Shown in pieces: positions 1 through 37,769 of a stretch of 37,769 bases of DNA. The DNA is from Caldilineaceae bacterium (GTDB taxonomy: Bacteria; Chloroflexota; Anaerolineae; Caldilineales; Caldilineaceae): NCBI GenBank assembly GCA_026705565.1, contig JAPPAJ010000182.1, positions 1-37,769 on the forward strand. The letters run 5' to 3'. The position numbers and the translations under genes are program-made. Below the pieces are notes generated by a model. That model had not been told where the DNA came from and made no database searches. It saw only the letters and a program-made list of their open reading frames with translations. Positions within the stretch are counted from its first letter, which is position 1. Each line of letters starts with the position of its first letter.

Positions 1-282
1 GGGCGGGCGGCACTTGACCACATTGGTGATGAACACGTCGGATCTGGGTATCCCGGCTTCGGTCAGCATTTCGGTCAGGAGCTGGCCGCTCCGGCCGACA
101 AACGGCCTGCCCTGTTCATCCTCGACAGCGCCGGGACCTTCGCCGACAAACATGATTGATGCCCGGGGATTGCCCTCTCCCGGCACCGCCTGCAGCCGTC
201 CGGCACACAATTGACAGGCTTCGCAGGTCCGGATTCCGGCCGCGAGCTCCTGCAGGGTTTCGGTTGGATTGCCATCAGCCAT
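1..282 (-). CDS. Uracil-DNA glycosylase, Fe-S type (family 4/5), 5' part only
   Basis: This is the first 94 codons of a gene that runs off the left edge of the window. The family removes uracil from DNA left by cytosine deamination, the first step of base excision repair. Visible near the N-terminus is the cysteine cluster TCEACQLC (Cys20, Cys23, Cys26) expected of [4Fe-4S] glycosylases. Next comes the [18 protein letters not shown] block (motif A, uracil pocket), and then TNVVKCRP with a further cluster cysteine (Cys91). The ATG at 282 overlaps the end of the upstream acetyltransferase gene (ATGGCTGA), so the two are probably translationally coupled. The catalytic C-terminal half, including the HPS-type motif, is outside the window, so family 4 and family 5 cannot be separated. 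Confidence 0.9.
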
Positions 283-859
283 GATTCTTCCCACCTACGC
301 TAATCGAATTGACAAACCGCGCCCGAGTCCGGTCAAGGCCTGCAGCCAGCCGTGCCTGTACGACAGGGGTCTGCAAGTCAAGGAGGTTGTACAGCAGGGC
401 TGCCTCACCGTTCTCATAGTAGCGCGGTCGGCACCCTATCCGTTCGAATCCCAGGCCCTCATACATGTGCACGGCCTGCCGATTGCCCGGCTTCACCTCC
501 AGTTGGACCACCCTCATCAAGTTGATGGTTGCCACCTGCAGAAAGTTGAGCATCAGGAGACTGCCCAGCCCCTGTCTCCGCACGGCCGGCAGGCAGCCGA
601 ACCGCACAATCTGTGCCACGTCGGCCGGCATAACGGAACAGACATACGCCGCCACCTTGCCGGGCCGCAGGGATCCCCATCCTTCCGGCCCCGTGCGCAG
701 CCCGTACCAGACGTACATGGAGGCAGGCTTGAGCATGGACTGGATTTGGTCCCGGCTCAGGGGTGGTTGAAAACAGATGTCCTCCAATTCCTCCACATCC
801 TGCCAGTCCTCGACTCCCAGTGCGCAGAAATCCGGTGCGCGCGATGTCAACGCGGCCAT
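275..859 (-). CDS. rimI: RimI-type GNAT N-acetyltransferase
   Basis: A 194-residue GNAT acetyltransferase. The acetyl-CoA pyrophosphate loop is seen as VRRQGLGSLLM, followed by the NxxAxxxYexxGF-like segment (NRQAVHMYEGLGFERIG) near the C-terminus, both typical of RimI. The family acetylates protein N-termini, classically ribosomal protein S18. RimI genes often sit next to tsaB, as here: the start at 859 lies 7 nt after the tsaB stop. The reading frame is open further upstream to 904, but that stretch overlaps tsaB and is arginine-rich, so the ATG at 859 is preferred. The protein is somewhat longer than the ~150 residues of E. coli RimI because of extra C-terminal residues. The exact substrate is inferred from family and context only. 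Confidence 0.85.
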   Translation of the reverse strand: MAALTSRAPDFCALGVEDWQDVEELEDICFQPPLSRDQIQSMLKPASMYVWYGLRTGPEGWGSLRPGKVAAYVCSVMPADVAQIVRFGCLPAVRRQGLGSLLMLNFLQVATINLMRVVQLEVKPGNRQAVHMYEGLGFERIGCRPRYYENGEAALLYNLLDLQTPVVQARLAAGLDRTRARFVNSISVGGKNHG

Positions 860-866
860 GCAGAAC

Positions 867-1580
867 TCATACCGCCTCCGCCGACGAGAAATAGACGGGG
901 ACAACGGATTCGGGATCGGACCGTTCGCTGGTTGCCAACCGGTCCCGGGCCAGGCGGGCCAAGGTCAGGGATGTGCGCAGGCGCTCCTTGCGACCGGGCC
1001 AACACAGACCGGGCAATCCGGCCAACCCGTGTTCAAGGTCCGCGTCCCGGTCGGCGCACAGCCAGGACTGCCAGTCCATGGCCGGCCCGCGGCTGGCGGC
1101 TTGCACCAGTTGGTCCAGGGATCCGTTCACCAAATCGGGCGTCCCAAGTTCCCGCCACGGTTCGTCGGGATTCAGCCAGCCCCAAATCCAGCGGTTCCGG
1201 CCGGCCGGCAACGCGGCCAGCAGGCGCATCGGGCCTGGTTTTCGGGGTGCGGCTGCATACGCCTTGTGCAACAGGATTGAGGTTGTGGCCACTCCGCACA
1301 AGGGAACGCTGCCACCCAAGGCGAGTGCGATGCCCTTTGCTACACTGATCCCCGTGCGAACCCCCGTGTAGCTGCCCGGACCGCGGGCCACGGCAATCAG
1401 GGACAGAACCTCCAGGTCCGTGTCCGCTTCGGACAACACCTCCCTGACGGTCGGGGCCAACTCCCTTGTGTGGCGTCGGCCGCCGTCCCAAATTCGTTCG
1501 CTGCGGGTTTTTTCGGAAGCCAAGTCCACCACCCCCACAACGGCGGGTTCGATGGCCGTGTCTATCGCCAGTGCGAGCAT
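867..1580 (-). CDS. tsaB: TsaB, tRNA t6A37 threonylcarbamoyltransferase partner subunit
   Basis: A 237-residue member of the ASKHA-fold TsaB family. In bacteria TsaB dimerises with TsaD and, with TsaE and TsaC, makes the t6A37 modification of ANN-decoding tRNAs. The N-terminus MLALAIDTA is the usual first strand (IDTS/IDTA). It is followed by HTRELAPTVREVL and the diagnostic GPGSYTGVRTGISVAKGIA block. The frame stays open upstream to 1628, but the conserved N-terminus begins at the ATG at 1580. That start leaves only 32 nt to the divergent nfo start, so the promoters of the two genes must overlap or lie inside the coding regions. It heads the reverse run tsaB-rimI-glycosylase. Confidence 0.92.
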   Translation of the reverse strand: MLALAIDTAIEPAVVGVVDLASEKTRSERIWDGGRRHTRELAPTVREVLSEADTDLEVLSLIAVARGPGSYTGVRTGISVAKGIALALGGSVPLCGVATTSILLHKAYAAAPRKPGPMRLLAALPAGRNRWIWGWLNPDEPWRELGTPDLVNGSLDQLVQAASRGPAMDWQSWLCADRDADLEHGLAGLPGLCWPGRKERLRTSLTLARLARDRLATSERSDPESVVPVYFSSAEAV

Positions 1581-1612
1581 CCACAGCCTCCAGGCCACCC
1601 ATTGGAACCAAC

Positions 1613-2533
1613 ATGCCCAACTCCGCAACCACGCCGGCCCTCATGGGCGCCCACGTATCCGCCGCAGGCGGCATGCACAAGGCAGTCGACCGGGCCGTCG
1701 ACCTCCACATGACTGCGCTGCAGGTGTTCACCAAGAGCAACCGCCAGTGGAAATCCAAGCCGTTGGATCCCGGCGATATCCAAAAGTGGCAGGACCGCCG
1801 ACAGAACCCGGCCTTGCTGCCGGCCGTTTCCCATGCCAGCTACCTGATCAACCTGGCCGGACCCAAACCGGACGTCCAGGCCAAGAGCAGGACCGGACTG
1901 GCGGACGAACTGGAACGGGCCGCGGCCCTCGACATCACGGATGTCGTCCTGCATCCGGGTGCCCACATGGGCGACGGCCCGGAGGCCGGTATCACCAGGG
2001 CGGCCGCCATTGTCAACGAAATCTACGCCAGCCGTCCTCATCTGCAGGCCACGCGTCTGCTGTTCGAGGTCATGGCGGGCCAGGGCACGGTCATCGGGCG
2101 CAATCTCGCCGAACTGGCCGACCTGCTGGCGCTGACGCGGGACGCGGCCAACACCGGCATCTGCCTCGACACCTGCCACCTGTTTGCCGCGGGATACGAA
2201 ATTCGCACCCGGGACGGGTACGGCCGCCTAATGGCCGAGATTGACGCCACCGTAGGCATGAACGCGGTGCACTGCTGGCACTTCAACGACAGCAAGGGCG
2301 ATCTTGCCAGCCACGTGGATCGGCACGAACACATCGGCGAAGGTCGGATCGGGGAAGCGGCCTTCGCGTTCATTCTCAACGATGCGACCTGGTCGCACAT
2401 TCCCAAGCTGCTGGAGACACCCAAAACCGTGGAACGCACCTCGGACCTAAAGAACATGCAGGTACTCGGCTCCCTGCTGGACAATCCGGATCGGATCCCT
2501 CCGGGCCTGATGGAGGAACAGGCACCCGACTGA
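1613..2533 (+). CDS. nfo: Endonuclease IV (AP endonuclease)
   Basis: A 306-residue AP endonuclease of the Nfo/EndoIV family. It cleaves 5' of abasic sites during base excision repair and folds as a TIM barrel with three zinc ions. Signature blocks are visible in order: MGAHVSAAGGMHKAV near the N-terminus; the ALQVFTKSNRQW block; VLHPGAH with a zinc-binding His; FEVMAGQG (a metal-binding Glu); GICLDTCHLFAAGYEIR; HFNDSKGD; and the DRHEHIGEGRIG motif. The C-terminus ends in LLETPK, as is usual. The start at 1613 is chosen because homology begins there and an earlier start would overlap divergent tsaB. Together with the neighbouring uracil glycosylase it makes a small DNA-repair neighbourhood. 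Confidence 0.95.
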   Translation: MPNSATTPALMGAHVSAAGGMHKAVDRAVDLHMTALQVFTKSNRQWKSKPLDPGDIQKWQDRRQNPALLPAVSHASYLINLAGPKPDVQAKSRTGLADELERAAALDITDVVLHPGAHMGDGPEAGITRAAAIVNEIYASRPHLQATRLLFEVMAGQGTVIGRNLAELADLLALTRDAANTGICLDTCHLFAAGYEIRTRDGYGRLMAEIDATVGMNAVHCWHFNDSKGDLASHVDRHEHIGEGRIGEAAFAFILNDATWSHIPKLLETPKTVERTSDLKNMQVLGSLLDNPDRIPPGLMEEQAPD

Positions 2534-2725
2534 CAAGGGAACAACCCGCCCGGCGGCCGCCATTCCGCAGCGTCCCCGTTGGTCGTCGGACCCGCTGCCG
2601 GTAAGCTGGCAATGTTGTCGGTCACCCAGCCCACGCGGCTGCCGCGGCGGTGCAACACCCAAATCGCATTTAAGACCGCAGGCAAAGCACCCAGTCCGAT
2701 GCTCGGCGCACATGGCCGGATCTGA

Positions 2726-3079
2726 TCAATAGCGGTCCACTTCCTCGTCGACCAGGACGGACCAGGCGTCAATGCCGCCGTCCATCGAACGCACGTTGGT
2801 ATAACCGCGCTCCATCAGCCAGGCGGTGACCTTGGCACTGCGCACGCCCTTGTGGCAAAACAGGACGCAGTCCACGTCCTTGTCCTGCATGGCCTGCGGA
2901 ATGGCGGCTTCGCCGTGATCCCTCAGGTCGCTCAGCGCCACGTGGGTGGCCCCCGCGATGGCCGCCACTTCCAGTTCGTCGGCTTCGCGCACATCCACCA
3001 GCAGGAAGCTGTCGCCTCGCTGCCGCCGCATATCAACTTCGGTCACGCCGATCTCGGGCGCGTTGAACTGGTTGGGCAT
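2726..3079 (-). CDS. Rhodanese-like sulfurtransferase domain protein
   Basis: A 117-residue single-domain rhodanese. The family carries sulfane sulfur as a persulfide on an active-site cysteine and passes it to thiols, cyanide or Fe-S/tRNA thiolation machinery. The LLVDVREADELEVAAIAGATHVAL segment is the typical N-terminal half. The active-site loop is CHKGVRS with Cys75, and MDGGIDAW near the end is the usual closing motif. It is the last gene of a reverse run with the A-type Fe-S carrier and DUF2203. A role in sulfur supply for cluster assembly is therefore plausible, but inferred from context alone. Confidence 0.9.
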   Translation of the reverse strand: MPNQFNAPEIGVTEVDMRRQRGDSFLLVDVREADELEVAAIAGATHVALSDLRDHGEAAIPQAMQDKDVDCVLFCHKGVRSAKVTAWLMERGYTNVRSMDGGIDAWSVLVDEEVDRY

Positions 3080-3116
3080 GGGATGCCTATTGCCTTTGCC
3101 GGTGACCGGCTGTCAT

Positions 3117-3533
3117 TCAATCATAGTCATCGAATTCCGACTCGATCACCGGCTGCCGGGCCGCGAACCCGGCATCAATGTCATGCCAGTAGTCGATGGT
3201 CTCCTCGCCGTGCTGCCAGCAGAGGTACACGCGCCGGCCGTGTCGCATGGCCAGAAAGTCGAGAATACCCTTGTCGACATCCTTGACCAGGATGCCCATG
3301 GCCATGATTTGGCGCACGGCACCGTCCAGGCGCGCAAACTGTTCGGTCAAATCGGTAATGTGGGCGTTGCCGCCGTTGCCGATGCGGCGGCGAAGAAACG
3401 GCCACACCTTGGGCCGCAACTCCATGATTTCCCCGCGCGCGGCCTGGACCAACTCCATCAGGGCCGCCACGCGCGGCAGGGCGGCGCGGGCTTCCCGCAC
3501 CGTGTAGATTCGGGCGCGCACCGGATCAGACAT
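3117..3533 (-). CDS. DUF2203 family protein
   Basis: A 138-residue protein matching the DUF2203 pattern: IYTVREARAALPRV at the N-terminus, a helical stretch, the KDVDKGILDFLAMRHGRRVYLCW core, then HGEETIDYWHDIDAGFAARQPV. The family is widespread in Actinobacteria, Chloroflexota and Planctomycetes and has no established biochemical function. The start MSDPVRAR at 3533 is chosen because the longer frame (to 3587) overlaps the upstream gene. It lies 37 nt from the rhodanese gene and 38 nt from the A-type carrier gene, all co-oriented, so they are probably co-transcribed. Conserved Cys, His and Trp residues in LCWQHGE and YWHD hint at a binding or catalytic site, which is inference. Confidence 0.85.
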   Translation of the reverse strand: MSDPVRARIYTVREARAALPRVAALMELVQAARGEIMELRPKVWPFLRRRIGNGGNAHITDLTEQFARLDGAVRQIMAMGILVKDVDKGILDFLAMRHGRRVYLCWQHGEETIDYWHDIDAGFAARQPVIESEFDDYD

Positions 3534-3571
3534 GACTCTCGGTGCACGCCGCGCGGGCCATGGGACCGGGC

Positions 3572-3946
3572 TCAGCCGTGGCCGCAACCCCCGCCCTGGG
3601 CCGCATCCGAATGGCCGTCCGCCGTGCGGAAACTGCTGCCACAGCCACAGGAGCTGACGGCATTGGGGTTCTCGATGTGGAACCCGCCGCCCATCAGGGA
3701 ATCCTGATAGTCGATCGAGGCCCCGTCAATGTAGAAGAGGCTGGTCTGATCCACCAGCACGTTCATGCCGTGCTGTTCGGTGATGTCGTCCCCGTCCCGG
3801 GTGGTCTTGTCGAAGGTCATGCCGTACTGCATGCCTCCGCAACCACCGCCCTTGACAAACACGCGCAGGCCGTGATCTTCATCCATGCCCTTCTCGGACA
3901 TGACCGATTGCAGCCGTTCCGCGGCCGTTGCCGTCAATGTAACCAC
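3572..3946 (-). CDS. erpA: A-type Fe-S cluster carrier (ErpA/IscA family)
   Basis: A 124-residue A-type carrier that accepts nascent Fe-S clusters and inserts them into apo-proteins. The three ligand cysteines are in place: Cys36 in KGGGCGGMQYGM, and Cys100 and Cys102 in the CGCGSSF motif. A GTG start at 3946 is preferred, because AGGAG lies about 7 bases upstream and the family homology (VTLTATAAERL) begins there; the frame continues to 4003. After CGCG there is an unusual 18-residue tail past SSF, ending GGGCGHG, with an extra cysteine and two histidines that could bind metal. The named client nearby is LipA, about 11 kb away and not linked. Whether it is ErpA, IscA or HesB-like cannot be settled from sequence alone. 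Confidence 0.9.
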   Translation of the reverse strand: MVTLTATAAERLQSVMSEKGMDEDHGLRVFVKGGGCGGMQYGMTFDKTTRDGDDITEQHGMNVLVDQTSLFYIDGASIDYQDSLMGGGFHIENPNAVSSCGCGSSFRTADGHSDAAQGGGCGHG

Positions 3947-4043
3947 CTGAACTCTCCTATCCCCTGTATTGCGAATTCGGTCAATCGACTGAGTTCCTGA
4001 CACCGATTATACATGAGAACAACAGCCGTGAATGGGGGGGTTG

Positions 4044-4053
4044 TGTTGGCACC
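4044..4053. repeat. Left target-site duplication of the insertion sequence
   Basis: TGTTGGCACC, directly repeated at 5279-5288 on the other side of the element. Identical copies imply that too little time has passed for decay. Confidence 0.88.
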
Positions 4054-5278
4054 CAGGGCAATCGCATGCTAAAAGGGGCAGTGACGTCTGCGGGTAGGAT
4101 GGGCGGTCTGTGCCTTGCCTGGAATGCCTGCCATGACCATCCCCGTGCCCCTGGTGTCCCTGCTCGCTGCGGTCGACGATCCCCGTCGGCCTCAGGGACA
4201 GCACCATTCCCTGGAGGCCATCCTCCTGATCACCACCCTGGCTGTCATCTGTGGTGCCGACCACTGGACCGAGGTCGAGTTCTTTGGCCACCAGAAGCAG
4301 GCCTGGCTGGAGACCTTCCTGGAACTGCCGCACGGCATTCCCTCGCACGACACCTTCGGGCGCGTCTTCGGTCTGCTGGATCCGGCTCAGTTGGAAGCCT
4401 GCTTTGTGGCGTGGGTGCAGTCGCTGGCCGCGACCCTGCAGGACGAGGTCGTGGCCGTGGACGGCAAGGCGGCCCGGGGCTCGCACGACCAGGCCCGGAG
4501 TGTGTCCCCCCTGCACCTGGTCAGCGCCTGGGCGGACGCGGCCCGGCTGGTGCTGGGCCAGCGGCGGGTGGACGACCGGTCCAACGAGATCACGGCCATC
4601 CCGGCGCTGCTCGAGACGCTGGCGCTGGAGGGCTGCATCGTGACGATTGACGCCATGGGTTGCCAGAAGCGGATTGCAGAGACGATCCGCGACCAGGGGG
4701 CCGACTATGTGCTGGCCCTCAAAGGCAACCAGCCGCAACTGCACGAGGCCGTGGTCGAGACCTTCGCCGTCGAACAGGCCGAGGCTTTCGAGGGCTGCGA
4801 CCATGACTTCCACCAGACCGTGAACAAGAACCACGGTCGCATCGAGACGCGTCGCTGCTGGGTCATTGGAACCCCAGAGTACATTCGATATGTGGCTCCC
4901 GACGAGGCCTGGCCCGACCTGCAGAGCCTGGTCATGATTGAGGCCCAACGGCGACAGGGGGACCAGGTTACCGCGGAGACCCGCTACTACATTTCCAGTT
5001 TGCCGGCGGATGCGCGGGTCCTGTTGCAGGTCGTGCGCAGCCACTGGGGCATTGAGAACTCCCTGCACTGGGTCCTGGACATGGCCTTCCGCGAGGACGA
5101 GAGCCGCATCCGCACCGGCCATGCCGCCCACAACCTGTCGATCCTGCGGCGCATGGCCCTCAACCTCCTACGCCGCGAGACCACGGCCAAGGGCGGTATC
5201 GCTGCCAAGCGCAAGCAGGCCGGCTGGAATGACGGGTACCTCCTCAAGGTCCTGTCCCATTAGCATGCGATTGCCCCG
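4054..5278 (+). mobile_element. Complete ISAs1-family insertion sequence
   Basis: A 1225-bp insertion sequence. The left end (4054) reads CAGGGCAATCGCATGCTAA and the right end (5260-5278), read inward, reads CGGGGCAATCGCATGCTAA: 18 of 19 positions agree. It is flanked by the identical 10-bp repeats TGTTGGCACC at 4044-4053 and 5279-5288, the 8-10 bp target duplication expected for this family. The single transposase gene is intact, so the copy looks recent and possibly active. It sits in the short space between the A-type carrier gene and the 3' end of a sensor kinase gene, three bases beyond the kinase stop, so it breaks no gene. Confidence 0.93.
4115..5263 (+). CDS. ISAs1-family DDE transposase
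   Basis: A 382-residue DDE transposase of the ISAs1 family with the N-terminal DDE_Tnp_1-associated region (DDPRRPQGQHHSLEAILL) and a full catalytic core. The first Asp is in VAVDGKAARGS (Asp116) and the second in IVTIDAMGCQ (Asp179). The Glu-containing block is HWGIENSLHWVLDMAFREDESR (about 311-331), and the C-terminus ends with ILRRMALNLLRRE. The length is normal for the family. The first ATG (4115) is given; an alternative is the ATG at 4133 before TIPVPLVSLL. The stop overlaps the right inverted repeat, a compact arrangement common in this family. No frameshift or internal stop is seen. Confidence 0.95.
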   Translation: MPGMPAMTIPVPLVSLLAAVDDPRRPQGQHHSLEAILLITTLAVICGADHWTEVEFFGHQKQAWLETFLELPHGIPSHDTFGRVFGLLDPAQLEACFVAWVQSLAATLQDEVVAVDGKAARGSHDQARSVSPLHLVSAWADAARLVLGQRRVDDRSNEITAIPALLETLALEGCIVTIDAMGCQKRIAETIRDQGADYVLALKGNQPQLHEAVVETFAVEQAEAFEGCDHDFHQTVNKNHGRIETRRCWVIGTPEYIRYVAPDEAWPDLQSLVMIEAQRRQGDQVTAETRYYISSLPADARVLLQVVRSHWGIENSLHWVLDMAFREDESRIRTGHAAHNLSILRRMALNLLRRETTAKGGIAAKRKQAGWNDGYLLKVLSH

Positions 5279-5288
5279 TGTTGGCACC
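5279..5288. repeat. Right target-site duplication of the insertion sequence
   Basis: TGTTGGCACC, the partner of 4044-4053. It ends three bases outside the sensor-kinase stop codon (5292-5294). Confidence 0.88.
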
Positions 5289-5291
5289 TTG

Positions 5292-6704
5292 TCAACTTCC
5301 CTCGGCACGACCAGCCAAAGGCAGCTGGGATGGCGGCGGCAACCAAACGGATACGCGAAGCCCGTTTGGTTCGATGTTGGCCGCGAAGGCCCTGCCGCCA
5401 TGGGCCTCGACCAGCGAACGCACGATGGCAAGGCCAATGCCCGAGCCGTTGCCGCCCGTCTGCGTGCGCGCCTTGTCCGCTCGGTAGAACCGCTCGAAGA
5501 TCCGGGGCAGATCCTCTTCCTTCACTCCCGGTCCACCGTCCGTCACGGACAACTCGACGCCTCCGTCCGGGGCGGTCCGGGCCTGAATTTCGATTTCGCT
5601 GTCGGCCGGGGCATGGGTCAGGGCATTGACCACAATATTGCCCAGCACCTGGATCAAGCGCTCCCCGTCGACACTGAGCACGGGCAGGTTGGGTTCGACA
5701 CGCGCGGTCAAGGAAATGCCCGCCCCCTGCGCCTGCCCAGCGTACATGCGCATCAGGCGCTCCACCAGACGCGCCGGTGCCAGGGGCTCCCTGGACAGTT
5801 GCAGGCGTCCCGCATCCAACTGTTCCAGGACGTGCAGGCCCCGCACCAACCCTTCCACGCGGCCGGCCTCCTGGAAAATCGTGTCCAGGTTCTCGTTCGT
5901 GGCCGGAATGGCTCCGTCGCGCATGGCTTCGGCCAACCCGCGGATGACCACGATTGGTTGTGCCAGGTCGTGCACCACATCCTGGGTCATCTGCCGCTTC
6001 AGTTGCTCCGACTCGGCCAGTTTCCGGCTCATGGAATTGAACGACTCCGCCAGCATGCCCAATTCGTCCTGCGACCGCACAGGAACCCGATGGTCCAGTT
6101 CGCCGGACGCCACCGCCCGCGTGGCATCCGTCAGTTCGTGCAGCGGCCCAACGATCCGACGGCTGACAAATACACCGGACATGCCGACGGCCAACAGAAT
6201 GGCACCAAAGCCCCAAAAAGGTATCGGCCAACCATTCCACCGATAGTCTTCCAAGTCTTCGAACTCGTCCTCAAGGAAGGCGGCATCCTCCTGGAAAAAT
6301 GTGGCCTCAACTCCCCCACCCAACTCCTTGGGCGTGTGAGTCACCTTCAGGAATCCGATCACTTCGCCGTCCAAAACAATGGCCTGGGCAGGAATACCGT
6401 ACCCGCGCAAGGGACCAAGCAGCTTCTGCGCCGGTCCGCGGCGGTCGTTCCCCAGCCACTTTTGGTCCTCGTCGAACAGCAGCACATACTCCGGCAGGGA
6501 CAGTTCGCCGGCCGCCGCCCAGGATTTGTCGTGGGCCTGGTAATGGGCCAACACCTCGTCCAGGAAGAACGGCAGGGTCCGCGCCTCGAAGTCCTTGCGG
6601 AGGTGGAACTCGACCGTGTTCCAAATGCCAAGGGCGCCGGCCACGAGAATGCCAAGGACGGCAATTGCGACAAAGGCGATGCTCAGTTTGCTGCCGAGCG
6701 ACAT
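5292..6704 (-). CDS. Sensor histidine kinase of a two-component pair
   Basis: A 470-residue membrane sensor kinase. One membrane segment is at about 8-28 and a second at about 160-180, enclosing an extracytoplasmic sensor region of about 130 residues that is acidic near its end. A HAMP segment follows (VSRRIVGPLHELTDATRAVASGEL, about 180-235), then the HisKA helix with His245, then the ATPase with the N box (GNIVVNALTHAP), G1 (DGGPGV), F box (FERFYRADKAR) and G2 (GSGIGLAIVRSL). The phospho-acceptor block reads VVHDLAQP, not the usual xxHELRTP, so the residues after the His are atypical. Its start is 2 nt after the response regulator stop, so the pair is one operon. The signal is unknown; the adjacent secreted repeat protein is a candidate partner or target. 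Confidence 0.93.
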   Translation of the reverse strand: MSLGSKLSIAFVAIAVLGILVAGALGIWNTVEFHLRKDFEARTLPFFLDEVLAHYQAHDKSWAAAGELSLPEYVLLFDEDQKWLGNDRRGPAQKLLGPLRGYGIPAQAIVLDGEVIGFLKVTHTPKELGGGVEATFFQEDAAFLEDEFEDLEDYRWNGWPIPFWGFGAILLAVGMSGVFVSRRIVGPLHELTDATRAVASGELDHRVPVRSQDELGMLAESFNSMSRKLAESEQLKRQMTQDVVHDLAQPIVVIRGLAEAMRDGAIPATNENLDTIFQEAGRVEGLVRGLHVLEQLDAGRLQLSREPLAPARLVERLMRMYAGQAQGAGISLTARVEPNLPVLSVDGERLIQVLGNIVVNALTHAPADSEIEIQARTAPDGGVELSVTDGGPGVKEEDLPRIFERFYRADKARTQTGGNGSGIGLAIVRSLVEAHGGRAFAANIEPNGLRVSVWLPPPSQLPLAGRAEGS

Positions 6705-6706
6705 GC

Positions 6707-7408
6707 CTACGGTCCTCCACCCTCCCGGAGGCGGTAGCCGACACCGTACACCGTCTCAACAAAGACCTGACCATCGGCCTCGCGGGCCAGCTTGGCCCTC
6801 AGATTCTTAACGTGGGTATCCACCGTGCGCTCGAAGCCGTCGGCCATCCCGGGCGCATCGCCGAACATGTGCTCCAACAACTGGAGGCGGGAAAGCACCC
6901 GCCCCCTAGCATCCACCAGGGCCTCCAACAGGGAGAACTCCGTACGGGTCAGGTTCACCGGCCGGGATTTGACCCGAACCTTAAAGCGGGCGCGATCCAC
7001 TTCAATGTCGCCGCTGCGCACCACCTCATCCGGAGATCCGGCATCCTGTGTGCGGTGCAGAACCGCGCGTATCCGTGCAGCCAACTCGCTCATGCTGAAC
7101 GGCTTGGTCAGATAGTCGTCGGCCCCGTAGCCGAACCCGGTCAGCAGGTCGACTTCGTCCAGCCGCGCGGTCAGGAAAATGACCGGCACGGTATGCTGTC
7201 GGCGCAACTCCTGCATGAACTCAAAGCCATCCATGTGGGGCATCATCACATCCAGCAGGATCAGGTCCGGCAACCGTTCCGCGATCCGCTCCAAGGCTTC
7301 AGTGCCGTCCCCGGCCACGTCGACAGCATATCCCTGCGCCTGCAAATATTGGCGGAGCAAGTTTGTGATTTGGTCGTTGTCATCGACGACGAGCAAGTGT
7401 TGGGCCAT
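6707..7408 (-). CDS. OmpR/PhoB-family response regulator
   Basis: A 233-residue response regulator. The receiver domain has the acidic pair Asp9-Asp10, the phospho-acceptor Asp53 (LILLDVMMPHMDG), Thr80 and Lys102 (YLTKPF). The winged-helix DNA-binding domain carries LTRTEFSLLEALVDARGRVLSR and ends with VETVYGVGYRLRE, the standard OmpR-family finish. The ATG at 7408 (MAQHLLVVDD) is chosen; the longer frame to 7477 would run through the terminator hairpin at 7426-7454. It is followed after 2 nt by the cognate kinase gene. OmpR-type regulators bind tandem direct repeats. A candidate pair is at 8492-8509, upstream of the neighbouring secreted protein gene, which would make that gene a target; this is inference. 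Confidence 0.95.
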   Translation of the reverse strand: MAQHLLVVDDNDQITNLLRQYLQAQGYAVDVAGDGTEALERIAERLPDLILLDVMMPHMDGFEFMQELRRQHTVPVIFLTARLDEVDLLTGFGYGADDYLTKPFSMSELAARIRAVLHRTQDAGSPDEVVRSGDIEVDRARFKVRVKSRPVNLTRTEFSLLEALVDARGRVLSRLQLLEHMFGDAPGMADGFERTVDTHVKNLRAKLAREADGQVFVETVYGVGYRLREGGGP

Positions 7409-7425
7409 GGTGGATCCAAGGCACA

Positions 7426-7454
7426 ACCCGGCCGCCGGGAATCGGCGGCCGGGT
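7426..7454 (-). terminator. Strong GC hairpin, probable terminator of the secreted repeat-protein gene
   Basis: A perfect 12-bp stem (ACCCGGCCGCCG at 7426-7437 pairs with 7443-7454) with a 5-base loop. It lies between the stop of the secreted protein (7486) and the response regulator start (7408). On the reverse strand the stem is followed by only a short T-poor tail, so termination by hairpin alone is likely but not certain. It separates the two transcription units or attenuates read-through into the two-component operon. Confidence 0.65.
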
Positions 7455-7485
7455 CTTGAATGCTTCTGATGAAGCACCCGACTGT

Positions 7486-8391
7486 CTACCGCTCCACGGC
7501 GTCCGCCGCGGACAGCAACATCAGCATGTCGAAGGCTTCTTCCTGTGTAATCAGACCTTCGTCCATGGCCGCATCCAGTCCCTCCAAGAGGGCCTGCGCA
7601 ACCATGGTCTCCATCTCCGCCTCCAGTACGCCGGTCGATTCGGCCAGTAACTCCACAATGGTGGATCCGACCACATCCAGCACAACCGGAACCATGACCG
7701 CCACGTTGTGTTCCAAGCCCATCATATCGGACTCGAAACTGCCAATCAAGGGTTCGACGGACACGTCCATGCCGCCTGGCTGGCCACCGCGCTCGTCATA
7801 CAGGTCGCCCCCGTGGCCGGGTCCATCCCAGCTCCGGGCGGCATGGTACCGTGCGATTGTCTGCTCGGCCATCCACTCTTCGACCAGCATCATCCAGGCC
7901 AGCATCGGCGCGTTCACGCCATACACGTACCCGTCGTCGTACCAGGTGTCCTCAAGCATGGACTGTTCCGTGTGGGACAGATCCCCGGCCCCGACGGCGC
8001 CGCGCTCATCATACAGGTCGCCCCCGTGGCCGGGTCCATCCCAGCTCCGGGCGGCATGGTACCGTGCGATTGTCTGCTCGGCCATCCACTCTTCGACCAG
8101 CATCATCCAGGCCAGCATCGGCGCGTTCACGCCATACACGTACCCGTCGTCGTACCAGGTGTCCTCAAGCATGGACTGTTCCGTGTGGGACAGCTCCCCG
8201 GCCCCGACGGCGGCGGCATGGGCTTCGGCCAGGAATGCATCCTTGACGGACGTCTTCTGTTCCACTTTGTGCTGCCGCTCCTGCGCCAGGGCCGCGCCCG
8301 ACATCAGGAGGGTACAGACAAGGAACAACGCGAAGGCCAGACCCAAACGGCGAGTGGCTTGGGATTTCAACTTGGTAACCATGATTTGCAT
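7486..8391 (-). CDS. Secreted protein with a 71-residue tandem duplication, function unknown
   Basis: A 301-residue exported protein I do not recognise. An N-terminal signal peptide is clear: basic KLKSQATRRLG, a hydrophobic run, then SGAALAQE with a signal peptidase I-type cleavage after ALA. Residues 61-131 and 132-202 are near-identical repeats (E66 versus D137 is the only residue change noticed). Each has TEQSMLEDTWYDDGYVYG, a helical AWMMLVEEWMAEQTIARYHAARSW and GPGHGGDLYDERG. The C-terminal third is acidic and rich in Met, Val, Leu and Ala (about 210-301) and ends in DMLMLLSAADAVER. Lysine is scarce and the mature protein very acidic. It sits just upstream of a two-component operon with a hairpin between them, so it may be the sensed or regulated component. 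The start could be the first codon or the ATG four codons in. Confidence 0.85.
   Translation of the reverse strand: MQIMVTKLKSQATRRLGLAFALFLVCTLLMSGAALAQERQHKVEQKTSVKDAFLAEAHAAAVGAGELSHTEQSMLEDTWYDDGYVYGVNAPMLAWMMLVEEWMAEQTIARYHAARSWDGPGHGGDLYDERGAVGAGDLSHTEQSMLEDTWYDDGYVYGVNAPMLAWMMLVEEWMAEQTIARYHAARSWDGPGHGGDLYDERGGQPGGMDVSVEPLIGSFESDMMGLEHNVAVMVPVVLDVVGSTIVELLAESTGVLEAEMETMVAQALLEGLDAAMDEGLITQEEAFDMLMLLSAADAVER
7787..8212. repeat. 213-bp direct tandem repeat inside the secreted-protein gene
   Basis: Two adjacent copies, 7787-7999 and 8000-8212. By eye they differ at only about two positions (near 7796/8009 and 7981/8194). The unit is exactly 71 codons, so the duplication is in frame. Near-identity implies a very recent event or ongoing homogenisation, and copy number could vary between cells. 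Confidence 0.92.
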
Positions 8392-8491
8392 CCTGTTGCA
8401 ATTGGATCAGATGGGATGGGTCCGCAGCGGCTCGGAATGTGCTCCGGAGGCAACCGTGGTGCCCAACTCCTGGCAGCCAGTCTAGAAACCA

Positions 8492-8509
8492 AATGTGGAC
8501 GCAATGTGA
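8492..8509. promoter_or_regulatory. Candidate direct-repeat operator for the OmpR-type regulator
   Basis: In the 245-bp divergent gap between the secreted protein gene and uxuA, the sequence AATGTGG (8492-8498) is followed by AATGTGA (8503-8509). The two start 11 bp apart, one helical turn. OmpR/PhoB-family regulators typically bind such tandem half-sites. The position is about 100 bp upstream of the secreted protein start. This rests on spacing and context only, and no second genomic copy was available for comparison. Confidence 0.3.
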
Positions 8510-8636
8510 ACTTCTTCTGCAGGGATCTTGTCAGCGGACACAGGACTTCGCGCCCGCCGCAGACCCCGATCGCTAAAATTCCCGTCTTGCCCGCGGTGCC
8601 TTCCGCCCAACACAAACTTAAGGTGGCCATTCCGCA

Positions 8637-9704
8637 ATGAAACTGGGCCTTGGTCTTTACCGACACATGCTGCACAAGGACAATTTCCGCTTTGCCAGAC
8701 AAGCAGGCGCCACCCACATTGTGGCCCATCTGACCGACTATTTCAGCGACGGCCCGCGCATTCCCACCCAGGAGGACGACGGCTGGGGCTGGGCCGATCC
8801 GGATCTCGAACCCTGGTCCGCCGAGTCCCTCTCCGGCCTGCGGCGGAGCATTCAGGCCGAGGGCCTGGAACTGGCGGCATTGGAGAACTTCAGTCCCGCC
8901 CACTGGCACGACATTCTCCTGGACGGTCCCAAACGGGACGAACAGATCGAGACGATTCAGGCCATCATCCGCAATCTTGGGGAAGCCGGCATCCCGGTCA
9001 TAGGCTACAACTTCAGCCTCGCCGGTGTTTGGGGCCATGTGGAAGGCCCCTGGGCCCGCGGCGGTGCCGAGTCGGTCGGCTTCCTGGGGCCGGACGGCCC
9101 GCGGGAGACGCCCATTGCCAACGGCACCATCTGGAACATGACCTACGACCCGGAGGCTCCAAACGGCACGGTTTCGGCGGTGGGCCGCAAGGAACTGTGG
9201 TCGCGCCTGGACCGGTTTCTGGGGGAAGTCCTGCCGGTGGCGGAAGAAGCCGGCGTGGCCCTGGCCCTGCATCCCGACGACCCGCCGATGCCCACGCTGC
9301 GCGGGACCGCACGCCTTGTGTACCAGCCCCGGATGTACCAGGACGTGCTGGACCTGCACGCCAGCCCCAGCAACAAGCTGGAATACTGCGTGGGTTCGTT
9401 GGCGGAGATGACCGAGGGCGACATTTATGCGTTCACCGAACGGTACAGCCAACAGGATGCCATCGGCTACGTGCACTTCCGCAACGTCCGGGGCCAGGTG
9501 CCCCGGTACCACGAGGTGTTCGTGGACGAGGGCGACGTGGACATGGAGCGCATCGTGGCCATCCTGGCCGCCAACAACTTCGATGGTGTCCTGATCCCGG
9601 ACCACACCCCGCAGATGACCTGCGAAGCCCCTTGGCACGCGGGCATGGCCTATGCCTTGGGCTACATGCGCGGAATCATGCGGGCCCAGGGGATCGAACT
9701 CTGA
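8637..9704 (+). CDS. uxuA: Mannonate dehydratase
   Basis: A 355-residue xylose-isomerase-like TIM barrel of the UxuA family. The enzyme dehydrates D-mannonate to 2-keto-3-deoxygluconate in glucuronate breakdown. Motifs visible in order: GATHIVAHL, YNFSLAGVWGH, LALHPDDPPMPTLRG (metal and substrate His), EYCVGSLAEM, VHFRNVRGQVPRYHEVFVDEGDVDM (the metal-binding HFRNVRG and downstream EV-F-DEG) and IPDHTPQM. It is shorter than the 394 residues of E. coli UxuA because loops are trimmed. The start at 8637 begins right at the conserved N-terminus (MKLGLGLYRHML). The stop overlaps the start of the following HD-domain gene (TGATG), so the two are coupled. With the oligogalacturonide-lyase-like genes further on, it supports use of uronic acids. 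Confidence 0.93.
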   Translation: MKLGLGLYRHMLHKDNFRFARQAGATHIVAHLTDYFSDGPRIPTQEDDGWGWADPDLEPWSAESLSGLRRSIQAEGLELAALENFSPAHWHDILLDGPKRDEQIETIQAIIRNLGEAGIPVIGYNFSLAGVWGHVEGPWARGGAESVGFLGPDGPRETPIANGTIWNMTYDPEAPNGTVSAVGRKELWSRLDRFLGEVLPVAEEAGVALALHPDDPPMPTLRGTARLVYQPRMYQDVLDLHASPSNKLEYCVGSLAEMTEGDIYAFTERYSQQDAIGYVHFRNVRGQVPRYHEVFVDEGDVDMERIVAILAANNFDGVLIPDHTPQMTCEAPWHAGMAYALGYMRGIMRAQGIEL

Positions 9705-10441
9705 TGGCTGCCCCCAAGTCGGGCTACAGGGACGAATCCCTGCCGTGCGGCGATGGCCGGGACTGGGAGAACATCTGCCGCGCCCTGGCGGACAAGCGGT
9801 CCCGCCAGGAAGAGGAGCTGGACTGGAACCTGCCGGCCGAGGCGCCGTTGCCGTACCGGTACCGCTGGGAACACGTCAAGGACGTGGTCGAGAATGCGAG
9901 GATGCTGGCCCGGCGGCTGGGTGCGGACGAAGATGCCTGCGTGGCCGCGGCTTGGCTGCACGACATCCGCAAGCTGGAGGACCAGCACGGCCGGCGCGGG
10001 GCAGCCGAAGCTGTACAGGTCCTGAAGACAACGGACTTCCCGCAGCATAAGATCGGGACCGTGGACATCGCCATTCGCCTGCATGAGGGGTTTTCGTCGG
10101 GACGGAGGGACAAGCCCTTGGAGCCCCTTGAGGCGGCGATTCTGTGGGACGCGGACAAGCTCACCAAGCTCGGTGTTCCGCAACTGGCCCACATTCTGGG
10201 TACGGCGCGGGCCATGCACATCACCCAGGAGGAACGCCTGGAGTTGGCCGAGTCCTATACGCTCGAATTCGTAGCCAATACGGCTGAGAGCATGAACACC
10301 GAACCGGCCCTCCGCATCGCCCGCATTCGGTATCGCGAGATGGTGGGGTTCGTGCAGATCTGGCGTCGCCAGATCGACGACCCGTTTGGTGAGCCCGCGG
10401 ATGGTCAGCCCCGGATTCTGCCTTCGCGTAGCAACGTCTGA
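9704..10441 (+). CDS. HD-domain metal-dependent phosphohydrolase
   Basis: A 245-residue HD-superfamily protein. The metal-binding residues are seen in YRWEHVKDVVENA (first His), AAWLHDIRKLEDQHG (the HD pair), IRLHEG and LWDADKLTKLG (distal Asp). The family hydrolyses phosphate esters such as nucleotides; the substrate here cannot be named. The ATG shares a base with the uxuA stop (TGATG at 9702-9706), so translation is coupled and the two are probably co-expressed. The C-terminal 40 residues are arginine-rich (RIARIRYREM). Coupling to uxuA hints at a role in sugar-acid metabolism, for instance as a phosphatase, but this is inference. Confidence 0.85.
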   Translation: MAAPKSGYRDESLPCGDGRDWENICRALADKRSRQEEELDWNLPAEAPLPYRYRWEHVKDVVENARMLARRLGADEDACVAAAWLHDIRKLEDQHGRRGAAEAVQVLKTTDFPQHKIGTVDIAIRLHEGFSSGRRDKPLEPLEAAILWDADKLTKLGVPQLAHILGTARAMHITQEERLELAESYTLEFVANTAESMNTEPALRIARIRYREMVGFVQIWRRQIDDPFGEPADGQPRILPSRSNV

Positions 10442-10532
10442 CCCATGATCCTGTTGTGGACAAAAGGATGAAACCCATTGAGACGGCAATTGCCGGCAGG
10501 TCGTAGCAACGCCTGGGCAGTGATCCGTTGTG
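10427..10532. repeat. Imperfect direct repeat behind the HD-domain gene
   Basis: CGTAGCAACGTCTG...TGATCCTGTTGTGG at 10427-10459 recurs imperfectly as CGTAGCAACGCCTG...TGATCCGTTGTGG from 10502 to about 10532, 75 bp further on. The first copy overlaps the HD-domain stop codon. It could mark a small duplication or the edge of an insertion carrying the RDD gene. No function is evident. Confidence 0.5.
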
Positions 10533-10561
10533 GGTAGCGTTTATGGACTGCGCCTTAACCG

Positions 10562-11683
10562 ATGAATGCTGACGTATACCCCCCTCCCGCCCGTCTGGGA
10601 TTGAGGGTAATTGCCTATTGCCTGGACATAGGGGGCTGGATCCTGCATGCCATGATCTGGACGTATGCGTTCACATTCATGGTAATGATGCAGGCAAGGT
10701 GGCCACTTAACGTGTCGACTGTTTTGAGCCTTCTGATTGTGGGTGCCTGGTTCAAACTGGCGGCACGAGGCCAGACAATCGGTAAGGTTTTGGTGGGCCT
10801 GCACGTCATCCTGATGGATGGCAAAGGGAACCAGCAGCCTCTGGGCATCCCTCAGATGTTTGCGCGGACAGTGATCAAGATTTTGGGAGCGGTGGTGGTT
10901 TTGCCGATGGTGGTGGTTTTGCCGGTTTTCCTGGACCTCTGGCGGGTTCTATTGGATCGCAGCGAAGTGATCATGATTTTGGGGGCGGTGGCGGTTTTGC
11001 CGGTTTTCCTGAACCTCTGGTTGGTTCTATCGGATCGCAGCTATTGTCGAACAATCGCGGATCGGGTGCTCAACAGCCGTGTGGTCGAAATCCCACCTGG
11101 AGCTGAGGAAGCTGGACCAGGTTCAATCCCTCCCGCCCGTCTGGGCTTGAGGGCAATTGCCTATTGCCTGGACATAGGGGTCTGGATCCTGCATGCCATG
11201 ATCTGGTCGTATCACAACATGTTCAAGGTAATGGTGCAGGGAGTGTGGCCACTTTACGTGGCAGCTGCTTTTAATCTTGCGTTTGTGGTTGCCTGGTTCA
11301 AACTGGCGGCACGAGGCCGGACAATCGGTAAGGTTTTGGTGGGCCTGCACGTCATCCTGATGGATGGCAAAGGGAACCAGCGGCCTCTGGACATCCCTCG
11401 GATGTTTGCGCGGGCAGTGATCAAGATTTTGCCGGTGACGGTGGTTTGGCCGGTTTTCCTGGACCTCTGGTGGGTTCCATGGGATCGCAGCGAAGTGATC
11501 AAGATTTGGGGAGCGGTGGCGGTTTGGCCGGTTTTCCTGGACCTCTGGTGGGTTCTATCGGATCGCAGCGATCGTCGAACAATCGCGGACCGGGCGCTCA
11601 ACAGCCGTGTAGTCGAAATCCCACCTGGAGCTGCGGAAGCTGGACCAGGTTCAACAACAGTTAATCTCGAACCAAAAGCCTGA
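10562..11683 (+). CDS. RDD-family membrane protein, internally duplicated
   Basis: A 373-residue membrane protein made of two RDD-like units in tandem, about residues 8-190 and 190-372. RDD proteins are small integral membrane proteins of poorly known function; some act in Na+/H+ exchange or transport. Each unit has ARLGLR-IAYCLDIG, a first membrane helix (WILHAMIW), a second with AWFKLAARG, and the typical TIGKVLVGLHVILMDGKGNQ motif. A tail of short hydrophobic repeats follows (PVFLDLWRVLLDRSEV and its copies), then RTIADR-LNSRVVEIPPGA. The DNA period is 546 bp. Base composition is visibly less GC-rich than the flanks. Each unit also holds a 78-bp internal duplication, so this is a nested duplication. 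The start at 10562 is the first ATG in frame. Confidence 0.8.
   Translation: MNADVYPPPARLGLRVIAYCLDIGGWILHAMIWTYAFTFMVMMQARWPLNVSTVLSLLIVGAWFKLAARGQTIGKVLVGLHVILMDGKGNQQPLGIPQMFARTVIKILGAVVVLPMVVVLPVFLDLWRVLLDRSEVIMILGAVAVLPVFLNLWLVLSDRSYCRTIADRVLNSRVVEIPPGAEEAGPGSIPPARLGLRAIAYCLDIGVWILHAMIWSYHNMFKVMVQGVWPLYVAAAFNLAFVVAWFKLAARGRTIGKVLVGLHVILMDGKGNQRPLDIPRMFARAVIKILPVTVVWPVFLDLWWVPWDRSEVIKIWGAVAVWPVFLDLWWVLSDRSDRRTIADRALNSRVVEIPPGAAEAGPGSTTVNLEPKA
10585..11675. repeat. 546-bp tandem repeat making up the RDD gene, with nested 78-bp repeats
   Basis: Two diverged copies (about 10585-11130 and 11131-11675) start with the near-identical stretch CTCCCGCCCGTCTGGG. Inside copy 1 a unit starting GCCGGTTTTCCT recurs 78 bp apart (10921 and 10999). 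Inside copy 2 the same spacing is seen at 11449 and 11527. Since both copies hold the 78-bp doubling, the small duplication probably came first. Confidence 0.85.
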
Positions 11684-11719
11684 TGCCCATCATGACGAAA
11701 CTCAACTTCGACGTGCGGG

Positions 11720-12085
11720 CCCGTTACGGCTGTAGCCGCATCTGAGTTCGCCGCTGCGGAACACTGCGTGGGTTGCTCTGGTTCCTGTTCCGGGAGTTGA
11801 CGGGCCGGGTGACGAAACACCCGACCTGGGAGAGCGAACCGCTGCGCTACGAGGCGGGTGCGGTCCGCGTCGTTGCTGGTCCACTCCCATAGCTCTCGGC
11901 GCACGGTCTCGAAACGGCCGTGCGCCTCCAAGGCCATCGCCACCGAATCCTGGCAGCCGTTGTGGGCCAGCCAGCAGCGTACCCTTCAGCCACAGGGCCA
12001 GGACCCGTTGCAGGCGGCCTTGGAGCGAGGGCAGATGCTGCTGGAGCTCGCAGCACAGCGGATACAATGCAGGGGTACGGGGCAT
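11720..12085 (-). pseudogene. Frameshifted remnant of a transposase N-terminal region
   Basis: Reading the reverse strand from 12085 gives MPRTPALYPLCCELQQHL, then a helical LQRVLALWLKGTLLAG. The sensible frame then shifts by one base near 11968 to HNGCQDSVAMALEAHG followed by RFETVRRELWEWTSNDADR. The pattern (short N-terminal helices, a gene-duplicate-like ALxxHGRxxTVRRxLxEW segment, then a breakdown) resembles the N-terminal part of DDE transposases in which the catalytic core follows. No catalytic core is found here, and the fragment fades out before the RDD gene. It is therefore a decayed, truncated mobile-element gene; the family is uncertain. A run of about ten C residues sits just beyond its start (about 12152-12162). 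Confidence 0.4.
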
Positions 12086-12239
12086 GGCCACACACCGGGG
12101 ACTGACTGGAATTGAAGACCTTCAGTGTACCGGCCGGTCATGCCTTCGTACTCCCCCCCCCCATCAACCGTAGCACCTATGTGCAAATACCCTTAACAAC
12201 GGATCCTGTCTCCATATGCCGACCAAGTGTGTTGAGCCG

Positions 12240-12776
12240 TCAGGCCTCCAGATCCACCGGCGCGCGCAGACCGTACCTGAAATCACAATGGGAGGCGCCT
12301 TCCATGATGGTCCGAGTCCGCGCCAGAGCCACGGATTCGTTGAATCCCTCGATCAGGGCGTAGTCGCGCGCGCACGACAGGATTGATCCAAGTTCCTCCA
12401 TGCCAATCTCGCGGTACATCTCCGCATAGCGGCACCGGGTCACGTTGAAGTCGAATACATCCCCGGTACTGACCAGGGTATCGGTCTCCAGGGCACCGCC
12501 ACGCTTCCAGGCCTCCATGGTCCCGGCAAAGGCCTCCAAGTCGTTGTCGTCGCCGGACATGCGCATGGCGCGGCCTTGGCTGCGCGCAATCTCCACAACG
12601 GTGGAGCGCACAATCTCCAAGACCCGTTCCCGTCCGAACGCGTCCGCGAATGCATCTATCATGGGACCCAGAATGCGGGCTTCAATCTCCCGCCGAACCA
12701 GGACACCCACCTGCTCATTCAGGGTGTCGGGCTTGGGTGCCGATTTACCGTTGCCCTGCATACGTGCCTGTTCCAT
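12240..12776 (-). CDS. L-2-amino-thiazoline-4-carboxylic acid hydrolase-like protein
   Basis: A 178-residue protein with the ATC hydrolase family pattern. The N-terminal half is helical (LVRREIEARILGPMIDAFADAFG), followed by VTRCRYAEMYREIGMEELGSILSCARDYALIEGFN and finishing with RTRTIMEGASHCDFRYGL. The named family member opens the thiazoline ring of L-ATC on the way to L-cysteine in Pseudomonas. Most homologues are uncharacterised, so the substrate here is unknown. Conserved cysteines (in VTRCRY, LSCARD and SHCDFRY) probably form the active or metal site, which is inference. No operon partner is evident: the transposase remnant lies downstream and a BrnA gene about 200 nt upstream. Confidence 0.8.
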   Translation of the reverse strand: MEQARMQGNGKSAPKPDTLNEQVGVLVRREIEARILGPMIDAFADAFGRERVLEIVRSTVVEIARSQGRAMRMSGDDNDLEAFAGTMEAWKRGGALETDTLVSTGDVFDFNVTRCRYAEMYREIGMEELGSILSCARDYALIEGFNESVALARTRTIMEGASHCDFRYGLRAPVDLEA

Positions 12777-12973
12777 TGCTCATGCCAGTCATTGCTGAAC
12801 AGTTATCCTCACTCGATTGATGGACGCAGACCCGGAGGGTGCCCTTAACTCGAGGCCGGGCTGCCGAGTCGAACTGAACGCCAACTGTCCTACGCACTGG
12901 ATCGCCCCGAGGGCGACGCGTGGCCGTGCCTGCTTCGGACGCAGTCATCCCAACTCCTCGTTGCAAGGTTGGC

Positions 12974-13231
12974 TCAGGCAGCGTCGTTCCGTCTGATCCA
13001 GTCGCGTAGGGCATGGTCTATCCGGGTCTGCCAACCGCGCCCCCCTGCTCGGAAATGATCGATGACATCCTGTGACAGCCGGATGGTGGTGGAAACTTTC
13101 GGACGCGCCTTCGGGGGGCGTCCCCGACGCACGGATGCCTTGGCAAATTTCTCCGGCCAGCCATTCGTTGAGAGGTCGGGTGCCGTATCGGGGTCAAAAC
13201 CTCGGGCCGTAGAGCCTTCTTTCTCGTCCAT
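12974..13231 (-). CDS. brnA: BrnA-like antitoxin
   Basis: An 85-residue BrnA-family antitoxin. These bind and neutralise the BrnT ribonuclease toxin and repress their own operon through a ribbon-helix-helix-like domain. The C-terminal half shows VSTTIRLSQDVIDHFRAGGRGWQTRIDHALRDWI, the conserved BrnA DNA-binding region, after a basic RRGRPPKARPK linker. The start at 13231 lies inside the end of the upstream brnT frame (38-nt overlap), the normal BrnT-BrnA arrangement. The toxin reading frame is damaged, so the antitoxin may now be an orphan. Confidence 0.85.
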   Translation of the reverse strand: MDEKEGSTARGFDPDTAPDLSTNGWPEKFAKASVRRGRPPKARPKVSTTIRLSQDVIDHFRAGGRGWQTRIDHALRDWIRRNDAA

Positions 13232-13465
13232 TGGCTTTGCTCATGCTGATGATGCTGCACACATCGTCGCGGGGTGTCCAGACATGCACCACCATCGCAT
13301 CGTCCAGAAAATCCTATGGTGTTGAACCGAATCTCGCCATAGTCTTTCCGATTGTCTTCAACAGTCAACGTCGTGCCGCCCAGCACGTCCGCTGCTTGTG
13401 CCGTATCCAAGCTTCGGGCCTTGAGCGTCTCCGCGCGTTGCGCTTCGTCGAACTCAATCCCGCAT
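13194..13465 (-). pseudogene. brnT: BrnT-like toxin with two single-base lesions
   Basis: Joined across two sites, the reverse strand encodes a clear BrnT ribonuclease: IEFDEAQRAETLKARSLD, AADVLGGTTLTVEDNRKDYGEIRFNTIGF, then in the next frame LDDAMVVHVWTPRDD and IISMSKANGRER. The family toxin cuts RNA and is paired with BrnA. The first lesion is at the start: ATG CGG is followed by one extra G before ATT GAG. The second is one extra T in the TTTT run near 13305-13310, between GF and LDD. Both are +1 changes in short homopolymers, so either the toxin is dead or the assembly has errors. The reconstructed end at 13194 overlaps brnA by 38 nt. Confidence 0.75.
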
Positions 13466-13582
13466 AATTTATGTTACTACAGAAATAGGGAACAAGAACT
13501 TTGAATCCAACCAGGATGCAAACCTCTCCGGTGAGCTGCTTCGTGCCTCATTGACATGTGGATAATCGCAGGCAGTACATCG

Positions 13583-14992
13583 ATGAAGTATCGATGGGGA
13601 CCGGCGGCCGCCTTCATGGCCGTCGGTGCGGCGGCCCTGCTCGCGACCGGCTTGGCCACGGCCGGCCACGCCACGACCGTCGTGGTGCTGGTTGCGGTCG
13701 GTACCGTACTGGCGGCAGCCCTGCGCTGGCCCGACTGCAGACTCTCGGCCCTGGTACTCACCGCTCTCCATCTGCCCTTCGCCGTGCTGCCGGTGGACTT
13801 CGGCCTCAAACCGTCGCTCCTCAATATCGCCGTGGGCCTGGTGCTGGTGCGCTGGGCCGTGGCCGGCATCCGGGGGGAACTGGAGCCCATCCACCTGTTC
13901 AGCGTGGCCCCGACCCTGTTGTTCGCGCTCCTGTACACGGCTGCCGTATTCTGGGGCTTCAACTTCGAGACGCCGTCCGCCTTTGAGAGCCGCAAGACCG
14001 CCGAATACCTAATGGGCCTGATGCTGTTTCCGGTGGCGCTGACAACCCTGACCACCGCCCGCCGTATCCGCATCGTGGTGACCGCGCTGGCTGTCGGCGG
14101 TACCGTCGCAGCCTTGGCTGCGCTCTTCCTTTACTTTGTGCCTCGAACGGCTGCCGCGGACATCCTGGGCAGCCTGGCCGTGTTCGACTATCCCAAGGGG
14201 AACGAGGCCTTGCGTTTCATCAACGACAACCCGTTGGAAGCCATGCGAGCCATCGGCCTGTCCACGGACCCCAACCTCTTGGGTGCAGTGTGCGTGCTGA
14301 CCTCCGCAGTCCTGCTGCCTTTCTTCTTCCGGTGGCAGTCGCCCACGGTTCAAATCGCGGCCTGCCTGGCCCTGGCCGTGGTGGCAGCCGCCACCTACCT
14401 TACCTACAGTCGCAACGCCCTCCTGGCCATCGGAACCATCGGTTTGTTCCTGGCGGTGTTCCGCCATCGCATCCTGCTGCCGGCGGGCGGAGCACTGGCC
14501 CTGCTGCTGGTCCTGTTACCCCAGACACAGGGTTATGTCCGGCGTCTGGCGGAGGGTCTGATGGGCCGCGACCTGGCCACGCGCATGCGCCTGACCGAGT
14601 ACGCAAATGCCCTGGAAATCGTGCGGGAGTGGCCCTGGACCGGCATTGGCTTCTTCGGCCCTCCCGGCGTGGACCTGGAGATGGGCGTGTCCATGGTCTA
14701 TCTGGCCGTAGCCTCGATGATGGGAGTTCCGGCTCTGCTGCTGTTCTGCGGAATTCTGCTGGCGCCGTTGTTTCAATTCCAGGGAACCCCGTGGCGCGGA
14801 CATCCGCTGGAACCCTGGGTGCTGGGATTGGCAGGCGCAGTCGTTGGCCTGGTCATGACCGGCCTCTTCGACCACTTCTACGTCAATCTGCTGTATCCTC
14901 ACATGTCCGCCCTGTACTGGCTGTTGCTGGGTACCTGCACGGCGGCCCTGCGCCTGGTGCGCTCCGACCGCGGCCTTGCCAAAACCGCATGA
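13583..14992 (+). CDS. O-antigen ligase / Wzy-like polytopic membrane protein
   Basis: A 469-residue membrane protein with about a dozen hydrophobic segments. The Wzy_C-type large periplasmic loop region contains [26 protein letters not shown] and [26 protein letters not shown]. The SR-N-x-L-L-A-I-G and W-x-GIG features are typical of the O-antigen ligase/polymerase superfamily, which transfers or polymerises undecaprenyl-linked glycans at the outer face of the inner membrane. The ATG at 13583 (MKYRWGP) is preferred to the one at 13556 because the membrane topology begins there. The last codon overlaps the lipA start (ATGA, 14989-14992), so they are translationally coupled, an unusual pairing of envelope and lipoate genes. 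Ligase and polymerase cannot be told apart here. Confidence 0.8.
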
Positions 14993-15948
14993 CCCTGTCC
15001 AACAAGCCTTCCACCGGCCAGACCATCGCCCTTGAGGCAAGACCTGACGCTTTAGGCAACCTTACGCGCGGGCGCAGGCCTTCCTGGCTGAGGGTGCGTC
15101 CCGCCGACAGCCCAAAGGTGCGGGAACTGCGCAACCTGTTTCGCGGCCAGTCGCTGCACACCGTATGCGAGGAAGCCCTTTGCCCCAACCTCGCCGAATG
15201 CTGGGCGCGGGGCACGGCCACCTTCCTGCTGATGGGCGACACCTGCACGCGCAGCTGCGGGTTCTGCAAGATCAAAACCGGTCGGGGCAGCGAACTGGAT
15301 CCGGACGAACCGCGGCGCGTGGCCGAAAGCGTGCAGGCCATGGGACTGAACCATGCCGTCCTGACCAGTGTCAACCGGGATGAACAGCCGGACGGCGGCG
15401 CCTGGGTGTTCGCCGAATGCATCCACTGGATTCGCAGGCTGGTTCCGGGCTGCACCATCGAGGTGCTCATCCCGGACTTCCAGGGCAGCGGCGAGGCCCT
15501 GGTCAAGGTGCTGGCCGCCCAGCCGGAGATTCTCAACCACAACATCGAGACCGTTCCGCGCCTGTACCGGACGGTGCGTCCCCAGGCCCGGTACCAACAA
15601 AGCCTGGAACTGCTGCGCCGAGCCAAGGAACTGGACGGGCGCGCGGTGACCAAGTCCGGCCTGATGCTGGGCCTGGGGGAAACCCGTCGGGAAGTGCTGG
15701 CCGTCATGGACGACCTGCGCGCCCACGACGTTGAAATCCTGACCATGGGCCAGTACCTGCAACCGAGCCGGTTCCATCTGCCGGTGGATCGGTATGTGCA
15801 CCCGGACGAATTCGATGACCTGCGGGCGGAAGGGGAACACCGCGGCTTTCGCTGGGTCGAAAGCGGCCCGCTCGTCCGCAGCAGCTACCATGCGGACGGC
15901 CAGGCCCACCTGACTGATCGCCCCCTGCCCGAGACCACCTCGAACTGA
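14989..15948 (+). CDS. lipA: Lipoyl synthase
   Basis: A 319-residue radical-SAM enzyme that inserts two sulfurs into octanoyl chains on E2 and GcvH proteins. The auxiliary-cluster cysteines are seen in [12 protein letters not shown], the radical-SAM cluster in CTRSCGFC, and the conserved RSSY motif near the C-terminus (LVRSSYHAD) donates the auxiliary-cluster serine. Other blocks: [45 protein letters not shown] and [10 protein letters not shown]. The length is normal. The ATG at 14989 overlaps the stop of the upstream membrane-protein gene. The A-type carrier gene at 3.6 kb is a plausible source of its clusters. No lipB is seen in the window. Confidence 0.96.
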
Positions 15949-16044
15949 CTTCCTCGCGGCCGGGTTCGGGCAGGTCGTACAGGAGCGCATGAAGGTTTCG
16001 CCGGACCCGGTTCCAGTCAGTCCCCCGAAAGGAGACCTTGCTCC

Positions 16045-17046
16045 ATGTCTTTTACCCCTGCTTCCAATCGCTACGACAGCATGGTCTACCGCCGCTGCGG
16101 CCGCAGCGGCTTGCTGCTGCCGGCCGTCTCGTTGGGTCTGTGGAACAACTTCGGAACGCACCACTCCCACGAGAATGCCCGAAGTCTGGTGCACACGGCC
16201 TTCGACTTGGGCATCACCCACTTCGACTTGGCCAACAACTACGGCCCGCCCCCCGGCGCGGCGGAGGCAACATTCGGTCGCATCCTGGCCCAAGACTTGG
16301 GCCCCTGGCGCGATGAACTGATTATCTCCACCAAGGCCGGCTATGAAATGTGGCCTGGGCCCTACGGCAATTTCGGCTCGCGCAAGTACATGCTGGCCAG
16401 CCTCGACCAAAGCCTGCATAGGATGGGACTTGACTACGTTGACATCTTCTACAGTCACCGCATGGACCCCGGCACTCCACTGGCCGAGACCATGGGCGCC
16501 CTGGACACTGCCGTCCGCAGCGGCAGGGCCCTGTATGCCGGCATTTCCAATTACGACGCACAGCACACGCGGGAAGCCGCCCGCATCCTCCGGGAACTGG
16601 GCACTCCCTGACTGATTCACCAACCTCCGTACAACATGCTGCGCCGGGACTACGAAACGGGCGGGGCGTTCGATGCCATGGCCGAGGAAGGCATCGGCTG
16701 CATTGCCTTCTCGCCGCTCAGCCAGGGGATGCTGACCAGCAAGTACCTGGACGGCATCCCGAACGATTCACGGGCTGCCGATCCCCACTCCACCCTGACC
16801 CCGGAACGCATCACCGACAAGACCGTGGCCGTCCTGCGCGACCTGAACGCCCTCGCCGCCAACCGCGGCCAGTCCCTGGCCCAGATGGCGCTGACCTGGG
16901 TTCTGCGGCAACCGGTTGTCTGTTCGGTCCTGACCGGAGCCAGCCGCCCGGATCAGCTGCACCACAACGTTGCGGCCCTCCGGAACCTGGAGTTCACCCC
17001 GGACGCACTAGAGGCAATCGACCGCGTGCTGGCAGCCCCCGCGTAA
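16045..17046 (+). pseudogene. YghZ-type aldo/keto reductase interrupted by one in-frame TGA
   Basis: Read as one frame this is a 333-residue aldo/keto reductase close to the L-glyceraldehyde 3-phosphate reductase group. Catalytic residues are present: Asp and Tyr in FDLANNYGPPPGAAE, Lys in ISTKAGYEMWPGPYG, and His in DIFYSHRMDPGTPL. A TGA at 16609-16611 falls between LRELGTP and LIHQPPYNMLRR. The downstream 144 codons are in the same frame and fully conserved in style (FSPLSQGMLTSKYL, ALTWVLRQPVVCSVLTGAS). A good ribosome site (AGGAGA) lies before the ATG at 16045. A single base change from a cysteine codon (TGC or TGT) would give this. It may be a fresh nonsense mutation, an assembly error, or recoding, which is least likely because TGA ends other genes here. 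Confidence 0.85.
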
Positions 17047-17057
17047 CAAGTGAATGT

Positions 17058-17080
17058 GGCCGGTCATGACGACCTCGGCC
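17058..17080. terminator. Possible bidirectional hairpin between convergent genes
   Basis: GGCCGGTC (17058-17065), a five-base loop ATGAC, then GACC, TC and GGCC (to 17080) form an 8-bp stem with a two-base bulge. It sits between the aldo/keto reductase stop (17046) and the upp stop (17090) on opposite strands. No T tract is present, so termination is only suggested. Confidence 0.35.
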
Positions 17081-17089
17081 AGACAACCC

Positions 17090-17734
17090 CTACCCCGTCC
17101 GGAACTGGCGGTCGCCGGCATCGCCCAGGCCCGGCCAGATATAGCCGTTGGGCAGATCATCGGCATCGCCCGTCAGTCGTTCATCCAAGGCACCGATGTG
17201 GAGATCCGTGTCGGGATGGCTCCGCTCCACGGCCGCGATGCCTTCGGGCGCAGCCACCAAGCCCAAATAGCACAGATTCCGCACCCCCTCCTCCTTCAGC
17301 GTCGCCAGGGCCGCGCACAGGGATCCGCCGGTCGCCAGCATTGGATCCAGGACCAGGCACAGGTCGGTCGTTTCGGGAGATGTGATCTTCCTGTAGTACG
17401 CACGGGGCTCCAAGGATTCCTCGTCCCGTTCCAGGCCAATCAGCCAGGTGTTGGCATCGGGCAGAAGGGCTAGGGCCCCGGGCAGCATGCCCAGCCCTGC
17501 GCGCAGAATGGGCACCAGCGAGATTTGCGTCCGACACACCGGTGCATCGGACATCGTGGTCAGCGGCGTGGCCACCACTGTCGATGCGAGCGGCAGATCG
17601 CGGGTTGCCTCCACCGCCAGCATCATGGCAATTTCCTGCACCAGCTGGCGGAACACCGGCGGCGGTGTGCCAACGTCCCGCAGACGGGTCAACTTGTGCT
17701 GAACCAGCGGGTGGCCGGAAAGACGAACCGCCAT
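17090..17734 (-). CDS. upp: Uracil phosphoribosyltransferase
   Basis: A 214-residue phosphoribosyltransferase that salvages uracil to UMP with PRPP. The N-terminus HPLVQHKLTRLRDVGTPPPVFRQL is characteristic of Upp. The core shows ISLVPILRAGLGMLPG, a PRPP-binding loop in LVLDPMLATGGSLCAAL, and the uracil-binding C-terminal region DERLTGDADDLPNGYIWPGLGDAGDR. The start at 17734 is where homology begins; the frame is open to 17890 but that stretch overlaps the upstream gene. It follows the DksA-like gene by 41 nt on the same strand, so they may be co-transcribed. Confidence 0.95.
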   Translation of the reverse strand: MAVRLSGHPLVQHKLTRLRDVGTPPPVFRQLVQEIAMMLAVEATRDLPLASTVVATPLTTMSDAPVCRTQISLVPILRAGLGMLPGALALLPDANTWLIGLERDEESLEPRAYYRKITSPETTDLCLVLDPMLATGGSLCAALATLKEEGVRNLCYLGLVAAPEGIAAVERSHPDTDLHIGALDERLTGDADDLPNGYIWPGLGDAGDRQFRTG

Positions 17735-17775
17735 GCGCCTTGGGTGAATTGTCGGTCCGGCAACCTGGGAGAGGT

Positions 17776-18420
17776 TCAGAACCGACGGACGGGGGATCGT
17801 TCCACCAGCTCCTGGCAGCGGATGCAGTACTTGGCATCCGGAATGGCCTGGAGGCGTTCCGGATTGATGTCCTCCCGGCACCGCTTGCACTTGCCGTATT
17901 CGCCGGACTCCACCGATTGCAGCGCATCCAGGAACTGGCGCTCGCGGGTTTCGAGCATCTGAATCAACGAGATGTTCTTGGTGCGTTCGGCCACCTCGAC
18001 ATCGCCTTCCTCGGGATCGATGTCCACTTCGCCTTCGAAGGTGGAGCGCAGATTGGCAAGTTCGGACTGAACCCGTTCCAACTCCGCCTGCAGGGCCCTG
18101 CGGTTCTGCGCCTTGGTGAGCTTGCGCACGACCGGTTGTCCAGTGGCTGCGGAGGCGGAAGCCTTGGCCTTGACCGACTTTGTCCTGGTTTTGGCGACGG
18201 AGGTTCTCTTCCTGGCTCCGTCCTTGGTCTTTCCACCGGATACGGATGACTTCCTGGACGACACCTTGGCCTTGGCTTCATTCCCGGTACCCTTGGCGGC
18301 ACGGCGCGTGCGGGATCCCGCGGTCCGTTTCCGGGCCGCCTTCGGTTTGGCCTCCAGAGCGGCTGTGTCGACTGTGGCTTCGGTATCCGGGCGCGCTGCG
18401 GTGTTGTCGGTGTCGGCCAT
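17776..18420 (-). CDS. DksA/TraR-type zinc-finger protein with a long basic N-terminal tail
   Basis: A 214-residue protein. Residues 1 to about 105 form a low-complexity tail rich in Lys, Ala, Ser, Thr and Arg (ARKRTAGSRTRRAAKG, SVAKTRTKSVKAKASA), resembling histone H1-like tails. The C-terminal part is the DksA/TraR region: a coiled coil (RRALQAELERVQSELANL), an acidic stretch with EVDIDPEEGD, then a four-cysteine zinc finger CKRC...CIRC after YGK. DksA-type proteins bind RNA polymerase through the secondary channel and modulate initiation. The tail could bind nucleic acid; this is inference. The DxxDxA tip motif of classical DksA is not evident, so this is a divergent family member. The start MADTDN (18420) is preferred to the one at 18468. 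Confidence 0.85.
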   Translation of the reverse strand: MADTDNTAARPDTEATVDTAALEAKPKAARKRTAGSRTRRAAKGTGNEAKAKVSSRKSSVSGGKTKDGARKRTSVAKTRTKSVKAKASASAATGQPVVRKLTKAQNRRALQAELERVQSELANLRSTFEGEVDIDPEEGDVEVAERTKNISLIQMLETRERQFLDALQSVESGEYGKCKRCREDINPERLQAIPDAKYCIRCQELVERSPVRRF

Positions 18421-18520
18421 TTTTGCTGCCTGTTGGGGAGCGTACGGGACGGCCCTTCGCTGATTCAAGGGTGTTCCGCAAAAAATTGAGCGCGGAATAT
18501 ACCAGCATCGTGGCCCACGG

Positions 18521-18736
18521 TCAATTCAACGCTCGGGCCAGATCCGACTCCGCTGTGCGCAGACGGTACACCAGATGGCCGTCCCCCCATGTCCACCAGG
18601 CCGGTTCTGCCTGCGCACACCTCTTGACGGCATGGCGGCGGCTCCGGGGATGGAAATGGCAGCCGGGTGGCGGACAGGCCGGGTCGGCCACAGCGCCCTC
18701 CAACACAATGCGCGTGCGGCCGGTCCGTGCCTGCAA
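18521..18736 (-). pseudogene. Fragment matching only the C-terminal oligo_HPY tail of an Opp/Dpp ABC ATPase
   Basis: A 71-codon frame beginning with TTG two codons after the stop of the solute-binding protein, in the same reading frame. It contains IVLEGAVADPACPPPGCHFHPR, then RCAQAEPAWWTWGDGHLVYRLR. This matches the extreme C-terminus of oligopeptide/dipeptide ABC ATPases (PPxGCxFHPRCP...C...P...GH). No Walker A, signature or Walker B motif exists upstream, because that space is the binding-protein gene. It is most simply the tail left when a deletion removed the permease and ATPase genes of this operon. A stand-alone small protein, or a binding protein extended by read-through of TGA, is possible but less likely. 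Confidence 0.6.
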
Positions 18737-18739
18737 AAC

Positions 18740-20767
18740 TCAACTCTTGAAGAAGAACTGTTCCGGGTTGACCGGGACTGCACGAATGACGCTGAAGCCC
18801 CAGACACCGTCGTCGGGGAAGTTGGTGAAGTTCTGCTTCATCACGACCGGCTTGGGAATGCCAACCGTGCCGAAGCCGGGCAGGTAGTCGTAGAACCAGT
18901 CCCACAGCTCGCGGGCGATGGCCACATGCTCCTCGTCGGTCAGAGAACCGATCATGTCCTGCCACCGGGCATTCACATACTTGACCTCTTCGGGCGGTTC
19001 CTCGGCGAGTTCGTTGTCCGTGTCGCCGTTGAACCACAGCTGCCAGGCCCGGCCCCAGCGCACGTTGCCATGGCTGGGGTGGTTCAGGCGCGAGGTCCAG
19101 ACCCAGGTGATGTCCGAGATGTCGCCTTCCCAGCCGGACATCTCGACATCGTTGGCGGCCACGAGCTCGTTGAGCAGGGACCGGTTAATCGGCTCGAGGA
19201 TGGCTTCCAGGCCGACATTCCGCCACTGTGCGGCGGCCAGTTCGAAGACATCGACCACATCGGCCTGCTCGGTGTCCAGCTGGCAAAGCCAGGAAACCCT
19301 GGCACCATCCGGATGGAGACGGTAGCCGTCGGCGTCCCGCTGGTCGTATCCGGCCTCGTCCAGCAGCTGGTTGGCCATGTCCGGATCGTGCTGCGCCCAA
19401 TGGCCCTCGTCCCCTTCCCGGTAGTACTTGGAGCTCGGCCAGACCGCCCACTGGCGCGGTTCGCCCAGGCCGAAGTAGACGGTGTTGTTGATGTCGCTCC
19501 GGTCCAGGGCCACGGACAGGGCGTGGCGCACGTCCTTGTTCCGGAAGAAGGCCCGGAGGTTGGCATCCTTGGCCGTGTGGTTGGGCACGATCACGATCTT
19601 GCCGGGGAACGTGGAACTCCACATCTTGATCTTGATGCCGGCCGAGTCGATGTTCTGCCCGTACAGCCCCATGTCCTTGAGCTGGGCCTGCCGGCCGCAG
19701 AAGGTCAGTTCACCGGCAATCAGCCTGGCCAGCAAGACCTCGCGGTCGCTGATGATGTGGATCAGCGTTGAATCGATGTATGGAAGCTGGTTGCCTTCCG
19801 TATCCACCTTCCAGTAGTACGGATTCCGTTCGTAGGTGTGGTGGTCGGGGGCATCGTCGACGCGGATGAACGCGGTCATGCCCGGCAGACCGACCTGGGC
19901 CGGGATGGTGGATCCGACGCGGCACCGGTCGCGCAACAGTTGATCCCAGGTCTCGAAGCCGGCATCCTCAACCATCCTGGCCAGGTCGTTCCTGTCGGCG
20001 TACTTCGGGTGGAACTGCTTGGCGTAGTTGGAGGGCTGCCACAACCCGCCCTGCGATCCGGCATAGAACGTCTGGTGCAGGATGATGAGAGGATAGGGCC
20101 GATCAAAGATCAGGCGGATCGTGTACTGGTCCACCTTCTCCATGGTCAGGTGCTTGCGGTTGGCGCCGGAACCGGTGCTCCAAGTGCCGGGCGGGCCACC
20201 GGGGGCGAATTCCGCGTTGTTCCAAAGATCCTCCCAGGCGAAGATGAAATCATCCGCAGTGAAGGGATCGCCGTTGGACCACCTGAGGCCCTGGCGCAGG
20301 TGCAGCACCTGGGTCTTGCCGCCGTCGCTGAACTCCCAGCTTTCGGCGAGGCCGCCGCGGATGCTGCTGAAGTCCTCGTCGATGCGCAGGATGAGTTCGG
20401 TCCCCATCACGGCCTGGGGATCGCCGAAGAGCTGGTTGGCGTTGCCAATGGCCACCACGGACTGGCCGCCATATTCGCCAACCGCGTCCCTGGGCACAAT
20501 CACCTCCGGATTGGGTGGCAGACGTTCCTCGACCGGGGGCAGTTCACCGGCCGCGACCCTCTCCGCCAGCATCGGCGCTTCGCCGAACCGGCTGCCCATG
20601 CCGACGGTGGGGGCATCTTCCGCGGACACAGCATCCGGCGCATCCGCTTCGGTTCTCGATCTGGCTCTTGAACAGGCGGTGACGGCCAACGCCGCCGAAG
20701 CCACGGCGGCGCCCTTGAGAAAGGCACGCCGCTCCATTCTTGTCCAATCTGCCATCACAACTCCCAA
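18740..20767 (-). CDS. ABC transporter solute-binding lipoprotein, family 5 (peptide/opine/nickel type), Tat-exported
   Basis: A 675-residue extracellular solute-binding protein. The N-terminus has a twin-arginine motif (ERRAFLKGAAVASAALAV) ending in the lipobox-like AVTAC, so it is exported folded and lipid-anchored. SBP_bac_5 blocks include LAESWEFSDGGKTQVLHLRQGLRWSNGDPFTADDFIFAWED, YTIRLIFDRPYPLI, DVRHALSVALDRSDIN and LLDEAGYDQRDADGYRL. It is longer than typical members (~530 residues) because of insertions common in large Tat-type family-5 proteins of Chloroflexota and related phyla. The start is the GTG/ATG cluster near 20755-20767. No permease or ATPase gene follows, only an ATPase tail fragment. 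The oppB/oppC pair at the right edge of the window may serve it, but that is unproven. Confidence 0.92.
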   Translation of the reverse strand: MGVVMADWTRMERRAFLKGAAVASAALAVTACSRARSRTEADAPDAVSAEDAPTVGMGSRFGEAPMLAERVAAGELPPVEERLPPNPEVIVPRDAVGEYGGQSVVAIGNANQLFGDPQAVMGTELILRIDEDFSSIRGGLAESWEFSDGGKTQVLHLRQGLRWSNGDPFTADDFIFAWEDLWNNAEFAPGGPPGTWSTGSGANRKHLTMEKVDQYTIRLIFDRPYPLIILHQTFYAGSQGGLWQPSNYAKQFHPKYADRNDLARMVEDAGFETWDQLLRDRCRVGSTIPAQVGLPGMTAFIRVDDAPDHHTYERNPYYWKVDTEGNQLPYIDSTLIHIISDREVLLARLIAGELTFCGRQAQLKDMGLYGQNIDSAGIKIKMWSSTFPGKIVIVPNHTAKDANLRAFFRNKDVRHALSVALDRSDINNTVYFGLGEPRQWAVWPSSKYYREGDEGHWAQHDPDMANQLLDEAGYDQRDADGYRLHPDGARVSWLCQLDTEQADVVDVFELAAAQWRNVGLEAILEPINRSLLNELVAANDVEMSGWEGDISDITWVWTSRLNHPSHGNVRWGRAWQLWFNGDTDNELAEEPPEEVKYVNARWQDMIGSLTDEEHVAIARELWDWFYDYLPGFGTVGIPKPVVMKQNFTNFPDDGVWGFSVIRAVPVNPEQFFFKS

Positions 20768-20811
20768 ATCGCATCAATACCCAAAACCGGCTTGAGTGAC
20801 CTCCCAGCCGG

Positions 20812-21366
20812 CTACACCATCGTCTCCCCGTCCGCGGCAGCCTGGTCGACACACCAGTCGGGTACCGAGAAATGGACGGCGGCCACGGTCAGCATCACGA
20901 ACTCGAACATGCCCTTCCAGTACTCGAACTGCGTATGGGACGAGCCCTGGAAGGTTACGGTGTAGAAGTCCTGGCCACAGATGAACATGCGGGCCTGCCG
21001 CTCACACAGGGAATCGTCCAGACGCAGCCGGCACAGATACTCGACGCCCCAGTCCCCGATTTCATCGTCCTCCAACTGACGCCAAGTCAGCACCTGACAG
21101 TCGTCGAGCGACACCAGGCCTTCGCGGATGCCGTCCAGCAGGACCTGCTCCTCGCCATCGGCCAGCGGTTGCTGCAAATCCCGCACCTCCACCCTGATCA
21201 TGGTCAGGGGATCGTCCGGACGGGGCCACAGGGTGACCGCGGGGGAAGGCCCCGCATCCTCCTCCAGATGCCATTCCGCGGGCCTCCAGAAGGAAAGCTT
21301 GCCCAGAGCGTCGTTGTAGAGGGAAACACTCCGGAATCTGGGACGCGGACAGTCGTCCGGCAACAT
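20812..21366 (-). CDS. Hypothetical cytosolic protein of about 184 residues
   Basis: Not confidently recognised. The preferred start MLPDDCPRPRFRSVSLYND (21366) gives 184 residues with no signal peptide or membrane segment. The pattern FRSVSLYNDALGKLSFWRPAEWH, then VTLWPRPDDPLTMIRVEVRDL and YTVTFQGSSHTQFEYWKGMFEFVMLTV resembles small beta-rich LpqN/DcrB/PsbP-like folds that describe peptide or lipid-binding proteins, usually exported. The absence of an export signal argues against strict membership. The frame stays open to 21489 but that part overlaps the tRNA gene. It ends 44 nt before the solute-binding gene on the same strand, so the two are likely co-transcribed. Confidence 0.6.
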   Translation of the reverse strand: MLPDDCPRPRFRSVSLYNDALGKLSFWRPAEWHLEEDAGPSPAVTLWPRPDDPLTMIRVEVRDLQQPLADGEEQVLLDGIREGLVSLDDCQVLTWRQLEDDEIGDWGVEYLCRLRLDDSLCERQARMFICGQDFYTVTFQGSSHTQFEYWKGMFEFVMLTVAAVHFSVPDWCVDQAAADGETMV

Positions 21367-21481
21367 CAGCCGCAGCTCCCTGTCACTCGCTCGGCGCGCA
21401 GCATTGCCATGGTCATATTCGCTTGTCTGCCTGGAAGATTTTCCCGCGGGCGCGTGGACCCCCGGCGGAAGAAGGGGAGAA

Positions 21482-21555
21482 TGACCCACCAGGGACTCGA
21501 ACCCCGAACCCAGTGATTAAGAGTCACTTGCTCTGCCAAATTGAGCTAGTGGGCC
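21482..21555 (-). tRNA. tRNA-Lys (CTT anticodon)
   Basis: A complete 74-nt cloverleaf on the reverse strand. The acceptor arm GGCCCAC pairs with GTGGGTC (one G-U), the D arm is GCTC/GAGC, and the anticodon arm is AGTGA-CTCTTAA-TCACT with CTT in the loop. The T arm is CGGGG-TTCGAGT-CCCTG. The discriminator base is A and CCA is not encoded, so it must be added after transcription. It reads AAG lysine codons. Confidence 0.95.
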
Positions 21556-21677
21556 ATACTGAGTGATTCAGACTAACACCGCCTTGGATTCCGAGTCAAT
21601 TCCAGCCCATTTTAGGCCATGACCCGTTGGCCCACAGCAACAGGATCAACCCACCCACGCTTGGGAGCTTGTGTTCG

Positions 21678-22643
21678 ATGAATCCCGACCGACGGCCACC
21701 AGCCGGCAATCCCTGGGCAGAGATCTTGAAAGGACGCAGATTCCTGGTCCTGGACGGCGGCCTGGCGAGCGAAGTCGAGCGACGGGGTGTCGTGATCACC
21801 GGCGACCCGTTGTGGTCCGCGCGCCTGCTGCTGGACAATCCATCCCTGCTGGAAGACATTCACCTGGCATATGCGCGGGCCGGTGCCGACATCCTGACCA
21901 CGGCCACCTATCAAGCCTCGCTCCCCGGGTTGGCCGCGGCGGGGTTGTCCGCCATCGAGAGTCGTGCCGTCCTGACCAAGGCCGTGCATCTGGCACAACG
22001 GGTTGGTGCACGGTGGGCCCAGGCCTGCGGAGTCAAACCGCCCTTGGTGGCTGCCTCCATGGGGCCATACGGGGCCTATCTGGCCGACGGGTCCGAGTAC
22101 ACGGGAGCCTACACCCAGGACAAAGCAACCCTGAGGGCCTTCCACGAGAAGCGGATGGCCGTGTTGGTGGATGCCGGCACCGACCTTCTGGCCTGCGAGG
22201 CCATTCCCAGCCTGGCGGAAGGCGAGGTCCTGTTGGAACTGCTAGGTGCCTACCCGCACCTGCCGTGCTGGATCTCGTTCACCTGCCGCGACGCGCTGCA
22301 CGTGTCCCACGGCGAACCGGTGGCTGCCTGCCTGTCCATGGGCGCGGACTGCCCCCATGTGATGACTGGGGTCAACTGCCTCCATCCGCGCCTGGTCACA
22401 CCCCTGATGGCAGCGGTCCCAGACTCCGGTGGCGCGGCGACCCAGGTTGTGTATGCCAACCGGGGTGATACGTGGATCGCGGAAAGTGGTACCTGGGACA
22501 CGAGCACGGGTTTGGATGACGAGGCCTACGCGGCGTGCGCTGTGGATTGGGCACAACTGGGAGCACTTCTGATTGGCGGTTGCTGCCGAACCACCCCGTC
22601 CACCACAGCACACTTAGTCTCGCTGTCCACTGCCAACGCGTAG
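21678..22643 (+). CDS. mmuM: Homocysteine S-methyltransferase
   Basis: A 321-residue zinc-dependent methyltransferase of the MmuM type, which makes methionine from homocysteine with S-methylmethionine or SAM as donor. The N-terminal barrel opens with LVLDGGLASEVERRG. The zinc ligands are seen as one cysteine in TGVNCLHP and the pair in GGCCRTTP near the C-terminus. The conserved GADILTTATYQAS and ASMGPYGAYLADGSEYTG blocks are present. The ATG at 21678 follows the conserved start; the frame is open from 21627. It lies downstream of, and divergent to, tRNA-Lys. The reaction direction and exact methyl donor are inferred from the family. Confidence 0.92.
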   Translation: MNPDRRPPAGNPWAEILKGRRFLVLDGGLASEVERRGVVITGDPLWSARLLLDNPSLLEDIHLAYARAGADILTTATYQASLPGLAAAGLSAIESRAVLTKAVHLAQRVGARWAQACGVKPPLVAASMGPYGAYLADGSEYTGAYTQDKATLRAFHEKRMAVLVDAGTDLLACEAIPSLAEGEVLLELLGAYPHLPCWISFTCRDALHVSHGEPVAACLSMGADCPHVMTGVNCLHPRLVTPLMAAVPDSGGAATQVVYANRGDTWIAESGTWDTSTGLDDEAYAACAVDWAQLGALLIGGCCRTTPSTTAHLVSLSTANA

Positions 22644-22723
22644 GATCCACTGCACTGCGATCCCGAACCGATCGGTGGTCAGTCTCTGCGAATATTTACC
22701 CAATAGCCCACTTCGCTTCAGTT

Positions 22724-22752
22724 TCGAAGCTCAATGATTTATTGAGCTTCGA
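22724..22752. terminator. Perfect 12-bp hairpin between convergent mmuM and mrr
   Basis: TCGAAGCTCAAT (22724-22735), loop GATTT, then ATTGAGCTTCGA (22741-22752). It lies between the convergent genes mmuM and mrr and marks the point where base composition drops. No strong T tract follows on either strand, so besides a bidirectional terminator it could mark the edge of an insertion. Confidence 0.55.
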
Positions 22753-22881
22753 CCAAGTCAGGCAACAAGCAGTAAGGTCCAGTGCTTGGACCGCACTTCG
22801 GATTTTTGGGCTGGCTGCGAGCCGTTGTTGCTGTACGAGTTGGCGGGATGGAGAAACAGTGTGTCCCAATAGGTCCAGCGG

Positions 22882-23814
22882 CTATACCGGCCCTGATTCG
22901 AAATAGTCCTCGTCAATTCGCTGCAGTCGAAAGGTTTGGCGAGTGCGTACACCGATACCATATTGGACCATCAGACGGGCCAGTTCCTTGCCGTCAATCA
23001 AGATGATGCGCTTGGAACTCCGCTCCACGTAGGCCTTGGCTGACCTCGTGAAGTTAGCAGTCGTGACAAACACTCCCTTGGTTGAGTTTGCTACATCAAT
23101 GGCACCCACGAAATTGCGTACGTCGCTTTCACCAACGGTGTTGCCTTCGGCGTACTTCTTGGCTTGGACGTAGACCTCGTCCAAGCCAAGCGCATCCTCC
23201 TTGATAGTGCCATCAATCCCGCCGTCCCCCCACCGCCCGGTCACAGTACCTCTGGCGGCTTCGCCACCGCCATAGCCCATGGCAATCAGCAAATCGACGA
23301 CGACCTGTTCCAAGAAGCTTGGAGGAGACTTGTGCATGCGGTCCAGCAAGTCTGCCTGCAATTCACCATTCAAGCGTTGGAAGGCACTCTCCACCACTTC
23401 CTCCGATGTTGCTTCCGGGCCGGCTTTGGCCGAGGATGGACCTTCGTTGTTGACCGGAGCCTTGCTGTTGTTCTGCCATTGTTCGTAGGCAGGGAGGCTC
23501 TGAAGATACTCTAGATCGAGACGCGGCGGCGGATCCTTCAAAAGCTGTTTTCCTTCTGCCGTCAACAGAAAGACATCGCGCCCGCGCCGTATGGGCATCA
23601 CCAAGCCTGCCTGCAAGAGGTGCCGCATAGCCCAATACGTGTGGTGTTGGAGTTTCGTATAACGACCGCTCGGTTCCATCTCCTGCATGTCGTCCCGTGT
23701 GAGGCCTAGGGACTCAGCCAATCTCGCCCTCGTATCGACATAGCGCAGTCCCTTGCTGTTGGCCAATGCCTCGAGAATCGGCAACAGGAGAAACTGGACA
23801 TCAGGAACTGGCAT
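22882..23814 (-). CDS. mrr: Mrr-type restriction endonuclease (modified-DNA targeting)
   Basis: A 310-residue Mrr protein, normal length. The N-terminal winged-helix Mrr_N domain starts VPDVQFLLLPILEALAN and includes the ALLPILE-type helix, YWAMRHLLQAGLVMPIRRGRDVFLLTAEG. The C-terminal PD-(D/E)xK-like domain has GRWGDGGIDGTIKEDALGLDEVYVQAKKY with the catalytic D...QAK triad, then FVTTANFTRSAKAYVERSSKRIILIDGKELA. Mrr cleaves methylated foreign DNA and can be induced by stress. Purine-rich GAGGTGG lies before the ATG. It sits next to AbiEi/AbiEii in a stretch that looks less GC-rich than the flanks, consistent with a defence island. Confidence 0.93.
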   Translation of the reverse strand: MPVPDVQFLLLPILEALANSKGLRYVDTRARLAESLGLTRDDMQEMEPSGRYTKLQHHTYWAMRHLLQAGLVMPIRRGRDVFLLTAEGKQLLKDPPPRLDLEYLQSLPAYEQWQNNSKAPVNNEGPSSAKAGPEATSEEVVESAFQRLNGELQADLLDRMHKSPPSFLEQVVVDLLIAMGYGGGEAARGTVTGRWGDGGIDGTIKEDALGLDEVYVQAKKYAEGNTVGESDVRNFVGAIDVANSTKGVFVTTANFTRSAKAYVERSSKRIILIDGKELARLMVQYGIGVRTRQTFRLQRIDEDYFESGPV

Positions 23815-23872
23815 CGTCCCACCTCTGCACTTCTTGGGCCAGTCCGGCAGACCAGCGTGTCACTCTCACTAC

Positions 23873-23901
23873 TGTATACGGACTTCCCTCAGACGGAACA
23901 A
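23873..23901 (-). promoter_or_regulatory. Candidate sigma-70 promoter for mrr
   Basis: On the reverse strand TTGTTC (23896-23901) and TATACA (23873-23878) are separated by 17 bp, the ideal spacing; both boxes are imperfect. The -10 box is about 58 nt from the mrr start. The prediction is by pattern only. Confidence 0.35.
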
Positions 23902-24159
23902 CTGCCAGGTTGTCCTCCTATGCCTCGCGACTATTGCCTGACCACGCCTTCACCACGGCCCTGGCGATCTCGCTAGCCTCAGTTGCCACACAGAGTCCCC
24001 TGCACGGCCCCTCCGGACCGGATGCCGCATGTATTTTCAAGGCTTCCCGCCCCAACCGGACATTTGAAAAAGGCTCGTGGGAACCAATTCCTGTCATTCG
24101 AGCCCGATTGCACTCAGCAGGACAGCGCACATTGACCAGGAGCGCGCTATACAAACCGA
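23902..24159. other. Gap between abiEii and mrr, no convincing gene
   Basis: This stretch ends at the promoter region of mrr. A reverse frame (23918-24211) runs through it and includes LGREALKIHAASGPEG and EASEIARAVVKAW. It looks faintly protein-like but overlaps the end of abiEii, has no clear ribosome site, and I recognise no family. I leave it uncalled. No repeat or tRNA is seen here. Confidence 0.4.
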
Positions 24160-25203
24160 CTACATCCGGTGTATTGCTGCTTCTGCCTGCGACAGTTGCT
24201 GCATGATCCAATCAAATTCCGGGCGGGAGCCGAACACCATGTGTTGCATGTCGCGATAATCCTGTTCGAGCACGTATTGAAGTTCCTGCTGGGGAACCAA
24301 TCGAATCGATCCTGGAACCGCCTCCTCAATCCGCTTCCACGCAGTCCGGAATGCGATGAGACTATGGTTTCTCACGTCTTGGAGGAGATCGACTGCGGTA
24401 AGGGTGGATTGGCCGAGATCAGTCTGCAAAACCATCGCAACGTCATAGTAGTGGCGAGAAATCCTGTCGGCACTGGTCGGGAGACGCTTCTGATCTCGAA
24501 ACCCACAGTACAGACCATGCAGAACCAGGATTTTGTCCCAAACGGTTCGCTGTGGCGCGACGGTTCTGATTTTGTCCACATGCAGTGACCAGTTGGGAAG
24601 GTCCTCTGCGACCAACGGAGTCACGGTGCAGAGCTCAGATGGTTCGACGGCAGACCTCGCACCTGCCTCAATCTTCACCCAAGGCTCCACGTATGCGGCC
24701 AGGCTCACCGGATACATCGTTGGATATCGAACCAGAAGCGATAGGGCGTCTTGATCGTATGGGTCTGGAACGACATCGCAGCCGTCCAGTACATCGGCAA
24801 CCAGCCCTGTCAGTACAGACCGCAGATCCCCGTGCACGTAGGCACTACACGCCCGCTTCAATTCACTGAACAAGGCTTTCCGCCGCCGATTGGACAGGGA
24901 TACCTGTCCCGTTGGGTCGCTCTCGCCTGCAAAGCCGAGATCCTCCCTTGAAACGACGATGTCCACATCTTCGGAAAACCGGTTGACAAGACCAAAGGCT
25001 TTGGACAGCGACGTGCCTCCCTTGAACCACATCTTTGGATGGCCCCGGGGCAACCGATTGAAGAGGAAGTCCAGAACCAGGCAGACCCAATAGTCCTTCT
25101 CAATGTAGCTTGGAAGTGTGTTAAGCCGGTCCGCCGTTTCCTCAAACGCAATCGCCCGTTCCCACTGCGGCAACAAGACCAGGCGGTCCAAATCCCGATT
25201 CAT
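24160..25203 (-). CDS. abiEii: AbiEii-type nucleotidyltransferase toxin
   Basis: A 347-residue nucleotidyltransferase of the AbiEii/AbiGii family, the toxin of type IV toxin-antitoxin and abortive-infection pairs. The core motif FKGGTSLSKAFGLVNRFSEDVDIVVSRE gives the GG-S/T-x9+-DxD-like catalytic signature. Downstream are WVKIEAGARSAVEP and TVWDKILVLHGLY, then RISRHYYDVAMVL, all typical of the family. The proper start is the ATG at 25203 (MNRDLDRLVLLPQWERA); the frame extends upstream but that is inside the antitoxin gene. Its ATG overlaps the antitoxin stop (ATGA, 25200-25203), so expression is coupled. Confidence 0.9.
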   Translation of the reverse strand: MNRDLDRLVLLPQWERAIAFEETADRLNTLPSYIEKDYWVCLVLDFLFNRLPRGHPKMWFKGGTSLSKAFGLVNRFSEDVDIVVSREDLGFAGESDPTGQVSLSNRRRKALFSELKRACSAYVHGDLRSVLTGLVADVLDGCDVVPDPYDQDALSLLVRYPTMYPVSLAAYVEPWVKIEAGARSAVEPSELCTVTPLVAEDLPNWSLHVDKIRTVAPQRTVWDKILVLHGLYCGFRDQKRLPTSADRISRHYYDVAMVLQTDLGQSTLTAVDLLQDVRNHSLIAFRTAWKRIEEAVPGSIRLVPQQELQYVLEQDYRDMQHMVFGSRPEFDWIMQQLSQAEAAIHRM

Positions 25204-25823
25204 TCTGGTGGTCCTAAACCGGACGCGATCCGCTGGACGAGCGGGTGTGCCCAACCAGGGAGGTGGTGGCGATTTGCCATCAAGTCCTGCTTCACTTCCA
25301 CTGGCAAGCGGTGAGTCAGCATTGAACACACCTTGGGGTCCTTGGACGCGTGTGGCCCCAGCCACAGCAGTGCCGAAACCACCAGCTGTGCGGGTTTGCC
25401 AGTCCATGACATCGTCCTTGGCGATGCATGTTGGAAACGCGGCGTGCGCTTGGCGAAGTTCAGTGTGCTCGAGTGGCCGTGTGTCAAGTAGCTGACGTGC
25501 GTGGGCACCGGGTTCGTCAGCCCCAATCCGTTTGCCGCAACCAAGCCGTTAGGCATGATCCGGATCCCATCCCTTCTGACCAGTGCATCAACGGCAGCTT
25601 CCAGATTCATCGGTGCAGCCCGTCCCAGCAATTCGCTTAACACCGGCCTGTCGTAGAAGCCATGACCCACCCGACGCAGTTGGCCGGACTGGACCAGCCG
25701 CGACAAGGCTTTGTCCACAGCCTGCCGCTCCCCAAGGTCCAGGAAATCCTTCGGGGTGCAAACCCACCTTCGGTTGGGTTGTTCCGACACCCTCTGCATG
25801 ATTCTGCCGGCCACCGATGCCAT
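25200..25823 (-). CDS. abiEi: AbiEi-type antitoxin (DUF6088 group)
   Basis: A 207-residue protein with an N-terminal winged helix (WVCTPKDFLDLGERQAVDKALSRLVQSGQLRRVGHGFYDRP) and a C-terminal domain that includes NGLGLTNPVPTHVSYLTHGHSSTLNFAKR. This matches the DUF6088/AbiEi antitoxins that repress their own promoter and antagonise AbiEii. It overlaps the toxin gene by the ATGA at 25200-25203. The ATG at 25823 is chosen; a GGGAGG motif lies a few bases ahead on the reverse strand. The gene order (antitoxin first) is normal for AbiE operons. Confidence 0.88.
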   Translation of the reverse strand: MASVAGRIMQRVSEQPNRRWVCTPKDFLDLGERQAVDKALSRLVQSGQLRRVGHGFYDRPVLSELLGRAAPMNLEAAVDALVRRDGIRIMPNGLVAANGLGLTNPVPTHVSYLTHGHSSTLNFAKRTPRFQHASPRTMSWTGKPAQLVVSALLWLGPHASKDPKVCSMLTHRLPVEVKQDLMANRHHLPGWAHPLVQRIASGLGPPE

Positions 25824-25888
25824 TGGATTGCCTCCCTAGACAACTCATGCGCCACCATGACAATCCATCTTAGTGCATTGTCAGTAAT

Positions 25889-26380
25889 TCAATCAAAATT
25901 TCTGACCAATCCTGCGATCGGATTGCTAAGACCGGCCCGCCAACAGCCTCCGCCGGGCAACTCCGGGTTTGGCCTGTAGCAACCATCCGAGTCTATCCCT
26001 GCCCTGGTTGAACAGGCAGCCTCGCACGTATGAGACACGGAGCCAAGTGACAAAATAGATGTGGCCTCTGACACAACCTGTTCGAACCTGTCCAGTGGGA
26101 GGAAGGTCTGGGCCACACCCTCAAGGGACACAATTCCCGTATACGCCTCATGTTTTGGTACGGGAAGGAATTCGATGCCCCTTATCCAACATCCGGATGT
26201 TTGCAGACCAACCCAAACGCCTGCATTGCCCGGCACCCGGTTCGATCATGGGCCAGTCCGGTGTCAACACCGAGCTGAAGTTGGCAACACCAGGGAGGCG
26301 TACCATCCAAAAGCGTCTCGGACTGTAACGCCCGCGTGGCGTAGTACAACTGTCCTTTCACGCCATCCCTTGGCATTGCG
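25889..26380 (-). pseudogene. Decayed gene of unknown family, frames broken
   Basis: No intact gene is found between abiEi (25823) and the broken oligogalacturonide-lyase-like gene. On the reverse strand, conserved-looking pieces lie in three frames in order: ERTVVLRHAGVTVRDAFGWY (about 26330-26270), VANFSSVLTPDWPMIEPGAG (about 26290-26220), then NAGVWVGLQTSGCWIRGIEFLPVP and EAYTGIVSLEGVAQTFLPLDRF (about 26230-26060). Joined, they read as one plausible protein with two small frame changes. I do not recognise the family. Whether it is a decayed gene or chance cannot be settled without a homology search, so confidence is low. Confidence 0.25.
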
Positions 26381-26458
26381 TTACGGGTCGTCAGAGGCTC
26401 ACTGCGTCACGCGACCCACGACCGCTGAGACATGGGAGAACGACTATCCGGCAACAGT

Positions 26459-27598
26459 TCAGCCGACAACCGCCGAGATGTCCAGCAGATACATCCGGCC
26501 ACCAGTCCTTCACAGGATGAGTCAATCACCTTGCGTCCATCCCGACTGCACCGGGGATGTGGATCGCATCGGAGTTCGCCGTCAAAGCCAAGCGTAGCCA
26601 CAAACTGCGCAAGATCATGCCGCGTATCGGTTGCGACATGGTAGAGGTGCAGATCCTGCAGACGTTCTGCTCCTTGCGGATATGTATCGTTCAGGATCCG
26701 CTCACCGCCGGGTCGGTCGGTGCCGTGCCCGTTGAGAGACATCAGATCCTGACCGATGGGTTTGGGTTCACCGCCACCGTCCGGGAACAGCCAGAATCCC
26801 GCTGGCTGTCCGCGTGGTCTTGACCACGCAAGAATGGTCTTCGTCATCCTTCCAGATCAAGTGCGAGGTATGTCTGCTGTCGTCCACGATCCGGATGTCG
26901 GATCCGTCCATGGCACAGGTCACCAGCCGCGTCTGAAAGCCCCGGTCTGGAAAGCGCCAACGGTGCAGGAACAGGAAGCGCGTACCGTTTGGATTGCAGA
27001 GCAGGACATTAAAATAGTGCTTGGCCGGGGAGAGATCACCCCATGGCCAAGGAATCTCGGCAATCTCGGCCAACGAAACAACCAGTTCCGGCTCTCCCCC
27101 CTCCAGGTCCATCACCCAGATGCCGGTGTGGGCCGGTGCAAGCACCTCGAAGTTCGGATCCGACGAACCGTAGTACCCATAGCCCGGCCGCATATCCTCC
27201 AGCTTGTGAAAATCGATTGTCAGAGCCCTGATTCCATCCGGATGGAGGGTGAAAACCGGTGCCGGCAATTCCCGGGCTTCACCGGTATCCGGATTCAGCA
27301 CACGGCTGATGAACCTTCCGTCCCGGATGTTGTTCCAGATGCAGACTTCCGCCTCACCGCCACCGGGTACCCACTGGAGCATACAGCCGGCCTGCCAATG
27401 CCACGCCCTCGTCGTGCCCAGACGCTGCCAAGACATGCCCGCCTGCATTGGATCGATAAAACCGATCTCGATTTCATCGCCGGCCTTCGGCATGCGCAGA
27501 TCAAAGGAACTGCGCGGCCCCAGATTACGTGTGCCTGAGCGGTTGAACTGAAACTTGTCATAGTAGCCAAACCAATGGCTGCCCGGCGGCTTGGTCAA
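26459..27598 (-). pseudogene. Oligogalacturonide-lyase-like gene with at least two frame breaks
   Basis: The reverse strand from 27598 encodes PPGSHWFGYYDKFQFNRSGT, HWQAGCMLQWVPGG, and WVMDLEGGEPELVVSLAEIAEIP, and reaches HLIWKDDEDH. This is the beta-propeller pattern of PL22-like oligogalacturonate lyases (FQFNRSG, QWVPG, SHLIWKDDEDH). The frame then breaks near 26835: DEDH is followed in another frame by ILAWSRPRGQPAGFWLF and continues to DPHPRCSRDGRKVIDSS. A second break near 26500 leads to GGRMYLLDISAVVG and the stop at 26459. The TTG start at 27598 follows an in-frame stop, while an ATG nearby (MIERLRR) is out of frame, suggesting a third lesion. An intact paralogue is at 32401-33489. 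Confidence 0.75.
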
Positions 27599-27743
27599 CG
27601 GCGCAGTCTCTCAATCATGTCGTACCCCTTTCCGGCCTGCATCACGCGCGTGCCTGCCATCCCCGGCTGCCGGATCAGCAGCGGTCCCCAGGAAAAGGGC
27701 GCCCGGCTGACCAACGTTTCCGCGTAACCCCTGCCGCTTCCTG

Positions 27744-29084
27744 ATGGCCAGACGCAACCTCTACCTTCGGTTCAGCCTGTTCCTGGCCCCGCTGGTCATA
27801 ACGATCTTCGTGCAGGAGGTTTCGATCCAGTGGATCGCAGCCGGCCTGGCCCGGCTTCCGTTCTCGGTGCAATCGCTGGCCGCCTTCGGATTGGCCTGGG
27901 CCATCAGCTCGTTCCTGACCGGTCCCTTGGTCCAGACCAAGCAGATGAGCCTGGTACTGGTGGAACGCAGGCAATCATTTTGGGTGGTGGTGCTGGCCAC
28001 CTTGATGCTGTCCGGCCTCATCATGGCAGTCCAGGCCGGTGCCGCCCTGACGGCATCCGGACACGGGGTGCTGCTGCGCCTGCACCGTGTCAGCCCCCAG
28101 GTGATCGAGGATGTTCAGCAAATCCTGGCGCTTCTGCTCCTCTATCCCTTGCTGAAAGGACTCGCCCACTGTCTGGTCGGTCCGTTGATCCGCAACCACC
28201 ACACCCGCTACTCCAGCTACGCGGCAGTGCTGGGCTTTGCAGCGGCGGCGCTGGCGGTCTTACTCGCGCTGCAAATGCCCGCGGTTCAGGCGCAACCCAT
28301 TCTCCTGCCTGTCATGGCCCTTTATGCGTCCGCCGTGACGGAACTGCTGGTGACGGGCATCGGTGTCTGGCGACACCGGTCGGACATCTGGCACACGCGT
28401 CTGCATGCCCGGTCGGAAACCCGGCCGTTGACCTACGGCCGCCTCTTGCGCTTCTTCTGGCCCCTTGGCACCATGGTCCTCCTCCAGGAATTCACCCGTC
28501 CCCTCATTAACCTGGTCATCGCGCGGCAGGCCGACGGCGAATTGTGGTTGGCGGTCCTGGCCGTGGTTTATGCCCTGGGCCAGTGGCCGTATCGTTGGCT
28601 CAACGAAACCCGCACCATGGCCTCCGCGTTTCAGCACCTGGATCCGCAGGGCCGAGCCATCCGCAACTTCAATGCCCTGGCGGGATTGGTCTCCCTGATC
28701 ATCTCCATGACTCTGTTCTGGACGCCGCTGCGACACACAATCCTGCTGGATTGGATCGGTCTGGAACCGGAACTGGCATCGCTCTGCATCGCACCTTTAA
28801 TGATTTTCGCCGCCTATTCCCCCATCGTCGCCGTCCGTTCATGGATGCAGGGCCTGACCTTGGTTGAACGGCGAACGCTGGTCGTCACTCCCAGCGTCAT
28901 TGCGCGCATGGCGGCGATTGTCGTGTCCGTTCTGCTCCTGCCTTCCGTCGGCTTCACAGGCGCGGTGCTGGGAATATCCACGCTGCTGACAGGCTTCATC
29001 GCGGAAGCCGTCACCTTGGTTGCCATTCTGCGCGGCCCCCAATTGCTGAACGCAGTTCGTGCCGGCAGACTGCAAGGCGAATGA
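27744..29084 (+). CDS. Polytopic membrane protein, MATE/MOP-like exporter
   Basis: A 446-residue protein with about twelve hydrophobic segments in two halves of six. The N-terminus has LYLRFSLFLAPLVITIFVQEV and GLARLPFSVQSLAAFGLAWAISSF, then RRQSFWVVVLATLMLSGL. This is the pattern of MOP/MATE-type flippases or the ANKH-like relatives; the SLAAFG and SLVLVERR blocks are suggestive. The substrate is unknown. It is the only forward-strand gene in this part, facing away from the decayed lyase-like gene and converging on crcB. The ATG at 27744 is the first after an upstream stop, but no clear ribosome site is seen. It could also be a lipid-linked polysaccharide exporter. Confidence 0.65.
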   Translation: MARRNLYLRFSLFLAPLVITIFVQEVSIQWIAAGLARLPFSVQSLAAFGLAWAISSFLTGPLVQTKQMSLVLVERRQSFWVVVLATLMLSGLIMAVQAGAALTASGHGVLLRLHRVSPQVIEDVQQILALLLLYPLLKGLAHCLVGPLIRNHHTRYSSYAAVLGFAAAALAVLLALQMPAVQAQPILLPVMALYASAVTELLVTGIGVWRHRSDIWHTRLHARSETRPLTYGRLLRFFWPLGTMVLLQEFTRPLINLVIARQADGELWLAVLAVVYALGQWPYRWLNETRTMASAFQHLDPQGRAIRNFNALAGLVSLIISMTLFWTPLRHTILLDWIGLEPELASLCIAPLMIFAAYSPIVAVRSWMQGLTLVERRTLVVTPSVIARMAAIVVSVLLLPSVGFTGAVLGISTLLTGFIAEAVTLVAILRGPQLLNAVRAGRLQGE

Positions 29085-29106
29085 TGGAAATCCACCGAGG
29101 ACGGAG

Positions 29107-29487
29107 TCAGCCCCAACGCACCATGGCACCCCAAGCCGCTGCCAACGCCAGGCCGCCCAGAACCAGGTGCAGACTCAACAGGCCCAGCGCCGACAGCCAG
29201 CCGTACTCCTGCTGTAGTTGGCCCGCCTCGAGCACCAGGGCCGAAAAGGTCGTATAGGCACCGCAGAATCCCACCAGCACCACCAGACGCACATCGTCGT
29301 TGGCAACCCTGTGGTTTTGCAGCCAACCAAAGGCAAGTCCTGCCAATAGACACCCGAGGACATTGGCAACCGCCGTGCCAACGGACCAGTGGAGGGGCCA
29401 AAGCCGCTGCGCCAAGACCACCGTGCCAAACCGGGCAAGCGTGCCGGCTCCGCCGGCCAGCAACAGCCAAATCAGCTTCAGGAACAT
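29107..29487 (-). CDS. crcB: Fluoride channel CrcB/Fluc
   Basis: A 126-residue four-helix membrane protein of the Fluc family, which exports fluoride as a dual-topology dimer. Signature motifs: GGAGTLARF in helix 1, GTAVANVLGCLLAGLAFG in helix 2 (the Asn is pore-lining), and GFCGAYTTFSA in helix 3 with the TTFS phenylalanine box. A single gene suffices for a homodimer. The start overlaps the end of the amidohydrolase gene by 10 nt (ATGTTCCTGA), so it is co-translated with the catabolic run. No fluoride riboswitch is apparent upstream, as expected for an operon-internal gene. Confidence 0.93.
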   Translation of the reverse strand: MFLKLIWLLLAGGAGTLARFGTVVLAQRLWPLHWSVGTAVANVLGCLLAGLAFGWLQNHRVANDDVRLVVLVGFCGAYTTFSALVLEAGQLQQEYGWLSALGLLSLHLVLGGLALAAAWGAMVRWG

Positions 29488-30506
29488 TCCGGGTTGCCGT
29501 CCGGGAGGGAGGTCTTGGGCTTGGGCATCTCGAGGCCGAACAGGGAAGCGGCATTGCCGCCGCGGATCGCGGCCATTTGCTCCTCCGGCAGTTCAAGGCC
29601 TTCGCGCATGTAGTCCTGGATGACCTCGATCGACACCCAGGGATGGTCGCTGCCGAACATGAGCCGCGCGGGTCCGGCGAACTCGAGGGCATAACGCATG
29701 GCCTGGGCGGACGGCGTGACCAGGTCAAGCCAAACCCGTTCGTAGTAGCTGGCGGGCGGTTGCGAGATATGGTCCCGGCCGCGGCGCTTGACCTCCGTCT
29801 GTTCCTGAACCCGGCCCATCAGATAGGGCAGTACCCCGCCCACGTGCGGATGCACCACCTGCAGCGCGGGGTGCCTTTCCATGACACCCCCCAGTATCAG
29901 GCGCAGCATGGCGAAGGACGTGTCCACCATGAACGCGGCCATCGGAATCATGGAATGGTCCTTGACGTGGCCGCCCCAGGTGGGGACGGTCGGATGGAGG
30001 ACCAACGGCACCTGCAGATCGGCCACCGCGGCATAGAACGGTTCGAGGCCGGGGTCATCCAGGTTCACCCCGTCCAGGTGCGAACACAGGAACACGCCCC
30101 GCAAACCCAGGTGGTGCACGGCCCGGCGGAGTTCCGCCACGGACGCGTCCACGTCGGGCAGAGGCAGCGAGGCAATGGCCGCAAACCGTCCCCCACTTGC
30201 CCCAACCAGGTCCGCCAAGTACTCGTTGCAAATCCGGGCTCCGGCGAGGCGTTGTGCGGGAGGCAGTCGCGAAGGGGACGGAATATTCACGCTCAGCACC
30301 GAGATGTCGATGCCGGCCGCGTCCATCGCCTCCAATTTGCGTTCCGGCGAGTAGTCCTCAAGATCCAGCATGAACACCTGGGTGTCGCCATACCGCAACC
30401 GGTACCGGGAAGGACCGGCACGTTCGGCCGTGACGGATCCGGGCGCATCGACCAACAATTCGGCGTACGCTTGCGGAAACACATGGCTTTGCACGTCGAC
30501 ATTCAT
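29478..30506 (-). CDS. Amidohydrolase-2 family metal-dependent hydrolase/decarboxylase (ACMSD-like)
   Basis: A 342-residue TIM-barrel protein of the amidohydrolase_2 family. The N-terminal metal ligands are in DVQSHVFP, where the first His of the usual HxH is replaced by Gln (QSH), so metal binding may be altered. Other family blocks: DISVLSVNIPSP, LCSHLDGVNLDDPGLEPFYA, LVLHPTVP (third ligand), VVHPHVGGVLPY, and FGSDHPWVSIE (the final Asp). The family includes ACMSD, OMPDC-like and gamma-resorcylate decarboxylases. A GGAA-type site lies before the ATG at 30506. It overlaps crcB and is part of the reverse catabolic run; the substrate is not identified. Confidence 0.85.
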   Translation of the reverse strand: MNVDVQSHVFPQAYAELLVDAPGSVTAERAGPSRYRLRYGDTQVFMLDLEDYSPERKLEAMDAAGIDISVLSVNIPSPSRLPPAQRLAGARICNEYLADLVGASGGRFAAIASLPLPDVDASVAELRRAVHHLGLRGVFLCSHLDGVNLDDPGLEPFYAAVADLQVPLVLHPTVPTWGGHVKDHSMIPMAAFMVDTSFAMLRLILGGVMERHPALQVVHPHVGGVLPYLMGRVQEQTEVKRRGRDHISQPPASYYERVWLDLVTPSAQAMRYALEFAGPARLMFGSDHPWVSIEVIQDYMREGLELPEEQMAAIRGGNAASLFGLEMPKPKTSLPDGNPECS

Positions 30507-30651
30507 CTTGGCATTCCTTGCAGCTGCCGGCGGTCGGCCCCGATTGCACCGCCCGTACATGGACCAAGACGGCCACGGATTGGTCGCACCGGTTTGGAGA
30601 CGGTAGCGAGAATAGTTGGAAACAGGGCCTGTTGACGAATTGCGCTCCCCG

Positions 30652-30948
30652 CTAAAACAGTGCGACGAGGGGAAAGAAAATCATTGACGACAGGACCGCA
30701 CCGGCATACCCGCCGGCCAGCATCCACGGCATCGACACCCGTTCGGCAAAGCCCTGCACAAGTCGGGACGCGCCCCAGGCCACCACAAGTCCGAACAGTC
30801 CTGCAGCCAGGTGCAGGCGCCACAGGCGCATGTCGGCCGCCAGAGCCAGCATCGGAACCAACCCGGCAAGCCGCAACGCCAGCCAAACCACCGGCATCAA
30901 CAGGGCCGCGGCGAGGCCGGCGATGGCCGCCAAACCCAGGTTCAACAT
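30652..30948 (-). CDS. Small integral membrane protein, unknown function
   Basis: A 98-residue protein starting MLNLGLAAIAGL with three to four hydrophobic segments (AAIAGLAAALLMPVVWLAL, GLVPMLALAA, LAAGLFGLVVAWG, AGAVLSSMIFFPLVALF). I recognise no family. The frame is open to 31017, but the first 23 residues are not typical of a membrane start, so the ATG at 30948 is preferred. It lies between the Gfo/Idh oxidoreductase and amidohydrolase genes on the same strand and may be co-transcribed with them. The 90 bases downstream to the amidohydrolase start show no repeat or promoter worth noting. Confidence 0.6.
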   Translation of the reverse strand: MLNLGLAAIAGLAAALLMPVVWLALRLAGLVPMLALAADMRLWRLHLAAGLFGLVVAWGASRLVQGFAERVSMPWMLAGGYAGAVLSSMIFFPLVALF

Positions 30949-31085
30949 GCTGCCAACCGGTTGGAGGGCAGGCTGCACAGCCCAATCCTCATATGGTCCC
31001 GCCCGGCATGCGTCCATGGCCGGTCCTGTCCGGGGCCGCAGCCGCGCCGCCGGCGGGCAGGCCGTGGGTCAATGGCCATGGAGTT

Positions 31086-32315
31086 TCAGGGCCGGGCGAC
31101 CATGATGCTCATCATCGCCTCCGCGTCATGGGGATCCACTCCGTGCTTGGCCCGCAGTTCATCCCAAACCCGCCGTTCGGCTTCGATGTCCAGATCCACC
31201 AGGGGCAGCGGAATCTCCTCGCCGTGGCGCAGCATCGACTCGCGGCACCCCACCTCCATCTCCATCGACATAACGGCATCCGCCGGGGTGAACTCGCAAT
31301 GGTCCGAGCCGCGCACCTCGTTGGCGAAGTCGGTCACATGGGACGCGACCGAAGACAGGTAATAGGCCCTGGGATGGGAGACGGCCAGGAGATTTGGATT
31401 GCGAAACTCCACCGGTCCGCCGGGCAACTCGACCCGGTCGCAGATCCACTGGTCGTCCTCCACCACATGCTCAATCGGGAACACATGATCGTGGCGGGCC
31501 CCGTTCTTGAGCGCATCGTCGGAACACCAGCGAACCTCGCCCGCACCGTGCCAGTGCTCCGTGGCCGCCCGCACAATCGCACCGCGGGTACCCGCCAGCT
31601 CCGTATAGCCGGGACGCGGATAGCGGCCCAGCATGCCCTTGATGTTTCCGGCCAGGTCCGTCACCAGCCGGTTGCCGGGAAAACGGAAGAAGTGGCAGCG
31701 GAAACCTTCGTCCTCGTGGTACCGATGCGGGGCCTCCCAATGCGGTTCCACCGGCATGCGATGGTTGATCGCCTGGGCCGTTTCGGGATGGGCGCCATAG
31801 AACGCCAGCCACCGGGAGTTGTTGTGGTACCCCGGATGGTCGTGCAGGCACAGGATGCGGCCGACCGGGCCTATGAACCCGGTTTTGTCAATCTCCTTGG
31901 CAATGCGATCGAAGTGGAAGCGGATAAAGTTCTCGCCCACCCGGAACTTCACCCTGTGTTCGCCCGCGACCTGCACCATGTTGCGGGCCTGCCACAGCGT
32001 GCTGGAAATGCTGGTCTCGACCAGATGGTGGATGCCGGCCCGGGACAGGGTCACGGAAATGGCGTGGTGCACGTCAATGGGAGCCACCACCAAGGCCGCT
32101 TCCACCAAATCGGACCCAATCAGTTCGTCCAGGGCGTAGAACGCGTGTGCGTCGACCGCATCCGCGTAGCGGTCCGCGTGCTCCTTGACCGGATCACAGA
32201 CGGCAACCACGTTCACCCAGGGGCGCAGGCTTTGGAACAGGCCCTGGTAGATGGTCGAGGAGCGGTTGCCCGCTCCAATCACGGCGATGTCAACAGGTCT
32301 GTCGGGTGCCATCAC
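31086..32315 (-). CDS. Gfo/Idh/MocA family NAD(P)-dependent oxidoreductase
   Basis: A 409-residue oxidoreductase. The N-terminal Rossmann fold has VDIAVIGAGNRSS (G-x-G-x-x-S), followed by VVAVCDPV and the EAALVVAPIDVHHAIS block typical of sugar dehydrogenases of this family. The usual EKP motif is replaced by VETSIS (Glu, Thr), so the catalytic Lys is not evident, an oddity worth checking. The C-terminal part contains HDHPGYHNNSRWLAF and HWEAPHRYHEDEGFRCHF. The GTG at 32315 with GGGAGG upstream is the start, or the ATG one codon later. It lies 85 nt after the oligogalacturonide-lyase-like gene. The substrate, probably a sugar or sugar acid, is inferred. Confidence 0.88.
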   Translation of the reverse strand: MMAPDRPVDIAVIGAGNRSSTIYQGLFQSLRPWVNVVAVCDPVKEHADRYADAVDAHAFYALDELIGSDLVEAALVVAPIDVHHAISVTLSRAGIHHLVETSISSTLWQARNMVQVAGEHRVKFRVGENFIRFHFDRIAKEIDKTGFIGPVGRILCLHDHPGYHNNSRWLAFYGAHPETAQAINHRMPVEPHWEAPHRYHEDEGFRCHFFRFPGNRLVTDLAGNIKGMLGRYPRPGYTELAGTRGAIVRAATEHWHGAGEVRWCSDDALKNGARHDHVFPIEHVVEDDQWICDRVELPGGPVEFRNPNLLAVSHPRAYYLSSVASHVTDFANEVRGSDHCEFTPADAVMSMEMEVGCRESMLRHGEEIPLPLVDLDIEAERRVWDELRAKHGVDPHDAEAMMSIMVARP

Positions 32316-32400
32316 GGCAAGCCTCCCTTGGCCGGCGTGGATTGGGCTGGGTCCGCTGTTCAGGCAACCGCCGGACCGGGCTGCCGGATGGGACAGGTGA

Positions 32401-33489
32401 TCAGGCCGGCAGGGTCACCTCGTACACCTGCGCATGGCCCAGCGCGTCGCTGGTGTAGATCACGTGCCGTCCATCCGGAGAGAAGGACGGATGGGGATGG
32501 GTGTGCTGCGGTGCATACACGGCAATGGGACCGTCCTCGTAGGGAAACGGACCGTTCCAGTGGTCGCCCAAGCTGCTGGCCTGCGGCTGGCACAGAAGGC
32601 GGGGCTCACCCGCGCCGTCGAGCGGATCGAACACTTGGATGCCAATGTCCGGGAAATTGGTGTCGGCGACCATGCGCCGTCCATCAGGCGACGCGATCGC
32701 GTGCCAGGCATTGAAGGAGGTGACAGGCCGCACCGCGCCCGTGTCCACGTGCACGGCCTGCATGCCGTTGGGCCAGTCCACGAACCCCACCTCCCGCGTG
32801 CCCGGGATCCAGGCCTCGTGGGTGATCCACTGGCCCGGCGAACGTTCGTAGAGGCGGCGATTGTCGGTTCCGTCGCGCCGGACCAACCATACGCGGTCCT
32901 TGAGCGGCCCCGCGTAGAAGAGCAGGTCGGGATCATCGGGGCAGAACTGCATGTGGGAGACATCGTCCCGGCGCAGGATCACCTCGTGGGTTCCGGCTTC
33001 CACATCGACAACCGCGATGCAGGCCTCGTCCCCGTCCTTGAAGCGCACCGCCCAATAGCGGTCGCAGCGGCTGAGGGCGGTCGTACCCATGGCGGCCGCC
33101 ACCATGCCTTCATCCCGCATCAGCAGCCCGGCGAAGTCGACTAGCTGCTCCTCGGCAAACGTCTCCGTGTGGACGCGCCAGCCGCCGCTGCCGGTGGTGA
33201 AATAAATCCAGTTCCCGTCGTGGGACGGATGGATGGAAAAGTCGGCCACGTCGTCGCGGTCCGTGAGCTGCACCAGATCGCCGGCAGCGCGATCCTCCAC
33301 AAATATCTGCGGCGCGCCCCCGCGTTCCGAGGTGAACAGGGTCCAGCGCATGGCATCGTCATAGGCGGGCACCAGGAAGAACGGCTGGTGGTGGATCGAC
33401 GGATGCGACGTGATCTGCCTGATTTCCACCTGCGTGGCCTCGTCCCGGAATGTTCGGGACTCGGCAGGCAGCCGGTCTCCCTTGGTCAT
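32401..33489 (-). CDS. Oligogalacturonide-lyase-like beta-propeller (PL22 type)
   Basis: A 362-residue protein with repeated propeller blades (FSIHPSHDGNWIYFTTGSGGW, AIASPDGRRMVADTNFP, PSFSPDGRHVIYTSDALG). The N-terminus IRQITSHPSIHHQPFFLVPAYDD and the HTHPHPSFSPDGRHVIYTSD block fit the oligogalacturonate lyases of family PL22, which split unsaturated digalacturonate to 5-keto-4-deoxyuronate. The histidine-rich HTHPHPSF motif is where a metal and base would sit. The ATG at 33489 has GGAG upstream. It is intact, unlike the relative at 26459-27598, and sits 22 nt from the DapA-like gene. The assignment of substrate to pectin fragments is inferred; the family also includes TolB-like propellers of other roles. 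Confidence 0.75.
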   Translation of the reverse strand: MTKGDRLPAESRTFRDEATQVEIRQITSHPSIHHQPFFLVPAYDDAMRWTLFTSERGGAPQIFVEDRAAGDLVQLTDRDDVADFSIHPSHDGNWIYFTTGSGGWRVHTETFAEEQLVDFAGLLMRDEGMVAAAMGTTALSRCDRYWAVRFKDGDEACIAVVDVEAGTHEVILRRDDVSHMQFCPDDPDLLFYAGPLKDRVWLVRRDGTDNRRLYERSPGQWITHEAWIPGTREVGFVDWPNGMQAVHVDTGAVRPVTSFNAWHAIASPDGRRMVADTNFPDIGIQVFDPLDGAGEPRLLCQPQASSLGDHWNGPFPYEDGPIAVYAPQHTHPHPSFSPDGRHVIYTSDALGHAQVYEVTLPA

Positions 33490-33511
33490 GATGCTCCGGT
33501 CCCCAACGCGA

Positions 33512-34498
33512 TTAGCCTACGGCCAGCACCGAAGCATCAACTTCCTGGAGCAACCCGCGGGCACCGTACCAATCGTCGAAGCCGGACTCCGCCAAGTCGT
33601 CCCGGATGCGCTGGATGTCGGCGTCGTCCAGGGGCCGCAGCGGAGGCCTGACCGTGGTCGAGGGGAAGCGACCCTGCAGGTGCATCGCCATCTTCATGCG
33701 CTGATGGGCATCCGAAGAGGGTTCGCCGAACCGGTAGACCGCCTTGTTCAGCCGGTACACCACCTCCTGGGTGGCATAGGCGCGCTCGTAGTCGCCGGAC
33801 AGGGCCGCGTGGACCAGATCGACGATCAGTTCCGGCACAAAGCCGGCAAACCCGACCAGGGCTCCGTCCGCGCCTGCCAGAAGCGAGGCCAACAGGTATT
33901 CATCGTGGCAGGACAGCAGCGGCACGTCGGGGGCGTGCTCCTTGAGCACCCGATGCTCGTGTCCCAGCCGCGACATGTCGCGGGTCCCCATCTTGATGGC
34001 CACGACCTCGTCGATGTCCGTGAGCGCCAGCATTTCCTCAAGCGTGTAGGTGGCCTTGGTCCACTGGGGGTATTGATGGACGATGATGGGTATGCCGGTC
34101 GCCACGGCCACATCCTCGAAGTAGCCCACGGCAGTGGTCGAGGTGCGTCCGAAGCGCAGCCAGTGGTGCGCCGGCATCAGGAGAATGGCGTCGGCCCCCG
34201 CCTCACGGGCCGCCTCCGCATGGTCGATGGCCTCGAAACTGCCTTCGCAGCAAATGCCCGAGATCACCTTGCAGTCGCCCGCGGCCTCCTTCATGAGCCG
34301 CACGACCTCGGCCCTTTCCTCCGGCCTCAGCCCCATGACTTCGCCGGTATGCCCGTTGCAGACCAGGCCCTTCAGGTTGGGCACCGAAGCCAGGTAGCGC
34401 GTATAGGCCTGCAGGCCCTCGACGTCGATGTCGAAGAAGTGCGGCTCGAAGGGACAGAGTGTGGCGGCGAAGACGCCGCTCCAGGGGTGTTCAAACAC
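33512..34498 (-). CDS. DapA-like class I aldolase/lyase
   Basis: A 328-residue member of the dihydrodipicolinate synthase superfamily (DHDPS, N-acetylneuraminate lyase, KDG aldolase). Conserved elements: FAATLCPF and GLVCNGHTGEVMGL (a substrate loop), VISGICCEGS, GADAILLMPAHH, the Tyr in IIVHQYP, and the Schiff-base Lys in VVAIKMGTRDMS. The GHTGEVMGL version of GTTGE is an unusual loop, suggesting a non-DapA substrate such as a keto-deoxy sugar acid. The GTG at 34498 is chosen because AAGGAG lies 7 nt before it and homology begins at VFEHPWSGVF; the frame is open to 34543. No dapB or lysine genes are nearby; a catabolic role fits better. Confidence 0.85.
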   Translation of the reverse strand: MFEHPWSGVFAATLCPFEPHFFDIDVEGLQAYTRYLASVPNLKGLVCNGHTGEVMGLRPEERAEVVRLMKEAAGDCKVISGICCEGSFEAIDHAEAAREAGADAILLMPAHHWLRFGRTSTTAVGYFEDVAVATGIPIIVHQYPQWTKATYTLEEMLALTDIDEVVAIKMGTRDMSRLGHEHRVLKEHAPDVPLLSCHDEYLLASLLAGADGALVGFAGFVPELIVDLVHAALSGDYERAYATQEVVYRLNKAVYRFGEPSSDAHQRMKMAMHLQGRFPSTTVRPPLRPLDDADIQRIRDDLAESGFDDWYGARGLLQEVDASVLAVG

Positions 34499-34546
34499 GG
34501 GTTTGCTCCTTGCATGTTGATCGGCCACCTGTCGGCCCGACACGTT

Positions 34547-34648
34547 TCACTTCTTGACGACCTGCCGCGGGTTGAGGGCGTCGTTGAGCCCGTCCCCAAG
34601 GAAGGTGGACGCGAATACGATAACGCCAATCGTAGCTGCCGCAACATT
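34547..34648 (-). pseudogene. 3' stub of a second oppC (ABC permease)
   Basis: The reverse strand encodes only the last residues of an OppC permease (AATIGVIVFASTFLGDG and LNDALNPRQVVKK), ending exactly at a TGA (34547-34549). About 92 bp align without gaps to the 3' end of the intact oppC at 36489, with roughly ten mismatches, mostly silent. Upstream of this the similarity stops. It marks a lost or displaced second oppC, or the far edge of a segment inserted at the oppC 3' end. Confidence 0.85.
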
Positions 34649-34781
34649 CGTCTGGTGGGAACAGGACGCTTGGCGGCGTATCTGCACTCACCACGACCCC
34701 GGAATGGCCTTGGCCAACTGCAAGCCTGTGAACAGGGGTAGGAAGAGGGTTCAAGGGACACACGGTTTCACGCTTTCCCCT
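34649..34781. other. Short gap beside the oppC stub, no gene seen
   Basis: I find no reading frame with recognisable content between the stub and the end of the DUF1828/1829 gene. Base composition falls from GC-rich to mixed here, which fits a junction. Confidence 0.4.
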
Positions 34782-35552
34782 TCACCGAACCAGTTCATCG
34801 ACTGATTCTTCTCTCGTTGTCCATGCCAGCGGTGTCACCCCGTAGGAACTGAGGGCCCAATGTACTTGCTCAGACACCCTTTGCCCCGAGTCGTTCAATA
34901 TGGCATATGCACGCGAATCCGATGGCCGGGCGTGTTGCGTATCCAACCAGGCGAAAGTTACAGACTGAACTCGGTCCCGATTGGGATTGTTCACAACACG
35001 GACAATACGTTCCGGATATTCCATTGAATGAGGAATGACAAAGTCAAATCTATGTCCAAAACCACTATTTCCAGCAAACATTACGCTTGCCGTATAGCGA
35101 ATATTGAAATTATCCAACCATGCTGTGACTTCATCAAGGAAGACATTCGTGACGACCGGAGCCGCGAGGACAAACAAATCGTTGACTGCGAGCATTGCTT
35201 GGACTAGGCCATGCTTGCGCAACGCGAAATCACTGCCTGACGCGTGGGTCTCCAGTGCGCGGGTCTCCCCGTTTAGACGGACACCGAACCCGTTCAAGGT
35301 GGTCTCCAACAGTCGATGGCGGCGCTCGCTTCCCAAGTCACATCCGGACAGTTCCAAGTCCTCAATCGTATAGGCATCGTCTGACAACAGATACCCGTCG
35401 CCGTCGCGCTTGACGTAGATCTGTAGGAAGTCGTTGTGCCGATCCAGGTATGGAGTGGTGATCTCGACCCACTCGTCCACTTGCCGTACCTGTGTCTCAT
35501 CCTCCAGCCAACGGCGATAGGAGTTGAGCAAGGTCTCAACATCTTGGATCAT
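34782..35552 (-). CDS. DUF1828/DUF1829 domain protein
   Basis: A 256-residue protein. The N-terminal half matches DUF1828: LLNSYRRWLED, then ITTPYLDRHNDFLQIYVKRDGDGYLLSDDAYTIEDLELSG. The C-terminal half matches DUF1829: SSEF-like FDFVIPHSMEYPERIVRVVNNPNRDRVQSVTFAWLDTQ and SRAYAILNDSGQRVSEQV. Both are families of unknown function found in mobile and defence-like contexts. The ATG at 35552 is chosen, although the frame is open to 35615, because it overlaps the stop of the DUF6978 gene (ATGA, 35549-35552). The stop at 34782 is close to the oppC stub. Its base composition differs from the flanking catabolic genes. A toxin-antitoxin or defence role is possible but unproven. Confidence 0.85.
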   Translation of the reverse strand: MIQDVETLLNSYRRWLEDETQVRQVDEWVEITTPYLDRHNDFLQIYVKRDGDGYLLSDDAYTIEDLELSGCDLGSERRHRLLETTLNGFGVRLNGETRALETHASGSDFALRKHGLVQAMLAVNDLFVLAAPVVTNVFLDEVTAWLDNFNIRYTASVMFAGNSGFGHRFDFVIPHSMEYPERIVRVVNNPNRDRVQSVTFAWLDTQHARPSDSRAYAILNDSGQRVSEQVHWALSSYGVTPLAWTTREESVDELVR

Positions 35553-36106
35553 GCGAACAGGGAACCCTGGATGTATGGAGACTCCACGATATTCGGGGAT
35601 TCCACGATGTTGCAAAAACGCATGAAGTCATCGAGAGACCGTCTCATATTCGACAGGTTGCGGAAGCGGTCCATTGGAACCGGAAATGCCCACTTGTCTG
35701 CGTAGCCTGCGCGGTAGAGATGCAGGTGCGGCGTTTCGATGCGCTTGCCATCTGGATTCCTGTGAGGGGAACCGCCCAGATCAAGCCGAACGAGGACAAT
35801 CGATCTGCGGACCCGGTTCTGGTAGGTGATCTTGGCGAAATTGATCCTGCCACGTTGAATGTCCAAGAGAAACGGTGCCCTGCCATCTCGAGAAGTCAAT
35901 GGAATGCTGATGGAACCTCCCATGTTCGGGAATTCCCACATGGTGTCATCGCGGCACACCTTCTCCAATTCCAGGAGTTGGTCCGCTTCACTCTGAGACA
36001 ACTCAACGTTGGCCAACGGATCACTCAGGTTGATCTTGCCTGCATCCACAACTCGGCACCGAGTTGAGCATGGCACAGGGATGGAGTCGGCATCGGGTCC
36101 AATCAA
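35549..36106 (-). CDS. DUF6978-like protein, first gene of a coupled pair
   Basis: About 185 residues at most, matching the pattern of DUF6978: QSEADQLLELEKVCRDDTMWEFPNMGGSISIPLTSRDGRAPFLLDIQRGRINFAKITYQNRVR, VLVRLDLGGSPHRNPDG, TPHLHLYRAGYADKWAFPVP and FNIVESPNIQG-type ends. The family is uncharacterised and in my memory is often found beside DUF1828. The start is uncertain: TTG at 36106 gives the longest frame, but homology begins near LSQSEADQ, and several GTG and TTG codons lie between. A 27-bp hairpin just upstream (36117-36143) may control it. The C-terminus holds a small NIVESPNIVESPY repeat from an 18-bp DNA duplication. Confidence 0.75.
   Translation of the reverse strand: MIGPDADSIPVPCSTRCRVVDAGKINLSDPLANVELSQSEADQLLELEKVCRDDTMWEFPNMGGSISIPLTSRDGRAPFLLDIQRGRINFAKITYQNRVRRSIVLVRLDLGGSPHRNPDGKRIETPHLHLYRAGYADKWAFPVPMDRFRNLSNMRRSLDDFMRFCNIVESPNIVESPYIQGSLFA
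35576..35611. repeat. 18-bp imperfect tandem repeat near the 3' end of the DUF6978 gene
   Basis: TGGAGACTCCACGATATT (35576-35593) is followed by CGGGGATTCCACGATGTT (35594-35611), 14 of 18 identical, coding for IVESPN twice (the second with Y). It adds six residues just before the C-terminus. Confidence 0.7.
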
Positions 36107-36116
36107 CAGCGCGAAG

Positions 36117-36143
36117 GTGAACCAACTCCCTGGTTGAGTTCAC
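36117..36143. promoter_or_regulatory. Hairpin/inverted repeat ahead of the DUF6978 gene, candidate operator
   Basis: GTGAACCAACT (36117-36127) pairs with GGTTG-A-GTTCAC (36132-36143) across a four-base loop, giving eleven pairs with one bulge. It lies 10 bp before the longest start (36106). A repeat in this place could be an operator for autoregulation, or a terminator of upstream transcription, though no T tract follows. Confidence 0.35.
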
Positions 36144-36488
36144 GACGCGACAACCCGGGACAGACACGTCCCTCGCAGAAACATCAATCGGAAAGTGTAC
36201 ACAGCGATCGTCCTGCGCCGAACAAGCGAATTTGGAGGCGAAAATGTTCATGTATCCGACATCTTCATGGGCGACCACCAGGAAAAGCGCATGGAAGTGG
36301 ATGGACAGACTCGACGTGAGTTGCCAGGCTTCGACCCCATGGGGCTGCAACCCGGAGCATTCGAGAGGCGACCAGCAAAACTGGCCCCTTGGCCGTAAAC
36401 ATCCTGTCCCAATAGCGATTCTGCAGTAGCCGGCATGAGCGTAGACATCTTCAGAAGGAGGACCAGGCACCGACATGCTCGGACCGAG
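36144..36488. other. 345-bp gap upstream of the DUF6978 gene, no supported gene
   Basis: A reverse frame (36021-36476) crosses it with FHALFLVVAHEDVGYMNIF and a high Cys/His content, but there is no ribosome site or family match I recognise, and the frame overlaps the DUF6978 gene start. I see no tRNA, repeat or known motif beyond the hairpin at 36117-36143. The promoter of the coupled pair is probably in this stretch. Confidence 0.4.
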
Positions 36489-37469
36489 TCACTTCTTGAT
36501 GACCTGCCTCGGGTTGAGGGCGTCGTTGAGTCCATCACCGAGGAAGGTGAAGGCGAATACGATAACGCCAATCGTGGCCGCCGGAATGATCATCAGGTGG
36601 GGGAAGGAAATCCAGAGGCTGAAGCTGTCGCTCAGCATGGAACCCCAGCTGGCGTTGGGCGGCTGTACGCCGATGCCCAGGAAGCTCAAGCCGGATTCCA
36701 GTGTGATGGCCCCGCCCACGCCGGCGGTCACGGTCACGATGATGGGACCGATGGCGTTGGGAATGATGTAGTGGGTCAGGATGCGGCGTTCGTCAACGCC
36801 AATGGCCCGCGCCGCCTCGACATAGAGGGTCTCGCGCACCGACAGCACCTGGCCGCGCAGCAGCCTGGCAAACCCGGGCCAGCTGATGAAGGCCAGCGCC
36901 CCGAACACCAGCACGAAGTCCAGCCACAGAGTGTCGAGGTAGAAGGGATTCTTGGTCTGCATGTACATGTCGTCGAACCAGGCCGCAATCGGCCGCTTCA
37001 GCGCCGTGTTCATGAGCATGGCCAGCAGCAGGCCCGGCACGGACATGGTCACGTCCGTCAGCCACATCAGGAATTCGTCCGCCAAGCCCCGTACGTAACC
37101 GGCAATTCCGCCCAGCACGATGCCGATGAAAAGGGAGATGGCGGTGGTGAAGAAGCCCACAAACGCCGCCGTGCGCGCCCCGTGCAGCAGACGCGACAGA
37201 ATATCCCGGCCCAGGGCATCCGTCCCCAGCCAATGCCGGGCGGTCGGCTTGGCCAGGGCGTTGTCGATTTCCTGCTCCAGAAAATCGTAAGGGGTTATGT
37301 AAGGTCCCACCAATCCCGCCAGGATGAACAGAACCACCACGACCAGGCCCAGGGTCGCCAGGCGGTTCAGGAACAGCCGGTGCAGGGCCTCCTTCCAGAG
37401 GTTCCGCTGCGCCACCTCCTCGGGCTGGGACAGGGATGTCAGGCGTTCGCTGGGAACCGTGGCAGCCAT
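36489..37469 (-). CDS. oppC: OppC-type ABC transporter permease
   Basis: A 326-residue permease of the peptide/opine (DppC/OppC) class. The N-terminal OppC_N domain is seen (LHRLFLNRLATLGLVVVVLFILAGLVGPY), the HWLGTDALGRDILSRLLHGARTA motif that precedes the first core helix, and the EAA loop in YVEAARAIGVDERRILTHYIIPN that contacts the ATPase. The C-terminus ends FLGDGLNDALNPR. It works with OppB to form the membrane channel for an imported solute. It begins 12 nt after the oppB stop. The 3' end is partly copied at 34547-34648. Confidence 0.93.
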   Translation of the reverse strand: MAATVPSERLTSLSQPEEVAQRNLWKEALHRLFLNRLATLGLVVVVLFILAGLVGPYITPYDFLEQEIDNALAKPTARHWLGTDALGRDILSRLLHGARTAAFVGFFTTAISLFIGIVLGGIAGYVRGLADEFLMWLTDVTMSVPGLLLAMLMNTALKRPIAAWFDDMYMQTKNPFYLDTLWLDFVLVFGALAFISWPGFARLLRGQVLSVRETLYVEAARAIGVDERRILTHYIIPNAIGPIIVTVTAGVGGAITLESGLSFLGIGVQPPNASWGSMLSDSFSLWISFPHLMIIPAATIGVIVFAFTFLGDGLNDALNPRQVIKK

Positions 37470-37481
37470 GGAGACGGTCGC

Positions 37482-37769
37482 CTAGCGGGTGATGCGCGGA
37501 TCCAGCAGGGGGTAGGCCAGATCCACCAGCATGTTGCCCACCATCACGATCAGGGCGCCGATGAACACGGTGGCCATGATCACCGGGTAGTCGACGGTGC
37601 GCAGGGCCGTGATGGCGATGTGGCCAAAGCCGGGGATGTTGAAGATGAGCTCGAAGAACAGGGCACCGTTGACCAGGCCGAACATGATCAGGCCCACGGA
37701 GGTCAGGACCGGGAAGAGGACGGGCCGCAGCATGTGCCGAAAAATCACTAGGCGGCTGGTCAGGCCCTT
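37482..37769 (-). CDS. oppB: OppB-type ABC transporter permease, C-terminal part only
   Basis: The last 95 codons of a DppB/OppB permease whose start is beyond the right edge. Visible are LRPVLFPVLTSVGLIMFGLVNGALFFELIFNIPGFGHIAITAL, the conserved IFNIPGFG turn, and the final helix FIGALIVMVGNMLVDLAYPLLDPRI, the typical DPRI ending of this family. With oppC it forms the transporter core. The binding protein and ATPases are expected beyond the window or, for the binding protein, at 18.7-20.8 kb. Confidence 0.92.
   Translation of the reverse strand, partial: KGLTSRLVIFRHMLRPVLFPVLTSVGLIMFGLVNGALFFELIFNIPGFGHIAITALRTVDYPVIMATVFIGALIVMVGNMLVDLAYPLLDPRITR

Follow-up and report, generated by a model that had tools for sequence, protein, structure and literature searches.

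R-M systems are reported to enter genomes without a mobile element and to leave target duplications that are long (~100 bp) and variable (Nobusato 2000 and Furuta 2010, as summarized in PMC3874152 and PMC3031569). Between hsdS and hsdR lies a recognized hotspot where defence genes, DarTG2 and others among them, are embedded (PMC12255303). In HipAD/DS-6, a DUF3037-DUF1829 protein is proposed to act with the HipA kinase, and DUF1829 was thereby implicated in defence in 2026 (PMC13092281). PADLOC lists a further two-gene system, PDC-M24, solely as a phage defence candidate. The locus described here bears on how small, recombinase-free defence modules move between operons.

The window, that is, the whole stretch of DNA analysed (37,769 nucleotides), is one complete contig of a Caldilineaceae bacterium (G000:C397). 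On its minus strand, oppC (37469–36489) is followed by two genes, A and B, and then by a dapA-like gene (34543–33512). The features are as follows:

36489–37469, minus strand: oppC, an intact ABC peptide-transporter permease gene (Pfam BPD_transp_1 and OppC_N).
36200–36486, minus strand: decayed remnant in which the Pectate_lyase22-like gene's 5′ end and its junction with dapA are copied, with a C-terminal bit of dapA (alignment to 33285–33585).
35549–36016, minus strand: gene A, DUF6978, PDC-M24A (PF22398, 6e-43; PDLC04538, 4.5e-55; homologue alignment).
34782–35552, minus strand: gene B, DUF1828 plus DUF1829, PDC-M24B (PF08861, 4e-24; PF08862, 2e-28; PDLC04539, 6e-94; model pLDDT 89.9).
34547–34659, minus strand: oppC′ stub, repeating the 3′ end of oppC up to the stop codon (86% over 113 bp).
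33512–34543, minus strand: intact dapA-like gene, directly after oppC in relatives (PF00701, 7.5e-36; synteny).
32401–33489, minus strand: intact Pectate_lyase22/PD40 (TolB-like) gene, the source of the remnant at 36200–36486 (PF14583, 2.9e-20).

Gene A likely starts at the TTG at 36016, which yields MANVELSQSEAD as homologues have, and is coupled to gene B by an ATGA overlap (gene B from 35552, gene A to 35549). The G+C content falls from ~0.65 outside to 0.47–0.57 across the pair segment. Within the insert (34660–36488), genes A and B alone gave family matches, and no recombinase, transposase or integrase was found. An earlier note on this DNA had described the overlapping DUF6978 and DUF1828/1829 genes between oppC and a DapA-like gene, the deviating base composition of the segment, and an oppC 3′ end on both sides, each copy ending at the stop codon; all of this is borne out by the domain matches (6e-43, 4e-24 and 2e-28) and the values given above. 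The intact oppC–dapA junction that it had proposed to look for in a relative lacking the pair also exists, as follows.

In a search of the host's own whole genome, the last 113 bp of oppC (36489–36601) recur at 34547–34659 with 86% identity (E = 4e-31); that genome has no other strong duplicate of this gene end. A wider alignment between stub and gene gives 76.7% over 219 aligned bases. Past the 113 bp, weak collinear oppC similarity is seen at 34660–34737 (z ~1.4, alone not significant), and the similarity of the stub may continue to ~34737. Two genomes of the same genus, G002 and G003, whose oppC protein is 98% identical, display an empty site, with a single oppC, ~50 bp of intergenic DNA and then dapA. 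A third same-genus genome is without this oppC, and DUF6978 was not found in any of the three. The locus thus combines a direct repeat of the order of 100 bp at both ends with a one-copy empty site in relatives. The copies diverge more from each other than the window does from its relatives; hence, either the insertion is older than the split, with subsequent loss in the relatives, or the remnants stem from a diverged donor. For the oppC tail in the window, a plain duplication followed by neutral decay of the stub is also compatible with the data, as is a swap in either direction.

A second remnant, overlooked in the earlier note, lies upstream of the pair. Positions 36200–36486 align with 33285–33585 in the same orientation (71.5% identity over 267 aligned bases, gapped), and a longer alignment scores 506 versus 319 ± 17 for shuffles (z ~11). 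Most of the dapA copy is absent from this remnant. In the direction of transcription, the order is oppC, dapA-end′, lyase-start′, A, B, oppC-end′, dapA, lyase gene, which is the order of a ~1.5 kb target present in duplicate on either side of an insert, the spare dapA being largely lost. Because a copy of the lyase-gene start is found on the other side of the pair, the footprint is larger than an att site. Divergence is unequal between the two remnants, 14% for oppC′ versus 28% for lyase′, so that the two may not stem from one event. At the protein level, the matches found for the lyase remnant are all weak (E ~0.06), but the top ones are this operon's own gene and its counterparts in the two relatives; a paralogous operon as its origin is not favoured.

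Taken with the survey described below, these features are best explained, with reasonable though moderate confidence, by horizontal acquisition of a two-gene, probably anti-phage module (PDC-M24) that was inserted in the opp operon with duplicated gene ends, as for R-M systems. The PDC-M24 pair would have entered between oppC and dapA, and its insertion would have duplicated operon DNA on both sides, so that a copy of the oppC tail came to lie downstream of the pair, and copies of the end of dapA and of the lyase-gene start upstream of it. One full copy of each neighbouring gene would have been retained while the spare copies decayed.

Both proteins match the PADLOC candidate (4.5e-55 for PDC-M24A and 6e-94 for PDC-M24B) and occur in the same two-gene order, which makes this a PDC-M24 locus by sequence; NCBIfam holds no model for the pair, and the literature searched yielded neither an experimental test of PDC-M24 nor a description of its insertion footprint. 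The earlier suggestion of a possibly new module accordingly gives way to a pair already listed in PADLOC, with DUF1829 already implicated in defence. The pair is probably an anti-phage module, and we treat it as a candidate. As in HipAD/DS-6, DUF1829 belongs to the second of two proteins, but the partner is DUF6978 and not a kinase, and DUF1828 takes the place of DUF3037 (PMC13092281).

The pairing itself, which the earlier note had proposed to check across genomes, proved to be that of a conserved unit rather than lacking elsewhere. In 80 named loci from many phyla, with the gene A position visible in 78, gene A lies directly upstream of gene B in 73 of the 78, and the ATGA overlap is present in 60 of those 73. 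At the class level, distribution is patchy, with 20 of 396 genomes above the Pfam cut-off. The pair adjoins an integrase in staphylococcal phage 37, a DUF1828 protein does so in a streptococcal satellite, and relatives are also plasmid-borne (an IncP plasmid, an Acetobacter plasmid). Immediately upstream stands hsdS at 14 of 52 loci, and immediately downstream hsdR at 16 of 53; ~30% of pairs adjoin one or the other. These tallies are approximate, as one list counted gene B itself as a neighbouring ORF (L097). Other neighbours are Abi, AbiJ, S_4TM and reverse-transcriptase genes.

To describe the surroundings of the pair elsewhere, 86 other loci were scanned for tight repeats, defined as direct repeats with both copies at most 300 nt from the pair, and 3649 same-size gaps in the same contigs served as controls. 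Tight repeats of 33–163 bp flank the pair at 10 of the 86 loci, compared with 19 of the 3649 control gaps (0.5%; binomial p = 4e-11); the remaining 76 loci have none. The window is not among the 10, since the lyase/dapA remnant between oppC and the pair breaks the 300-nt criterion. The repeats are mostly ends of adjoining genes, either 3′ or 5′:

L152: 3′ end of an ABC-2 permease gene (146 bp, 96.6%).
L081 and L082: 3′ end of an enolase-family gene.
L072, L073 and L099: 3′ end of hsdS.
L130 and L166: 5′ end of hsdR; L119 likewise but further off.

The targets, including oppC, are diverse. The repeat-flanked inserts measure 1.25–1.6 kb and comprise the pair and little else, without a recombinase; the repeat at L073 encloses a larger insert. 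At several loci, the G+C content of the insert is far from that of the flanks (0.35 versus 0.61 at L152). Nothing stood out as an inverted repeat at the insert ends, and a common att core was absent across the insertions, the repeats reading as unrelated except within the hsd loci and between L081 and L082.

The hsd loci raise the possibility that the pair has no mobility property of its own and is an ordinary passenger of defence-island gene turnover, in which conserved gene ends, foremost those of hsdS and hsdR, recombine homologously. The share of loci adjoining these genes, a known embedding hotspot (PMC12255303), speaks for this; DarTG2 and others occupy the same site as ~30% of the sampled pair loci. 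The window locus, however, is situated in the opp operon instead, and L152, L081 and L082 likewise lie in metabolic or transport operons, which makes the passenger explanation rather doubtful, although it is the strongest competitor of an insertion with duplicated gene ends.

Comparison of the repeat copies offers a view of their origin. Counted in frame, 62 of the differences between copies are synonymous and 31 nonsynonymous, a synonymous excess even over an assumed expectation of 40% for one constrained and one free branch (p = 2e-7; p = 5e-5 without L166). At L152, all five differences are synonymous and fall within the last 36 bp. At L081 and L082, which belong to one genus, the displaced tail agrees, together with its flank, with the empty site seen in the relative L189, while the tail within the gene is the ARYSVD-type allele of other species. 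With the native tail displaced and a foreign-type tail in the gene, the incoming DNA probably brought its own gene end, at these two loci at least.

Phages at icd and ICEs at other genes bring replacement gene ends, and an element would do the same here if it integrated site-specifically into gene 3′ ends, its integrase being supplied in trans or having later disappeared. The allele exchange at L081 and L082 would fit, as would the repeats that end at a stop codon (window, L152, L072 and L073) and the integrases found beside the pair in staphylococcal phage 37 and beside the DUF1828 protein in the streptococcal satellite. Against it stand inserts of 1.25–1.8 kb without a recombinase, target sequences that are unrelated and include hsdR 5′ ends, and the lyase-gene remnant in the window, which it leaves unexplained; we consider site-specific integration unlikely. 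The earlier note had considered, as one possibility, an integrated segment carrying its own gene end, in the manner of integrative elements. The first part gains from the inserted segment, the duplicated end, the empty site, the repeats at other loci and the L081/L082 alleles; the likeness to an integrative element fares less well, given an insert without an integrase, the lack of a shared att site, and a lyase/dapA remnant unexpected of site-specific integration. An old tandem duplication of oppC-tail/dapA/lyase-start, with the pair picked up at the junction, or brought into the spare copy later by an unrelated event, would predict exactly the observed order of remnants with dapA′ deleted and would suit the high divergence of the lyase remnant, but relatives have a clean single-copy junction and coincidence does not predict gene-end repeats recurring around the pair elsewhere, so that we regard it as improbable.

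Insertion of the pair with duplicated gene ends resembles the R-M insertions, as these are summarized in the sources cited above, in its cargo-only insert without a recombinase, variable direct repeats of ~100 bp and an empty site in a relative. It differs from them as summarized there in that the pair, having no methyltransferase, is not an R-M system, and in that most of its repeats are ends of neighbouring genes whose copies differ synonymously, a hint that the donor supplied the gene end. We infer that incoming DNA bore a gene end homologous to that of the recipient, that homologous recombination made the junction on one side while the other formed illegitimately, upstream of the recipient's own gene end, and that selection kept the gene-preserving outcomes. 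As a tentative generalization, plausible but short of probable, a non-R-M defence pair might spread as a bare two-gene, recombinase-free cassette anchored in gene ends by homology and by illegitimate joining upstream, leaving a diverged gene-end duplicate and breaking no gene; recombination between the repeats could then lead to clean loss and restore the empty site.

Structures of both proteins were predicted by AlphaFold2 and compared with PDB folds; a sequence search of solved structures had returned no relative of either. The gene A model (pLDDT 94.5) has no confident fold match in the PDB, the best Z score of 5.0 being no proof of a new fold; its PHLH histidines are invariant. In the gene B model (pLDDT 89.9), residues 130–258 (DUF1829) are predicted to adopt a PD-(D/E)XK fold, with matches to 1y88 (Z 11.6, RMSD 2.9, 110 aligned), PspGI (Z 11.6, RMSD 3.9, 154 aligned) and Can2 (Z 11.0, RMSD 2.9, 116 aligned). 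Across 43 sequences, the third core strand (184–191) does not carry the (D/E)xK motif; it mostly reads R-I-[LVI]-x-[TA]-I-N-R, with no acidic residue among the common letters. The modelled DUF1829 domain would thus appear to be a catalytically degenerate PD-(D/E)XK domain. For residues 15–136, the similarity is to chaperone-like proteins of type III secretion (8q8o, Z 9.2, RMSD 3.4, 110 aligned; SpcU, Z 7.8), in matches that lie near the noise level quoted for the tool. It is conceivable, if rather speculative, that B is a regulator, sensor or antitoxin-like partner, a role also proposed for the DUF1829 protein in HipAD, and A the effector or its activator or trigger. A putatively degenerate nuclease fold in B and a partner without a confident fold match would narrow the choice of assays.

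The pair was already known as the PDC-M24 candidate; new are the lyase-side remnant, the pairing across many phyla, the recurrent gene-end repeats and the pattern of copy origin. A pair of ~1.2 kb with recurrent gene-end duplicates in many phyla gives a concrete, testable footprint; it shows the long-target-duplication pattern outside R-M systems as well, and offers a sequence signature for spotting mobile defence cassettes outside defence islands.

Several further observations concern these genomes and loci. The host genome has ~30 OppC-like permease matches, and its relatives likewise. The window contains a second defence-like spot (22882–25407) with an Mrr-type restriction endonuclease gene (22885–23814) and an AbiEii-type toxin gene (24163–25407); at the DNA level, G002 aligns less well over the former (80%) and not at all over the AbiEii stretch, and the G003 stretch compared has neither gene. 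Downstream of the pair at L073, a further protein (10044–10862) displays a DUF1828-like LLSDEGHT motif. At L072 (reverse complement), the hsdS 3′ end occurs three times, at 1070–1133, 2428–2466 and 4046–4109, following hsdS, the pair and a DUF3800 gene, respectively, as though every module of cargo were closed by an hsdS tail of its own.
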